Below are positions 1-38,406 of a stretch of 38,406 nucleotides of DNA, piece after piece (positions within the stretch are counted from its first letter, which is position 1; each line of letters starts with the position of its first letter). The position numbers and the translations under genes are program-made. Below the pieces are notes generated by a model. The model made no database searches and was not told where the DNA came from. It was given only the letters and a program-made list of their open reading frames with translations. Origin of the DNA: Candidatus Cloacimonadota bacterium (GTDB lineage Bacteria > Cloacimonadota > Cloacimonadia > Cloacimonadales > PWNZ01); contig PWNZ01000029.1 in the NCBI GenBank assembly GCA_003564135.1, positions 1 through 38,406 on the forward strand, written 5' to 3'.

Positions 1-42
1 ATGGCCTTCACAGCTGACTCTCATCTCTTTCGTTAATATTAT

Positions 43-117
43 AATCATCCCCTCGGGTGTCTTCATTTTTCATTCTTCGTTCTTCATTCTCGCAGTCATG
101 GACGTTTACTATGTTTA
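43..117 (-). repeat. Mosaic intergenic repeat, copy 1
   Basis: Read on the minus strand, this copy contains the module resembling GACACCCAAGGGAATGATT (18 of 21 positions match 29693-29713), a GAA-rich spacer of the AATGAAGAACGAAGAATG type, and the module whose plus-strand form is GTCATGGACGTTTACTATG (95-117). The same modules in the same order occur at 29620-29713 (plus) and 37547-37627 (minus). The order and spacing argue for copies of one element rather than chance. Confidence 0.65.
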
Positions 118-131
118 AAATCGATTTACCA

Positions 132-155
132 GTTACCAGTGATTCCGGAACGCTG
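132..155 (-). repeat. 24-bp exact repeat shared with 7554-7577
   Basis: The sequence GTTACCAGTGATTCCGGAAC plus the next four bases (CGCTG run-on) is the exact reverse complement of 7554-7577. It has an imperfect TTCCGGAA palindromic core. It lies next to mosaic repeat modules at both sites, so it is probably another module of that family. Confidence 0.7.
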
Positions 156-530
156 AATTGATCGCGTTCCTCGTCGCTTCGGTCCATCCGTTTGGTAAAC
201 CGGCTTTTTAACCTGGGTAATCTTCTTTCTTGACCTGTGAAATCTTCTTTTCTATTAAACTGGTTAGCTGGCAAAGCGGGTAAAACAGAGCACAAATCTT
301 GCTGTTTAATAGTTGCTTCCAGCGATTCAACCTCCTAGTTTATGTCAAAATCAAACCTTCCTTTGAATTATCTTAAAATAACTTTCCTTATTCTTCTGGT
401 TACCTCTAATCGCCTTACAGAGAAAACTTTTGTTAATGTCCTCTTTCTTTGACAGAATACTCGCTGGCAATTATTCACCGCTTAATATCGTGTCAATCAA
501 TTTCTCGATTTATTATTCATCTATAAGTTC

Positions 531-734
531 TTACATTGCCCCGGCACGATCTGCTGAATTTTCTCTGCCGCTTGTTTCAATGTCCCAATAGATATTGTTT
601 CCCTCTCCGCTATTACCTCTAAAAAGACCGACACCTAACTCTGAGACACTTGCAGTAGAATAGAAATTGATTATTATTCTCTTTCCCAATTTTTCCCTGC
701 CAGACCACCTGCATGATATATTCAGCTCCTTTTA
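531..734 (-). pseudogene. Possible remnant of an exported-protein C-terminus
   Basis: On the minus strand an open stretch of about 66 codons ends at a TAA (533-531). It begins just after another stop and has no ATG; only a CTG follows an AAAAGGAG-like site. The predicted peptide includes ...NFYSTASVSELGVGLFRGN..., which resembles the T-A-S-E-x-x-x-x-G-x-x-x-Y-R segment common just before the C-terminal sorting domain of FCB-group secreted proteins. Nothing upstream continues it. It may be a decayed gene end or chance. Confidence 0.2.
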
Positions 735-817
735 TAGGACAAAGCAGTCTTCGAATATTTTTTTTCATGTTCCATCAAAAACAGTTCTTGACAATTTCGG
801 AGAAGCATTTCTGTTAA

Positions 818-831
818 CTATGTATACATAG
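818..831. promoter_or_regulatory. Perfect 14-bp palindrome upstream of copy A
   Basis: CTATGTATACATAG is a perfect inverted repeat 35 bases before the start of copy A and downstream of a TTGACA box (788-793). It could be an operator or simply overlap an AT-rich -10 region. Copies B and C have nothing equivalent. Confidence 0.3.
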
Positions 832-865
832 AAATTATTGCTTAGCTTGCAGGAGGTGCTGAGTT

Positions 866-2824
866 ATGTGTGACATCGTTAATATCAAGGGGAACATAGG
901 CATAGCCATCGTAGTTGCTTTGGTAGCTATTTTTTCGGGCATTTCTTTAGCTGCCATTGCGTTTCGGGATACAGTTGCGTTTTCTAACCAGTTAGATGGC
1001 ATTCAACAATTTCATTATATTCGTTCGGAGGTCGGAAGAGGGCGTTTAGCTGCAAGTCATCTGGAAACAATGGACAACCCGGCTCGAGACAACCTGCTAC
1101 CAATAAAAAGACGGAGAGTTGAATTTAACCGTTTTCGAACTGTATATAGGGCAAGAACACGGGTCTCAATCAGAGATGAAAGGGGTGAAAAAAGTTTTTT
1201 AATCAGAACACTTCTGGCAGGAGTCAGAGGAAGAGATGACACACAAGCGCCGGAGTTGCAGTCCCAATCAAAGAGATATGCAGAAAACAGAATTAGATCC
1301 CTACAATCACTGGCAGTGTTTCACTACTTTAGCGATATCGACGAGGAGCGAAACGCTGTACCAGGTAATATTCGCTTTTACGCGGGTGATATCGTACACG
1401 GCAGAGTTCATAGCAATACAGATATCTGGATACGCCAAAATAGTTGGCCAAGATTTTATGATTTAGTTTCAACCTCCGGTCAAATCAGGGTTTATCCGGG
1501 TGGTGGCACAGTATATCCTAAAGAACATATTTTTAGGGGCGGCTTAATAGAAAACTATCAAAGAATAGTTTTTGACCCCACAGCCAACGCTGTTCGCAGA
1601 AATGCCAGTACACCTTTTGGTACTCATGAAAATGACGAGAAGATAGCTTTTGTCACGATTGAGGGGACGGCGTTCAGGTCGAAAATAGGCGAGATCAGCA
1701 TCAATTCACCTTCAAGCGAAAGTGACTGGATAGAAGAAGTAAACCAGTTTACTGTTTACGACAGCTATCCACCATACGGGCCGGTCGGTAATGAGATCGG
1801 AGTCAATAGAATAGCAATGCCTGACACTGTCTGGCGTGAAGGGCCCACAGGCACGGCCAGCGGTGGTTCTAATTGGGTGCCGATGGAGTTATGGATCAGT
1901 GGCCAAGTTACCGGCTCTCAAACTTGGGCAAGCTCACACGAAATTTTTATTAAAGATGATATCACCTATACAAACACACAGCCGGGGCTTAGGCCTGATG
2001 GATTAAACGAGTCGGGAGAAACAACACTTCCCGTTAATCCGACTGACTATTTCGGGCTTATTTCCGAAGAATCGATCTGGATTCAGTATGGCCACAACTG
2101 TCCTGAAGATTCAATCAGAAGAAGGCCTAACACTAACAGTATTTATATGTATGGAGCTTATTGTGCGGTAGGACAAGGAACTGAGACCTGGGAGGACGGT
2201 ATAGTCTCCTTTCAATATCAGTTCCCTAAAGGTTCAACGCCTGACCAATACTGGGACAGCGGTCCGATGAGAGTCGACAGAAACGCTCGTCAAGGAAGTT
2301 CAACACCGGACCAGTACAGGGGAGACAGAAAATACACAAAAATCGATCTGCATCGGTTTCACTATCCGACAACCCTGCAGCAGCCCTGGCCTTTAGGACT
2401 TGATTATCCCTGGTATAATCCTTTATGGCCTGAGCCCGGTAATGTTTTCGGTGTACCCGCAATCCCGAATCCGGATAACCGTCCCAGAGTTGTCAGACTA
2501 AGGGGGAATATCTGGTTGTTCGGTTCAATAGCTCAGAGAAGAAGAGGGTATGTAAGACGAAGCGGCACTCCCAGCTTTGATACAGGATTGTGGGATATAG
2601 ATAATTCAATCGACCCCGACAGCCCACCCAGATATGGAGCACCCCCGCCTAATTTGGGGCCTGCCGGCTATGACAAACGATATCACTTTGATAAACGCTT
2701 TGAAAGACATTCTCCGCCTGACTTTCCTTTGATCATCTTTGAAGGTTATGATTCTGACGAATTGAGAGATTTAGGATTTCTTACTCTTCGCTGGGAATTT
2801 AAAAGTCCACCATCTAATTTTTAA
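866..2824 (+). CDS. Exported PilX/DUF4900-like prepilin protein, copy A
   Basis: A 652-residue protein, first of three tandem paralogues. A short basic leader (to K8-G9) precedes a hydrophobic helix (about residues 12-33, GIAIVVALVAIFSGISLAA), as in PilX-type minor pilins where cleavage follows a glycine. The remainder is predicted extracellular and Tyr/Pro/Trp rich. The segments GDIVHGRVHSNTDI, IFIKDDITYTNT and YFGLISEESIWIQ fit the DUF4900 pattern (hydrophobic-G-x-V-H-S-N, then D-I-T-Y, then G-L-I-S/A) as I remember it. AGGAGGTG eight bases before the ATG fixes the start. Compared with copy C it has an extra segment of about 20 residues in which STPDQY occurs twice. Adhesion or surface display is inferred from the type IV pilin-like N-terminus; no function is known to me. 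Confidence 0.8.
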   Translation: MCDIVNIKGNIGIAIVVALVAIFSGISLAAIAFRDTVAFSNQLDGIQQFHYIRSEVGRGRLAASHLETMDNPARDNLLPIKRRRVEFNRFRTVYRARTRVSIRDERGEKSFLIRTLLAGVRGRDDTQAPELQSQSKRYAENRIRSLQSLAVFHYFSDIDEERNAVPGNIRFYAGDIVHGRVHSNTDIWIRQNSWPRFYDLVSTSGQIRVYPGGGTVYPKEHIFRGGLIENYQRIVFDPTANAVRRNASTPFGTHENDEKIAFVTIEGTAFRSKIGEISINSPSSESDWIEEVNQFTVYDSYPPYGPVGNEIGVNRIAMPDTVWREGPTGTASGGSNWVPMELWISGQVTGSQTWASSHEIFIKDDITYTNTQPGLRPDGLNESGETTLPVNPTDYFGLISEESIWIQYGHNCPEDSIRRRPNTNSIYMYGAYCAVGQGTETWEDGIVSFQYQFPKGSTPDQYWDSGPMRVDRNARQGSSTPDQYRGDRKYTKIDLHRFHYPTTLQQPWPLGLDYPWYNPLWPEPGNVFGVPAIPNPDNRPRVVRLRGNIWLFGSIAQRRRGYVRRSGTPSFDTGLWDIDNSIDPDSPPRYGAPPPNLGPAGYDKRYHFDKRFERHSPPDFPLIIFEGYDSDELRDLGFLTLRWEFKSPPSNF

Positions 2825-2931
2825 AAAGCTTTTTACCCACTAATAAAATAAACCGAATAAACCTTGACAACTTAATGAGCTTTTCCCAAACTATAAATGA
2901 CAATGATATGAAGATATGGGAGGTGCATGTT

Positions 2932-4824
2932 ATGCATTGGTTCGCAAACCATCGAGGTAATATCTCAATAGCTTTGGTACTCGTGTTGGTAGCTATAATG
3001 TCGGGTATATCGTTAGCTGCCGTCGCTTTTAGAGATACCGTTGCCTATGGCCATCAGTTAAAAGGGATGCAGCAATTTCACTTTATCCGTTCGGAAGTAG
3101 GAAGAGGACGCTTAGCAGCCGGATATCTGGCAGTAAGAGAAAGCCCTGCCGTTGAGACTTTATTGCCCATAAAAAACCGTATTGTTAAATTTAGCAGCCA
3201 TCTTTATAATTACCGGGCAAAGACTCGCATTTCCAGCCAAGACGTCAAAGGAGAAAAAAAGATTCTCATTAGAACGCTTCTATCTGCAATAAGAGGCGGA
3301 GATAAAGACCGAGTTTCCGGTTCAGGTTCTACGGTTCAAAGATTTGCCGAAAACAGGATACGTTTACTTCCGTCTCTGGCCATCTATCATTCTTTTACCG
3401 ACAAGCATAAAGGCATAGACGACGTTCCAGGTAATATCAGATTTTCTCAAGATGATATAATTCATGGCCGAGTTCACAGTAACACTGATTAATGGATACG
3501 AAAAAACAGCTGGCCAACATTTCATGGATTAGTCTCAGTTGCCGGAGATGTAAAAGTTTATCCTGATGGCGGTACTACCTATCCCAAAGATCAGATATTT
3601 CTCGGAGGTCTGATTGAGAACTCCGGTCGAATAGTATTTGACTCTAAGGCAAAAGAGGTCAGAAATAATGGTATTCAACCTTTTTTTGATAAACAATACG
3701 ATTACAGGATAGCATTCGTTACGATTGAGGGAACATCTTTCCAATCGAAAATCGGCAAAGTTAAGCATCCGGATGAAAATGAATGGGTAGAAGGTTATAA
3801 CCGGTTCATAATTTATAACACTTATCCTCCTTATGGCCCGGTAGGTGATTCGGTCGGGGTGAATCGAATCATTATGCCCGACACAGTATGGTCTGAAGGG
3901 CCTTCTTCTTCGGCTAAAGGGAGATCTGTCTGGGTGCCGATGGAACTGTGGATTAGCGGTGAAATCACCGGTTCACAAACCTGGGCAAGCTCGCATGATG
4001 TATATATTAAAGATGACATAACTTATTCCCACACAAAGCCCGGCCTCAGTCCCGATGGATTAGACAGTTCCGGCCAGTTGACGCAGCCAATTAACCAGAG
4101 TGACTATTTTGGACTTATCTCCGAAGAATCCATCTTGATTCAGTATGGTCATTTCTGCCCGGTGGATTCAGTCAGGAAACGTCCTAATACTGAGGATATT
4201 TATTTATATGGAGCTTACTGTGCTTTAGGAGAGAGCGACAATTACTGGGAAGATGGAGTGTTCTCTTATCAATATCAGTTCCCAAAAGGCTCTACACCAC
4301 CTCAATACTCGACAGGAGAATGGTTCAGACACATCGACTTGCATCGTTTTAATTATCCTACAACAGCTTCTTGGCCATGGCCTCTGGGGCTAGACTATCC
4401 CTGGTATAATCCCTTATGGCCGGAACCCGGCGAGGTTTATGAATTTCCAGATGTTCAGTTTACTCCAAATGCTCACAATGCCCCTATGATAATAAAACTT
4501 CGTGGTGACATTTGGCTTTATGGTTCTATAGCTCAGAGACGTGTCGGCTACGTCAGAAGAAGTGGTAATCTCGATTTTGATACCGGATTATGGGATATCG
4601 ATAACACTATAAATCCCATCAACCCACCCAGATATGGTGCGCCGGCACCGGCTATTGGCGCAACGGGATATGGAAAACGTTACCGTTTCGATAGACGCTT
4701 TGAAAGAAATGCACCGCCCGATTATCCACCCGCTGCCTTTGAAGAGTATGATCTTGCTGAACTAATGGACTTGGGTTACCTGACAACCAGCTGGATATTC
4801 AAAAACCCACCTTCTAATTTCTGA
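2932..4824 (+). pseudogene. Prepilin-like paralogue, copy B, interrupted by in-frame TAA
   Basis: This second paralogue aligns with copies A and C over its whole length, but a TAA at 3490-3492 replaces the isoleucine codon of the conserved N-T-D-I-W-I segment (residue 187). The frame then stays open for 444 codons and keeps all family motifs, including DVYIKDDITYSHT and YFGLISEESILIQ. The ATG at 2932 follows GGGAGGTG; an earlier in-frame codon at 2875 has no such site. The overlapping ATG in TAATG is out of frame, so it cannot restart the protein. A 186-residue N-terminal piece could be made. The stop differs from an ATC/ATA/ATT isoleucine codon at two or more bases, which makes a single-base sequencing error unlikely. 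It is either a young pseudogene, a silent donor copy, or a read-through gene. Confidence 0.8.
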
Positions 4825-4865
4825 ACGACCCACCCATCTCTTACTAATAAAAAAACAAATAGAGC

Positions 4866-4894
4866 TTGACAACTTATTGACCCTTTACTATATA
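4866..4894 (+). promoter_or_regulatory. Promoter of prepilin-like copy C
   Basis: TTGACA (4866-4871) and TATATA (4889-4894) are separated by exactly 17 bases, 42 bases before the start of copy C. Copy B has the same leader (TTGACAACTTA at 2864), but its TATAAA (2892-2897) lies 22 bases away. Confidence 0.6.
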
Positions 4895-4935
4895 TAAAAA
4901 CAACAATGTTGTGAGTAAGATAGGAGGTGCATACT

Positions 4936-6828
4936 ATGTATGGTACTATTGACATCCGTGGTAATATCTCAATGGCTTTGGTAGTCGTGCTGGTAGCTAT
5001 GATGTCCGGCATTTCGCTTGCTGCCGTCGCTTTTAGAGATACCGTTGCGTTTAGAAACCAGATGGATGGAATTCAGGAATTCCATTATATTCGTTCGGAG
5101 GTTGGCAGAGGACGCTTAGCAGCAGGCCATTTAGAAGGTATGGAAAACCCTGCTACCGATAATTTGCTGCCTATCAGGATAAGAAATGTAGAGTTTAGCA
5201 GCCATCGTACGGTTTACCGGGCAAAAACCCGTCTTTCTATCTTGGATGACCGGGGAGAAAAGGGTTTTTTAATCAGAACTCTTCTATCGGCAGTAAGAGG
5301 TGGAGACAATACCTTGGCTCCGGAACTGCAGTCTCAGGCCCAAAGATACGCAGAGAATAGAATACGATCACTGCAATCTCTGGCAATTTTCCATTATTTC
5401 AGTGATACAGACGAAGAAAGGGATGGTGTGCCGGGGAATATCAGGTTCTTTTCCGGTGATATCGTTTATGGCAGGGTTCATAGCAATACCGATATCTGGA
5501 TACTGCAGAACAGTTGGCCGACATTTCACGGATTAGTAAGTACAGCCGGCAAAATACGAGTTCACCCCGGAGGTGGAACTACCTACCCCAAAGATCAAAT
5601 ATTTCGTGGTGGATTGATGGAGAACTACCGGCGAATTCTTTTTGAGCCCAATGCAAGAGCAGTAAGAAATAATGGAATAACCCCTTTCGGCAATACTGAG
5701 CATGATGACCGGATAATTTTTGTTACGATTCAAGGGTCAACTTTTGAAGCTTTTGAGGGAGTAATCGAAATCAAAGAACCTAAGGATGAAAGTGACTGGA
5801 TAGAAGATGTAAATCAGTTCACTATATATAGCACATATCCTCCTTACGACCCAGTCTGTGATTCGATCGGCGTCAATAGAATCCCTATGCCCGATACTAC
5901 CTGGACCGAACTTCGAGGCGGAGCAGTTGCTAATCAGTCGGTATGGGTACCTATGGAACTATGGATCAGCGGAGAAGTTACCGGCCCTCAAACATGGGCT
6001 AGCTCTCACGACATCTATATCAAAGATGATATCACTTATACAAACACTCAACCGGGGCTGAGGCCCGACGGAATAGATGAGTCCGGCGAACAAACACTGC
6101 CAGTCAACACAAGAGATTACTTTGGACTAATTTCTGAAGAATCAATCTGGATACAATATGGTCATTTATGCCCGGACGAATTAGTAAGAAAAAAGCCTAA
6201 CACGCAAAGCATCTATATGTATGGGGCATACTGTGCCGTCGGACAAGGCACTGAAACATGGGAAGACGGAATATTCTCCTTTCAGTATCAATTCCCTAAA
6301 GGGTCGACACCGCCCCAGTACTGGATCGGCGAAAGATTTGTCTATATTGATCTTCACCGCTTTCATTACCCGACATCATTACAAGAGCCATGGCCGCTGG
6401 GCTTAGATTATCCCTGGTATAATCCACTGTGGCCTGAACCCGGCGCTGTTTACGGTGTTCCTGAGATACCTAATCCACATAATGCTCCGGAAATAGTCAA
6501 GCTGCGTGGTGATATTTGGTTGTACGGTTCAATAGCTCAAAGAAGAAGAGGATATGTCAGAAGAAGCGGAACTGCTGATTTTGATACCGGACTATGGGAT
6601 ATCGAAAATGAGATTGAGCCAAACACACCGCCCAGATATGGAGCACCCACACCATCTATCGGTGCAACCGGATATAATAAACGATACCATTTCGACACCC
6701 GTTTCGAAAGACGTTCGCCGCCGGATTTCCCCTTAGTTATCTTCGAAGGTTATGATACTGATGAGCTAATGGACTTAGGGTATCTGACTCTTCGCTGGGA
6801 ATTCAAGAACCCGCCGTCATCATTTTGA
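4936..6828 (+). CDS. Exported PilX/DUF4900-like prepilin protein, copy C
   Basis: The third paralogue, 630 residues. It has the same leader-plus-helix N-terminus (MYGTIDIRGN then a hydrophobic stretch to about residue 30), the same GDIVYGRVHSNTDIW, DIYIKDDITYTNT and YFGLISEESIWIQ motifs, and the same C-terminal FDTGLWDIEN and TLRWEFKNPPS segments. It is closer to A than to B. I chose ATG 4936 because AGGAGGTG ends seven bases before it; the in-frame GTG at 4927 sits inside that ribosome binding site. It has its own 17-bp-spaced promoter and a strong terminator 26 bases after the stop, so it is the end of the array. Function is unknown; a cell-surface pilus-associated protein is the best guess. 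Confidence 0.8.
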   Translation: MYGTIDIRGNISMALVVVLVAMMSGISLAAVAFRDTVAFRNQMDGIQEFHYIRSEVGRGRLAAGHLEGMENPATDNLLPIRIRNVEFSSHRTVYRAKTRLSILDDRGEKGFLIRTLLSAVRGGDNTLAPELQSQAQRYAENRIRSLQSLAIFHYFSDTDEERDGVPGNIRFFSGDIVYGRVHSNTDIWILQNSWPTFHGLVSTAGKIRVHPGGGTTYPKDQIFRGGLMENYRRILFEPNARAVRNNGITPFGNTEHDDRIIFVTIQGSTFEAFEGVIEIKEPKDESDWIEDVNQFTIYSTYPPYDPVCDSIGVNRIPMPDTTWTELRGGAVANQSVWVPMELWISGEVTGPQTWASSHDIYIKDDITYTNTQPGLRPDGIDESGEQTLPVNTRDYFGLISEESIWIQYGHLCPDELVRKKPNTQSIYMYGAYCAVGQGTETWEDGIFSFQYQFPKGSTPPQYWIGERFVYIDLHRFHYPTSLQEPWPLGLDYPWYNPLWPEPGAVYGVPEIPNPHNAPEIVKLRGDIWLYGSIAQRRRGYVRRSGTADFDTGLWDIENEIEPNTPPRYGAPTPSIGATGYNKRYHFDTRFERRSPPDFPLVIFEGYDTDELMDLGYLTLRWEFKNPPSSF

Positions 6829-6853
6829 TAAGATGTAAAAAAACAGAAACAGT

Positions 6854-6885
6854 AAAGGCACGGTTGACAATCGTGCCTTTTTCTA
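6854..6885 (+). terminator. Rho-independent terminator after copy C
   Basis: AAAGGCACG (6854-6862) pairs with CGTGCCTTT (6872-6880) around a 9-base loop, followed by TTC. Nine perfect base pairs and a T-run make this a good intrinsic terminator for the prepilin-like array. Confidence 0.85.
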
Positions 6886-6952
6886 TATGTCTTCCGACCT
6901 ATTTCGCAACTACCTGCCTGTTGTAGCATTAATAAATCGGTGGTTTAGGGGT

Positions 6953-6981
6953 TGACAAGCTAGAAAAATAGAGATAGTTTC
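6953..6981 (+). promoter_or_regulatory. Candidate promoter of a short transcription unit
   Basis: TTGACA (6953-6958), 17-base spacer, TAGTTT. It would direct a transcript of about 160 bases ending near the hairpin at 7122-7147. The -10 match is only moderate. Confidence 0.35.
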
Positions 6982-7058
6982 GTGAGGTAAGTTCGAATGT
7001 AATCTGAAACAATGACAGAAAATGAAGCTGTGGTTACTATGAGTCCATAGGCAGTGAA

Positions 7059-7178
7059 ATGGAATTCGGAACAGTTGTAACCGGTGAATATCAACTCAAC
7101 TGTATGATCATCAATATTCTGGAGAGGTTAGCGGCGGCTAACCTCTCTTGCTTTATCAGATTCGAGATAGACGTTTAA
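7059..7178 (+). pseudogene. 39-codon frame resembling an MBL-fold N-terminus
   Basis: The short frame starts MEFGTVVTGEYQLNCMIIN. The T-G-E-Y-Q-x-N-C-x-x-I pattern is typical of the first strand of metallo-beta-lactamase-fold hydrolases. Nothing downstream supplies the HxHxDH motif, and the 11-bp hairpin at 7122-7147 lies inside the frame. There is no clear ribosome binding site. It is probably a truncated remnant. Confidence 0.25.
7122..7147 (+). terminator. Strong hairpin, possible terminator
   Basis: GAGAGGTTAGC (7122-7132) and GCTAACCTCTC (7137-7147) form 11 perfect base pairs around GGCG. The tail TTGCTTTATC is only partly T-rich, so termination is plausible but not certain. Confidence 0.45.
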
Positions 7179-7386
7179 TACATTATCAACAATATTCGTG
7201 CTTTTTTACTTAACTGGGTCCCTGCTCTTGTAATCTGTGCTTGACTCAAAAACCTATAACAGGGTTCTTGGTTTGATTATGACGCTTGGGGCTTTTGATT
7301 GCTGTCAGAACCCCTTAAACCAATCGGACAATGCGGTGTTCTGCCTTGATAGGATAGAACCTGTGGAATCTCCGTAACCTGTTTCC

Positions 7387-7414
7387 CCCGTGTAACCTTT
7401 TTTGTTACACTGGG
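7387..7414. repeat. GTGTAAC hairpin, mosaic-repeat type
   Basis: CCCGTGTAAC, a CTTTTTT loop and GTTACACTGGG form a stem of 7 plus 3 base pairs with one bulged T. Similar hairpins with a T-rich loop and a CCAGTG/CACTGG base occur at 29546-29574 and 37633-37663, both next to the mosaic repeat. Confidence 0.55.
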
Positions 7415-7553
7415 CGGGAGACATTTAATCATAGTAACGCTCATGAGAGTGAAGAGTAATGTATGATTTACAATGTATGATGTATAATCGAAAAATGAAG
7501 TAAGCCAAGAAAATGATTAAAAGGCTAAAGCCGACGTACCGGCCGGATGAATC

Positions 7554-7577
7554 CAGCGTTCCGGAATCACTGGTAAC
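7554..7577 (+). repeat. 24-bp exact repeat shared with 132-155
   Basis: Exact reverse complement of 132-155, located 36 bases before the PP-loop gene. GGCTAAAGCC (7523-7532), whose extended form recurs at 31473-31485, lies just upstream. Confidence 0.7.
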
Positions 7578-7612
7578 TATTTTAATCATAAGAACCAATA
7601 AATAAGGAAGAT

Positions 7613-8605
7613 ATGAAAAAATATAAAGCAATTGCCCTTTTTTCCGGCGGCTTAGACAGTGTCTTAGCCGTATTATGGATGAAGAGATTAGGCTATGATG
7701 TAATCCCCGTCTTTTTCCGAAGCTGTTTTTTCACCGAAGAGAAGGCGCTCAAGACTGCCAAATCGGCCGGTTTCGAGATAAAGGTTGTAGATATCGGCTG
7801 TCAGTTATTAGAAGTGATAAAGAATCCAAAATACGGGTTCGGAAAACACACAAACCCTTGTATTGACTGCCATTCTTTAATGTTTAGAATGGCAGGCAGC
7901 CTGATGAAAGAGTGGGACGCCGATTTTTTGATATCGGGAGAGGTTCTCTCACAAAGACCGATGTCCCAACGACTTGACGCTATGAATGCTGTAAAAAAAC
8001 ACAGCGGTTATAAAGATTACATCATACGTCCCCTTTCGCAAAAATTGCTGCCCAACACACAGCCCATAACAGAAGGGTGGGTCGATAAGCATGAAATGCT
8101 TGATATACAAGGTCGTTCAAGAAAAAGACAGATGAAATTGGCCGAAGATTTTGGAGTTGAGTATTACCCGACTCCCGGTGGCGGATGCCTACTAACGGAT
8201 AAGATGTATTCGATCAGATTAACCGACTTGATAGAACATGATCAACTCAAGACTCAATGCGTCAAATATCTAAATGTAGGACGCCATTTTAGGATATCTG
8301 ACGATCTAAAGCTGATCGTAGGAAGAAAGAAAGCCGATAATGATATGCTGCAAAAACTCACGGACAAGGAAACCACACTAAAATTAAAAGATAAGCAAGG
8401 ACCTTTGGGGGTACTTTCTTCGCTGAATGATGAACTGAAAACAGAAGAAATTGAAACAGCTGCTTCGATTCTGTTATCATTCTCCAACAAAACCGATTCT
8501 CTAGACCAAGTAAGAGTTATCTACGCCGAAGATACAATGCCCGACAAAACAGTACAAGTTGAAAAAATGGAGCGGGAAAAGGTTAAAGAATATTGGATTA
8601 CATAA
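7613..8605 (+). CDS. PP-loop tRNA thiolase-like enzyme with NFACT-R-like C-terminus
   Basis: A 330-residue protein of the MnmA/ThiI type. The N-terminal PP-loop SGGLDS (residues 11-16) binds ATP and would adenylate the substrate. Candidate sulfur-handling cysteines are Cys83 and Cys86 in NPCIDC and Cys192 in PGGGCLLT. The C-terminal third (from about residue 225, with FRISDDLKLIVGRKKADND) resembles the NFACT-R (DUF814) RNA-binding domain. The ThiI-like/NFACT-R pairing is known from comparative genomics as a predicted tRNA-modifying enzyme, and proteins of this type are often labelled as 2-thiouridine methyltransferases. The start follows AAGGAAG. It appears monocistronic; the next gene is 180 bases downstream. 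The family is well supported, the exact modification is not. Confidence 0.8.
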   Translation: MKKYKAIALFSGGLDSVLAVLWMKRLGYDVIPVFFRSCFFTEEKALKTAKSAGFEIKVVDIGCQLLEVIKNPKYGFGKHTNPCIDCHSLMFRMAGSLMKEWDADFLISGEVLSQRPMSQRLDAMNAVKKHSGYKDYIIRPLSQKLLPNTQPITEGWVDKHEMLDIQGRSRKRQMKLAEDFGVEYYPTPGGGCLLTDKMYSIRLTDLIEHDQLKTQCVKYLNVGRHFRISDDLKLIVGRKKADNDMLQKLTDKETTLKLKDKQGPLGVLSSLNDELKTEEIETAASILLSFSNKTDSLDQVRVIYAEDTMPDKTVQVEKMEREKVKEYWIT

Positions 8606-8785
8606 CTAATATCGGTATATCAGGATAGTCAATCTGCCTATCAATATTCTATCTCAGCCTTCTCTCATAAGCTTGGACACCATAAGAGCTTATCAGTCTG
8701 GTCTATATTATTGACCGTCACACTTGACAAATAACACTGTTATCACGGTTTTGACCGTAACCATTACAGAAACCAAGGAGACCTT

Positions 8786-9415
8786 ATGAAATTTAAAGCC
8801 TTTATCCTACTACCCTCTTTCCAAACCAACACTTATCTGTTATGGGAAGAAAAAAGTAAAGAAGCTATGCTGATTGATCCTGCTGCCGAAAGTGATGCTG
8901 TTAGTGACTTCATCACTAATAACGACCTAACCCTGAGGTATATTATTAACACGCACGGTCACGGTGACCATATCGGAGGAAACGTCTTTTTTAAAAAAAG
9001 ATTCCCGGATGCGAAATTAGCCATCCATAAAGATGACAAGGTGATGCTGCAAAAGTCCGACTTAAACCTCAGCCTATACTATGAAGAGGAGACAATATCT
9101 CCTGAGCCGAATCAACTGCTTAAAGACGGCGATAATATCACCCTAGGTGAGAAGAAGATTAAGGTTATACACACACCCGGGCATACAAAAGGTGGAATTG
9201 CTTTGTTAGTCGAAGATCTTCTTTTTAGTGGGGACACGCTTTTCTTGGAAGACATTGGCAGAACAGATCTCCCCGGCGGCAGCTATACTCAACTGATTGA
9301 ATCAATTAACGATAGATTAATGTTACTCCCTGAAAACACTAAGGTTTTACCCGGTCATGGCGATGGTTCAACGATAGGACATGAAAAGCAATACAACCCT
9401 TATGTCGGGAAGTAA
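8786..9415 (+). CDS. MBL-fold metallo-hydrolase, glyoxalase II-like
   Basis: A 209-residue cytoplasmic protein with the full metal-binding set of the metallo-beta-lactamase fold: His57, His59, Asp61 and His62 in THGHGDH, His133 in HTPGHT, Asp150 in SGDTLF and His191 in PGHG. Length and motif spacing match the short hydroxyacylglutathione hydrolase-like group (YcbL-type). It lacks the long C-terminal substrate domain of true glyoxalase II, so a generic thioester or small-molecule hydrolase is safer. AAGGAG lies before the ATG. A TTGACA box is at 8724-8729 without a good -10 partner. Confidence 0.88.
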   Translation: MKFKAFILLPSFQTNTYLLWEEKSKEAMLIDPAAESDAVSDFITNNDLTLRYIINTHGHGDHIGGNVFFKKRFPDAKLAIHKDDKVMLQKSDLNLSLYYEEETISPEPNQLLKDGDNITLGEKKIKVIHTPGHTKGGIALLVEDLLFSGDTLFLEDIGRTDLPGGSYTQLIESINDRLMLLPENTKVLPGHGDGSTIGHEKQYNPYVGK

Positions 9416-9550
9416 AGAGTAGGGTTAGGGTTAGTGCATAGTCTCACACTAAACTCGCTTTTAATTATTCATTTCCTTTCTCCTTCTCTCAACGCTAAAC
9501 TCTAAACGCTCAACCATTATATATCAGTGGCTATCCATGAATCTTTCCTG

Positions 9551-9630
9551 GTTACAAAGGTTACAAAAAGTTACAAACTATGTAACCGTGTAACTCATTG
9601 ACTATCAATAGGATAAGGGCTATGGTTACA
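9551..9630. repeat. GTTACA/TGTAAC hexamer array
   Basis: GTTACA occurs at 9551, 9560 and 9570, then TGTAAC at 9581 and 9589, and GTTACA again at 9625. GTTACA-AACTA-TGTAAC (9570-9586) is an exact inverted repeat. The 8-11 base spacing is close to one helical turn. The hexamer also forms the stem of the hairpin at 7387-7414. Confidence 0.5.
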
Positions 9631-9648
9631 AAATCGCCCTTTTTTTCA
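9613..9648 (+). terminator. Rho-independent terminator
   Basis: AAGGGC (9615-9620) pairs with GCCCTT (9636-9641) around a 15-base loop and is followed by a run of Ts. It could end the transcript of the MBL hydrolase, although it is about 200 bases after the stop. Confidence 0.55.
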
Positions 9649-9870
9649 AAATTTTTTATTTTTTTTTCAATGGCACGAAGTTCATATTGAATAGTCATAT
9701 TCCCACCCTGATTAAACTCGTGTATAGGCGTATTTTTTGTGCTGTTTATTATAGAAACGGTATAAACTCTCTGCTCTCTGCCCTCAGCCCTAAACTCTCT
9801 GCTCTCAGCCCTTAATTATATATCTTATTTTTAGACTCCCCTGCCCTGAGTGTTTTTCCTTTTAATAGAT

Positions 9871-9896
9871 AAAACAAAGGCCTAACCGCAGATTAG
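9871..9896 (-). terminator. Terminator after recD2
   Basis: On the minus strand CTAATC, a TGC loop and GGTTAG (one G-T pair) are followed by GCCTTTGTTTT, directly after the recD2 stop codon. The stem is short, so this is a moderate candidate. Confidence 0.4.
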
Positions 9897-12200
9897 TTAT
9901 TTACTGATATTTTGTATAACAGAAGCTAATCTGGTATTTCTATGAGTACTTTTGTCATTTCTTAGAGCGATGTCTACTGCTTTTTTATTACCTACGATAA
10001 CCACCATTTTTTTCGCTCTGGTAACAGCAGTATATAGCAAATTACGCTGTAACATAATGAAGTGTTGGGTATTCAGTAGCAAGACAACTACCGGGAATTC
10101 CGATCCTTGAGACTTATGTATGCTAATGGCATAGGAATGAGTTATCTGATCTAAGTCGGGAAAATCATACTCTACAGGCAGAGATTGTTTTGACATACTG
10201 CTGTTTTCAAACTCAATAATCATTGTCTGTTTTTCTCTGTCAATCTCGGATATCCGTCCGAAATCTCCATTAAATACCTCTTTTTCATAATTGTTCCGAA
10301 GTTGGATCACTCTATCGCCAGTCCGATAAGTTTTTGAGGCTAAGGTCAGCTCTTCATTAGTTTTCGGAGGGTTTAGCGCATCCTGCAACATTCTGTTCAG
10401 TTCACCTATACCAACGACACCTTTGTGCATCGGAGCAAGCACTTGAATATCATTATCGGTGGAATAGCCGAACCTGTTGGGAATTTTATCGGTTACCAAC
10501 TCAACAACCATTTCTGCACTTTTCTCCGGTGAGTTGGCTCCGAAAAAAAAGAAGTCTCCTTTACCTTGTGAGAAAACGGGCATGCTGCCAGCCTTTATCC
10601 TATGTGCATTAGTGATGATGTGACTGTCGTGTGATTGGCGAAAAATCTTGTTCAACTTGATAACAGGAATGGTAGCGGATATTATCAAATCTTTAAGTAC
10701 ATAGCCCGGGCCAACACTTGGCAACTGATCGACATCTCCAATCAAAATCAGATGAGAGTCAGTCCTAACTGCTTTCAGTAGATGATTGAACATTAAAATA
10801 TCCAACATAGATACCTCATCAATAATGATCATATCAGCTTCTAAGGGATTTTCACTGCTGCGCCTGAACTCCAATCCATTCTGCCAAGAGAACTCTAACA
10901 TCCGATGGATCGTCTGGGCTGGTGTTTGGGTGACCTCAGATAATCTTTTTGCTGCCCTACCGGTAGGTGCAGCTAGCAGAACTTTTTTCCGTTTAGCTCG
11001 GACTAATTTGACCAAGCCTTCGGTAATTGTGCTTTTCCCGGTTCCCGGGCCTCCTGTCAGTACGGTCACCTTATTAGTCAGGCATTTTATGATGGCATTT
11101 TTTTGTTCTTCCGAATAGTGGATTTTATTGTTAGCCGTTTTTTTCTCTAACCAATCAAAAGCTTTTTGCCAATCTACCTGTTTAAAGCAAGCGAGGCATT
11201 GAGCTGAACTGTTCTCTATCTGAGAAAGTTTTTTTGCCGAACTGTTCTCGGCATGATAGTAGAAAGGGTGATAAACAATAGAGTTATAAAAATCTTTAAC
11301 AGATATCAGTTCCTCAGGATCATATTGGGTGTTTTTTGCTGCCGATTCATCTGTAACAATAATGATTTTGTCACGAGCAGCCATCTGGTCAATCTGCCTT
11401 TCTATGGTATGAACAATGTTTCTGGGATAGTCTTCCTGAGAAATCTCAAGTAGTTTTGAGCAGTCAATGATAATTTTTGTGGTCGGCACAAAACAGTGTC
11501 CCTCTTCGGCTGCATCAGCAAGAAGAAATATGATGGCAGCTTCAATCCTTTGCGGCGAAACCGGTTCTAAGCCTAACTTTAAAGCTATGCTGTCGGCAGT
11601 TTTAAAACCGATACCATAGATATCCGCTGCCAGCTTGTAAGGGTTAGAACTTATAACCTGAAAAGCCTGATCACCGTATTCTTTAAAGAGTTTATGCGCT
11701 ATCCTGACATTCACCCCGTGCTTATGGAGGAAAAGCATCAGGTTTTTAACCGCTCTTTGCTCTTTCCACCCTGTTTTTATCAGTTCCCGTTTATGTTTAC
11801 CTATCCCTTCGATCTCTTTGAGCCTATCGGGCTGATTTTCTATGATATCTAAGCTTTTCTCTCCCCATTGAGCTACTATTTTTTTTGCTGTTTTGGGGCC
11901 TATACCCTTAATCAAACTGTTACTGAGATATTTTTCAATTCCTTCTACGGTTGCCGGTTGTTCCGCTTCATAGCTACTAACCTTAAACTGTTGGCCATAT
12001 TCGGGGTGAATCTCCCACCTACCTTTGATTTTCAGGTAATCACCGATGTTTGCACCGGCTAAGGTACCTGTGATAGTGGTTAGTTCCTGCTCGTTTTCAA
12101 CTTTTAGGCGGCCGACAACAAACCCGGTGTCATCACTACTATATACGATACGCTCAAGAGAACCTTCGAGTTCATTATCGAATTTCCTTGAGCGGATCAT
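9897..12200 (-). CDS. recD2: RecD2-type ATP-dependent DNA helicase
   Basis: A 767-residue SF1B 5'-3' helicase of the RecD2/TraA type. Order of parts: N-terminal OB-like region (residues 1-80), helix-hairpin-helix repeats (IKGIGPKTAKKIV near 98-109; a second GIGKHKRE near 132), then the helicase core with Walker A GGPGTGKST (383-391), Walker B DEVSML (461-466) and the late motifs SYAISIHKSQGSEFP and LYTAVTRAKK. Length is typical for RecD2. RecD2 proteins act in replication-fork repair in bacteria without RecBCD; no recB or recC lies nearby. The ATG at 12200 has no strong ribosome binding site, but the conserved N-terminus begins there. A short terminator follows the stop. Confidence 0.93.
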   Translation of the reverse strand: MIRSRKFDNELEGSLERIVYSSDDTGFVVGRLKVENEQELTTITGTLAGANIGDYLKIKGRWEIHPEYGQQFKVSSYEAEQPATVEGIEKYLSNSLIKGIGPKTAKKIVAQWGEKSLDIIENQPDRLKEIEGIGKHKRELIKTGWKEQRAVKNLMLFLHKHGVNVRIAHKLFKEYGDQAFQVISSNPYKLAADIYGIGFKTADSIALKLGLEPVSPQRIEAAIIFLLADAAEEGHCFVPTTKIIIDCSKLLEISQEDYPRNIVHTIERQIDQMAARDKIIIVTDESAAKNTQYDPEELISVKDFYNSIVYHPFYYHAENSSAKKLSQIENSSAQCLACFKQVDWQKAFDWLEKKTANNKIHYSEEQKNAIIKCLTNKVTVLTGGPGTGKSTITEGLVKLVRAKRKKVLLAAPTGRAAKRLSEVTQTPAQTIHRMLEFSWQNGLEFRRSSENPLEADMIIIDEVSMLDILMFNHLLKAVRTDSHLILIGDVDQLPSVGPGYVLKDLIISATIPVIKLNKIFRQSHDSHIITNAHRIKAGSMPVFSQGKGDFFFFGANSPEKSAEMVVELVTDKIPNRFGYSTDNDIQVLAPMHKGVVGIGELNRMLQDALNPPKTNEELTLASKTYRTGDRVIQLRNNYEKEVFNGDFGRISEIDREKQTMIIEFENSSMSKQSLPVEYDFPDLDQITHSYAISIHKSQGSEFPVVVLLLNTQHFIMLQRNLLYTAVTRAKKMVVIVGNKKAVDIALRNDKSTHRNTRLASVIQNISK

Positions 12201-12274
12201 ATAAGAGCTAATCCCAAATCTTTTATTGAGCTATTTGACTAGGAGGTATAACAGTATCTTCAACGAATCGCCGG

Positions 12275-14059
12275 TTATCTAATAACGGAGAACTTCCCGG
12301 TAACCGTTACCTCTCCCCTCTTAATGGAGTAGAAATAGATTCCTTGAGACATTTTAACTCCGGAATCATCTATGGCTGTGACTGAAAAGACGTTTTCGCC
12401 TGCCAAAGTATTCCCTATAGTCTCTTTTCTGACTATCCGTCCCCGAATATCGAATACTTTTATCTCTGCCCTTTCACCGGCAGCAGAATTAAAGGAGATC
12501 TTAAACTCTTCTCTGCCTGAACTAAATATTACTGGATTGGGGTAAACCGAACTATCTAAGCTATGAGCTATTCCTTGCAAATCATCTTCAACAGCTGTTA
12601 CGATATTATAGTGTGCAAAAGCTATTTCACTGTCAGTCCAGTATTCTAAGTAAGCTCTCGTTTTTATTACTAAAGTAGTGTCAACTCTGATCGGCTGGTC
12701 GAAAAGCTTACTTTCTTGGGTCGGTTCACTTCCGTCAAGAGTATAAAAGATACTTGCATTGGGTGTTTCCGATGAAAGAGTGACGTGGATAACTTCATCA
12801 TAGTTTCCACCCGGTGGATCAAATGTAGGTTTATCAACCATTCCGGTCACACTCAAAAAGCACATGCCAATTCTATCTCCATCGCTCGAAGCTGCAGCAA
12901 TTATGACATTACCTGTTTTATGGGTAGTTACATATCCATTATCGTCAACAGAGGCTATCTCTTGATCAAAACTGCGCCATGTATAAGCTTTATCTGTAGC
13001 ATCTTCGGGGATAATTTCTGCTGTAAGCTGCTGAGAATCCCCTTTTTCTAAGACCAAAGTATCGGGAGTAACCTTCACATTCGTCACCGAAATAACTTTG
13101 AATACAGATATTCCACTATCTGTTCCAATCCACTTGAACCTCTCATGTGAAATAGTGACAGCATTGATTTGGTCATCAAGGATATCGTAATCATCCGTGC
13201 GATAGACAGTGATTAAGTTTCTATTCAGTCTTGCTAGCCCTGAATGAGCAGTCCCAATCCAAATCACACCGCCATCCTTAGCTGCAACTGATTTTATATT
13301 ATTGCTTGGCAAATTGGTATTTCCGGATGTCATAACCGTCCATCCTCTTTCATCGATTATGGCAATACCTCCTGACTGTGTACCAACTGCAAGGCTTTCC
13401 TTATCATAAGTTGCCAGAGAAGTTATATAGTCATCCCATAACCCCGAATTGTTAACTGTGAAAACTTGCCACTGTCCTGCGTGTAGTGATGCTAAACCGG
13501 AATCTGTTCCAATCCACAACTTATTATCTTCACTAACCGCTAACGCTCGGACATTGTTATGCGGTAAATCAGAGTTTCCGGTGCGATAAATGGTCCAATT
13601 ATTTCCTGAAAAACGAGCTAATCCCCCAACTAATGTCCCAACCCAAACGGTATTAAATTCATCTATTACAACAGCTCGAACCACATTATGAGTCATCTCA
13701 GTATTATTTCTGTTATAAATCGTCCAACTTTGCCGGGTAAACCTCGCAAGGCCGTTATTAGTACCCACCCAAATATGGTTAGTTTGAGGGTGAATAGCTA
13801 TGTCATGGATTATGTCACTTGGCAGATCGGAATTAGCTGTGTTATATAATGTCCAATTTCCATTTCTATAATGGCTGAGGCCTGACTCTGACCCTATCCA
13901 AATTTCTCCATTATTATCTACTGCCAATGCTGTTATTTGGTTTGAAGGTAATTCTGAGTTTTCTGTGGTAAAATTCTCCCATAATTCAGCCGGTAATTTA
14001 GCAATACCAACCAACAACAACCCCAAAGCGAGTATCGTTATCTTTTTATATGCTTTCAT
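12275..14059 (-). CDS. Secreted reg_prop beta-propeller protein with Big2, chitobiase-like and T9SS-type C-terminal domains
   Basis: A 594-residue protein with a signal peptide (residues 1-24). Next come about seven repeats of the two-component-regulator propeller type, W-x-x-Y-x-x-x-N-S-x-L-P...I-W-I-G-T-x-x-G-L (residues 27-325). A Big2-type Ig domain follows (about 328-410, VTPDTLVLEKGDSQQL and ITWRS-like core), then a chitobiase/beta-hexosaminidase C-terminal-like domain (about 413-488, YTLDGSEPT). The last 85 residues form a sorting domain starting at VYPNP and ending in KFSVIR, as in type IX secretion cargo. It is therefore probably exported and surface-anchored; the ligand is unknown. 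AAGGAGTT precedes the ATG, and a consensus promoter lies 20-50 bases upstream. Confidence 0.85.
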   Translation of the reverse strand: MKAYKKITILALGLLLVGIAKLPAELWENFTTENSELPSNQITALAVDNNGEIWIGSESGLSHYRNGNWTLYNTANSDLPSDIIHDIAIHPQTNHIWVGTNNGLARFTRQSWTIYNRNNTEMTHNVVRAVVIDEFNTVWVGTLVGGLARFSGNNWTIYRTGNSDLPHNNVRALAVSEDNKLWIGTDSGLASLHAGQWQVFTVNNSGLWDDYITSLATYDKESLAVGTQSGGIAIIDERGWTVMTSGNTNLPSNNIKSVAAKDGGVIWIGTAHSGLARLNRNLITVYRTDDYDILDDQINAVTISHERFKWIGTDSGISVFKVISVTNVKVTPDTLVLEKGDSQQLTAEIIPEDATDKAYTWRSFDQEIASVDDNGYVTTHKTGNVIIAAASSDGDRIGMCFLSVTGMVDKPTFDPPGGNYDEVIHVTLSSETPNASIFYTLDGSEPTQESKLFDQPIRVDTTLVIKTRAYLEYWTDSEIAFAHYNIVTAVEDDLQGIAHSLDSSVYPNPVIFSSGREEFKISFNSAAGERAEIKVFDIRGRIVRKETIGNTLAGENVFSVTAIDDSGVKMSQGIYFYSIKRGEVTVTGKFSVIR

Positions 14060-14079
14060 GAATAACTCCTTTTTCTAGA

Positions 14080-14108
14080 CCTATATATGCTTTCTATATT
14101 TATGTCAA
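14080..14108 (-). promoter_or_regulatory. Consensus promoter of the propeller-protein gene
   Basis: On the minus strand TTGACA (14108-14103), a 17-base spacer and TATAGG (14085-14080) lie upstream of the ribosome binding site. This is among the best sigma-70-type promoters in the window. Confidence 0.65.
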
Positions 14109-14140
14109 GAGAATCTCATCTTTTTTAATAATTATTTAGT

Positions 14141-14159
14141 CCTATAGCTATAGTATAGG
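14141..14159. other. AT-rich inverted repeat between malic enzyme and propeller gene
   Basis: CCTATA (14141-14146) and TATAGG (14154-14159) flank GCTATAG. It may terminate the malic enzyme transcript or act as an operator; there is no T-run in the minus direction. Confidence 0.3.
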
Positions 14160-14219
14160 TTATTAAGCGCTTATGACCAAGCTTTTGGGAGAAAAAGTAT
14201 CAGTATATAAGCGAAGAGA

Positions 14220-15689
14220 TTATTTCCTGTTCTGCTTGATCCAGTTGATTACATCCTCTATTGTATCGTTAATCATATCCATCTTAGGTTTAGGTATGAT
14301 TCCTGTATCCAACATAGATTTTAAGGCGTTGTTAGCATTATCAATATCTTGAGCTGTTAAGTCCATCACTTCTTGTTGGGTCATAATCTTACGAGCGCTA
14401 CCTTCAGCAATGGCTTGCATGGCAACAGCTGCAGCTTCTATGGGGAACACCTCTTTTTCATCCATCTTAGGAATTATGTTACCCGGTGCAATTCCTCTTT
14501 TTTCGGCGTATTCTGCCAAAGATCTAGCTGCCGCAATAGCCATTTTATCACTGACACTTTTTGCTCTGACCAACATAGCACCTTTTAATATTCCGGGAAA
14601 TCCCAAAGAATTATTAATCTGGTTGGGAAAATCTCCTCTCCCGGTTGCTACTATATAGGCACCGGCTTGTTTTGCGGCATAGGGATATATCTCCGGCACG
14701 GGATTCGCACAAACAAAGACTATAGGCTTATTGGCCATAGACCTAATCCAGTCAGGTTTAACTACATGAGGTCCCGGTCTTGATAAAGCTATGAGAACAT
14801 CCGCTCCTGTCATGGCGGTTTCTATGTCATCAATCTTTTGCGGGTTAGTTAGTTGACACATTTCCCACTTACGGTAGAGATCGGGATCACTTTCAATATC
14901 TGTCCTTCCTGTATGTAAAGCGCCCTTACCATCAAACATAACCATCTTTTCAGGATCCATACCTGCTACTATGTTTATCCTTGCTATAGCGGTATTTGAT
15001 GCTCCGGCACCCAAATAAACTATCCGGGGGTCTTCAGGTTTTCTCGAAGTGAGTTTCAAAGCATTTATCAGACCGGCTAGGGTAACTGACGCAGTCCCTT
15101 GAGCATCATCATGCCATACGGGGATATCACACGTCTCTCTAAGCCGATCTAAAACCTTATAACAGTTCGGTTGAGAAATATCTTCTAAGTTAATCGCTCC
15201 GAAACTAGGCTGGACCATCTTGACGAACTCAATAATCTTTTCAGCTTTATGTTCACCTTTTTCGTCACGACTATCAATACAAAGTGGTACTGCGTCAACT
15301 CCACCTAACATCTTCATCAATAGAGCCTTACCCTCCATAACACCTAAACCGCCGGGTGGTGAACAATTGCCATCACCCAAAACTCTGGTCGAATCAGAAA
15401 CAACGGCAACTAAATTTCCCCGGTTAGAAAGTTCGAATGAAAGATCGTTATTATCTCTAATAGCCGTCGAAACGGACGATACACCGGGAGTATACCACAA
15501 ATTGTACCAGTTAAACCCATATATGCCGGCTTTGGGAAGCATCTGAATTTTACCACCATAATACTTGTGGATCTCGTAGGATAAAAGTTTGGAAAGTCTT
15601 GTCTTTGCTATCGCTTTTTCTTCATGAGTAAAGTCTGATGGGAAAAACTGTTCCAGATTATCTAAGCTTATGTCGATTTTTTTGTTCAT
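14220..15689 (-). CDS. Malic enzyme (oxaloacetate-decarboxylating malate dehydrogenase)
   Basis: A 489-residue enzyme converting malate to pyruvate and CO2 with reduction of NAD(P). Family signatures are present: GVSSVSTAI and DSTRVLGDGN in the N-terminal malate-binding part, VMEGKALLMK followed by GVDAVPLCID, the metal-binding WHDDAQGTA, and the NAD(P)-binding VYLGAGASNTA. A C-terminal VFVCANPVPEIYP and GRGDFPNQINNSLGFPG complete the malic enzyme fold. It is the last gene of a fumA-fumB-malic enzyme set on the minus strand, 72 bases after fumB, so fumarate made in amino-acid or succinate oxidation could be drained to pyruvate. Cofactor preference (NAD or NADP) cannot be read with confidence. 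No phosphotransacetylase-like extension is present. Confidence 0.92.
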   Translation of the reverse strand: MNKKIDISLDNLEQFFPSDFTHEEKAIAKTRLSKLLSYEIHKYYGGKIQMLPKAGIYGFNWYNLWYTPGVSSVSTAIRDNNDLSFELSNRGNLVAVVSDSTRVLGDGNCSPPGGLGVMEGKALLMKMLGGVDAVPLCIDSRDEKGEHKAEKIIEFVKMVQPSFGAINLEDISQPNCYKVLDRLRETCDIPVWHDDAQGTASVTLAGLINALKLTSRKPEDPRIVYLGAGASNTAIARINIVAGMDPEKMVMFDGKGALHTGRTDIESDPDLYRKWEMCQLTNPQKIDDIETAMTGADVLIALSRPGPHVVKPDWIRSMANKPIVFVCANPVPEIYPYAAKQAGAYIVATGRGDFPNQINNSLGFPGILKGAMLVRAKSVSDKMAIAAARSLAEYAEKRGIAPGNIIPKMDEKEVFPIEAAAVAMQAIAEGSARKIMTQQEVMDLTAQDIDNANNALKSMLDTGIIPKPKMDMINDTIEDVINWIKQNRK

Positions 15690-15761
15690 TCGTCTTATCC
15701 TTGTCTAAATTATTACTAACATGTTTTTAAGATACGGTTTGGAAGTCAAAGATTTTGTTAA

Positions 15762-16286
15762 TCATCTACTGTAGATAGACTTGCCGTGAGAGTCTACGGC
15801 TACATAGCATGGGAATTCCTCTATAGTTAATTCATATATCGCTTCTGACAATAATTCAGGGAAGGCCATGACTTGAGCATGTTTAATCCGATCGGCTAAG
15901 TATACCCCGGCACCACCAATAGTGCTGAAATAAATAGCCCTATGCTTAGCTATACTCGCTATTACATGCTCACTGCGAGGCCCTTTGCCGATTAATACTG
16001 CCACTCCCGCAGTCAATAAAGGTTCTGTCATTTCATCCATCCGACTGCTGGTAGTTGGTCCTGCTGATGAAAAGAGTCCGGATTCTTTATCAATAACCGG
16101 TCCGCAATAGTATATCGCCGAATTTTTAAGCTCTAGAGGAAGTTTCTCACCGGAGGTAATAAAGTCAGTTAGTTTCCTATGAGCTTTATCTCGAGCGGTA
16201 TAAATTGTTCCCGACAAAAGCACCTTCTCGCCTACTGTCAGCTCGCTAAAGTTTTTCTTTGGTGTAGGTAAAGTTATAGAAATCAG
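15762..16286 (-). CDS. Class I fumarate hydratase, beta subunit (non-canonical start)
   Basis: The C-terminal half of two-subunit Fe-S fumarase. It shows the family segments LLSGTIYTARDKAHRKL, YCGPV, AGPTTSSRMD and GGAGVYLADRI. The first ATG/GTG/TTG-type codon well inside the family (MLLSG at 16223) would cut off about 20 conserved residues. An AAAGGAGG site (16299-16292) lies just upstream, and the open frame after it reads [CTG][ATT]TCTATAACT, giving ISITLPTPKKNFSELTVGEKVLLSG, which is the expected N-terminus. Translation therefore probably starts at CTG (16286) or ATT (16283), giving 173-174 residues, the normal size. The gene begins 25 bases after the fumA stop. Its partner is the alpha subunit. 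Confidence 0.85.
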   Translation of the reverse strand: MISITLPTPKKNFSELTVGEKVLLSGTIYTARDKAHRKLTDFITSGEKLPLELKNSAIYYCGPVIDKESGLFSSAGPTTSSRMDEMTEPLLTAGVAVLIGKGPRSEHVIASIAKHRAIYFSTIGGAGVYLADRIKHAQVMAFPELLSEAIYELTIEEFPCYVAVDSHGKSIYSR

Positions 16287-16311
16287 CTTATCCTCCTTTA
16301 AAATTAGAAAA

Positions 16312-17160
16312 TCAGATGGTTAGAGATTTGTAACGATGGGCATGACACTGCAAATTCACGGCAACGGGTAGCGAAGCTATATGACACGGATAGGTCTCAA
16401 TATTGACACCTAAACAAGTGCTTTTACCTCCTAAACCCATAGGGCCTATATCTAAGCTGTTAATCTGCTTAAACAAATCATCTTCCATTACAGCATAATC
16501 ATTTTGCGAATGCTTTTCGTTTATCGGCCGAAGCAGTGCTCTTTTTGCTAAATAAGCAACGTAGTCAAAGGTGCCTCCAATTCCAATACCCACAATAACC
16601 GGTGGGCAGGGTCTGCCCCCTGCTAGCTTAACGGTATCGACAATAAAATCCTTTACCTCTTCCACCTGAGTTAGTGGATTGAACATCTTTATGCGACTCA
16701 TATTCTCAGCTCCTCCGCCTTTGGGCATGAAGGTAATTTTGAGCCTGTCACCGGGTACAATTTGCCAATGGATTACTGCTGGAGAATTATTATTAGTGTT
16801 TTCACGAAATAATAAAGGATCTCTAACAACTGAAAGCCGAAATGGACTTTCCCGATACACTTTGGACATTTGCCCATTTAGCAAGGCTTGCAGTTCACCG
16901 CCCTGTATTCTAACATCCTGGCCGATCTCTACAAAAAAAACCCCTATACCTGTATCCTGACAGAGCGGTTTTCTCTTTTCAGCTGCCATTTTGGCATTTT
17001 CTATTAGTATTGACAATATATCAATCGCTCTAGAGTTCGTTTCTACACGAAGGGCATTTTTCATCCCGGTAAATGCATCGCTGTTTAACTCTATATTGGC
17101 ATCGGTGATCAAACTAGCAACTTTTTGTTGAATACTATCAATGGTAATGATTCTGCTCAT
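16312..17160 (-). CDS. Class I fumarate hydratase, alpha subunit
   Basis: A 282-residue Fe-S subunit of two-component fumarase (fumarate plus water to L-malate). Likely [4Fe-4S] ligands are Cys67 in PLCQDTG and two of the C-terminal cysteines (Cys259 in YPCHIASLP, Cys272 in NLQCHA). Further family motifs are GGGAENMS, GIGIGGTFDYVAYLAKRAL and GPMGLGGKSTCLGV. I chose ATG 17160 (MSRIITIDSIQQKV) because it matches the conserved beginning; an in-frame start at 17250 would add 30 residues unlike the family. A weak CGGAGCG lies 14 bases upstream. Oxygen-sensitive class I fumarase fits an anaerobic lifestyle. It is the first gene of the fum-malic enzyme operon. Confidence 0.9.
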   Translation of the reverse strand: MSRIITIDSIQQKVASLITDANIELNSDAFTGMKNALRVETNSRAIDILSILIENAKMAAEKRKPLCQDTGIGVFFVEIGQDVRIQGGELQALLNGQMSKVYRESPFRLSVVRDPLLFRENTNNNSPAVIHWQIVPGDRLKITFMPKGGGAENMSRIKMFNPLTQVEEVKDFIVDTVKLAGGRPCPPVIVGIGIGGTFDYVAYLAKRALLRPINEKHSQNDYAVMEDDLFKQINSLDIGPMGLGGKSTCLGVNIETYPCHIASLPVAVNLQCHAHRYKSLTI

Positions 17161-17250
17161 AGTTATAGATATCGCTCCGTTTTTATTAATATCTTTGCCT
17201 AAGCCTGTAACCACAGGCAAATTAATCTCCCTCACAGTAATGACTAACAT

Positions 17251-17605
17251 TCCGAAAGAAAAACTACTCCGTCTCTATTCGATCGCATGAGTGGCTACAT
17301 TCTTAAAGCAAAACCATGCTGATCTGAACGAAGTATTGAACTCTAAGTTTCGGGCTAAATAGACAATGACTGAATAAGATTTATCCTAAAGCTGTCAATA
17401 GATTTGTTATACTTTAGAACAGGTTGGGAACTATTTATGGATCGCTTAGGTAACCTGCGACATAGTAGTCCCCAAGACCAAGTGTATTATCTTTTAGCGG
17501 TTTTTAGAAATTTTTACTTGACATAAAGACAGGGTTAAACAATTGGTTAACCAGACTTAATCAAAAAATAAGCAACATCAGATTACAGATATGGAGGTAG
17601 CAGTT
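17251..17605. promoter_or_regulatory. Divergent intergenic region with GGTTAA repeats
   Basis: It separates the fumarase operon from the alpha-CTD/sigma-4 gene pair. TTGACA lies at 17518-17523. GGTTAA (17533-17538) and GGTTAACC (17545-17552) start 12 bases apart, where the -10 of that promoter would be, which suggests an operator. No gene is seen between 17251 and 17590. Confidence 0.4.
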
Positions 17606-17923
17606 TTGGAAAATAAAGGAATTGAATCAGCCATTAACTTTGAAAGTTTATTAAAACTTGGATTCGCTGTCATAGATGCAAGGTATTTTGACTATGACAT
17701 TACAAACGAGCCTTATAAACTCGTAATAACTCGAGTAACTACCGACAGAGACGACTTTTATCGGGATATGTTAAAAAGTTATTTTCCAAAGTTTGAAGTG
17801 GAAAAGAACATTTATGAAGTTTGGACTGCCATTCTCGAACACAAGATATCAATGAGCAAGGTTCTTAATCGGGATGTGTCGATCAAGGTTGCGGTCTATG
17901 ACTATCTGGAAACCTCTAAATAA
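17606..17923 (+). CDS. Unknown small protein paired with alpha-CTD/sigma-4 regulator
   Basis: A small acidic-basic mixed protein of about 105 residues, without signal peptide, membrane segment or a family I recognise. Two starts are possible: ATG at 17591, with no ribosome binding site, or TTG at 17606, which lies seven bases after GGAGGT (17593-17598). I prefer TTG; the resulting protein starts MENKGIESAINFESLL. Helical stretches dominate the C-terminal half. It precedes the alpha-CTD/sigma-4 hybrid by 23 bases in the same direction, so the two are probably co-transcribed, and a partner or modulator role is possible but unproven. Confidence 0.6.
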   Translation: MENKGIESAINFESLLKLGFAVIDARYFDYDITNEPYKLVITRVTTDRDDFYRDMLKSYFPKFEVEKNIYEVWTAILEHKISMSKVLNRDVSIKVAVYDYLETSK

Positions 17924-17946
17924 ATCATCCAACGACTGAGGGGGCT

Positions 17947-18951
17947 ATGAATAATAACGAAGTAGCAAGAATCTTAAGGCAACCACCCACAGAAGAGAAT
18001 TTAAATAGGCTACCGATATTTACCGGTATGACCGACAGGCAACTCGACACGAAAATGCTCCATAAATCATATCATCCCGATGTTTCATTATCGAGCATCA
18101 TGTTCAACAGCAGAGCTAATGGAATACTCAAATCTGCAAACATAAAAACAATCGGTGAGTTGCTGTTAACTTCATACACAGACCTTCTTATCCACCGTAA
18201 TTGTGGCTTACATACCATTGAAGCAATTCAAGATGAACTACGCGGTTATATCTTAGATAAGGAATTTGACTATAGCCCTTACTGGGAAGGGCTCGAGTCA
18301 ATGTTCAGAAATGTATTAAAAACTAAAGAAAGAAACATCCTAATGATCCTATACCGTCTCGGTATCGGCCAACAAAAATCAATGACCCTACAAGAATGTG
18401 GCGACAAGTTTGGCATCACAAGAGAAGCTGCCCGACAAATAGTCAACCAAACAGTTGATATACTAGTTCATCCTGAAACCGAGTTTAAATTACGTCCATT
18501 CTGGTTAACAGTAGATAAACTATTCAAAAAGAAAAGTATCATGATGTCTGAAGACTTTTGCCGCAGGTTAAAAAGTAGGCTTGCATGGAGATTCAAACCG
18601 GAGACACATGCCGTTGAAGCAATCCTAAAGTTTAAACCTGAAAAATATGTAGCCACATTTAACGGCATAGTAGGACTTAGGGGGTCAAAATGCTTTGAAT
18701 GTCATAAACTTAAAGAGCTGTTGCCCGAAATAATGAAAGACAGGCAACAAGTACCTTACAGGGAAATATATAAACATTTCTACTCTGAATTTCAGGATTG
18801 CTGCCCGGAAGGAAAATCTCTCAACCGAGATATAGTCCAATTGCTTGTAGAGCTGCACATCAAAGAAAATCTAAAAAAATACCCATACATAAAAAGAAGA
18901 CCTGTAAATTTAATTAACACTCTATTCTCATTAAGTAAAACCTGCGAATAA
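17947..18951 (+). CDS. Hybrid RNA polymerase alpha-CTD-like / sigma-70 region 4-like protein
   Basis: A 334-residue cytoplasmic protein. Residues 47-100 match the C-terminal domain of RNA polymerase alpha: SLSSIMFNSRANGILKSANI, then KTIGELL and N-C-G-L-H-T-I-E-A-I-Q-D-E-L. Residues 127-169 match sigma-70 region 4: ERNILMILYRLG, then the helix-turn-helix TLQECGDKFGITREAARQI. Sigma regions 2 and 3 and the alpha N-terminal assembly domain are absent. The remaining 165 residues are basic and unrecognised. The combination suggests a DNA-binding regulator that contacts both UP-element-like and -35-like DNA or the polymerase itself; this is inference. GAGGGGG precedes the ATG. It follows the small 17606-17923 gene by 23 bases. 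Confidence 0.75.
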   Translation: MNNNEVARILRQPPTEENLNRLPIFTGMTDRQLDTKMLHKSYHPDVSLSSIMFNSRANGILKSANIKTIGELLLTSYTDLLIHRNCGLHTIEAIQDELRGYILDKEFDYSPYWEGLESMFRNVLKTKERNILMILYRLGIGQQKSMTLQECGDKFGITREAARQIVNQTVDILVHPETEFKLRPFWLTVDKLFKKKSIMMSEDFCRRLKSRLAWRFKPETHAVEAILKFKPEKYVATFNGIVGLRGSKCFECHKLKELLPEIMKDRQQVPYREIYKHFYSEFQDCCPEGKSLNRDIVQLLVELHIKENLKKYPYIKRRPVNLINTLFSLSKTCE

Positions 18952-18965
18952 AAAGATATAACTAT

Positions 18966-18994
18966 AAGCGGAGTAGGTTAACCCCGCTCCGCTT
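18966..18994. terminator. Hairpin between convergent genes
   Basis: AAGCGGAG (18966-18973) and CTCCGCTT (18987-18994) form eight base pairs around a 13-base loop. It lies between two convergent genes and could stop both transcripts, but neither side has a long T-run. Confidence 0.4.
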
Positions 18995-19027
18995 TGAAAA
19001 CAAGGTATAATTCCGTCATTTGACAGG

Positions 19028-21517
19028 TTATGGTAATCTGTCCCATATCCCTTCATAATATGTAAAAGTGGAATCCTTATCTCTCTTCAGAGTAATGATT
19101 CTTTGTCGTTCCTGAGAATAAAACGCTGTATCTTTAAGTGATTCCAGCACTCTATAAAAATCTGGTGTATCGGGTGAGTAGTTGCTACCAACCCATAAAT
19201 ATTTGTCTTCTTCTGCTTGTTCTGCCAGTCTTAATGCTAATCTACGAGTCATTTCAGAGTCCGGTACACCTAATAAAAAATAGGCTACTTCACCTGAACT
19301 ATCTAATTCTTCATCGATTATTTCTGCGATCTCACCAATTTCATCGGTTACATCCATCCACTCTCTGGGATATGCCTCCAGAACAATTGTTTCCTCTACT
19401 ACCTGCCCATCGATATTGATGTTTTTCAAGGTAAAATAAGTCAGACTTGATGATGGTCTGTATCCAATATGTAGCTGATAATTGCCATCCTCTAATGCGG
19501 CAGTCAGCATACCGTCATCCTTTACACTTATAGGGGTTTCATTCCTGAGAAACAGTCCGTTTCTAAGAAAAGTAAGTGTTGTTTGGTGAGCACTTAGATC
19601 AACAGGATATCCATGTTCATCGACTGTTCTAAACTCTACGTTGTATGTCTGTTTTTCACTTTCTTCATCCGACAGGAAACTATTCTCTGAGATATCATAA
19701 TACTTCCAAGAGCCATTATGATAAACAGTTATTACATCGGCCATTCGTGTGTATCTAGCCGGTATATGATTCCCATTAAGCACTGCACAAGCCAATATTT
19801 TTAGCTGATAATGGGTTAAGTAGGGTAGCCTCATTAGTACATTAGCAGGCATCTGGAAGGTCTGGACAGCTTTTTCGTTATCAACCTCATATTTGTCATT
19901 GAGATATGCTATTATCTCGCTTATAGCATCTTCATCTCCCCTCCACCGGAGAAGATTATCATCAAGTTTTCCTGTAGCTATTTCTTCAAAGAAAACGGTC
20001 GCTGAAATAATAGCTACCACTGCTTCATCAGGCAAATCATCTCTCATTAAGTTACCATAGTTTTCGTAAACCAGCTCGAACTGCTCCACACTAGCCTGCC
20101 AGAGAAACTTGGGATCAACTTTGGTCAGAAGATAAATAAATGTCTCTTCCGGTTCATTTTCCAAATAGAATTCAAGCAAGTTATCCTTGTTATTACGCGT
20201 CGCTTCCCACACTTCTAAGAACAGTGAGTCAGGTTGTTCCAAAGGTATTTCTTTTTTTTGATAAGACTCGACTAATCTATTATATTCTTCTCTTACAGCT
20301 TTTCTTCTATCCTCCCAGTCATCCGAAGGAGGCAATTTTTCGGTCTTTCTATCCCGATAGGTTAGTTTAGCAGAAAAAGAGTCTAACTCTGCCGGTTCTC
20401 TTAACGTCAAGTAAGCATGATAGTTATCTTTATCAGCAGGGACTTTATGTATATCATATAAGGATAATGAGTCATCATAAGCGGAAATAAAAAAAGCTCC
20501 ATTACCCGTGACTAGTTCGGCTTCACCCTGATCATCGGCGGCAATATGGAGAATTGGTCTCAGGCTACCCCAGTTAAAGACCTGTAAGGCTATCCGAGAA
20601 TCGGGAACTACTTCATTATTTTCGTTTTTCACGGTAACTTTTACATTTCTTGCTTTTGTTTCTTCCGTGTCGTAATAGGGTGTAGAATTTATTACCGACA
20701 CATAGCCTCTTTGGCCCACAACTATATCGTTAGAATCAGGGAAAGCAGCTGTGGCAGTGATGATAATAGCTTTAGCAGCATTAGCTGAAAACCAGGCATC
20801 ATCAAGGTGATAGGCCGGTTCTACCGCTCCTAAATGCCACCATCTACCATCTACATAGACTTCAACCCAAGCATGATTGTTATCCGTGTGCCCCCAGTAG
20901 GGTGTAGATGCCGGTCTAGCCGGAATTCCTAAAGCACGAGCGGCTGAAATAAAATAGATCATCATCTCTTCACACCTGCCGATGTTAGTCCTTTCCATGA
21001 TATCTACAGGTGCCATATCTCTGCCTGAGGTCGGCTGAAATGTCATGAAGCGGCGAGTCCAGAGGTTTACTTCTCTCACTAGGTCATAAAGCTTGGGATA
21101 TTGATCCGGCAAATTGTATAGACCGTGCTTGGCAAACAGTTCTCGGTAGGGAGTTATCCTCTCTTCTGTAACAGTTATTTTCGCTATATATGAAAGAAAA
21201 AAAGGAATAGAATACCGATCTTTTTCCCTCTCATATAGCTCGGTAACTGCATAATAATGGTCTAATACAATTGGCGGATCAGCGAGCAAAAGTTTGGAAC
21301 TCTCCTCTTTAGCTAATATAAAAGCCATTATGATATCATTATACTTTTCTAAATACTCCGTATAAACATCCTTAGTTGGCTGAGGCAATGCATTAATGTT
21401 CTCAACGGCCTCTTGGATAAGCGATTCTAAATAATATTCATAACTACCTTCTTCAATTGAAGCGGCTGTTAGAAAGCTGATGAATAATCCCATAAAAAGC
21501 ACGACAATTAATCTCAT
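19028..21517 (-). CDS. Secreted transglutaminase-like protein
   Basis: An 829-residue exported protein: signal peptide (1-19), a helical N-terminal region (about 25-170), then a transglutaminase/protease-like core with Cys182 in GRCEEM, His215 in NNHAWVEV and an acidic third residue, Glu233, in HLGAVEPAYHLDDAWF. The G-A-x-E-P form of the third motif is the one I know from FCB-group transglutaminase-like proteins. The remaining 590 residues include a likely carboxypeptidase-regulatory/Ig-like stretch (EVRNVKVTVKNENNEVVP-type, about 285-370), a long helical segment, and a C-terminal beta-domain. The ATG follows TAGGAG. Its 3' end faces the alpha-CTD/sigma-4 gene. Peptidase or cross-linking activity on envelope proteins is inferred, not shown. 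Confidence 0.82.
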   Translation of the reverse strand: MRLIVVLFMGLFISFLTAASIEEGSYEYYLESLIQEAVENINALPQPTKDVYTEYLEKYNDIIMAFILAKEESSKLLLADPPIVLDHYYAVTELYEREKDRYSIPFFLSYIAKITVTEERITPYRELFAKHGLYNLPDQYPKLYDLVREVNLWTRRFMTFQPTSGRDMAPVDIMERTNIGRCEEMMIYFISAARALGIPARPASTPYWGHTDNNHAWVEVYVDGRWWHLGAVEPAYHLDDAWFSANAAKAIIITATAAFPDSNDIVVGQRGYVSVINSTPYYDTEETKARNVKVTVKNENNEVVPDSRIALQVFNWGSLRPILHIAADDQGEAELVTGNGAFFISAYDDSLSLYDIHKVPADKDNYHAYLTLREPAELDSFSAKLTYRDRKTEKLPPSDDWEDRRKAVREEYNRLVESYQKKEIPLEQPDSLFLEVWEATRNNKDNLLEFYLENEPEETFIYLLTKVDPKFLWQASVEQFELVYENYGNLMRDDLPDEAVVAIISATVFFEEIATGKLDDNLLRWRGDEDAISEIIAYLNDKYEVDNEKAVQTFQMPANVLMRLPYLTHYQLKILACAVLNGNHIPARYTRMADVITVYHNGSWKYYDISENSFLSDEESEKQTYNVEFRTVDEHGYPVDLSAHQTTLTFLRNGLFLRNETPISVKDDGMLTAALEDGNYQLHIGYRPSSSLTYFTLKNINIDGQVVEETIVLEAYPREWMDVTDEIGEIAEIIDEELDSSGEVAYFLLGVPDSEMTRRLALRLAEQAEEDKYLWVGSNYSPDTPDFYRVLESLKDTAFYSQERQRIITLKRDKDSTFTYYEGIWDRLP

Positions 21518-21569
21518 AGTTTCTCCTACTGTTTTTAAGTGACCAAGTCGTTCGTTTATAAATTAAAGT

Positions 21570-21599
21570 TTGACATTTTTAAATAGTATTTTCTGCTAA
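21570..21599 (+). promoter_or_regulatory. Candidate promoter of tRNA-Gly
   Basis: TTGACA (21570-21575) is followed 18 bases later by TGCTAA (21594-21599), placing transcription start at about the first base of the tRNA. The -10 is a weak match, but the position is right. Confidence 0.4.
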
Positions 21600-21606
21600 A
21601 CCCTAA

Positions 21607-21682
<76 letters not shown>

Positions 21683-21684
21683 AT

Positions 21685-22860
21685 TTATCGGAACATTTCG
21701 TAGTTGTACATGTAACTCTTAACCCCTTCATATATCGCTTCTGCTAGCTTCCTTTGGTAAGATGTGTCTCTGAGCTTTCTCTCTTCCGTAGGATTACTTA
21801 AGAATCCCAGCTCTACAAGAACAGAAGGCATATAAGCACCGCGTAAAACATAAAAGCCTGCCTGTCGAACACCCCGGTCTGCTCCACCTGTTTTTTCAAC
21901 CAAGTTTGCTTGCAATTTAATAGCTAGATAACTGCTTTCTTTCAACTGCTCCGCTTGAGCCATGTCCATCAGAATAAATGTCAGATCATCATATTGTTTT
22001 ACAGCTTCCTCACCTTCATATTTAGCCACAACTGAGTTCTCTATGATCTCTACCGCTCTGGCTTCATCGGTTCTGGCTGCAGACAAAAAATAGACTTCTA
22101 CTCCATGTGCAGAACTGCGAGGTGCAGCATTAGCGTGAATTGAAACAAAGATGTTGGCATCGTTATCATTAGCGAAGGCAGTCCTTTCTTGAAGAGGCAT
22201 AAAGCGATCGTCCTCACGCGTCAATAACACTTCGATGTCGAGATTCTTTTCGATGATCTCTTTAGCTATTTTCGATACCGCTAACACTATCTCTTTTTCT
22301 GTTACTTGTCCCGATGCACTCAAAGCTCCGGGATCTCTACCGCCGTGACCGGGATCAATAACTATCGTACGAAAAGAAGTATCGACTGCCGGTTGTGCTC
22401 TAATTACTGATCTCTGCGGAACATAACTTATTTTGTCAGGCATGATTTTTGGCATTAATCGTTTCAAGAAAACAGCAGGCAAGTAGTAATTTCCATCTAT
22501 ATTTCTCATGCTGTGGATAAAGCTATATATATCTGACTGATATACCATATATGATGTCTCAATCAAGAACACCAGACGCTGATCATATATATCTATAAAG
22601 ACTCTTCCATCAATTATGTCGGTGCTTATAAATGCATTGAAAGCCTTATTTAATTCGTTAATACTAAAAAATGATATACCGTCGATATCTCTAAGATTTA
22701 TATACTCATTACCTTGCCCGTTAGAGTACTCAATCGTCAGTCTGTCTTCAGCATAATTGCTTATCGGCACCAAAAACAGACATATACAAAGAGTTGTTAA
22801 TAAATATGGATCCAGCCTTTGAATAATCCTAGTGACTAAACCAGATTGACCCCTATTCAT
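21685..22860 (-). CDS. N-acetylmuramoyl-L-alanine amidase (Amidase_3)
   Basis: A 391-residue periplasmic or secreted cell-wall hydrolase. A hydrophobic N-terminal segment (19-35) is followed by a region like copper amine oxidase N-terminal domains (about 50-140, NLRDIDGISFFSINELNKAF). The Amidase_3 domain (about 164-388) has zinc ligands His172 in DPGHGG, Glu188 in TEKEI and His242 in IHANAA, plus the catalytic Glu in VLVELGFLSNP. It cleaves the bond between muramic acid and L-alanine. The start is two bases after the stop of the AMIN-like gene and has no clear ribosome binding site, so translation may be coupled. Unlike E. coli AmiC, it lacks its own AMIN domain; that domain is in the upstream protein. 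Confidence 0.92.
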   Translation of the reverse strand: MNRGQSGLVTRIIQRLDPYLLTTLCICLFLVPISNYAEDRLTIEYSNGQGNEYINLRDIDGISFFSINELNKAFNAFISTDIIDGRVFIDIYDQRLVFLIETSYMVYQSDIYSFIHSMRNIDGNYYLPAVFLKRLMPKIMPDKISYVPQRSVIRAQPAVDTSFRTIVIDPGHGGRDPGALSASGQVTEKEIVLAVSKIAKEIIEKNLDIEVLLTREDDRFMPLQERTAFANDNDANIFVSIHANAAPRSSAHGVEVYFLSAARTDEARAVEIIENSVVAKYEGEEAVKQYDDLTFILMDMAQAEQLKESSYLAIKLQANLVEKTGGADRGVRQAGFYVLRGAYMPSVLVELGFLSNPTEERKLRDTSYQRKLAEAIYEGVKSYMYNYEMFR

Positions 22861-22862
22861 AT

Positions 22863-24236
22863 CTATGTTAATAATTTTTCTACCTCTTGATCACTGATCT
22901 GTAGTTCCACGGCTATAGATTCCACACTCCAACCTTTTTCAAATAGCTTCATAGCAATCTCTTTAGCCAAAATAGGGTTGGAAATATTTGACAATCCATC
23001 TTTCTGAGTTGGCTCCATAGCTGCTGTTGATTCTTCGCCCTCAGTAAGCATAGTAGGGGAATCGTTAGGCACATGCTTTTCTTCAGCATCTTTTTCAGAT
23101 TTGTCCTCCGGCGCACTTTCATCATCCTGCACCGGTTCGTCAGTCTGCTCGTTATTCGAATTATTATCTTTTTGATTCTTGGCTACCATTTCTGCTTGGA
23201 AGTCTACATAGACTCGCTTGAAATCCATCAATTTCTTTTTCATGGATGAAATAGCGATTATTGATATGACTAACATTATTGCAGCAAACAAGATGAAGAA
23301 AACAATTGGTACTCCTCTTCTCGTTCTGGAAAAAGAATTGCTCACTTCCGGGAAGTGACTTTCTATTTCGCTATCATTGGCTAGCCAGTGCATTGTATTA
23401 TTATAGTTTCTAAGCATTATTCTTTCCCATTGATCAATCTGGGAGATACTCATAATATGCTGTTTAGCTGTTTGTTCTTCGGCAAAAAAACCGCTCAAAA
23501 ATGCCGACATTAGCTTCCGTCCTTCGTCTGTACCGGCCTTGATGAAATATTGGAGGTGTTCATAAAGTAGATGTTCGGAGTCTTCAGGAACTTCAAAATT
23601 CAATACACCCATTTTCAGCAATTCTATTTGAGCATCATAATACTCTCTCTGGCCCTCTTTAACTTGGGTTAGTTTTTCTATTGCTGACGCTTCCAAGCCT
23701 CGTCTATTGTTTATTATCCCCCAGTAGTAATTCATTCCGGTCCTTTCCGGATTAGTACGTAGAACCTCTTTGATCAGCTCAATAGCTCGGTCAAAGTATC
23801 TCACAGCAGTATAAAATGAGACAAAAGAATCCTTTTGTTCTAAAGTTTCCGGAATGCCTACTGCATAAATATCGAACACCATGCGGTGCCGTTCACTATC
23901 GAGGTAAAAGTGTTCTAATCTGAAACTACCGGTTAGTACAAACTCAATGCTAATCGCTTGCTCGGCATCGCTAGATCTAACAAAAGATACAATCGAACTG
24001 TCGAAAGATCGGGTCTCAGGTAATGATGGACCGATAGCAGCTTTTTTTACGGTAACAATAAATCTGTCATTTCTCTGCTCAACACTATATTGAGGCTTTT
24101 CAGACGCTACAACAACAGCCCGCGTCACATAGCCATAGTCACGATAATATAGATCAGTCAGAACTGTTTCTCCACTTAGTGAAGAAGCTAACATCACGAT
24201 AAACAAAAACAGGATAAACCACCCGTTTTTTTTCAT
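22863..24236 (-). CDS. Membrane protein with AMIN-like domain, TM helix and C-terminal HTH-like tail
   Basis: A 457-residue protein. I start it at 24236 (MKKNGWFILF) behind a GGGGAGG site; an upstream in-frame codon at 24275 lacks one. A signal peptide or anchor (5-21) is followed by an AMIN-like beta domain (about 35-125, RAVVVASEKPQYSVEQ...RMVFDIYA). Then come tetratricopeptide-like helices (about 140-210), a transmembrane helix (310-332), a strongly acidic, disordered linker, and a C-terminal segment AKEIAMKLFEKGWSVESIAVELQ of the small helix-turn-helix tail type (DUF6115-like). The AMIN domain typically binds peptidoglycan, so the protein may tether or localise the amidase encoded two bases downstream, with the acidic tail in the cytoplasm. 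Family assignment is moderate. Confidence 0.7.
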   Translation of the reverse strand: MKKNGWFILFLFIVMLASSLSGETVLTDLYYRDYGYVTRAVVVASEKPQYSVEQRNDRFIVTVKKAAIGPSLPETRSFDSSIVSFVRSSDAEQAISIEFVLTGSFRLEHFYLDSERHRMVFDIYAVGIPETLEQKDSFVSFYTAVRYFDRAIELIKEVLRTNPERTGMNYYWGIINNRRGLEASAIEKLTQVKEGQREYYDAQIELLKMGVLNFEVPEDSEHLLYEHLQYFIKAGTDEGRKLMSAFLSGFFAEEQTAKQHIMSISQIDQWERIMLRNYNNTMHWLANDSEIESHFPEVSNSFSRTRRGVPIVFFILFAAIMLVISIIAISSMKKKLMDFKRVYVDFQAEMVAKNQKDNNSNNEQTDEPVQDDESAPEDKSEKDAEEKHVPNDSPTMLTEGEESTAAMEPTQKDGLSNISNPILAKEIAMKLFEKGWSVESIAVELQISDQEVEKLLT

Positions 24237-24311
24237 ACATACCTCCCCTTCGTTATGGTAAGATGGAACATCCATAAATATATCTTAATATAGCTTGATT
24301 TCATCAAAGAA

Positions 24312-25436
24312 CTATGCATCAGCCCTTAAAGGTAAATAGATATCAAAACAAGCACCTTTTTCGGGCAAGTTTGCAACCTTAATCTCACCACCATGATCAG
24401 TAACTATTTTCTTACAGATAGCTAAGCCTAATCCGGTACCCTCTTTCTTGTTAACTGTTATAAAAGGCTCAAATACATCTGTGAGTATTTCTTTCGGTAT
24501 ACCAGGCCCGTCGTCTTTAATTTGCAAATGGAGATTGTTGTCTTTAAGTTGTGAATGTATCTGAATTACCCCGGGGTTATCTCCGAAGGCATCAACAGAA
24601 TTTCTTATTAGGTTATAGAGCAGTCTCGTGATTTTATCTTGGTCAAAATTAACTCTTTCGGCCACCTCGTTCTCTATTTCCAAACTTGCATTTCTTGTCT
24701 CGCAAAGTGGCTGAAACTCTTCAACCATAAAAATAAAATAGTTATCGAGATTAACCTCTTCAATGTTCAGACTAACTGTCTGCCCAGAGGCAAATTCGAG
24801 AATCTCTTTGACCATATCATTAATCCGGTTGGCTTGCATAACAATCTTCTCGGCAAACTCATCGCTTCCCTCATAAACACTCCCCATCAGCTGAGCTGTT
24901 AGTATTATGACTGTTATAGGATTCCTGATGTCATGAACAATTTTGCTGGCTGCTGTGCCTACAGCTGTAAGTTTATTCTTTTTTAGTAATTCATCCCACA
25001 TATTCATGTATTTGTCATTAGTTGCTCTGATTCTCTTGGACATTGTTTTAACGATACTAAGCATTACCTCAGGATGCCTACTACAGATATTTAAAAAGTC
25101 TTGCTTATTAACCTTCAAAAGCGTTGTTTGTTTTGCGGCAATGGCTGTTCCTGATCTCGGCTCATCATCTATCAAGGCCAACTCGCCAAAATAATCAAAA
25201 GGCATAAAAAAACTCAGCTCGCCGGTTATACTCTCATCAACCTTAAGCTTCTTATTTAGAGCAATTTTACCACTTTTGACAATATAGAAACTATCCCCTA
25301 CTTCGTCCTCTTGAAAGACGACTTCATCTTTTGAATATGTCACTTCTCTAAATGCGCTGGTCACCTGTTTGAGAACTTCGTCATCTATAGAGGTGAAGAA
25401 ATCTACTTGTTTAAAAATCTTGCTGTTATCGTCCAT
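24312..25436 (-). CDS. Soluble histidine kinase with cyclic-nucleotide-binding domain
   Basis: A 374-residue cytoplasmic kinase. An N-terminal cNMP-binding (Crp/FNR-type) domain spans about 1-130 (GDSFYIVKSGKIAL, YFGELALIDDEPRSGTAIA; this E-L-A...R-S-x-T-A form is the cAMP-type pocket). The kinase core follows: phospho-acceptor His168 in VHDIRNP, N box LYNLIRNSVDAF, G1 DDGPGIP and G2 GTGLGLAICKKI. No membrane segment and no response regulator gene is nearby, so it is an orphan kinase. I start at 25436 because AAGGAGAC precedes that ATG; an in-frame start at 25487 lacks one. It lies 75 bases upstream of the AMIN-like gene and could be in the same operon. A TTGACA (25487-25482) is present upstream, but without a 17-base -10 partner. 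Confidence 0.9.
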   Translation of the reverse strand: MDDNSKIFKQVDFFTSIDDEVLKQVTSAFREVTYSKDEVVFQEDEVGDSFYIVKSGKIALNKKLKVDESITGELSFFMPFDYFGELALIDDEPRSGTAIAAKQTTLLKVNKQDFLNICSRHPEVMLSIVKTMSKRIRATNDKYMNMWDELLKKNKLTAVGTAASKIVHDIRNPITVIILTAQLMGSVYEGSDEFAEKIVMQANRINDMVKEILEFASGQTVSLNIEEVNLDNYFIFMVEEFQPLCETRNASLEIENEVAERVNFDQDKITRLLYNLIRNSVDAFGDNPGVIQIHSQLKDNNLHLQIKDDGPGIPKEILTDVFEPFITVNKKEGTGLGLAICKKIVTDHGGEIKVANLPEKGACFDIYLPLRADA

Positions 25437-25658
25437 ATAAAGTCTCCTTTTGTATAAATTCTTCTTTCCAATAGGAAAAACTGTCAAATAAAATTTTTTT
25501 TCTGCCCTCTTATTTCAGGCCTTTTGGATCAAGTTATACTCCAATTTCTACTCCTGACTCGAGCTATCAAGTCAATTTTTTGGCTGCACTTTTCGCCGAG
25601 AAATAGCATTTCATGAAGTGACTATCGAGGGAAAACAGCTATTAATTCTCCTTTTTTC

Positions 25659-25686
25659 TTTACATGCTGAGTGTTATTCATAATGT
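25659..25686 (+). promoter_or_regulatory. Candidate promoter of the repeat/HEAT protein gene
   Basis: TTTACA (25659-25664), 16-base spacer, TAATGT (25681-25686), about 70 bases before the start of the 834-residue protein. The boxes match the consensus only moderately. Confidence 0.35.
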
Positions 25687-25756
25687 GGTCGAGACCTTAG
25701 CTTTTCTAGATGGTCAGCAAAAATACCTCTGTGACACATAGTACAAAGGAGAAAAG

Positions 25757-28261
25757 ATGAGACGTTTAGCAAAATACATTCTGATAATAACACTTTTTTT
25801 GATGGTTAACGCTTTAATATATCCACAAGTTATGACAGACAGTGAATATGAATTGATAGAAAATGTATTGAATCGGGCCGGTTTAGACATCGGATCATTG
25901 AATTTTCAGAAAGATTGGGTTCCCTCAACAGACTTCAAAGTAGAAGGTATTGTAGATATCCTTAATGAACCGCTGCTGTATCCGAAATTGGCTGAAGAAC
26001 TGCAAAGTCTGATAAAAAAGCGGGACTTGTCTTCCCTCAATGATTTTTTAGTCTCTTTCATCTTTTCAGAGTTCATCTCCGAACCGAGAATAGTATCTAA
26101 ATATGATAAACCTTACTTTCAGGCCTATTTTGACAGGAATGTTCACCGGGTATCCGATCTTACAGGGTACGGCGAACATCTGTTTTCGGTAACCGACGGC
26201 CACTATATGGACGCTATGTCCGACTTGTCTTTGAAAGATAAGCAGGCTTTGACCTACCTCTCCTACTCGATGTGGACAGACGGTAATGACTGGGAAGATT
26301 ATGAACAAGGAAGCGAGTTTCTTTCCGAATATAAAGATCTTTTTGCCGATTATGAAAGGTCGGATTACCGGGATATAATCAAGAAAATCGACTGGCAGGC
26401 GTTTACCAATGCTGGGCAAGTCTTCATCAACGGCGCAGAAGTGCTGAAAGAAAACATAAATGAGATAGATTTCAATAATGAAACCGCTATAGAAAAAGAA
26501 ACCCCCTGGGGAAGATTCGTGATTGGAACGGACGATGACAATAGCTACCGCTCCGGTATGCCGCGAATTGTCTTTTTGGTAGAACCCGGAGGAAACAACA
26601 CCTATTACTGCAGCTTTGAAACGAATTTCGTAAGCCCCTATTATCTTGTCTTAGACGCTGCAGGTGATAACAACTGGCAAAACAGGTCTTTAGGCGGACT
26701 TTTCCGGGTTTTAGGAGGGATAGGATGGTCTGCCAGTTTAGGTGGCAGAGACATATATGAAGGAGGCGATTTAGCTTTTTCTTCCTTTGCCGGTTTTCAA
26801 TACCATCAAAAAAGTGCCGATGAAGATGAATTCAATAATGATATATACAACACAGGCCGCTATTCACAAGCAGCGGCGACATTCGGATTATCCGTCATCA
26901 TCAACGATAACGGCAATAACATCTATAATAGTACAGGTTACGGGCAAGGTTTCGGCGGTACCTTAGGAGCGGGGATACTGATAGACCACGAAGGTCACGA
27001 TATGTATTATGCCGGAGGTAAGTATAATCATGCTCCGCTAAGACCTGACGATCACAGGTCAATGGCTCAAGGTTTCGGTTTCGGTGTTCGTCCCGACTGG
27101 GGCGGCGGCTTAGGTCTGCTTTATGACGGTGACGGCAATGACACCTATACCGGCTCGGTCTATGCTCAAGGTGTAGGATACTGGTATGCCTTAGGTATGC
27201 TGCTGGATGGCGGAGGCAACGATACATTCAGGGCGGTTCAATATGCTCAGGGAAGCGGTATACATTTAGCCGGAGGGTTTCTTTTTAATGAAGGTGGTGA
27301 TAATTCTTATTATTCCAAATTTGGCCCGGGACAAGGTGCGGGTCATGATTATGCAGTAGGTTTTCTGATAGACAGAAGTGGAGATGATCATTACTCAATT
27401 GACGGCGGTAACGGCTTAGGTCTAACTAATTCGGTGGGTATATTTTTAGATGTCGAGGGTAACGACCGCTACGAAAGAGTACGTGATAGTAACTATGGTT
27501 ACGCCAACAAGGCTCGTGACAGCGGAGGAATCGGCATATTTTTGGATACCGGTGGCGATGATGTTTATTCAGACACTCTTCAGGCTAACGATGATTTTTG
27601 GATTAGAGGTACGTATGGAATCGGGCTGGATACTACTATGGTCGTCTCAGAAGATGAACCGGAGGAAGAGATTTACCCCGACCTCGAAAACCAGTTAGCA
27701 GAAATTGATACCATGACAGTAGTAGCTGACCTGTTCCGTATTGCATCGGAATGGCAGGTCGGCAGCAGTATCGAAAGAGTAGCTAAAGCGAGAGAAAGGA
27801 TCGTCGAATTTGATGAACAAGCAGCAAAATATATTTATGAAAATAAACTCGACTCTCAAAGCGGCCTGGAACATCGAGCGATTTTAGCTTTTGCCGATGA
27901 ATCCGATTACTTTGCCGAATACCTGGAAAAAGGATTGAATCATAGCGATTCATTAGTGGTAAAAAACTCCATCAGCTTCGCTGCTAGACTGGGAGAAGAT
28001 GATCTATTCTATTACTTAGTTGACTATTTAGAGCAGAGAAAATATGTTCCCACAACAATTCTGGCACTTTCGGCTTTCAAAACAGAAGAAACTGCCGAAG
28101 TATTGAAACAATTTATCGATTCTCCTAATGAGAGGATCAGGTTCCATACAGCACGTAGTTTAAAAGCTATAGATAACGAACGCAGCAAAGAACTGCTATC
28201 GAAAATGATGAATGATGAATCATTTTTGGTAAGGACGGCAGCCAAATTAGCGCTTGAGTAA
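25757..28261 (+). CDS. Secreted protein with G-N-D-x-Y repeats and HEAT-like C-terminus
   Basis: An 834-residue exported protein: signal peptide (1-23), a helical N-terminal region (about 28-230), and an array of beta-solenoid-like repeats (about 270-620). The unit is roughly L-x-D-x-x-G-N-D-x-Y-x(7)-Q-G-x-G-x(5)-G-x-L with a period near 27-30 residues, for example LLYDGDGNDTYTGSVYAQGV and LIDRSGDDHYSIDGGNG. The G-G-N-D-x-Y turns recall RTX calcium sites but lack the G-G-x-G-x-D nonapeptide spacing. The C-terminal part (about 690-834) holds HEAT-type helical pairs (VVKNSISFAARLG, ERIRFHTARSLKAI, LVRTAAKLALE). AAGGAG precedes the ATG. Surface location and metal binding are inferences. Confidence 0.75.
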   Translation: MRRLAKYILIITLFLMVNALIYPQVMTDSEYELIENVLNRAGLDIGSLNFQKDWVPSTDFKVEGIVDILNEPLLYPKLAEELQSLIKKRDLSSLNDFLVSFIFSEFISEPRIVSKYDKPYFQAYFDRNVHRVSDLTGYGEHLFSVTDGHYMDAMSDLSLKDKQALTYLSYSMWTDGNDWEDYEQGSEFLSEYKDLFADYERSDYRDIIKKIDWQAFTNAGQVFINGAEVLKENINEIDFNNETAIEKETPWGRFVIGTDDDNSYRSGMPRIVFLVEPGGNNTYYCSFETNFVSPYYLVLDAAGDNNWQNRSLGGLFRVLGGIGWSASLGGRDIYEGGDLAFSSFAGFQYHQKSADEDEFNNDIYNTGRYSQAAATFGLSVIINDNGNNIYNSTGYGQGFGGTLGAGILIDHEGHDMYYAGGKYNHAPLRPDDHRSMAQGFGFGVRPDWGGGLGLLYDGDGNDTYTGSVYAQGVGYWYALGMLLDGGGNDTFRAVQYAQGSGIHLAGGFLFNEGGDNSYYSKFGPGQGAGHDYAVGFLIDRSGDDHYSIDGGNGLGLTNSVGIFLDVEGNDRYERVRDSNYGYANKARDSGGIGIFLDTGGDDVYSDTLQANDDFWIRGTYGIGLDTTMVVSEDEPEEEIYPDLENQLAEIDTMTVVADLFRIASEWQVGSSIERVAKARERIVEFDEQAAKYIYENKLDSQSGLEHRAILAFADESDYFAEYLEKGLNHSDSLVVKNSISFAARLGEDDLFYYLVDYLEQRKYVPTTILALSAFKTEETAEVLKQFIDSPNERIRFHTARSLKAIDNERSKELLSKMMNDESFLVRTAAKLALE

Positions 28262-28352
28262 GCAGTTAAGCGAAGAATTCTCGGAAATAAAAGTTGACAT
28301 TACAAGCGAAAAACACGAAAATAAGTAAACTTTATGCATCAGGAGCAAAAAG

Positions 28353-28961
28353 ATGAGCAAACTTAAAAAGATGAGAACACCTGTATTCTGGGCAGAAGGA
28401 CATCCCGGAAAATTAGATAGAGAAAACTGGAAAGTCGAGGTTGAAGGTCTATGTGAAAAACCTATCACCCTGCTCTGGCAAGACTTGATGAAAATGCCGA
28501 AAACGGTTGCTAATGCAAGACTGACAAGTGTCACCCGCTTCTCTGTCGGCGGTAACTGGGGCGGTGTAAAAATCTCCGACATTGCAAAACATGTTAAGGT
28601 TAAGCCTGAAGCAAAATATGTTCGTTTTTGGTCGGTAGGGATGGTTTATGACACTTCGATCCCGATTGAAACAGCCTATAAGGATAAAACTCTGCTCACT
28701 TGGGAGTTTGACGATGAGCTATTGGAAGAAGATTATGGCGGACCTGTCAGAATCATTTGTCCTTATCTGTGGGGCTATAAATCAGCTAAAAGCGTTGTGA
28801 AGATTATCTTCACCGAAAAGTATGAAAGAGGTTACTGGGAACAGAGGGGCTATACCGATGAAGCATATATCGAAGCAGGGCCTGTCATCGATATTAACAG
28901 TGGCGGTAAGATGAAAAGAATGCCCGATGGTGAGGTCACAAGATTTATTGATGAAGACTGA
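28353..28961 (+). CDS. Sulfite-oxidase-fold (YedY-like) protein lacking the Mo-ligand Cys
   Basis: A 202-residue protein of the short cytoplasmic group of molybdopterin-binding oxidoreductases. Family landmarks: VEGLCEKPITLLWQDL near the N-terminus, SVTRFSVGGNWGGV (59-72), and the C-terminal GGPVRIICPYLWGYKSAKSV followed by GYWEQRGY. In the family, the equivalent of Ser59 is the Cys that ligates molybdenum (C-V-T-R-W-S). Here it is serine. Other cofactor-region residues remain recognisable. Either Mo is bound through Ser or another ligand, or the protein no longer does Mo redox chemistry. There is no Tat or other signal peptide. AGGAG precedes the ATG; dihydrofolate reductase follows 31 bases later. 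Confidence 0.8.
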   Translation: MSKLKKMRTPVFWAEGHPGKLDRENWKVEVEGLCEKPITLLWQDLMKMPKTVANARLTSVTRFSVGGNWGGVKISDIAKHVKVKPEAKYVRFWSVGMVYDTSIPIETAYKDKTLLTWEFDDELLEEDYGGPVRIICPYLWGYKSAKSVVKIIFTEKYERGYWEQRGYTDEAYIEAGPVIDINSGGKMKRMPDGEVTRFIDED

Positions 28962-28992
28962 TTCCACTGCTAAAATAGAGAAATTACCATCT

Positions 28993-29484
28993 ATGGCCAT
29001 AATCGCAGCCGTGGCTGACAACCGAGTAATTGGATTTAGGAACTCGATGCCCTGGAAGATCCCCGAAGACCTCGGCTATTTTAAAAGCTTAACTGTCGAC
29101 AACATCGTTTTGATAGGCAGAAAAACCTATGAATCAATCGGCAGGCCTCTTCCTGACAGGATAAATATCGTGTTCTCTAACCGGCAAAGGTTCAAACAAG
29201 CCTACAACGTCTCTTCAGCCGAAGAGTTATCCCGGCTAATTGCCGACAATAAAGACAGCTGGCAGGGAAAGAGAGTATTCAATATCGGCGGTTCTTCTCT
29301 GTTTCACGGTTTCCTACCCTATACCGACACTATCTATCTAACCCGTATATATCGGGATTTCAGCGGTGATACTTATTTCCCGGAGATTGACTTTGATGAT
29401 TGGAAGATTGTTTCCCGCCGGCCGGGAAATAATCAGTCACAACACTCTTTCAGATACGAATTTATCGTCTATAAAAGGAGATAG
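28993..29484 (+). CDS. folA: Dihydrofolate reductase
   Basis: A 163-residue enzyme reducing dihydrofolate to tetrahydrofolate with NADPH. Characteristic segments: MAIIAAVADNRVIG at the start, MPWKIPEDLGYFKSLT (with the substrate-binding acidic residue in the E-D-L helix), IGRKTYESIGRPLPDR, and the glycine turn FNIGGSSLFHGFLP. I chose ATG 28993 because it gives the usual length and N-terminus; ATG 28951, overlapping the preceding stop, would add 14 unconserved residues, and neither has a strong ribosome binding site. It follows the sulfite-oxidase-fold gene closely and may depend on its transcript. Confidence 0.93.
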   Translation: MAIIAAVADNRVIGFRNSMPWKIPEDLGYFKSLTVDNIVLIGRKTYESIGRPLPDRINIVFSNRQRFKQAYNVSSAEELSRLIADNKDSWQGKRVFNIGGSSLFHGFLPYTDTIYLTRIYRDFSGDTYFPEIDFDDWKIVSRRPGNNQSQHSFRYEFIVYKRR

Positions 29485-29498
29485 TAACGATTATGGCT

Positions 29499-29519
29499 AT
29501 GACACCCAAGGGAATGATT
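29499..29519 (+). repeat. Mosaic repeat module, first copy in this gap
   Basis: ATGACACCCAAGGGAATGAT plus one T is identical to 29693-29713 and resembles the reverse complement of 43-63. Confidence 0.75.
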
Positions 29520-29545
29520 GAATAGCAGTGTTCAGGCCTTTTTAA

Positions 29546-29574
29546 CCTGTGAAGTCGTTTTTTTATTTCACTGG
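29546..29574. repeat. T-rich-loop hairpin, mosaic-repeat type
   Basis: CCTGTGAA and TTTCACTGG form an imperfect stem around a T-rich loop. It is the counterpart of the hairpins at 7387-7414 and 37633-37663, and a degraded version is seen near 231-262. Confidence 0.5.
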
Positions 29575-29619
29575 GAGATGCTATGAACACTAGATGAGAT
29601 TGTTACAAAGAACGATTTC

Positions 29620-29713
29620 AAACATATTAAACGTCTATGACTTCGAGAATGAAAAATGAAGAACCAAGAACAAAGAACCAAGAACGAATACGATGACACC
29701 CAAGGGAATGATT
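29620..29713 (+). repeat. Mosaic intergenic repeat, most complete copy
   Basis: Modules in order: AACATATTAAACGTCTATGA, CTTCGAGAATGAAAAATGAA, an AAGAACCAAGAAC tract, then GAATACGATGACACCCAAGG. The inverse order and orientation recur at 37547-37627, and a diverged version at 43-117. Confidence 0.75.
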
Positions 29714-29822
29714 AAAATGCTCTGTACGGACAGGACACCGCGCCTGTCCCTATCTGAACCTAATCTGCAGAATCTGAGAAATCTGTGGGAGACCTTTTAA
29801 ACATATTAAACGGAGTTGCAAA

Positions 29823-30782
29823 ATGAGATATATACTATTGACATTAATCATCTCTCTGCTTATGACTAATGCAAAAGGAATGGGCTTTAATATGGAAGAA
29901 ACTATACAGATTATCAGGAATAAAGACTTTCACCGTCTGAACCGGACATTAAGCGATGAGACAGCATTTGCTGCAACCCTGAGAATGAAACATATGTTAA
30001 AAGCACTGATTAACAGTGATGATTTAGTTAGAGCGGCTGCGAATGGCTATAACAATTGTGTAAGATTGTTTATCGAATTAGAAATGAATATCAATCATAT
30101 AAATTATGACTCCTTCTCGGCATTAATGTTAGCTGCCAGAAACGGCCACACAGATACTGTGAGGCTGCTAATTAGGTCTGGAGCTGACATTCATTTGCGT
30201 GATGAAGATGGTCTCGCAGCTTTGAGGTATGCTTCGCTATTCGACAGGGTTGAAGTAAGCAGTATTTTACTTGATAATGGGGCTCAAGTCAATCTGCGTG
30301 ACCGTTACCGCTGGACACCACTACTTTCCGCAGTAGAAAATGACAACTATGACTTAGCTCACCTGTTGTTGCAACATGGTGCCGATCCTAACCTGAAAAC
30401 ATCAAGAGGTGAATATCCACTTATAAAGGCAATAATGAACAATAATAGCCGTCTGGTCGCTCTATTAGCTGAAAACGGAGCTAATCTTGATGTGACTGAT
30501 GTCCGTCATAGTTATCCTGCGATTTTCTGGACTGTTGAGTTCGGCAATAACGAGATATTAAAGACATTTATCAAACATGAAGCCGATCTTGATATAAAAG
30601 GTGCCCGATTCCAAGAAACACCGCTTATGAGAGCAGTAACATTAGGCAATATCAGGATGACTCAGATGCTGCTTGAGGCAGGAGCCGATGTAACCTTAGA
30701 AGATAACAACGGTTGGAATGTTAATCATTATGCTCAAGCCGTTGACAGCAAAGAGATCATCCGCATATTGAATTTAAAATAA
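29823..30782 (+). CDS. Exported ankyrin-repeat protein
   Basis: A 319-residue protein with a probable signal peptide (1-20) and about seven to eight ankyrin repeats from residue 60 to the end. The clearest are [40 protein letters not shown] and [20 protein letters not shown], each followed by G-A-D-x-x. Ankyrin arrays bind other proteins; a periplasmic location makes envelope partners more likely than host targets, but neither can be shown here. CGGAG precedes the ATG. The dCMP deaminase gene follows 41 bases later. Confidence 0.88.
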
Positions 30783-30823
30783 GACCAATAAAACTCGGTA
30801 AAACCACAAATAGGAGATCAGAT

Positions 30824-31297
30824 ATGGAAGGAAGACCTACATGGCAAAAATATTTTATGGATATGGCTAAATTAGTTTCCAAAAGATCAACCTGCCTAAG
30901 AAGAAAGGTTGGAGCAGTATTAGTTCATGATAATCAGATCATAGCTACCGGATATAACGGAGCTCCTAAACACAGCGCTCATTGCGAACATTTGGGATGC
31001 CTCAGACAAAAAGAAAACATCCCATCAGGTGAAAAACATGAACTATGCAGAGGTGTACATGCCGAACAGAATGCCATCATCCAGGCAGCTATTAATGGAG
31101 TTTCGACCAGGGAGTCGGAGCTATACTGTACTAACCATCCCTGCAGTATATGTGCTAAAATGATTATCAATGCCGAGATTAAAACTGTCTATGTGCTGGA
31201 CGGTTACCCCGATAAACTTTCAAGACAACTCTTGGAGGAAGGAAACGTCGAAATTATTGCCATAGACCTGGATGATGGTAATCTGCAAAGAGTCTGA
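30824..31297 (+). CDS. Deoxycytidylate deaminase (ComEB-like)
   Basis: A 157-residue zinc enzyme that deaminates dCMP to dUMP, feeding thymidylate synthesis. The catalytic set is complete: His79 and Glu81 in VHAEQNAI, Cys107 and Cys110 in HPCSIC. The N-terminal [16 protein letters not shown] and the ATGYNGAP segment are typical, as is the second metal-like region with [15 protein letters not shown] precedes the ATG. Dihydrofolate reductase, another thymidylate-pathway enzyme, lies 1.3 kb upstream on the same strand. Confidence 0.93.
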
Positions 31298-31600
31298 ACG
31301 CTATTGATTCCAAAATATTCGCACATAATTAGCTGCAGAAACCGATTAGGCATAAATTAAACTATCTTAAATATAAGTCACTTTGATCAGGAAAAACCCT
31401 CATCAAACCTGAATCCATATAACAAAAAAGTCAAAGGACAGCAAAGTTTTATCATTGGTGAGAGTAGTAGTCGGCTAAAGCCGACTACTACTCAAAAGAA
31501 TGCTATACTACTGATAAGAGAGTTGTGTTGGCTAATTACTTCAGCAGTAAAACTTTCCGGGATTACGGTTGTTTAGCTTAAGTAAAGGAACCTGATGTCA
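31298..31600. other. Convergent intergenic region with long perfect hairpin
   Basis: About 300 bases between convergent genes. Apart from the inverted repeat at 31462-31493, I see no gene, promoter or other repeat in it. Confidence 0.6.
31462..31493. repeat. Perfect 32-base inverted repeat
   Basis: GAGTAGTAGTCGGCT (31462-31476) and AGCCGACTACTACTC (31479-31493) are exact reverse complements separated by AA. The central GGCTAAAGCCGAC also occurs at 7523-7535. It may be a terminator for one of the convergent genes, although it lacks a T-run, or a mobile palindromic element. Confidence 0.75.
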
Positions 31601-32452
31601 TCACATCTGCCAAGAGATACCAATTCCTAAGTGCTGTTTGAACTGTCCTTTAGCGTGTTCTTGTTTGTCGTAAATCAGGTCAAAGTTAAAGACCATGTTG
31701 ATTATGGAGAACAGTCTGGTAGTTATTGAGTTTTCCCAATTAACGTCCAAAGCTTTCCAATCATCTTTTAGATCGTCCTCTTCTTCAGAATAGTACAACG
31801 CTTGATAAAGGATTAGTTTACTATCGAAATTTATTCCTCTTTGAATGAAGCGTTTGTGGTAATCGGTAATAAATTCGATACCACCATCGACTAATAGATT
31901 ATCTTCTTCTGAAGCTCGGTTATATTTTTGCCGGAAAGCCGCACCGATCCTTGATGTGAGCCGGTGATCATCAATATCAATAATATCTTTGGCTAGGCCT
32001 ACAGATTCAGTGAATCTCATCGGATTGATTACATAAGTATCATTATCATCCTCTTTATAATAAAGGAATTGACTTTCCCATCTGAAGCTGACAAATGGAT
32101 CGACATATTGATTAAACGTTGCTAAAAGGATACTGTCAAAATCAATCCTGTCGGTCGACTTATAAGGTTTCCCCCATATTTTTCCGTCATCAGTTGTTCT
32201 TTGCTGATGAGTTTGGCCGAACGACATTCTGAGATTGTTGCGGTTGGTTAACAGTTCGCTAAGTGTTTTATCAGCTCTGGTATGCGATTTGATGACCCAG
32301 TTGATATTTCCTGTCTCTTCTCCTTGCCAATTGTCGCTGTATACGTTCTGGCTCAGTGAGAAAGTAATATCGGTCGAAACATTCCAGCTGTCGTTTTCGG
32401 CGTTAAGGGTTAGCGGTATAAGAAAAAACATGAGAAATATGATCGATCTCAT
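31601..32452 (-). CDS. DUF3078-like outer-membrane beta-barrel protein
   Basis: A 283-residue protein with a signal peptide (1-18), then alternating polar and aromatic strands. The N-terminal FSLSQNVYSDNWQGEETGNINW has the Q-N-x-x-S-N-W-x-x-G-x-x-x-x-x-x-x pattern of DUF3078 barrels from Bacteroidetes and relatives. The protein ends in a strand with aromatic residues (HLGIGISWQM). Its ATG overlaps the stop of the MscS gene (ATGA), so the two are translationally coupled. Function is unknown; a porin or envelope role is likely from the barrel. Confidence 0.75.
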   Translation of the reverse strand: MRSIIFLMFFLIPLTLNAENDSWNVSTDITFSLSQNVYSDNWQGEETGNINWVIKSHTRADKTLSELLTNRNNLRMSFGQTHQQRTTDDGKIWGKPYKSTDRIDFDSILLATFNQYVDPFVSFRWESQFLYYKEDDNDTYVINPMRFTESVGLAKDIIDIDDHRLTSRIGAAFRQKYNRASEEDNLLVDGGIEFITDYHKRFIQRGINFDSKLILYQALYYSEEEDDLKDDWKALDVNWENSITTRLFSIINMVFNFDLIYDKQEHAKGQFKQHLGIGISWQM

Positions 32453-33294
32453 TGTTTTTCCTCCGTCTTAACAGGGAAAGGATTAGTAGCTTCACCGGTA
32501 TAGACGCTGATATGTGGGAATGGTATCTCAATATCTTCCTTATCAAACCGTTCTTTTATATCTTCCATAATCGTTCTTTTCAAGTTTATCACATCACTTT
32601 TTTCAAACCATAGTCTGTATTGTATGAGCAAAGCGGAATCACCGAAATCATTGAGATACACAACCGGTTCCGGTTCTTCGAGGCAATAGGGATTATTGGC
32701 CGCCAGTTCTTTTAGTACTTTGATTACTGTTTTAAGATCTTCCTTGTAGGCAACACCGACCTCTAAGTCCATCCTTCTGATGGGGAAACGGGTTATATTT
32801 GTAGTTTCAGTTTTAATGATCAATTCATTGGGGATGCGGATAAACCGATTATCAAAAGTCCTGATCTTGACCGACAGCAAATCAACGGACAGCACGATAC
32901 CGACAGTGCCGCCGACTTGGATTACATCTCCGATCTCAAAAGGTCTTTCCGATATTAGAAATATCCCGCTTATGATGTTCGATACGCTCGTCTGTGCAGC
33001 AAAACCGATGGCTATACCAAATATACCTAAAGCCCCTAATATGGCTGAAAGCTGAAACCCGGCCTCATTTAACAAAGTAACAATGATGACACCCAAACCG
33101 ATGTAAAATACCGATTTCCTGACTATCATCTCAGTCTGTTGTGTATATTTTTTCTTAGCTGCCCGCCCTAACATATTCGATAGGATACGAATAAACGGAA
33201 ATCCGATTAAAATAATAACTGCGATCCTTATTACAAACACAATTCGTTCGGGTGTAAGCCATGTTCTGACTGATTCTAATAAAGATTCTAACAT
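32449..33294 (-). CDS. Small-conductance mechanosensitive channel (MscS family)
   Basis: A 281-residue inner-membrane channel. Three hydrophobic helices (about 15-37, 60-80, 85-105) are followed by the pore-lining and middle domain: GIFGIAIGFAAQTSVSNIIS, then FLISERPFEIGDVIQ and IRTFDNRFIRIPN. The C-terminal domain is the usual alpha/beta vestibule. It releases solutes during hypo-osmotic shock. TAGGAGG precedes the ATG. It lies 9 bases after the DUF432-like gene and overlaps the barrel gene by 4 bases. Confidence 0.93.
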   Translation of the reverse strand: MLESLLESVRTWLTPERIVFVIRIAVIILIGFPFIRILSNMLGRAAKKKYTQQTEMIVRKSVFYIGLGVIIVTLLNEAGFQLSAILGALGIFGIAIGFAAQTSVSNIISGIFLISERPFEIGDVIQVGGTVGIVLSVDLLSVKIRTFDNRFIRIPNELIIKTETTNITRFPIRRMDLEVGVAYKEDLKTVIKVLKELAANNPYCLEEPEPVVYLNDFGDSALLIQYRLWFEKSDVINLKRTIMEDIKERFDKEDIEIPFPHISVYTGEATNPFPVKTEEKQ

Positions 33295-33303
33295 CTAAAC
33301 CTC

Positions 33304-34089
33304 CTAACCTTTTAGAAAAGAAAAATCTGAGAACATTTTTTTATAGAACTTCTTAGAGAACTTTTCTCTGCCCGGGGACAGTTGTTTAGTGATCTCTTCA
33401 ATTTGAGGAGGGGTTTCAGGAATGTTTATACTGCTTTTCTGACCACCACCTTCAATAACTACATCAATTTGATTAGTCCATAAGTGTTTCTGACCTAAAT
33501 AAACCGAAAAATACTCAGTATGAACTGCAAACCTGTTAAAATTGAATAATGATGAGGACTGATTCTCGATACAAATTGGACAAGTAGCAGTATATACTTT
33601 CTCTTTCTTCTGTTCAATACTTGTGACAGCTCCCGATTTTACCGAAAAGCAAAGTTCGCCCGACATGGGATCTCCGAACCAAATATTGGATAGTATACGA
33701 ATAGGCACCTCAGTAAGTATATCATCATTACTTGAAGTAATCCTGACCGAAACCGGAATTGACACAAAAAAACAGGTCTTGTTGCCCGGCAAGACCTGAA
33801 CGGGAGCCTCCGGTCGCACTACTATAGGTCGAGTAGGCATAACCGGTACTAAACCGACGCTTTTATCAGCTTGATTTACTATCCATCTTTTCCAGGCAAC
33901 ATTTTCAGGTAATTCAGCCTCATGGGGTGTCTCCAGGATCTGTTCAAAGTTCCCCTCATTCTCTTTAGGCAATTGCTGTTCCGCAATTAACAGTTCATTG
34001 TCTTTCTTCAAAAACCACAGTGTTAAAGAGCCAATGCGGGAGACATAACATTTCCCATCATCGACTTGATGCTTAGTCCAAAAACTCAT
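33304..34089 (-). CDS. DUF432-like cytoplasmic protein next to MscS
   Basis: A 261-residue protein without signal peptide or membrane helix. The beta-rich body (about 70-240), the SIPVSVRI segment and the paired cysteines in ATCPICIENQ fit my memory of DUF432, a family often found beside MscS channels; I hold this as moderate. It ends with a basic tail (GREKFSKKFYKKMF). GAAGGAGG precedes the ATG and MscS begins 9 bases after the stop, so a channel-related role is suggested by context only. Confidence 0.6.
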   Translation of the reverse strand: MSFWTKHQVDDGKCYVSRIGSLTLWFLKKDNELLIAEQQLPKENEGNFEQILETPHEAELPENVAWKRWIVNQADKSVGLVPVMPTRPIVVRPEAPVQVLPGNKTCFFVSIPVSVRITSSNDDILTEVPIRILSNIWFGDPMSGELCFSVKSGAVTSIEQKKEKVYTATCPICIENQSSSLFNFNRFAVHTEYFSVYLGQKHLWTNQIDVVIEGGGQKSSINIPETPPQIEEITKQLSPGREKFSKKFYKKMFSDFSFLKG

Positions 34090-34195
34090 TAAATCCTCCT
34101 TCAGTCGGCTTCTGTGATAATTTTGGTTGTTAATCTAAAACCGATCACGTTCCAAGTAACGACCGGTTCGAACTTTACTAACTAAAGATGAAAGT

Positions 34196-34855
34196 TCAGG
34201 TTGTTTCGGTATCTCCTGTAGCTACTTGCCCCAGAACTATCTGCTCTATTACAGACAGCAACTCCGGCAAACCTTTTTTCTTTAGGGAAGAAAATGGTAT
34301 GATATTACTGTTGTCAACTGTAAAATCACGAGCTAATGAAGTTATAGTAGGTTTTATTTTGTTCTTTGGTATTTTATCGGACTTGGTTGCGACGACCAAA
34401 TAAGGCTTTTCATGCTGCTCCAACATATTGAACATGGCAATATCTTTGGGATCGGCTTTATGTCGGATATCAACCAGCACCAAGACTGCTCTCAAGGGTA
34501 CCCTCTCCCGAAAATAGTCGCTAACCATGCGGCGCCATTTTTCGCGTTCATTGCTACTGACCTTGGCAAAACCATAACCGGGAAGATCAGCCAAAGAAAA
34601 AAAGCCTTCCGCCGGCCCGGTTTCCGTATCTTCGCCAATCATTTTAATCCTGACCTCGAAGAAGTTTATCAGTCTGGTCTTTCCGGGAGTTGAACTGACC
34701 TTGGCTAAACTTTTACGATTAAGCAAAACATTGATCAAAGAAGACTTTCCAACATTAGACTTGCCGACAACTGCTATCTCGATATATGGCGTTGGATGAT
34801 AATCGACCGGTTTGACGGCACTTTTTATGAATTTTGATTCGACAATTGATATCAT
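34196..34855 (-). CDS. engB: Ribosome biogenesis GTP-binding protein EngB/YsxC
   Basis: A 219-residue TRAFAC-class GTPase acting in late large-subunit ribosome assembly. G1 is GKSNVGKSS, G2 lies in STPGKTRLINFF, G3 is DLPGYGFA and G4 is TKSDK. The extra acidic insertion IKMIGEDTETGPAEG sits between G2 and G3. The start at 34855 forms an ATGA overlap with the queD stop and gives a normal N-terminus (MISIVESKFIKSAVKP); an upstream in-frame start at 34894 would lie inside queD. Confidence 0.93.
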   Translation of the reverse strand: MISIVESKFIKSAVKPVDYHPTPYIEIAVVGKSNVGKSSLINVLLNRKSLAKVSSTPGKTRLINFFEVRIKMIGEDTETGPAEGFFSLADLPGYGFAKVSSNEREKWRRMVSDYFRERVPLRAVLVLVDIRHKADPKDIAMFNMLEQHEKPYLVVATKSDKIPKNKIKPTITSLARDFTVDNSNIIPFSSLKKKGLPELLSVIEQIVLGQVATGDTETT

Positions 34856-35223
34856 GACTCGTAATATACAACCGATGAGTTGTCTGACTCCCAAACCTCG
34901 GTCTCGATAAGACGGCCATTAATTGCGGCAAATTGATCTTTAAGCTTTAGGTAAATACACCTTGCTAATTCCTCTGAAGTTGGATTAGTATCTGAGAAAC
35001 ATGGCAAGTCATTAAGATATGTATGGTCGAACTCTGCGATCACAGAATTCAATAGCTGTTTGGCTTTACGAAAGTCAATTGCCATTCCTATGGAGTCCTG
35101 TTTCTCACAATTGATTGTCACCATTACTTTCCAATTATGACCATGCAGATTACAGCAGTCACCTTTATAGCCTGATAAGCTGTGTGCTGCTGAAAAGTTT
35201 GTCGTCACCTTTATTTTATACAT
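34852..35223 (-). CDS. queD: 6-carboxy-5,6,7,8-tetrahydropterin synthase
   Basis: A 123-residue enzyme of the 6-pyruvoyltetrahydropterin synthase family; the C-x-x-x-H-G-H form (Cys23, His27, His29 in CCNLHGHNW) marks QueD, the queuosine-pathway enzyme. His14 in FSAAH is the third zinc ligand. The C-terminal ETEVWESDNSS carries the pterin-anchoring Glu. TAGGAGA precedes the ATG. No other queuosine genes lie in this window. It overlaps engB by 4 bases. Confidence 0.92.
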   Translation of the reverse strand: MYKIKVTTNFSAAHSLSGYKGDCCNLHGHNWKVMVTINCEKQDSIGMAIDFRKAKQLLNSVIAEFDHTYLNDLPCFSDTNPTSEELARCIYLKLKDQFAAINGRLIETEVWESDNSSVVYYES

Positions 35224-35231
35224 TTCATCTC

Positions 35232-36143
35232 CTATTTTTTTGAGCTTGAAGCTCCTTTCTTTTCAATGATATAACTTTCGAGGATGGCAAGTGGCTGGTA
35301 AGACTTTTTTGCTTTTCTAAGTTGTTCAATCCCCATATCCTCTTCTCTATTTATATATTGGTACCTTGAACAGGCTTTTTTAGCTACTTCTTTGTTGATC
35401 ATCTGGGCCGACCCTTTAAAGTCACGGGCAAATTTCTCGAAATGAACTATGATAGTGTCCGGATTAAGCACCGAGTAGAGTGAAAAAGCTACCATCTGTC
35501 CGGCAACAATGATTTTTTTACCTTTTAATTGCAGCTCATCGTAAAAACTGAACGCCTTATAAAGCGCATTCTTTTCATAATTATACCCCGGATGTTTCCG
35601 GTGATGATCTGTAATCCATTTCTCAGACAAATCAAAACACTCGTTCGCATCTTCAGACTTAACATCCAATACTCGATAATCGGGATTAGCTCTGACAAAC
35701 TGAGATACCTGATTCTTTTTTTTCTGTAGTTTCTTGCCTTTTAAAGTAGCCAAGCGGTCGGAAAAGTAAATATAATCGGCATTATCACGATCAATGAAGA
35801 CTTCATAGTCCTGCAATTCTTCCTCGTGTTTTTCGATATATGCCTTGTCTAAGAATGATATTCTACCACACTTTCCTGCATCGTAGAACCTGTCAGAAAT
35901 CGCTTTAACAGTTTTGGGTGACAGCTTACTAGCTTGAGGCAGTAAAATACAATTCCAAGCCTTGTTATAAATAATCAAAGTGTTGGCCATGAAGGCAAAT
36001 TCAGCGTTGAACTGCGTACCCCAAATCAATAAATTAACCGGACTGAAGGCACTTCTCATGCAGTTATTTCGGTATGTAAACTCCCGTATAAAAGGTATAT
36101 CGTTAATGTCTATTTCTTTAAATTTTTCCAAGTCAATTTCCAT
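35232..36143 (-). CDS. DUF2156-family (phosphatidylglycerol lysyltransferase-like) protein
   Basis: A 303-residue cytoplasmic protein related to the C-terminal GNAT-type domain of MprF-like aminoacyl-lipid transferases. The N-terminal SAFSPVNLLIWGTQFN and the DYIYFSDRLATLKGKKLQKK segment are family hallmarks, as is INREEDMGIEQLRKAKKSYQP near the end. No membrane helices are present, so it is the soluble, stand-alone form whose substrate is unknown. It starts 23 bases after the GNAT gene and ends 8 bases before queD. Confidence 0.85.
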   Translation of the reverse strand: MEIDLEKFKEIDINDIPFIREFTYRNNCMRSAFSPVNLLIWGTQFNAEFAFMANTLIIYNKAWNCILLPQASKLSPKTVKAISDRFYDAGKCGRISFLDKAYIEKHEEELQDYEVFIDRDNADYIYFSDRLATLKGKKLQKKKNQVSQFVRANPDYRVLDVKSEDANECFDLSEKWITDHHRKHPGYNYEKNALYKAFSFYDELQLKGKKIIVAGQMVAFSLYSVLNPDTIIVHFEKFARDFKGSAQMINKEVAKKACSRYQYINREEDMGIEQLRKAKKSYQPLAILESYIIEKKGASSSKK

Positions 36144-36166
36144 TATAGAACAATCCTTAATTTTTA

Positions 36167-36568
36167 TTATTTTAACAGCATGGGTATGTAGTTTTTCATT
36201 ACTTTGAAACCAAGCCTCTCGTAAAAAGACTGCGTTCCCGGTTCACCTACCAAACCTATCCACGATAATTTATTCTCTTTAAGATAATTGACCAACTCTT
36301 TTATAATTGCCCCGCCAATCCCTTTATTACGGTATTCCGGTAAAACTGTCACGTCCTGAATATAGGCATCACTGACCCCATCAGATATAGCCCGGCCCAT
36401 ACCGACCATCTTACCATTATTGAACGCTCCTATAAAACAAAAAGTATTCTTTACTAGTTTATCTAAAAAGCTGAAATCGTCGGTCTCTTCCCACCAGCCT
36501 GCCCCTTTATAGAGAGCTACTAATTCATCTAAATCGGCTTGCTTGATAACTCTATAATCAATTCCCAT
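36167..36568 (-). CDS. GNAT-family N-acetyltransferase
   Basis: A 133-residue acetyltransferase. The acetyl-CoA-binding loop is in LPEYRNKGIGGAIIKEL (the Q/R-x-x-G-x-G/A motif), and the C-terminal AxxFYxxxGF equivalent is TQSFYERLGFK. The ATG at 36568 follows TGAGGTGA; a GTG six bases earlier is less likely. It is the first gene of the minus-strand cluster. The substrate cannot be read from sequence. Confidence 0.88.
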   Translation of the reverse strand: MGIDYRVIKQADLDELVALYKGAGWWEETDDFSFLDKLVKNTFCFIGAFNNGKMVGMGRAISDGVSDAYIQDVTVLPEYRNKGIGGAIIKELVNYLKENKLSWIGLVGEPGTQSFYERLGFKVMKNYIPMLLK

Positions 36569-36871
36569 ATTCACCTCATAACTTTTAACCTGAGACTATT
36601 TATCTGAGATTGTTATTCTGTAAAGGAAAATTGGCGATCTAATGCCTAACCACTACGCAGATGCTCTTCCAGTGTAAAAAGAAAGAATCCGGCAAACCCA
36701 ATCATCTCGAACTCTCTTTTTTCATGCGGAATCTGCTCAAACTCAGGGCTGCTACATCTTTCCCCTTTCACCTCCATACTAAAAATACCAAAACAGTTGA
36801 CAATATATCAGCTATTCTACCAAAGAAAAATAACTCTATGAAAGCATGAAATATCATTTCGGAAGGAATAA
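36569..36871. other. Divergent intergenic region
   Basis: About 300 bases between the minus-strand cluster and the 36872 gene. A TTGACA box lies at 36797-36802, 75 bases before the downstream start, without a clear -10. A 62-codon plus-strand frame here has no family resemblance or ribosome binding site. Confidence 0.5.
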
Positions 36872-37444
36872 ATGAAAAAAGTTTTGTTTTTACTGCTGGT
36901 TTTTTCAATCGTATTATCTCTTAATGCCGAGCTTAACCGGCTCAGGATAGTTGGTCAGGCCGAGCATAGACCGAATGCTATAGTTCAGGCCCGGTATCAG
37001 ACTGTCAATCGTGAACGGGCAGCCTGTCTGATATTTGTCACCGATCTCGATGTTGACCTTGATTTCCGGCCGCGGGTAGAACTTGTCGCCTTGACCAATC
37101 CGGCACCGGGGCAGCATCACGTCTATGTCGCTCCGGATGAAAGGGTGGTAACTGTTCATGCTTTAGGATATGCTCCCTTAATAGTTGTGCTACGCGATTT
37201 CGGGATATCGGTTCTCAGGAGCGGAGAGGTTTACGAATTGCAATTGACCGGCGATGAGCCGAGACGCAGAGACGATGTTGACCTTTATATAAGTTTTGAC
37301 ATACTTTCTTACAGTATAACAACATACGCCGACTTTACGGGATATACTACCGATGCTATCTCCATCTCGAATATGTCCGATAATTATCTCCTGTTTGCTT
37401 TGCATACTAATCATCCTCCCAGTTCATATTTAGATTGGATATAG
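36872..37444 (+). CDS. Secreted protein truncated by IS21-family DNA
   Basis: The frame encodes 190 residues, but only about the first 136 look native: signal peptide (1-19), then LRIVGQAEHRPNAIVQARYQ and TDLDVDLDFRPRVELVALTN, a beta-rich module that I know at the N-terminus of longer secreted FCB-group proteins. Its carboxyl part, from about VDLYISFDILSYS onward, is the reverse-strand image of an IS21 transposase gene (see 37285-37405) and so is probably not real protein sequence. GGAAGGAA precedes the ATG. The original protein was probably much longer; the cut lies near 37275-37290. Confidence 0.7.
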   Translation: MKKVLFLLLVFSIVLSLNAELNRLRIVGQAEHRPNAIVQARYQTVNRERAACLIFVTDLDVDLDFRPRVELVALTNPAPGQHHVYVAPDERVVTVHALGYAPLIVVLRDFGISVLRSGEVYELQLTGDEPRRRDDVDLYISFDILSYSITTYADFTGYTTDAISISNMSDNYLLFALHTNHPPSSYLDWI

Positions 37445-37540
37445 GCAATACATTATCGGTAAAATAGAAGATACCGGCGGTTGAAGTGGTAACTTTTCAA
37501 CCGAAACCACTGGTAACTTTTCAGCCGAAGGATACACACA
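37275..37540 (-). mobile_element. IS21-family element, left-end remnant
   Basis: Two direct repeats, TGGTAACTTTTCAACCGAA (37487-37505) and its copy with one change (37511-37529), 24 bases apart, are of the multiple-terminal-repeat type found at IS21-family ends. The outer end would be the CA at about 37540 (TGTGTGTATCC on the minus strand). Reading leftwards, these repeats are followed by a GGGAGG site and the beginning of an istA-like gene. The rest of istA, all of istB and the other end are missing. Confidence 0.75.
37285..37405 (-). pseudogene. istA: istA transposase N-terminal fragment
   Basis: About 40 codons survive: MQSKQEIIIGHIRDGDSIGS, then ISRKVGVCCYTVRKYVKTY. The pattern of a helix-turn-helix with G-x-S-I-x-x-I-S-R-K-x-G-x-x-x-x-T-V-R-K-Y matches the N-terminal DNA-binding domain of IS21 IstA. 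After Y-I at about 37287 the similarity stops. The start follows GGGAGG; an ATG three codons earlier touches that site. Confidence 0.75.
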
Positions 37541-37546
37541 TTGCGT

Positions 37547-37627
37547 GCCTTGGGTATCATCATATTCGTTCTTGGTTCTTGGTTGTTGGTTCTTGGTTGA
37601 GGATGTCATGGACGTTTATTATGTTTA
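37547..37627 (-). repeat. Mosaic intergenic repeat, copy 3
   Basis: On the plus strand it reads CCTTGGGTATCATCATATTC, GTTCTTGGTTCTTGG and then GTCATGGACGTTTATTATG, the inverse of 29620-29713. It begins about seven bases after the IS21 end. Confidence 0.7.
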
Positions 37628-37632
37628 AAGTT

Positions 37633-37663
37633 CTCCAGTGCAGCCTTTTTTGTTACACTGGGG
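37633..37663. repeat. CCAGTG hairpin, mosaic-repeat type
   Basis: CTCCAGTG and CACTGGGG pair around CAGCCTTTTTTGTTA. It is very similar to 7387-7414 (shared CCTTTTTTGTTACACTGGG) and follows repeat copy 3 directly. Confidence 0.6.
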
Positions 37664-37758
37664 AGGGCGACAATTTTCCCTGAGGGATAAAGAGCTTGAC
37701 GTTAAAAGGCGTTTTATTTTTTTGAACTTTCGACTAAAATGTTAAAAAGGTAACAGAA

Positions 37759-38343
37759 ATGGACAAGAAAGAAACTATATTGGAAAACGCCTCTGTCGTA
37801 TTCAGAAAGTACGGCTATCAGAAGGCTAAGCTCGATGACATCGCCAATGAGTGCGGTATGAACAAGGCCGGCTTGTATTACTATTTCAAGAACAAGGAAG
37901 ACCTTTTTATGGCAATGCTTAAAAGGGACATAGAATCGGTCAACAACCGTCTGAGATCCACCCTATCGGGCAGTGCTGCCCCTGCTGCGGCAATCAGGGA
38001 GTTTTTAATAATCAGGACAAAATCTTATGTCTTGATGAAAGATTATCTTGAAATGTTCATTGGCGGTGTAACTCCTCCAAGGCTCCGTGATTCAGCCCGT
38101 GCCAGCAAGAACAGGATGATTCAAGAGGAGATCAATCTTGTGGCAGGCTTTATAGAAGTCCATCATACCGGTCCTGATTTATCTAAAGTCGATATTAGAG
38201 GTATTGTGTTAATTTTGCTGGGTCTTAGTGATAAAATCGGAACTATGTCGTTGGTTGATGAGCTTAAAGTTGATATTGAAGAAACGATAGATTTGGCTTT
38301 GAGTTTACTGTTAAACCATCTTCCTATAAATTTTAAGGAGTAA
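37759..38343 (+). CDS. TetR/AcrR-family transcriptional regulator
   Basis: A 194-residue repressor-type regulator. The N-terminal helix-turn-helix is complete: ILENASVVFRKYGYQKAKLD, then DIANECGMNKAGLYYYFKNKEDLF (residues 6-50). The C-terminal ligand and dimer domain (about 60-194) is variable, as usual. It stops two bases before the ATG of an exported protein, so it probably controls its own operon with envelope or efflux genes beyond the window edge. AAAAAGG precedes the ATG. A TTGACG box lies about 60 bases upstream. Confidence 0.92.
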   Translation: MDKKETILENASVVFRKYGYQKAKLDDIANECGMNKAGLYYYFKNKEDLFMAMLKRDIESVNNRLRSTLSGSAAPAAAIREFLIIRTKSYVLMKDYLEMFIGGVTPPRLRDSARASKNRMIQEEINLVAGFIEVHHTGPDLSKVDIRGIVLILLGLSDKIGTMSLVDELKVDIEETIDLALSLLLNHLPINFKE

Positions 38344-38345
38344 TC

Positions 38346-38406
38346 ATGAAAAAATTTACATGCGCTACCTTTTTGGCAATAATAACCGTATCAATATTTG
38401 GACAGA
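38346..38406 (+). CDS. Exported protein, 5' end only (possible efflux outer-membrane component)
   Basis: The first 20 codons give MKKFTCATFLAIITVSIFGQ, a typical signal peptide. An AAGGAG site overlaps the end of the TetR gene. Position directly after a TetR regulator suggests a TolC-like or periplasmic adaptor protein of an efflux system, but the fragment is too short to confirm this. It is cut by the window end. Confidence 0.6.
   Translation, partial: MKKFTCATFLAIITVSIFGQ

Follow-up and report, generated by a model that had tools for sequence, protein, structure and literature searches.

A small stand-alone Cloacimonadota protein combining alpha-CTD-like and sigma region 4-like domains, possibly a local transcription regulator

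Introduction

An important question raised by this locus is what a small protein might do if it carries two promoter-recognition modules of RNA polymerase, the C-terminal domain of the alpha subunit (alpha-CTD) and region 4 of a sigma-70 factor, in a single reading frame. The initial annotation of the window (the whole stretch of 38,406 nucleotides analysed here, from contig PWNZ01000029.1 of a Candidatus Cloacimonadota bacterium) had described such a protein, here called P0001. Below we examine its domains, its relatives and its genomic surroundings, and then weigh the explanations that they allow.

Results

Two polymerase-type domains in one reading frame

17947..18951, + strand: P0001, alpha-CTD / sigma region 4 / winged-helix protein; 334 aa, intact ORF, orthologues in three other genomes
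18079..18240, + strand: RNA_pol_A_CTD-like helix-hairpin-helix domain, residues 45-98 (PF03118; RpoA equivalog models match too)
18313..18507, + strand: sigma-70 region 4-like helix-turn-helix (HTH) of primary-sigma type, residues 123-187 (PF04545, PDB sequence matches, fold match, conserved T158, R159, E160, R163, Q164)
18493..18684, + strand: predicted winged-helix domain, residues 183-246 (AlphaFold2, weak PDB and Pfam matches)
18691..18804, + strand: conserved Cys motif C249-x2-C252 ... C286-P, residues 249-286 (invariant in five sequences)

In Pfam, RNA_pol_A_CTD matches residues 45-98 of P0001 with 26.3 bits (E 5.9e-6; curated cut-off 23.8) and Sigma70_r4 matches residues 123-170 with 26.3 bits (E 5.4e-6; curated cut-off 24.1). 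Profile search, the check proposed with the initial annotation, thus recovers both families, and the described order of an alpha-CTD-like domain before a sigma region 4-like HTH stands. NCBIfam places RpoA models at about residues 40-103 and RpoD-type models at about 115-185, in both cases far below the whole-protein cut-offs, as single domains should be; the likeness to the RpoD C-terminus extends to about residue 187. Neither Pfam nor NCBIfam finds sigma region 2 or 3 (the sigma matches begin at about residue 99-130) or an alpha N-terminal assembly domain in P0001, in agreement with the earlier statement that the core-binding sigma domains and the alpha assembly domain are absent. Among homologues carrying the same two domains, the alpha-CTD scores above the cut-off in three of four, and sigma region 4 in one of four, falling below the cut-off in the remainder. 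Given that two polymerase-derived domains exceed their cut-offs in one ORF and that the pairing recurs in homologues, an accidental match is very unlikely.

P0001 is not a split polymerase subunit, since its genome encodes an ordinary RpoA with its CTD as well as an ordinary RpoD; a split origin from either can be ruled out. In a PF03118 profile search of 387 genomes, the strongest among the matches listed were RpoA proteins. The gene diverges as would one encoding a protein under constraint, with less divergence at codon position 2 (0.25-0.38) than at position 3 (0.57-0.62) in all three comparisons.

Structural matches and the C-terminal part

A PDB sequence search matches residues 114-185 of P0001 to region 4 of sigma factors, mostly primary ones. 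AlphaFold2 models, built from a three-row alignment (the window and two further loci), are of low confidence, with a mean pLDDT of 53.7 for the full-length protein and 56.8 for residues 36-192. The latter model nevertheless matches region 4 of sigma-A with E 4.7e-4 (probability 1.00, rmsd 1.9 A over 70 columns). The full-length model matches alpha-CTD chains with probabilities of 0.97 and 0.89 (E 0.64 and 1.3) and winged-helix domains with probabilities of up to 0.87 (E about 0.5). Because all matches of the full-length model have E values of 0.1 or more, we treat these alpha-CTD and winged-helix fold matches as supports rather than proofs, and the alpha-CTD assignment is mainly a sequence-based one. 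Structure prediction, the other check that had been proposed, therefore bears out the sigma half of the assignment more firmly than the alpha half.

The best-predicted part of the full-length model spans approximately residues 183-246 (block means of 62-84 over residues 181-250) and runs helix, strand, helix, helix, strand, strand. Furthermore, the orthologue L002 has a weak, below-cut-off Pfam match there to Cullin_Nedd8, a winged-helix family. We read this part as a predicted winged helix, and the three cysteines that follow (C249, C252 and C286) as a possible metal site. The 165-residue tail originally described as unknown is in this way partly resolved. The long relatives introduced below show a CxxC and a second Cys pair when their sequences are read by eye.

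Conservation of promoter-recognition residues

Residues were compared in alignments with E. coli sigma-70 and alpha, whose numbering is used here, and with the genome's own sequences; T583, R584, E585, R588 and Q589 of sigma-70 region 4.2 are the readers of the -35 element. T158, R159, E160, R163 and Q164 of P0001 align with these five residues, and the same five are kept in all four orthologues and in the long relative L005, though not in the second long relative, L044. On the other hand, P0001 does not retain the basic activator-target patch of sigma (K593, R596, K597, R599), while the HPxxxxxLRxF stretch at the C-terminus of primary sigma factors is partly kept in three orthologues. The alpha-CTD gives a more mixed picture: the four orthologues and L005 retain equivalents of R265, G296 and S299 (the last as Thr), whereas those of N268, K298 and E302 are not conserved in the P0001 family, such that this domain may not bind DNA well. 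The sigma-contacting 261 determinant of alpha (D259 and E261) is not kept in the family either. Judged from sequence, P0001 very likely binds DNA, and the invariance of the -35-reading residues within the close family supports a promoter-directed role.

Distribution and relatives

1156-3078: large relative L005, with an alpha-CTD, a sigma region 4-like region, Cys pairs and a long uncharacterised C-terminal part
1111-3156: large relative L044, with two alpha-CTD copies, a sigma region 4-like region, Cys pairs and a long uncharacterised C-terminal part

Judged by the named genomes closest to it, the genome encoding P0001 falls within Cloacimonadota. Full-length orthologues of P0001 were found in 4 of the 107 genomes of the order, in two families, all of them Cloacimonadota. 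A longer relative of 640 aa, L005 (family f7), passes the same search threshold, and a second one of 681 aa, L044, was found with wider models; both are distant and sporadic relatives within Cloacimonadota. When a two-domain model was run against 387 genomes, only the four orthologues, L005 and L044 gave a match spanning both domains. No both-domain relative was found outside the phylum in about 260 genomes, by a model that would miss proteins with another linker or weaker domains. Plasmid, phage and viral collections yielded, at this sensitivity, only ordinary sigma factors or short sigma region 4-like fragments; an apparent two-domain match in phage MT836547 turned out to be an ordinary sigma-70. 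Separately, the genome G001 has a second copy from the P0001 family in degraded form: positions 1450-1755 of L039 (contig C82) hold a piece of its alpha-CTD half.

Elsewhere, there are proteins annotated with both domains. Our literature search for the pairing of alpha-CTD and sigma region 4 found no description of a small stand-alone build. The small stand-alone combination appears to be a new domain build in Cloacimonadota, while the joining of such modules in itself has precedent.

The locus: a small partner gene and a divergent fumarate hydratase

17591..17923, + strand: 110-aa partner gene, 23 bp upstream of P0001; paralogue of the protein preceding ndk in other Cloacimonadota
17251..17590, no strand: intergenic region between fumA and the partner-P0001 pair, with TTGACA at 17518-17523 (+) and TGTCAA at 17393-17398
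16312..17250, - strand: fumarate hydratase alpha (TtdA/Fumerase type; fumA), PF05681 with E 8e-106; divergent neighbour in 4/4 genomes
15762..16223, - strand: fumarate hydratase beta (Fumerase_C), PF05683
14220..15689, - strand: malic enzyme, PF03949/PF00390

The neighbours of P0001 in the window are housekeeping genes. In each of the four orthologue genomes, a gene of 106-110 aa lies 23 to about 42 bp in front of that of P0001, and the layout of divergent fumA, 110-aa gene and P0001 occurs at all four orthologue loci and at none of the 26 other fumA loci (30 inspected). The 110-aa proteins encoded next to P0001 group in a single clade (96/95), to which the ndk-linked copies from these genomes do not belong, and the fumA genes of the four genomes likewise form one clade (100/99). 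The simplest history is therefore a single origin of the pair, which was then passed on together with its locus. One genome is informative in this respect: in G001 the fumarase beta gene is found at another place and in inverted orientation, while the fumA-divergent layout of the pair persists. This retention despite a displaced fumarase beta favours a functional link. An important caveat is that a divergent layout could also be inherited without any regulatory link, and that four genomes of one clade amount to one origin.

The partner family itself offers few clues. All 16 of its members match DUF4032 (below the cut-off in the member shown here), and Pfam finds neither sigma region 2 nor any other sigma-like match among these 16. 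The partner and its ndk-linked paralogues share a conserved motif, HKxxMSxxLxRDxxIKVA, which resembles the end of DUF4032. A paralogue of about 107 aa precedes ndk, often together with ackA, in most Cloacimonadota, including genomes that lack P0001.

Elsewhere in the window, positions 866-6828 (+ strand) hold three tandem copies of a protein of about 640 aa (59-72% identical where aligned). This protein has an N-terminal segment that is hydrophobic, and neither Pfam nor NCBIfam assigns it to a family; the second of the three copies looks broken, as it falls into two ORFs (2875-3492 and 3859-4824).

The intergenic region

In each of the four genomes the start of the partner gene is preceded, at a distance of 61-80 bp, by TTGACA, and none of 1000 shuffles has it in all four; at ndk-linked paralogue loci, used as a control, it occurred in 2 of 26, with four loci out of register. 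Beyond this hexamer, comparison of the four intergenic regions revealed no common operator. TTGACA is unlikely to be a dedicated operator of the pair because it also precedes seven other window genes, and it is best read as an ordinary -35. Perfect copies lie upstream of the window genes at 866, 4927, 8786, 14059, 17250, 17591, 28353 and 36872; the distance to the start codon is in most cases 49-78 bp, and most of these copies lack a TATAAT-like -10 at a distance of 16-18 bp. In this organism, the -10 of the primary promoter may be a non-standard one.

Discussion

Our preferred reading, to which we assign a probability of roughly one half, is that P0001 is a stand-alone local transcription regulator assembled from re-used promoter-recognition modules, most likely serving the divergent fumA. 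The protein would be built of an alpha-CTD-like helix-hairpin-helix, a primary-sigma region 4 HTH, a winged helix and a Cys-bearing helical end, and would be co-transcribed with its 110-aa partner in a putative operon. It would sit on -35-like and upstream DNA through its -35-reading HTH, with the weakened alpha-CTD-like domain and the winged helix alongside, and might thereby regulate fumarate hydratase, in either direction, and perhaps itself too. A signal could reach it through the partner or through its own Cys region. It is unlikely to act as a sigma factor, as it lacks region 2.

A bolder variant is that P0001 is a promoter mimic that stands alone: reading the -35 with its sigma HTH and the upstream minor groove with its alpha-CTD, it would hold or mark the upstream half of a promoter with no polymerase present, as a decoy, a placeholder or a recruiter under the control of the small partner. 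We regard this as speculative and rather unlikely.

Similarly doubtful is a global role, in which P0001 would act at many promoters, where it would compete with or bridge sigma region 4 and alpha-CTD and so redirect or block polymerase. Such a role would fit the conserved -35-reading residues, the partly kept end of primary sigma in three orthologues and the many sites implied by the common occurrence of perfect TTGACA before window genes. It sits poorly, however, with a gene present in so few genomes of the order, with the loss of alpha-CTD D259 and E261 and of the four-residue sigma patch, and with the fixed local gene layout. The mechanism first suggested for this protein therefore survives in part: a promoter-directed, DNA-binding role is retained, whereas the evidence does not support the idea that polymerase is redirected or blocked in general, because rarity, a fixed partner, a fixed divergent position and lost determinants together are better matched by a local regulator.

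The possibility that P0001 is a DNA-sensing module derived from mobile or defence proteins, akin to PglW of BREX type 2 or MzaA of the MZA system, appears unlikely. In PglW, winged-HTH modules do follow an alpha-CTD-like domain (PMC12839542), and the PADLOC model for this protein weakly matches the alpha-CTD of P0001 and, with E 1.3e-4, a stretch over both domains of L005, itself, like L044, sporadic in occurrence; a search with this model for PglW proteins returned mainly kinases. The MzaA model in turn matches the sigma region 4 part of P0001, but with 41.3 bits against a cut-off of 800. The housekeeping neighbours, inheritance in a fixed locus and the absence of relatives beyond ordinary sigma factors in the viral, phage and plasmid collections all speak against such kinship, and on the grounds of neighbourhood and collections we rejected P0001 as a prophage, plasmid or defence gene.

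It is also improbable that the modules serve as general-purpose DNA-binding or scaffold domains outside transcription, for instance in DNA repair or nucleoid binding. While the alpha-CTD is a helix-hairpin-helix fold that is found outside polymerase too, and several of its DNA-contact residues are lost, the sigma HTH keeps exactly those residues that read the -35, and the gene layout is that of a divergent regulator. Finally, a two-subunit sigma factor, with P0001 as region 4 and the 110-aa protein as the core-binding part, is very improbable despite the conserved adjacent partner and the SigO-RsoA precedent (PMC10141391), given that the partner matches DUF4032 and nothing sigma-like and that its paralogues precede ndk where P0001 does not occur.

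If P0001 does read promoters, the modules with which polymerase holds a promoter would be detachable and convertible into a regulator, and the protein would offer a small system in which to ask whether sigma region 4 together with alpha-CTD suffices to locate a promoter when the enzyme is absent. Even as no more than a local regulator, it would still add a new domain build to a phylum for which hardly any transcription biology is known.

Comparison with known systems

SigO-RsoA, the two-subunit sigma factor of Bacillus subtilis (PMC10141391), resembles this locus in that two small neighbouring genes encode a sigma-type domain and its partner, and differs in that the P0001 partner shows no sigma region 2. 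MzaA is among the best NCBIfam matches of the sigma region 4 part, yet only the last part of its 726-position model matches, with a small fraction of the required score, and its neighbourhood is another one. PglW unites a kinase with alpha-CTD-like and winged-HTH modules in one protein (PMC12839542) and thus sets a precedent for their joining in a non-polymerase protein; it is, however, a large kinase with further domains, whereas P0001 has no kinase match in Pfam and no BREX neighbours. Compared with RNA polymerase alpha, P0001 lacks the N-terminal domain, N268, K298, E302 and the 261 determinant, but matches PF03118 above the cut-off and keeps the equivalents of R265, G296 and S/T299. Compared with RpoD/SigA, it has lost the basic activator-target patch and has no regions 1-3, and hence no known route to core binding or DNA melting; even so, region 4 of RpoD/SigA provides its best PDB sequence and fold matches, and P0001 shares with it an HTH with a TRExxRQ recognition helix and a partly kept HPxxxxxLRxF end.

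What the first reader, a model, noticed from the sequence alone, without database searches (positions are those of the whole stretch)
29499..29713. Mosaic intergenic repeat with reusable modules
Modules (GACACCCAAGGGAATGATT; AAGAACCAAGAACGAA; the CGTCTATGAC/GTCATGGACG block; a hairpin with T-rich loop) recur in order at 29620-29713, 37547-37627 and 43-117, with single modules at 29499-29519, 7387-7414 and about 231-262. All lie between genes and in both orientations. This resembles REP/MITE-like families but no transposase signature is seen.
Basis: seen in the sequence. Interest (0 to 1): 0.6.

Follow-up and report, generated by a model that had tools for sequence, protein, structure and literature searches.

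The report
Site-specific mobile repeats near gene starts
The repeated modules are copies of a small mobile DNA element, present more than a hundred times in this bacterium, that inserts at one short target site; in distant relatives that site is the start codon of genes, and there the element shares its ends with a probably RNA-guided transposon.

Summary
Module A1 (GACACCC-N6-ATGATTA) occurs 114 times (<=1 mismatch) and A2 (TTTAAACATA-NN-AAACGTCCATGAC) 53 times (<=2) in the 2.87 Mb host genome; reversed-pattern controls give 0. They alternate strictly, A2-v1-A1-v2, often in tandem (A2>A1 67, A1>A2 51, A1>A1 3, A2>A2 0). v1 and v2 come from a small dictionary. Flanks fix the ends...ATA|GTAAACGTCCATGAC-v1-A1-v2-TTTTAAACATA|GTAA..., so this is a site-specific insertion unit. 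The same words in the same order occur in Bacteroidota and in the host's own phylum. There the target is the start codon (TTTAAACAT|ATGAAA): in one Saprospiraceae MAG 26 of 30 arrays end at that motif, 16 of them on a long or contig-truncated ORF. In three Saprospiraceae genomes A2-v1-A1 also forms the left end of IS110-family elements, in two of which a gene's start codon follows the right end. Best reading: non-autonomous, MIRU-like elements of an IS110/IS1111-type, probably seekRNA-guided family. The IS110 link is shown only in relatives; none was found in the host MAG. REP/RAYT is rejected.

The parts
29484..29626 (+). Unit 1 of the main array: starts inside the DHFR stop codon (ATA|GTAACG), no v1, A1, v2 with hairpin H
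   Evidence: Read (DHFR ORF ends at 29484); DHFR by Pfam; A1
29501..29520 (+). Module A1 (one mismatch at the last base)
29546..29574 (+). Hairpin module H (T-rich loop) inside v2 of unit 1
29617..29641 (+). Module A2 (junction of units 1 and 2; unit 2 starts at 29627)
29642..29694 (+). v1 slot: heptamer-type filler (AAGAACC/AATGAAA words)
29695..29714 (+). Module A1, exact
29796..29805 (+). Right end TTTAAACATA of unit 2; ATG of the ankyrin-repeat gene 18 nt further on
42..61 (-). Module A1
62..94 (-). v1 slot, (AATGAAG)n type, 33 nt, the same string as in several other arrays
95..119 (-). Module A2
37605..37629 (-). Module A2; followed (leftwards) by heptamer v1 and a truncated A1 at about 37548-37570
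37631..37662 (+). Hairpin module H
7434..7590 (+).
   Evidence: Read; A1-like
7387..7413 (+). Hairpin module H (RNA fold z -3.06 for 7383-7418)
208..262 (+). One or two hairpin modules H, degenerate

Best explanation
The repeats are units of a site-specific, non-autonomous mobile element. One unit is GTAAACGTCCATGAC-v1-GACACCCNNNNNNATGATTA-v2-TTTTAAACATA. It enters a site of the form ATA^GTAA between genes. Because the joined ends of two units rebuild that site (TTTAAACATA|GTAAAC), later units can insert next to it, giving tandem arrays. The internal fillers v1 and v2 are not conserved, and are swapped and expanded between fixed anchors. The family is widespread but patchy in Bacteroidota and in the host's phylum. 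Elsewhere the target is the start codon context AAACA(T/C/G)|ATGAAA, so the host gene regains a start codon after insertion, as in mycobacterial MIRUs. Mobility is most likely supplied in trans by IS110/IS1111-type elements, which carry the same left end and insert at the same site, guided by a seekRNA/bridge RNA that contains ATGAAA words. Shown: copies, grammar, ends, start-codon location in relatives, shared ends with IS110 genes in relatives. Inferred: movement itself, the RNA guiding, and that the host's copies were moved by such an IS.
For: Copy number with zero control. Strict alternation. Sharp ends: 32 right flanks read G28 T25 A30 A29, then drop to background by the sixth base; 12 hand-picked left flanks read A12 T12 A11 (rows). 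Same words, order and spacing in Bacteroidota and in the host's phylum. G059: 26 of 30 arrays end in TTTAAACATATGAAA (<=2 mismatches); from that ATG 13 have an ORF of >=100 codons and 3 run off the contig; offset exactly 44 nt in 9 of 20 arrays with a co-oriented downstream gene. IS110 genes with A2-v1-A1 as left end: G058, G154, G097; in L247 and L252 the right end is AAACAT|ATGAAA of the next gene. L252 lies in G154, which shows 0 A1 copies by the pattern, so the left end seems to belong to the IS rather than to a host repeat (the IS's own A1 is missed by that pattern too). In L247, L252 and L248 the non-coding region after the transposase holds two ATGAAA words whose preceding bases follow the two junctions; homologue L254 has no ATGAAA words there and no A1/A2. 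Published precedent: mini-IS carrying only IS ends are moved in trans by transposase plus seekRNA (PMC11187229, passages).
Against: No IS110 gene (PF02371, PF01548) in the host assembly; the 19 IS110 loci of its order relatives show no A1-A2 pair. G059 and G109, with hundreds and tens of units, have no PF02371 gene either. In the host A2 has GT where relatives have the TG of ATG, so its target differs. No empty site or movement was observed. A2-v1-A1 of the window folds no better than shuffles (z +1.42). The ATGAAA guide match rests on three related elements, and the other halves of the guides were not found. The closest plasmid homologue has its long non-coding end upstream of the gene, unlike L247/L252. 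Downstream genes in the host are only mildly co-oriented (40 co, 23 anti, 24 none of 87).
Confidence: 0.55

Rival explanations
1. Same mobile unit, but moved by something other than IS110 (an unknown recombinase). IS110 elements in relatives merely share the start-codon target or picked up the left end.
For: No IS110 gene by PF02371 in the host, G059 or G109, nor by PF01548 in the host; core changed from ATG to AGT in the host.
Against: All three G097 IS copies carry the same left-end type, which is rare among the fetched short G097 units; the IS left end occurs in G154 without counted short units.
Confidence: 0.25
2. Conserved cis-regulatory leaders (upstream ORFs or RNA elements controlling translation), multiplied by duplication.
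For: In G059 the ORF from the A1 ATG ends between -4 and +20 nt of the next ATG in 54 of 65 units, 14 of them with the -4 ATGA overlap.
Against: Units sit before many unrelated genes; patchy presence in few genomes; 7-nt length ladders in v1; in the host the ATG is lost and orientation is mixed; G109 does not show the coupling (0 of 5).
Confidence: 0.1
3. Simple heptamer/minisatellite sequence spread by slippage and gene conversion, STRR-like, without transposition.
For: v1 often consists of 7-nt ladders (19, 26, 33, 40 nt).
Against: Anchors are complex 20-25 nt words, conserved across phyla, with sharp ends and a target consensus.
Confidence: 0.07
4. REP/BIME family moved by a RAYT transposase.
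For: Intergenic, many copies, palindromes in v2.
Against: PF01797 absent from the host, present in 5 of 14 controls; the unit ends are not palindromes and are directly oriented.
Confidence: 0.03

Closest known systems
MIRU (mycobacterial interspersed repetitive units)
   Same: Short, intergenic, mobile-looking units that insert at start codons so that an internal ORF may overlap the next start codon by ATGA (PMC12548453, passage seen).
   Different: No sequence relation tested; the host variant has lost the ATG; -4 overlap in only 14 of 65 G059 units; here the same ends are found on an autonomous IS110-type element.
IS110 / IS1111 insertion sequences with bridge RNA / seekRNA
   Same: Relatives carry DEDD transposase genes between the same ends; site-specific, orientation-specific insertion; long non-coding end; no variable duplication (PMC11187229 and PMC11208160, passages).
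   Different: Short units lack the gene and the RNA; start-codon targeting appears in no passage seen; in L247/L252 the non-coding end is downstream while the best plasmid homologue has it upstream.
BIME / REP / REPIN
   Same: Mosaic, intergenic, high copy.
   Different: No RAYT in the host; not palindromic; direct, alternating anchors.
Neisserial intergenic mosaic elements (dRS3/RS) and cyanobacterial STRR heptamers (both recalled)
   Same: Fixed separators with exchangeable fillers; heptamer repeats.
   Different: No link to a transposase or start codon recalled for them; not compared by sequence.

Membership tests
IS110/IS1111-derived non-autonomous element | Ends shared with an autonomous IS110/IS1111 element | tested here: met
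   In Saprospiraceae G058, G154, G097; left end in all, right end in L247 and L252
IS110/IS1111-derived non-autonomous element | Autonomous partner in the same genome | tested here: not met
   PF02371 and PF01548: 0 matches in the 91.6% complete host MAG
IS110/IS1111-derived non-autonomous element | Site-specific insertion without variable target duplication | tested here: met
   Target consensus ATA^GTAA in flanks; but no empty site seen
IS110/IS1111-derived non-autonomous element | Guide RNA matching target and ends | tested here: inconclusive
   ATGAAA words track junctions in 3 elements; other guide halves not found; no Rfam hit
IS1111 group | Subterminal inverted repeats | tested here: inconclusive
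   None seen by eye in L247/L252; no systematic test
MIRU | Insertion at start codon with ORF overlap ATGA | tested here: inconclusive
   Start-codon junction in 26 of 30 G059 arrays; -4 overlap in 14 of 65 units; not in the host
MITE (classical) | Terminal inverted repeats and target site duplication | tested here: not met
   Ends GTAAACGTCC... and ...TTTTAAACATA are not inverted repeats (by reading); flanks show a fixed consensus
REP/RAYT | RAYT (Y1_Tnp) gene | tested here: not met

The most novel reading that the evidence does not exclude
A family of RNA-guided (seekRNA/bridge RNA) transposons in Bacteroidota and related phyla is programmed on translation start sites in general. Its non-autonomous derivatives occupy up to hundreds of gene starts per genome as harmless, start-codon-restoring tandem cassettes, with exchangeable cargo slots between two anchors conserved across phyla. 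In the host lineage the family was re-targeted from ATGAAA to ATA^GTAA.
Probability: 0.35. Interest if true: 0.8.

Novelty: new variant of a known kind. Interest (0 to 1): 0.6.

Why it matters
Start codons are the one short site that nearly every gene has. An RNA-guided transposon aimed at them would explain how MIRU-like repeats can colonise a genome without breaking genes, and would supply a natural system that inserts cassettes exactly at gene starts. It would also give small repeats of unknown origin an identifiable mobiliser, which can be tested directly.

Tried and rejected
RAYT/Y1 transposase: none in the host. Order relatives: 57 genomes show A1 only at control level. Viral contigs for the IS110 protein: none confirmed; phage records: 4, all under 60% identity. 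Rfam: only a tRNA in the window and no meaningful match on the IS loci. Remnants of the IS non-coding end in fetched host segments: not above control for two of three probes; the third (13-mer, 3 mismatches) gave 95 against 51 and is not interpretable. A1-like strings in L244/L245 look coding (by reading) and were dropped as chance. By the strict A1 pattern G058 and Algibacter G060 are not above control (46 vs 51, 17 vs 21); G058 stands out only with the relaxed A1 (24 vs 0), G060 was only read by eye. IS110 copies of G185 (37% identity) show other ends, with no start-codon junction. Nested hairpin H: real but not explained; its instances were selected for >=7 of 9 paired positions, which inflates pairing. 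Left flanks (12) were picked by eye: 11 of the 29 rows plus the window's DHFR junction; the other 18 rows are preceded by a further unit's tail or were unclear. Four right-end rows had no recognisable end and are outside its 43.

Literature searches returned no description of start-codon-targeting IS110 derivatives in the listings; this is not proof of absence. Papers: PMC11187229, PMC11208160, PMC12548453 and PMC3189936 were seen as passages only; all others as listings. The MIRU original paper is recalled, not read.

Full report
Check. The window lies in contig C22 of a 2,871,949-base, 282-contig assembly, 91.59% complete. BLAST with 29590-29730 gave 66 places in it. A1 (GACACCC-N6-ATGATTA, <=1 mismatch) occurs 52 + 62 times, A2 (TTTAAACATA-NN-AAACGTCCATGAC, <=2) 21 + 32 times; the patterns read backwards occur 0 times. 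Of 87 arrays on the fetched segments 57 lie within 500 bp of a contig end, against 9.8% of the genome, so the assembly breaks on them and the true number is probably higher. One of 87 overlaps an ORF of >=150 codons.

Anatomy. On 87 fetched segments (242 kb) I counted 123 A1 (<=2 mismatches) and 85 A2 (<=5). Neighbours within 260 nt: A2>A1 67, A1>A2 51, A1>A1 3, A2>A2 0. v1 is one of a few fillers: (ACCAAGA)n, (AATGAAG)n in 7-nt steps, a TGTATAATTTACAATGTA type of about 50 nt, or 9-10 nt. v2 has palindromes (GCCGGCT-RAA-GCCGGC, GACTGAAAGTC), a CGGTGTTCTCGGTGGCTG type, or a CAGTGTTCAGACC type that often holds a further hairpin H with a T-rich loop.

Ends. Where an array ends, the sequence is TTTAAACATA followed in 32 cases by G28 T25 A30 A29 and then by unrelated bases; 12 hand-picked left ends are preceded by A12 T12 A11 (rows). 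In 12 of 43 right ends an ORF of >=80 codons starts 15-28 nt on; in the window this holds for the ankyrin-repeat gene (18 nt). At the left end of the main array the DHFR stop codon TAG lies in the junction.

Relatives. A scan of the genome-contig collection for GACACCCRARGGRATGATTAAA returned 7 loci, all in three Bacteroidota MAGs, the host left out. All seven show the same order, and the unit ends at AAACA-N-ATGAAA or a close variant at or near the start of the next gene. In Saprospiraceae G059, A1 occurs 278 times (<=2 mismatches, control 18). On 35 of its loci I found 30 arrays; 26 end in TTTAAACATATGAAA (<=2 mismatches); from that ATG 13 have an ORF of >=100 codons, 3 run off the contig and 10 are short. 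Downstream genes: 20 co-oriented, 6 opposed, 4 none; upstream 15, 14, 1. Among 199 genomes of that family 41 have any match of a relaxed A1, but only G059 (200), G058 (24), G097 (19) and G109 (18) stand out, all with 0 in the control. In 395 genomes of its phylum 5 match and only G059 is high. In the host's phylum, 124 genomes held, 4 match: the host 88 times, G015, G495 and G508 once or twice. Read by eye, these few copies have the same order; one G015 copy and both G508 copies end at an ATG. The host's ATAGTAAAC therefore looks like a derived form of ATATGAAAC (inference).

The IS110 link. In G097 three places show A2-v1-A1 directly before an IS110-type ORF (L229, L230, L231). The same holds for G058 L247, where the transposase is followed by about 200 nt of non-coding DNA and then TTTAAACAT|ATGAAAGAACAACTC, and for G154 L252, 72% identical, ending AATAAACAT|ATGAAAAATTTATC. 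A search with this protein matched 25 of 398 genomes at E <= 1e-20; of 30 loci fetched, A1 and A2 stand together in L251 (the same locus as L247), L252 and L276; L253 has A1 only, in the unit before the IS. Two other IS110 genes of G097 (L246, L250) have neither. In L247, L252 and L248 the downstream non-coding region contains ACATGAAAC or CAGATGAAA and then TATATGAAA, AATATGAAA or AAGATGAAA; the bases before ATG follow the left and right junctions of each element (AC, AT, AG). Homologue L254 has no ATGAAA there and no start-codon junction (read by eye). That resembles the seekRNA/bridge RNA arrangement of published IS1111/IS110 elements (PMC11187229, PMC11208160; passages seen). The match is by eye on three related elements and is marked as inference.

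Negative results. The host assembly has no PF02371 and no PF01548 match; 13 of 58 genomes of that search have IS110 genes, one in the same family, but none of the 19 loci carries an A1-A2 pair. G059 and G109 have no PF02371 match either. The best plasmid homologue, 49% identical, carries its long non-coding end upstream. A2-v1-A1 of the window does not fold better than shuffles (z +1.42), 29501-29640 slightly (z -2.06), H at 7383-7418 clearly (z -3.06).

MIRU-like coupling. From the ATG in A1 the frame ends between -4 and +20 nt of the next junction ATG in 54 of 65 G059 units, 14 of them with the -4 overlap; 7 of 8 in G058 (0 to +20), 0 of 5 in G109, 5 of 10 in G097. A 2025 review states that MIRUs appear mobile, insert at start codons and couple by a -4 overlap (PMC12548453, passage). 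So the family works like MIRUs in some genomes; it is not shown to be a MIRU.

Verdict. The most likely explanation is a site-specific non-autonomous mobile element with exchangeable fillers, whose relatives share ends with IS110-type elements at start codons. The mobile-unit part I hold at about 0.85, the IS110/seekRNA part at about 0.5 for relatives and lower for the host.

Noticed in passing
window 7387-7413, 29546-29574, 37631-37662; 23 instances on fetched host segments: Hairpin H (CCCGTTAAG-TCGTCTTTTTTA-CTTAACTGG and variants) keeps pairing through changes on both sides and sits in the loop of several different outer palindromes (outer stem >=6 bp in 14 of 23, shuffled mean 4.8, max 11). 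It may be a second small element that enters hairpin loops.
   Followed up: partly
L247 (minus strand, about 1645 in reverse coordinates), L252 about 2413, L248 about 1651: The IS110 transposase frames of G058, G154 and G097 all seem to change frame at a run of eight or nine A near the C-terminal part: decay or programmed frameshift.
   Followed up: no
window 866-6828: Tandem paralogous ORFs at about 2 kb spacing, DNA identity mostly 64-80% over 300-base stretches (ORFs); the first has no Pfam match.
   Followed up: no
window 9486-9514, 9551-9577, 9763-9812: Further short-word repeats (CTCTAAACGCTAAA, GGTTACAAA, TAAACTCTCTGCTCTC) between two convergent genes, unrelated to A1/A2.
   Followed up: no
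window 31450-31505: 27-nt inverted repeat with 2-nt spacer (TAGTCGGCT..AGCCGACTA) between a deaminase gene and the convergent gene.
   Followed up: no
L244, L245 (G119, G094): An A1-like string lies inside what reads as a coding frame (...SGTHKGMIMDYL...) in two Saprospiraceae-family genomes; taken as chance.
   Followed up: no
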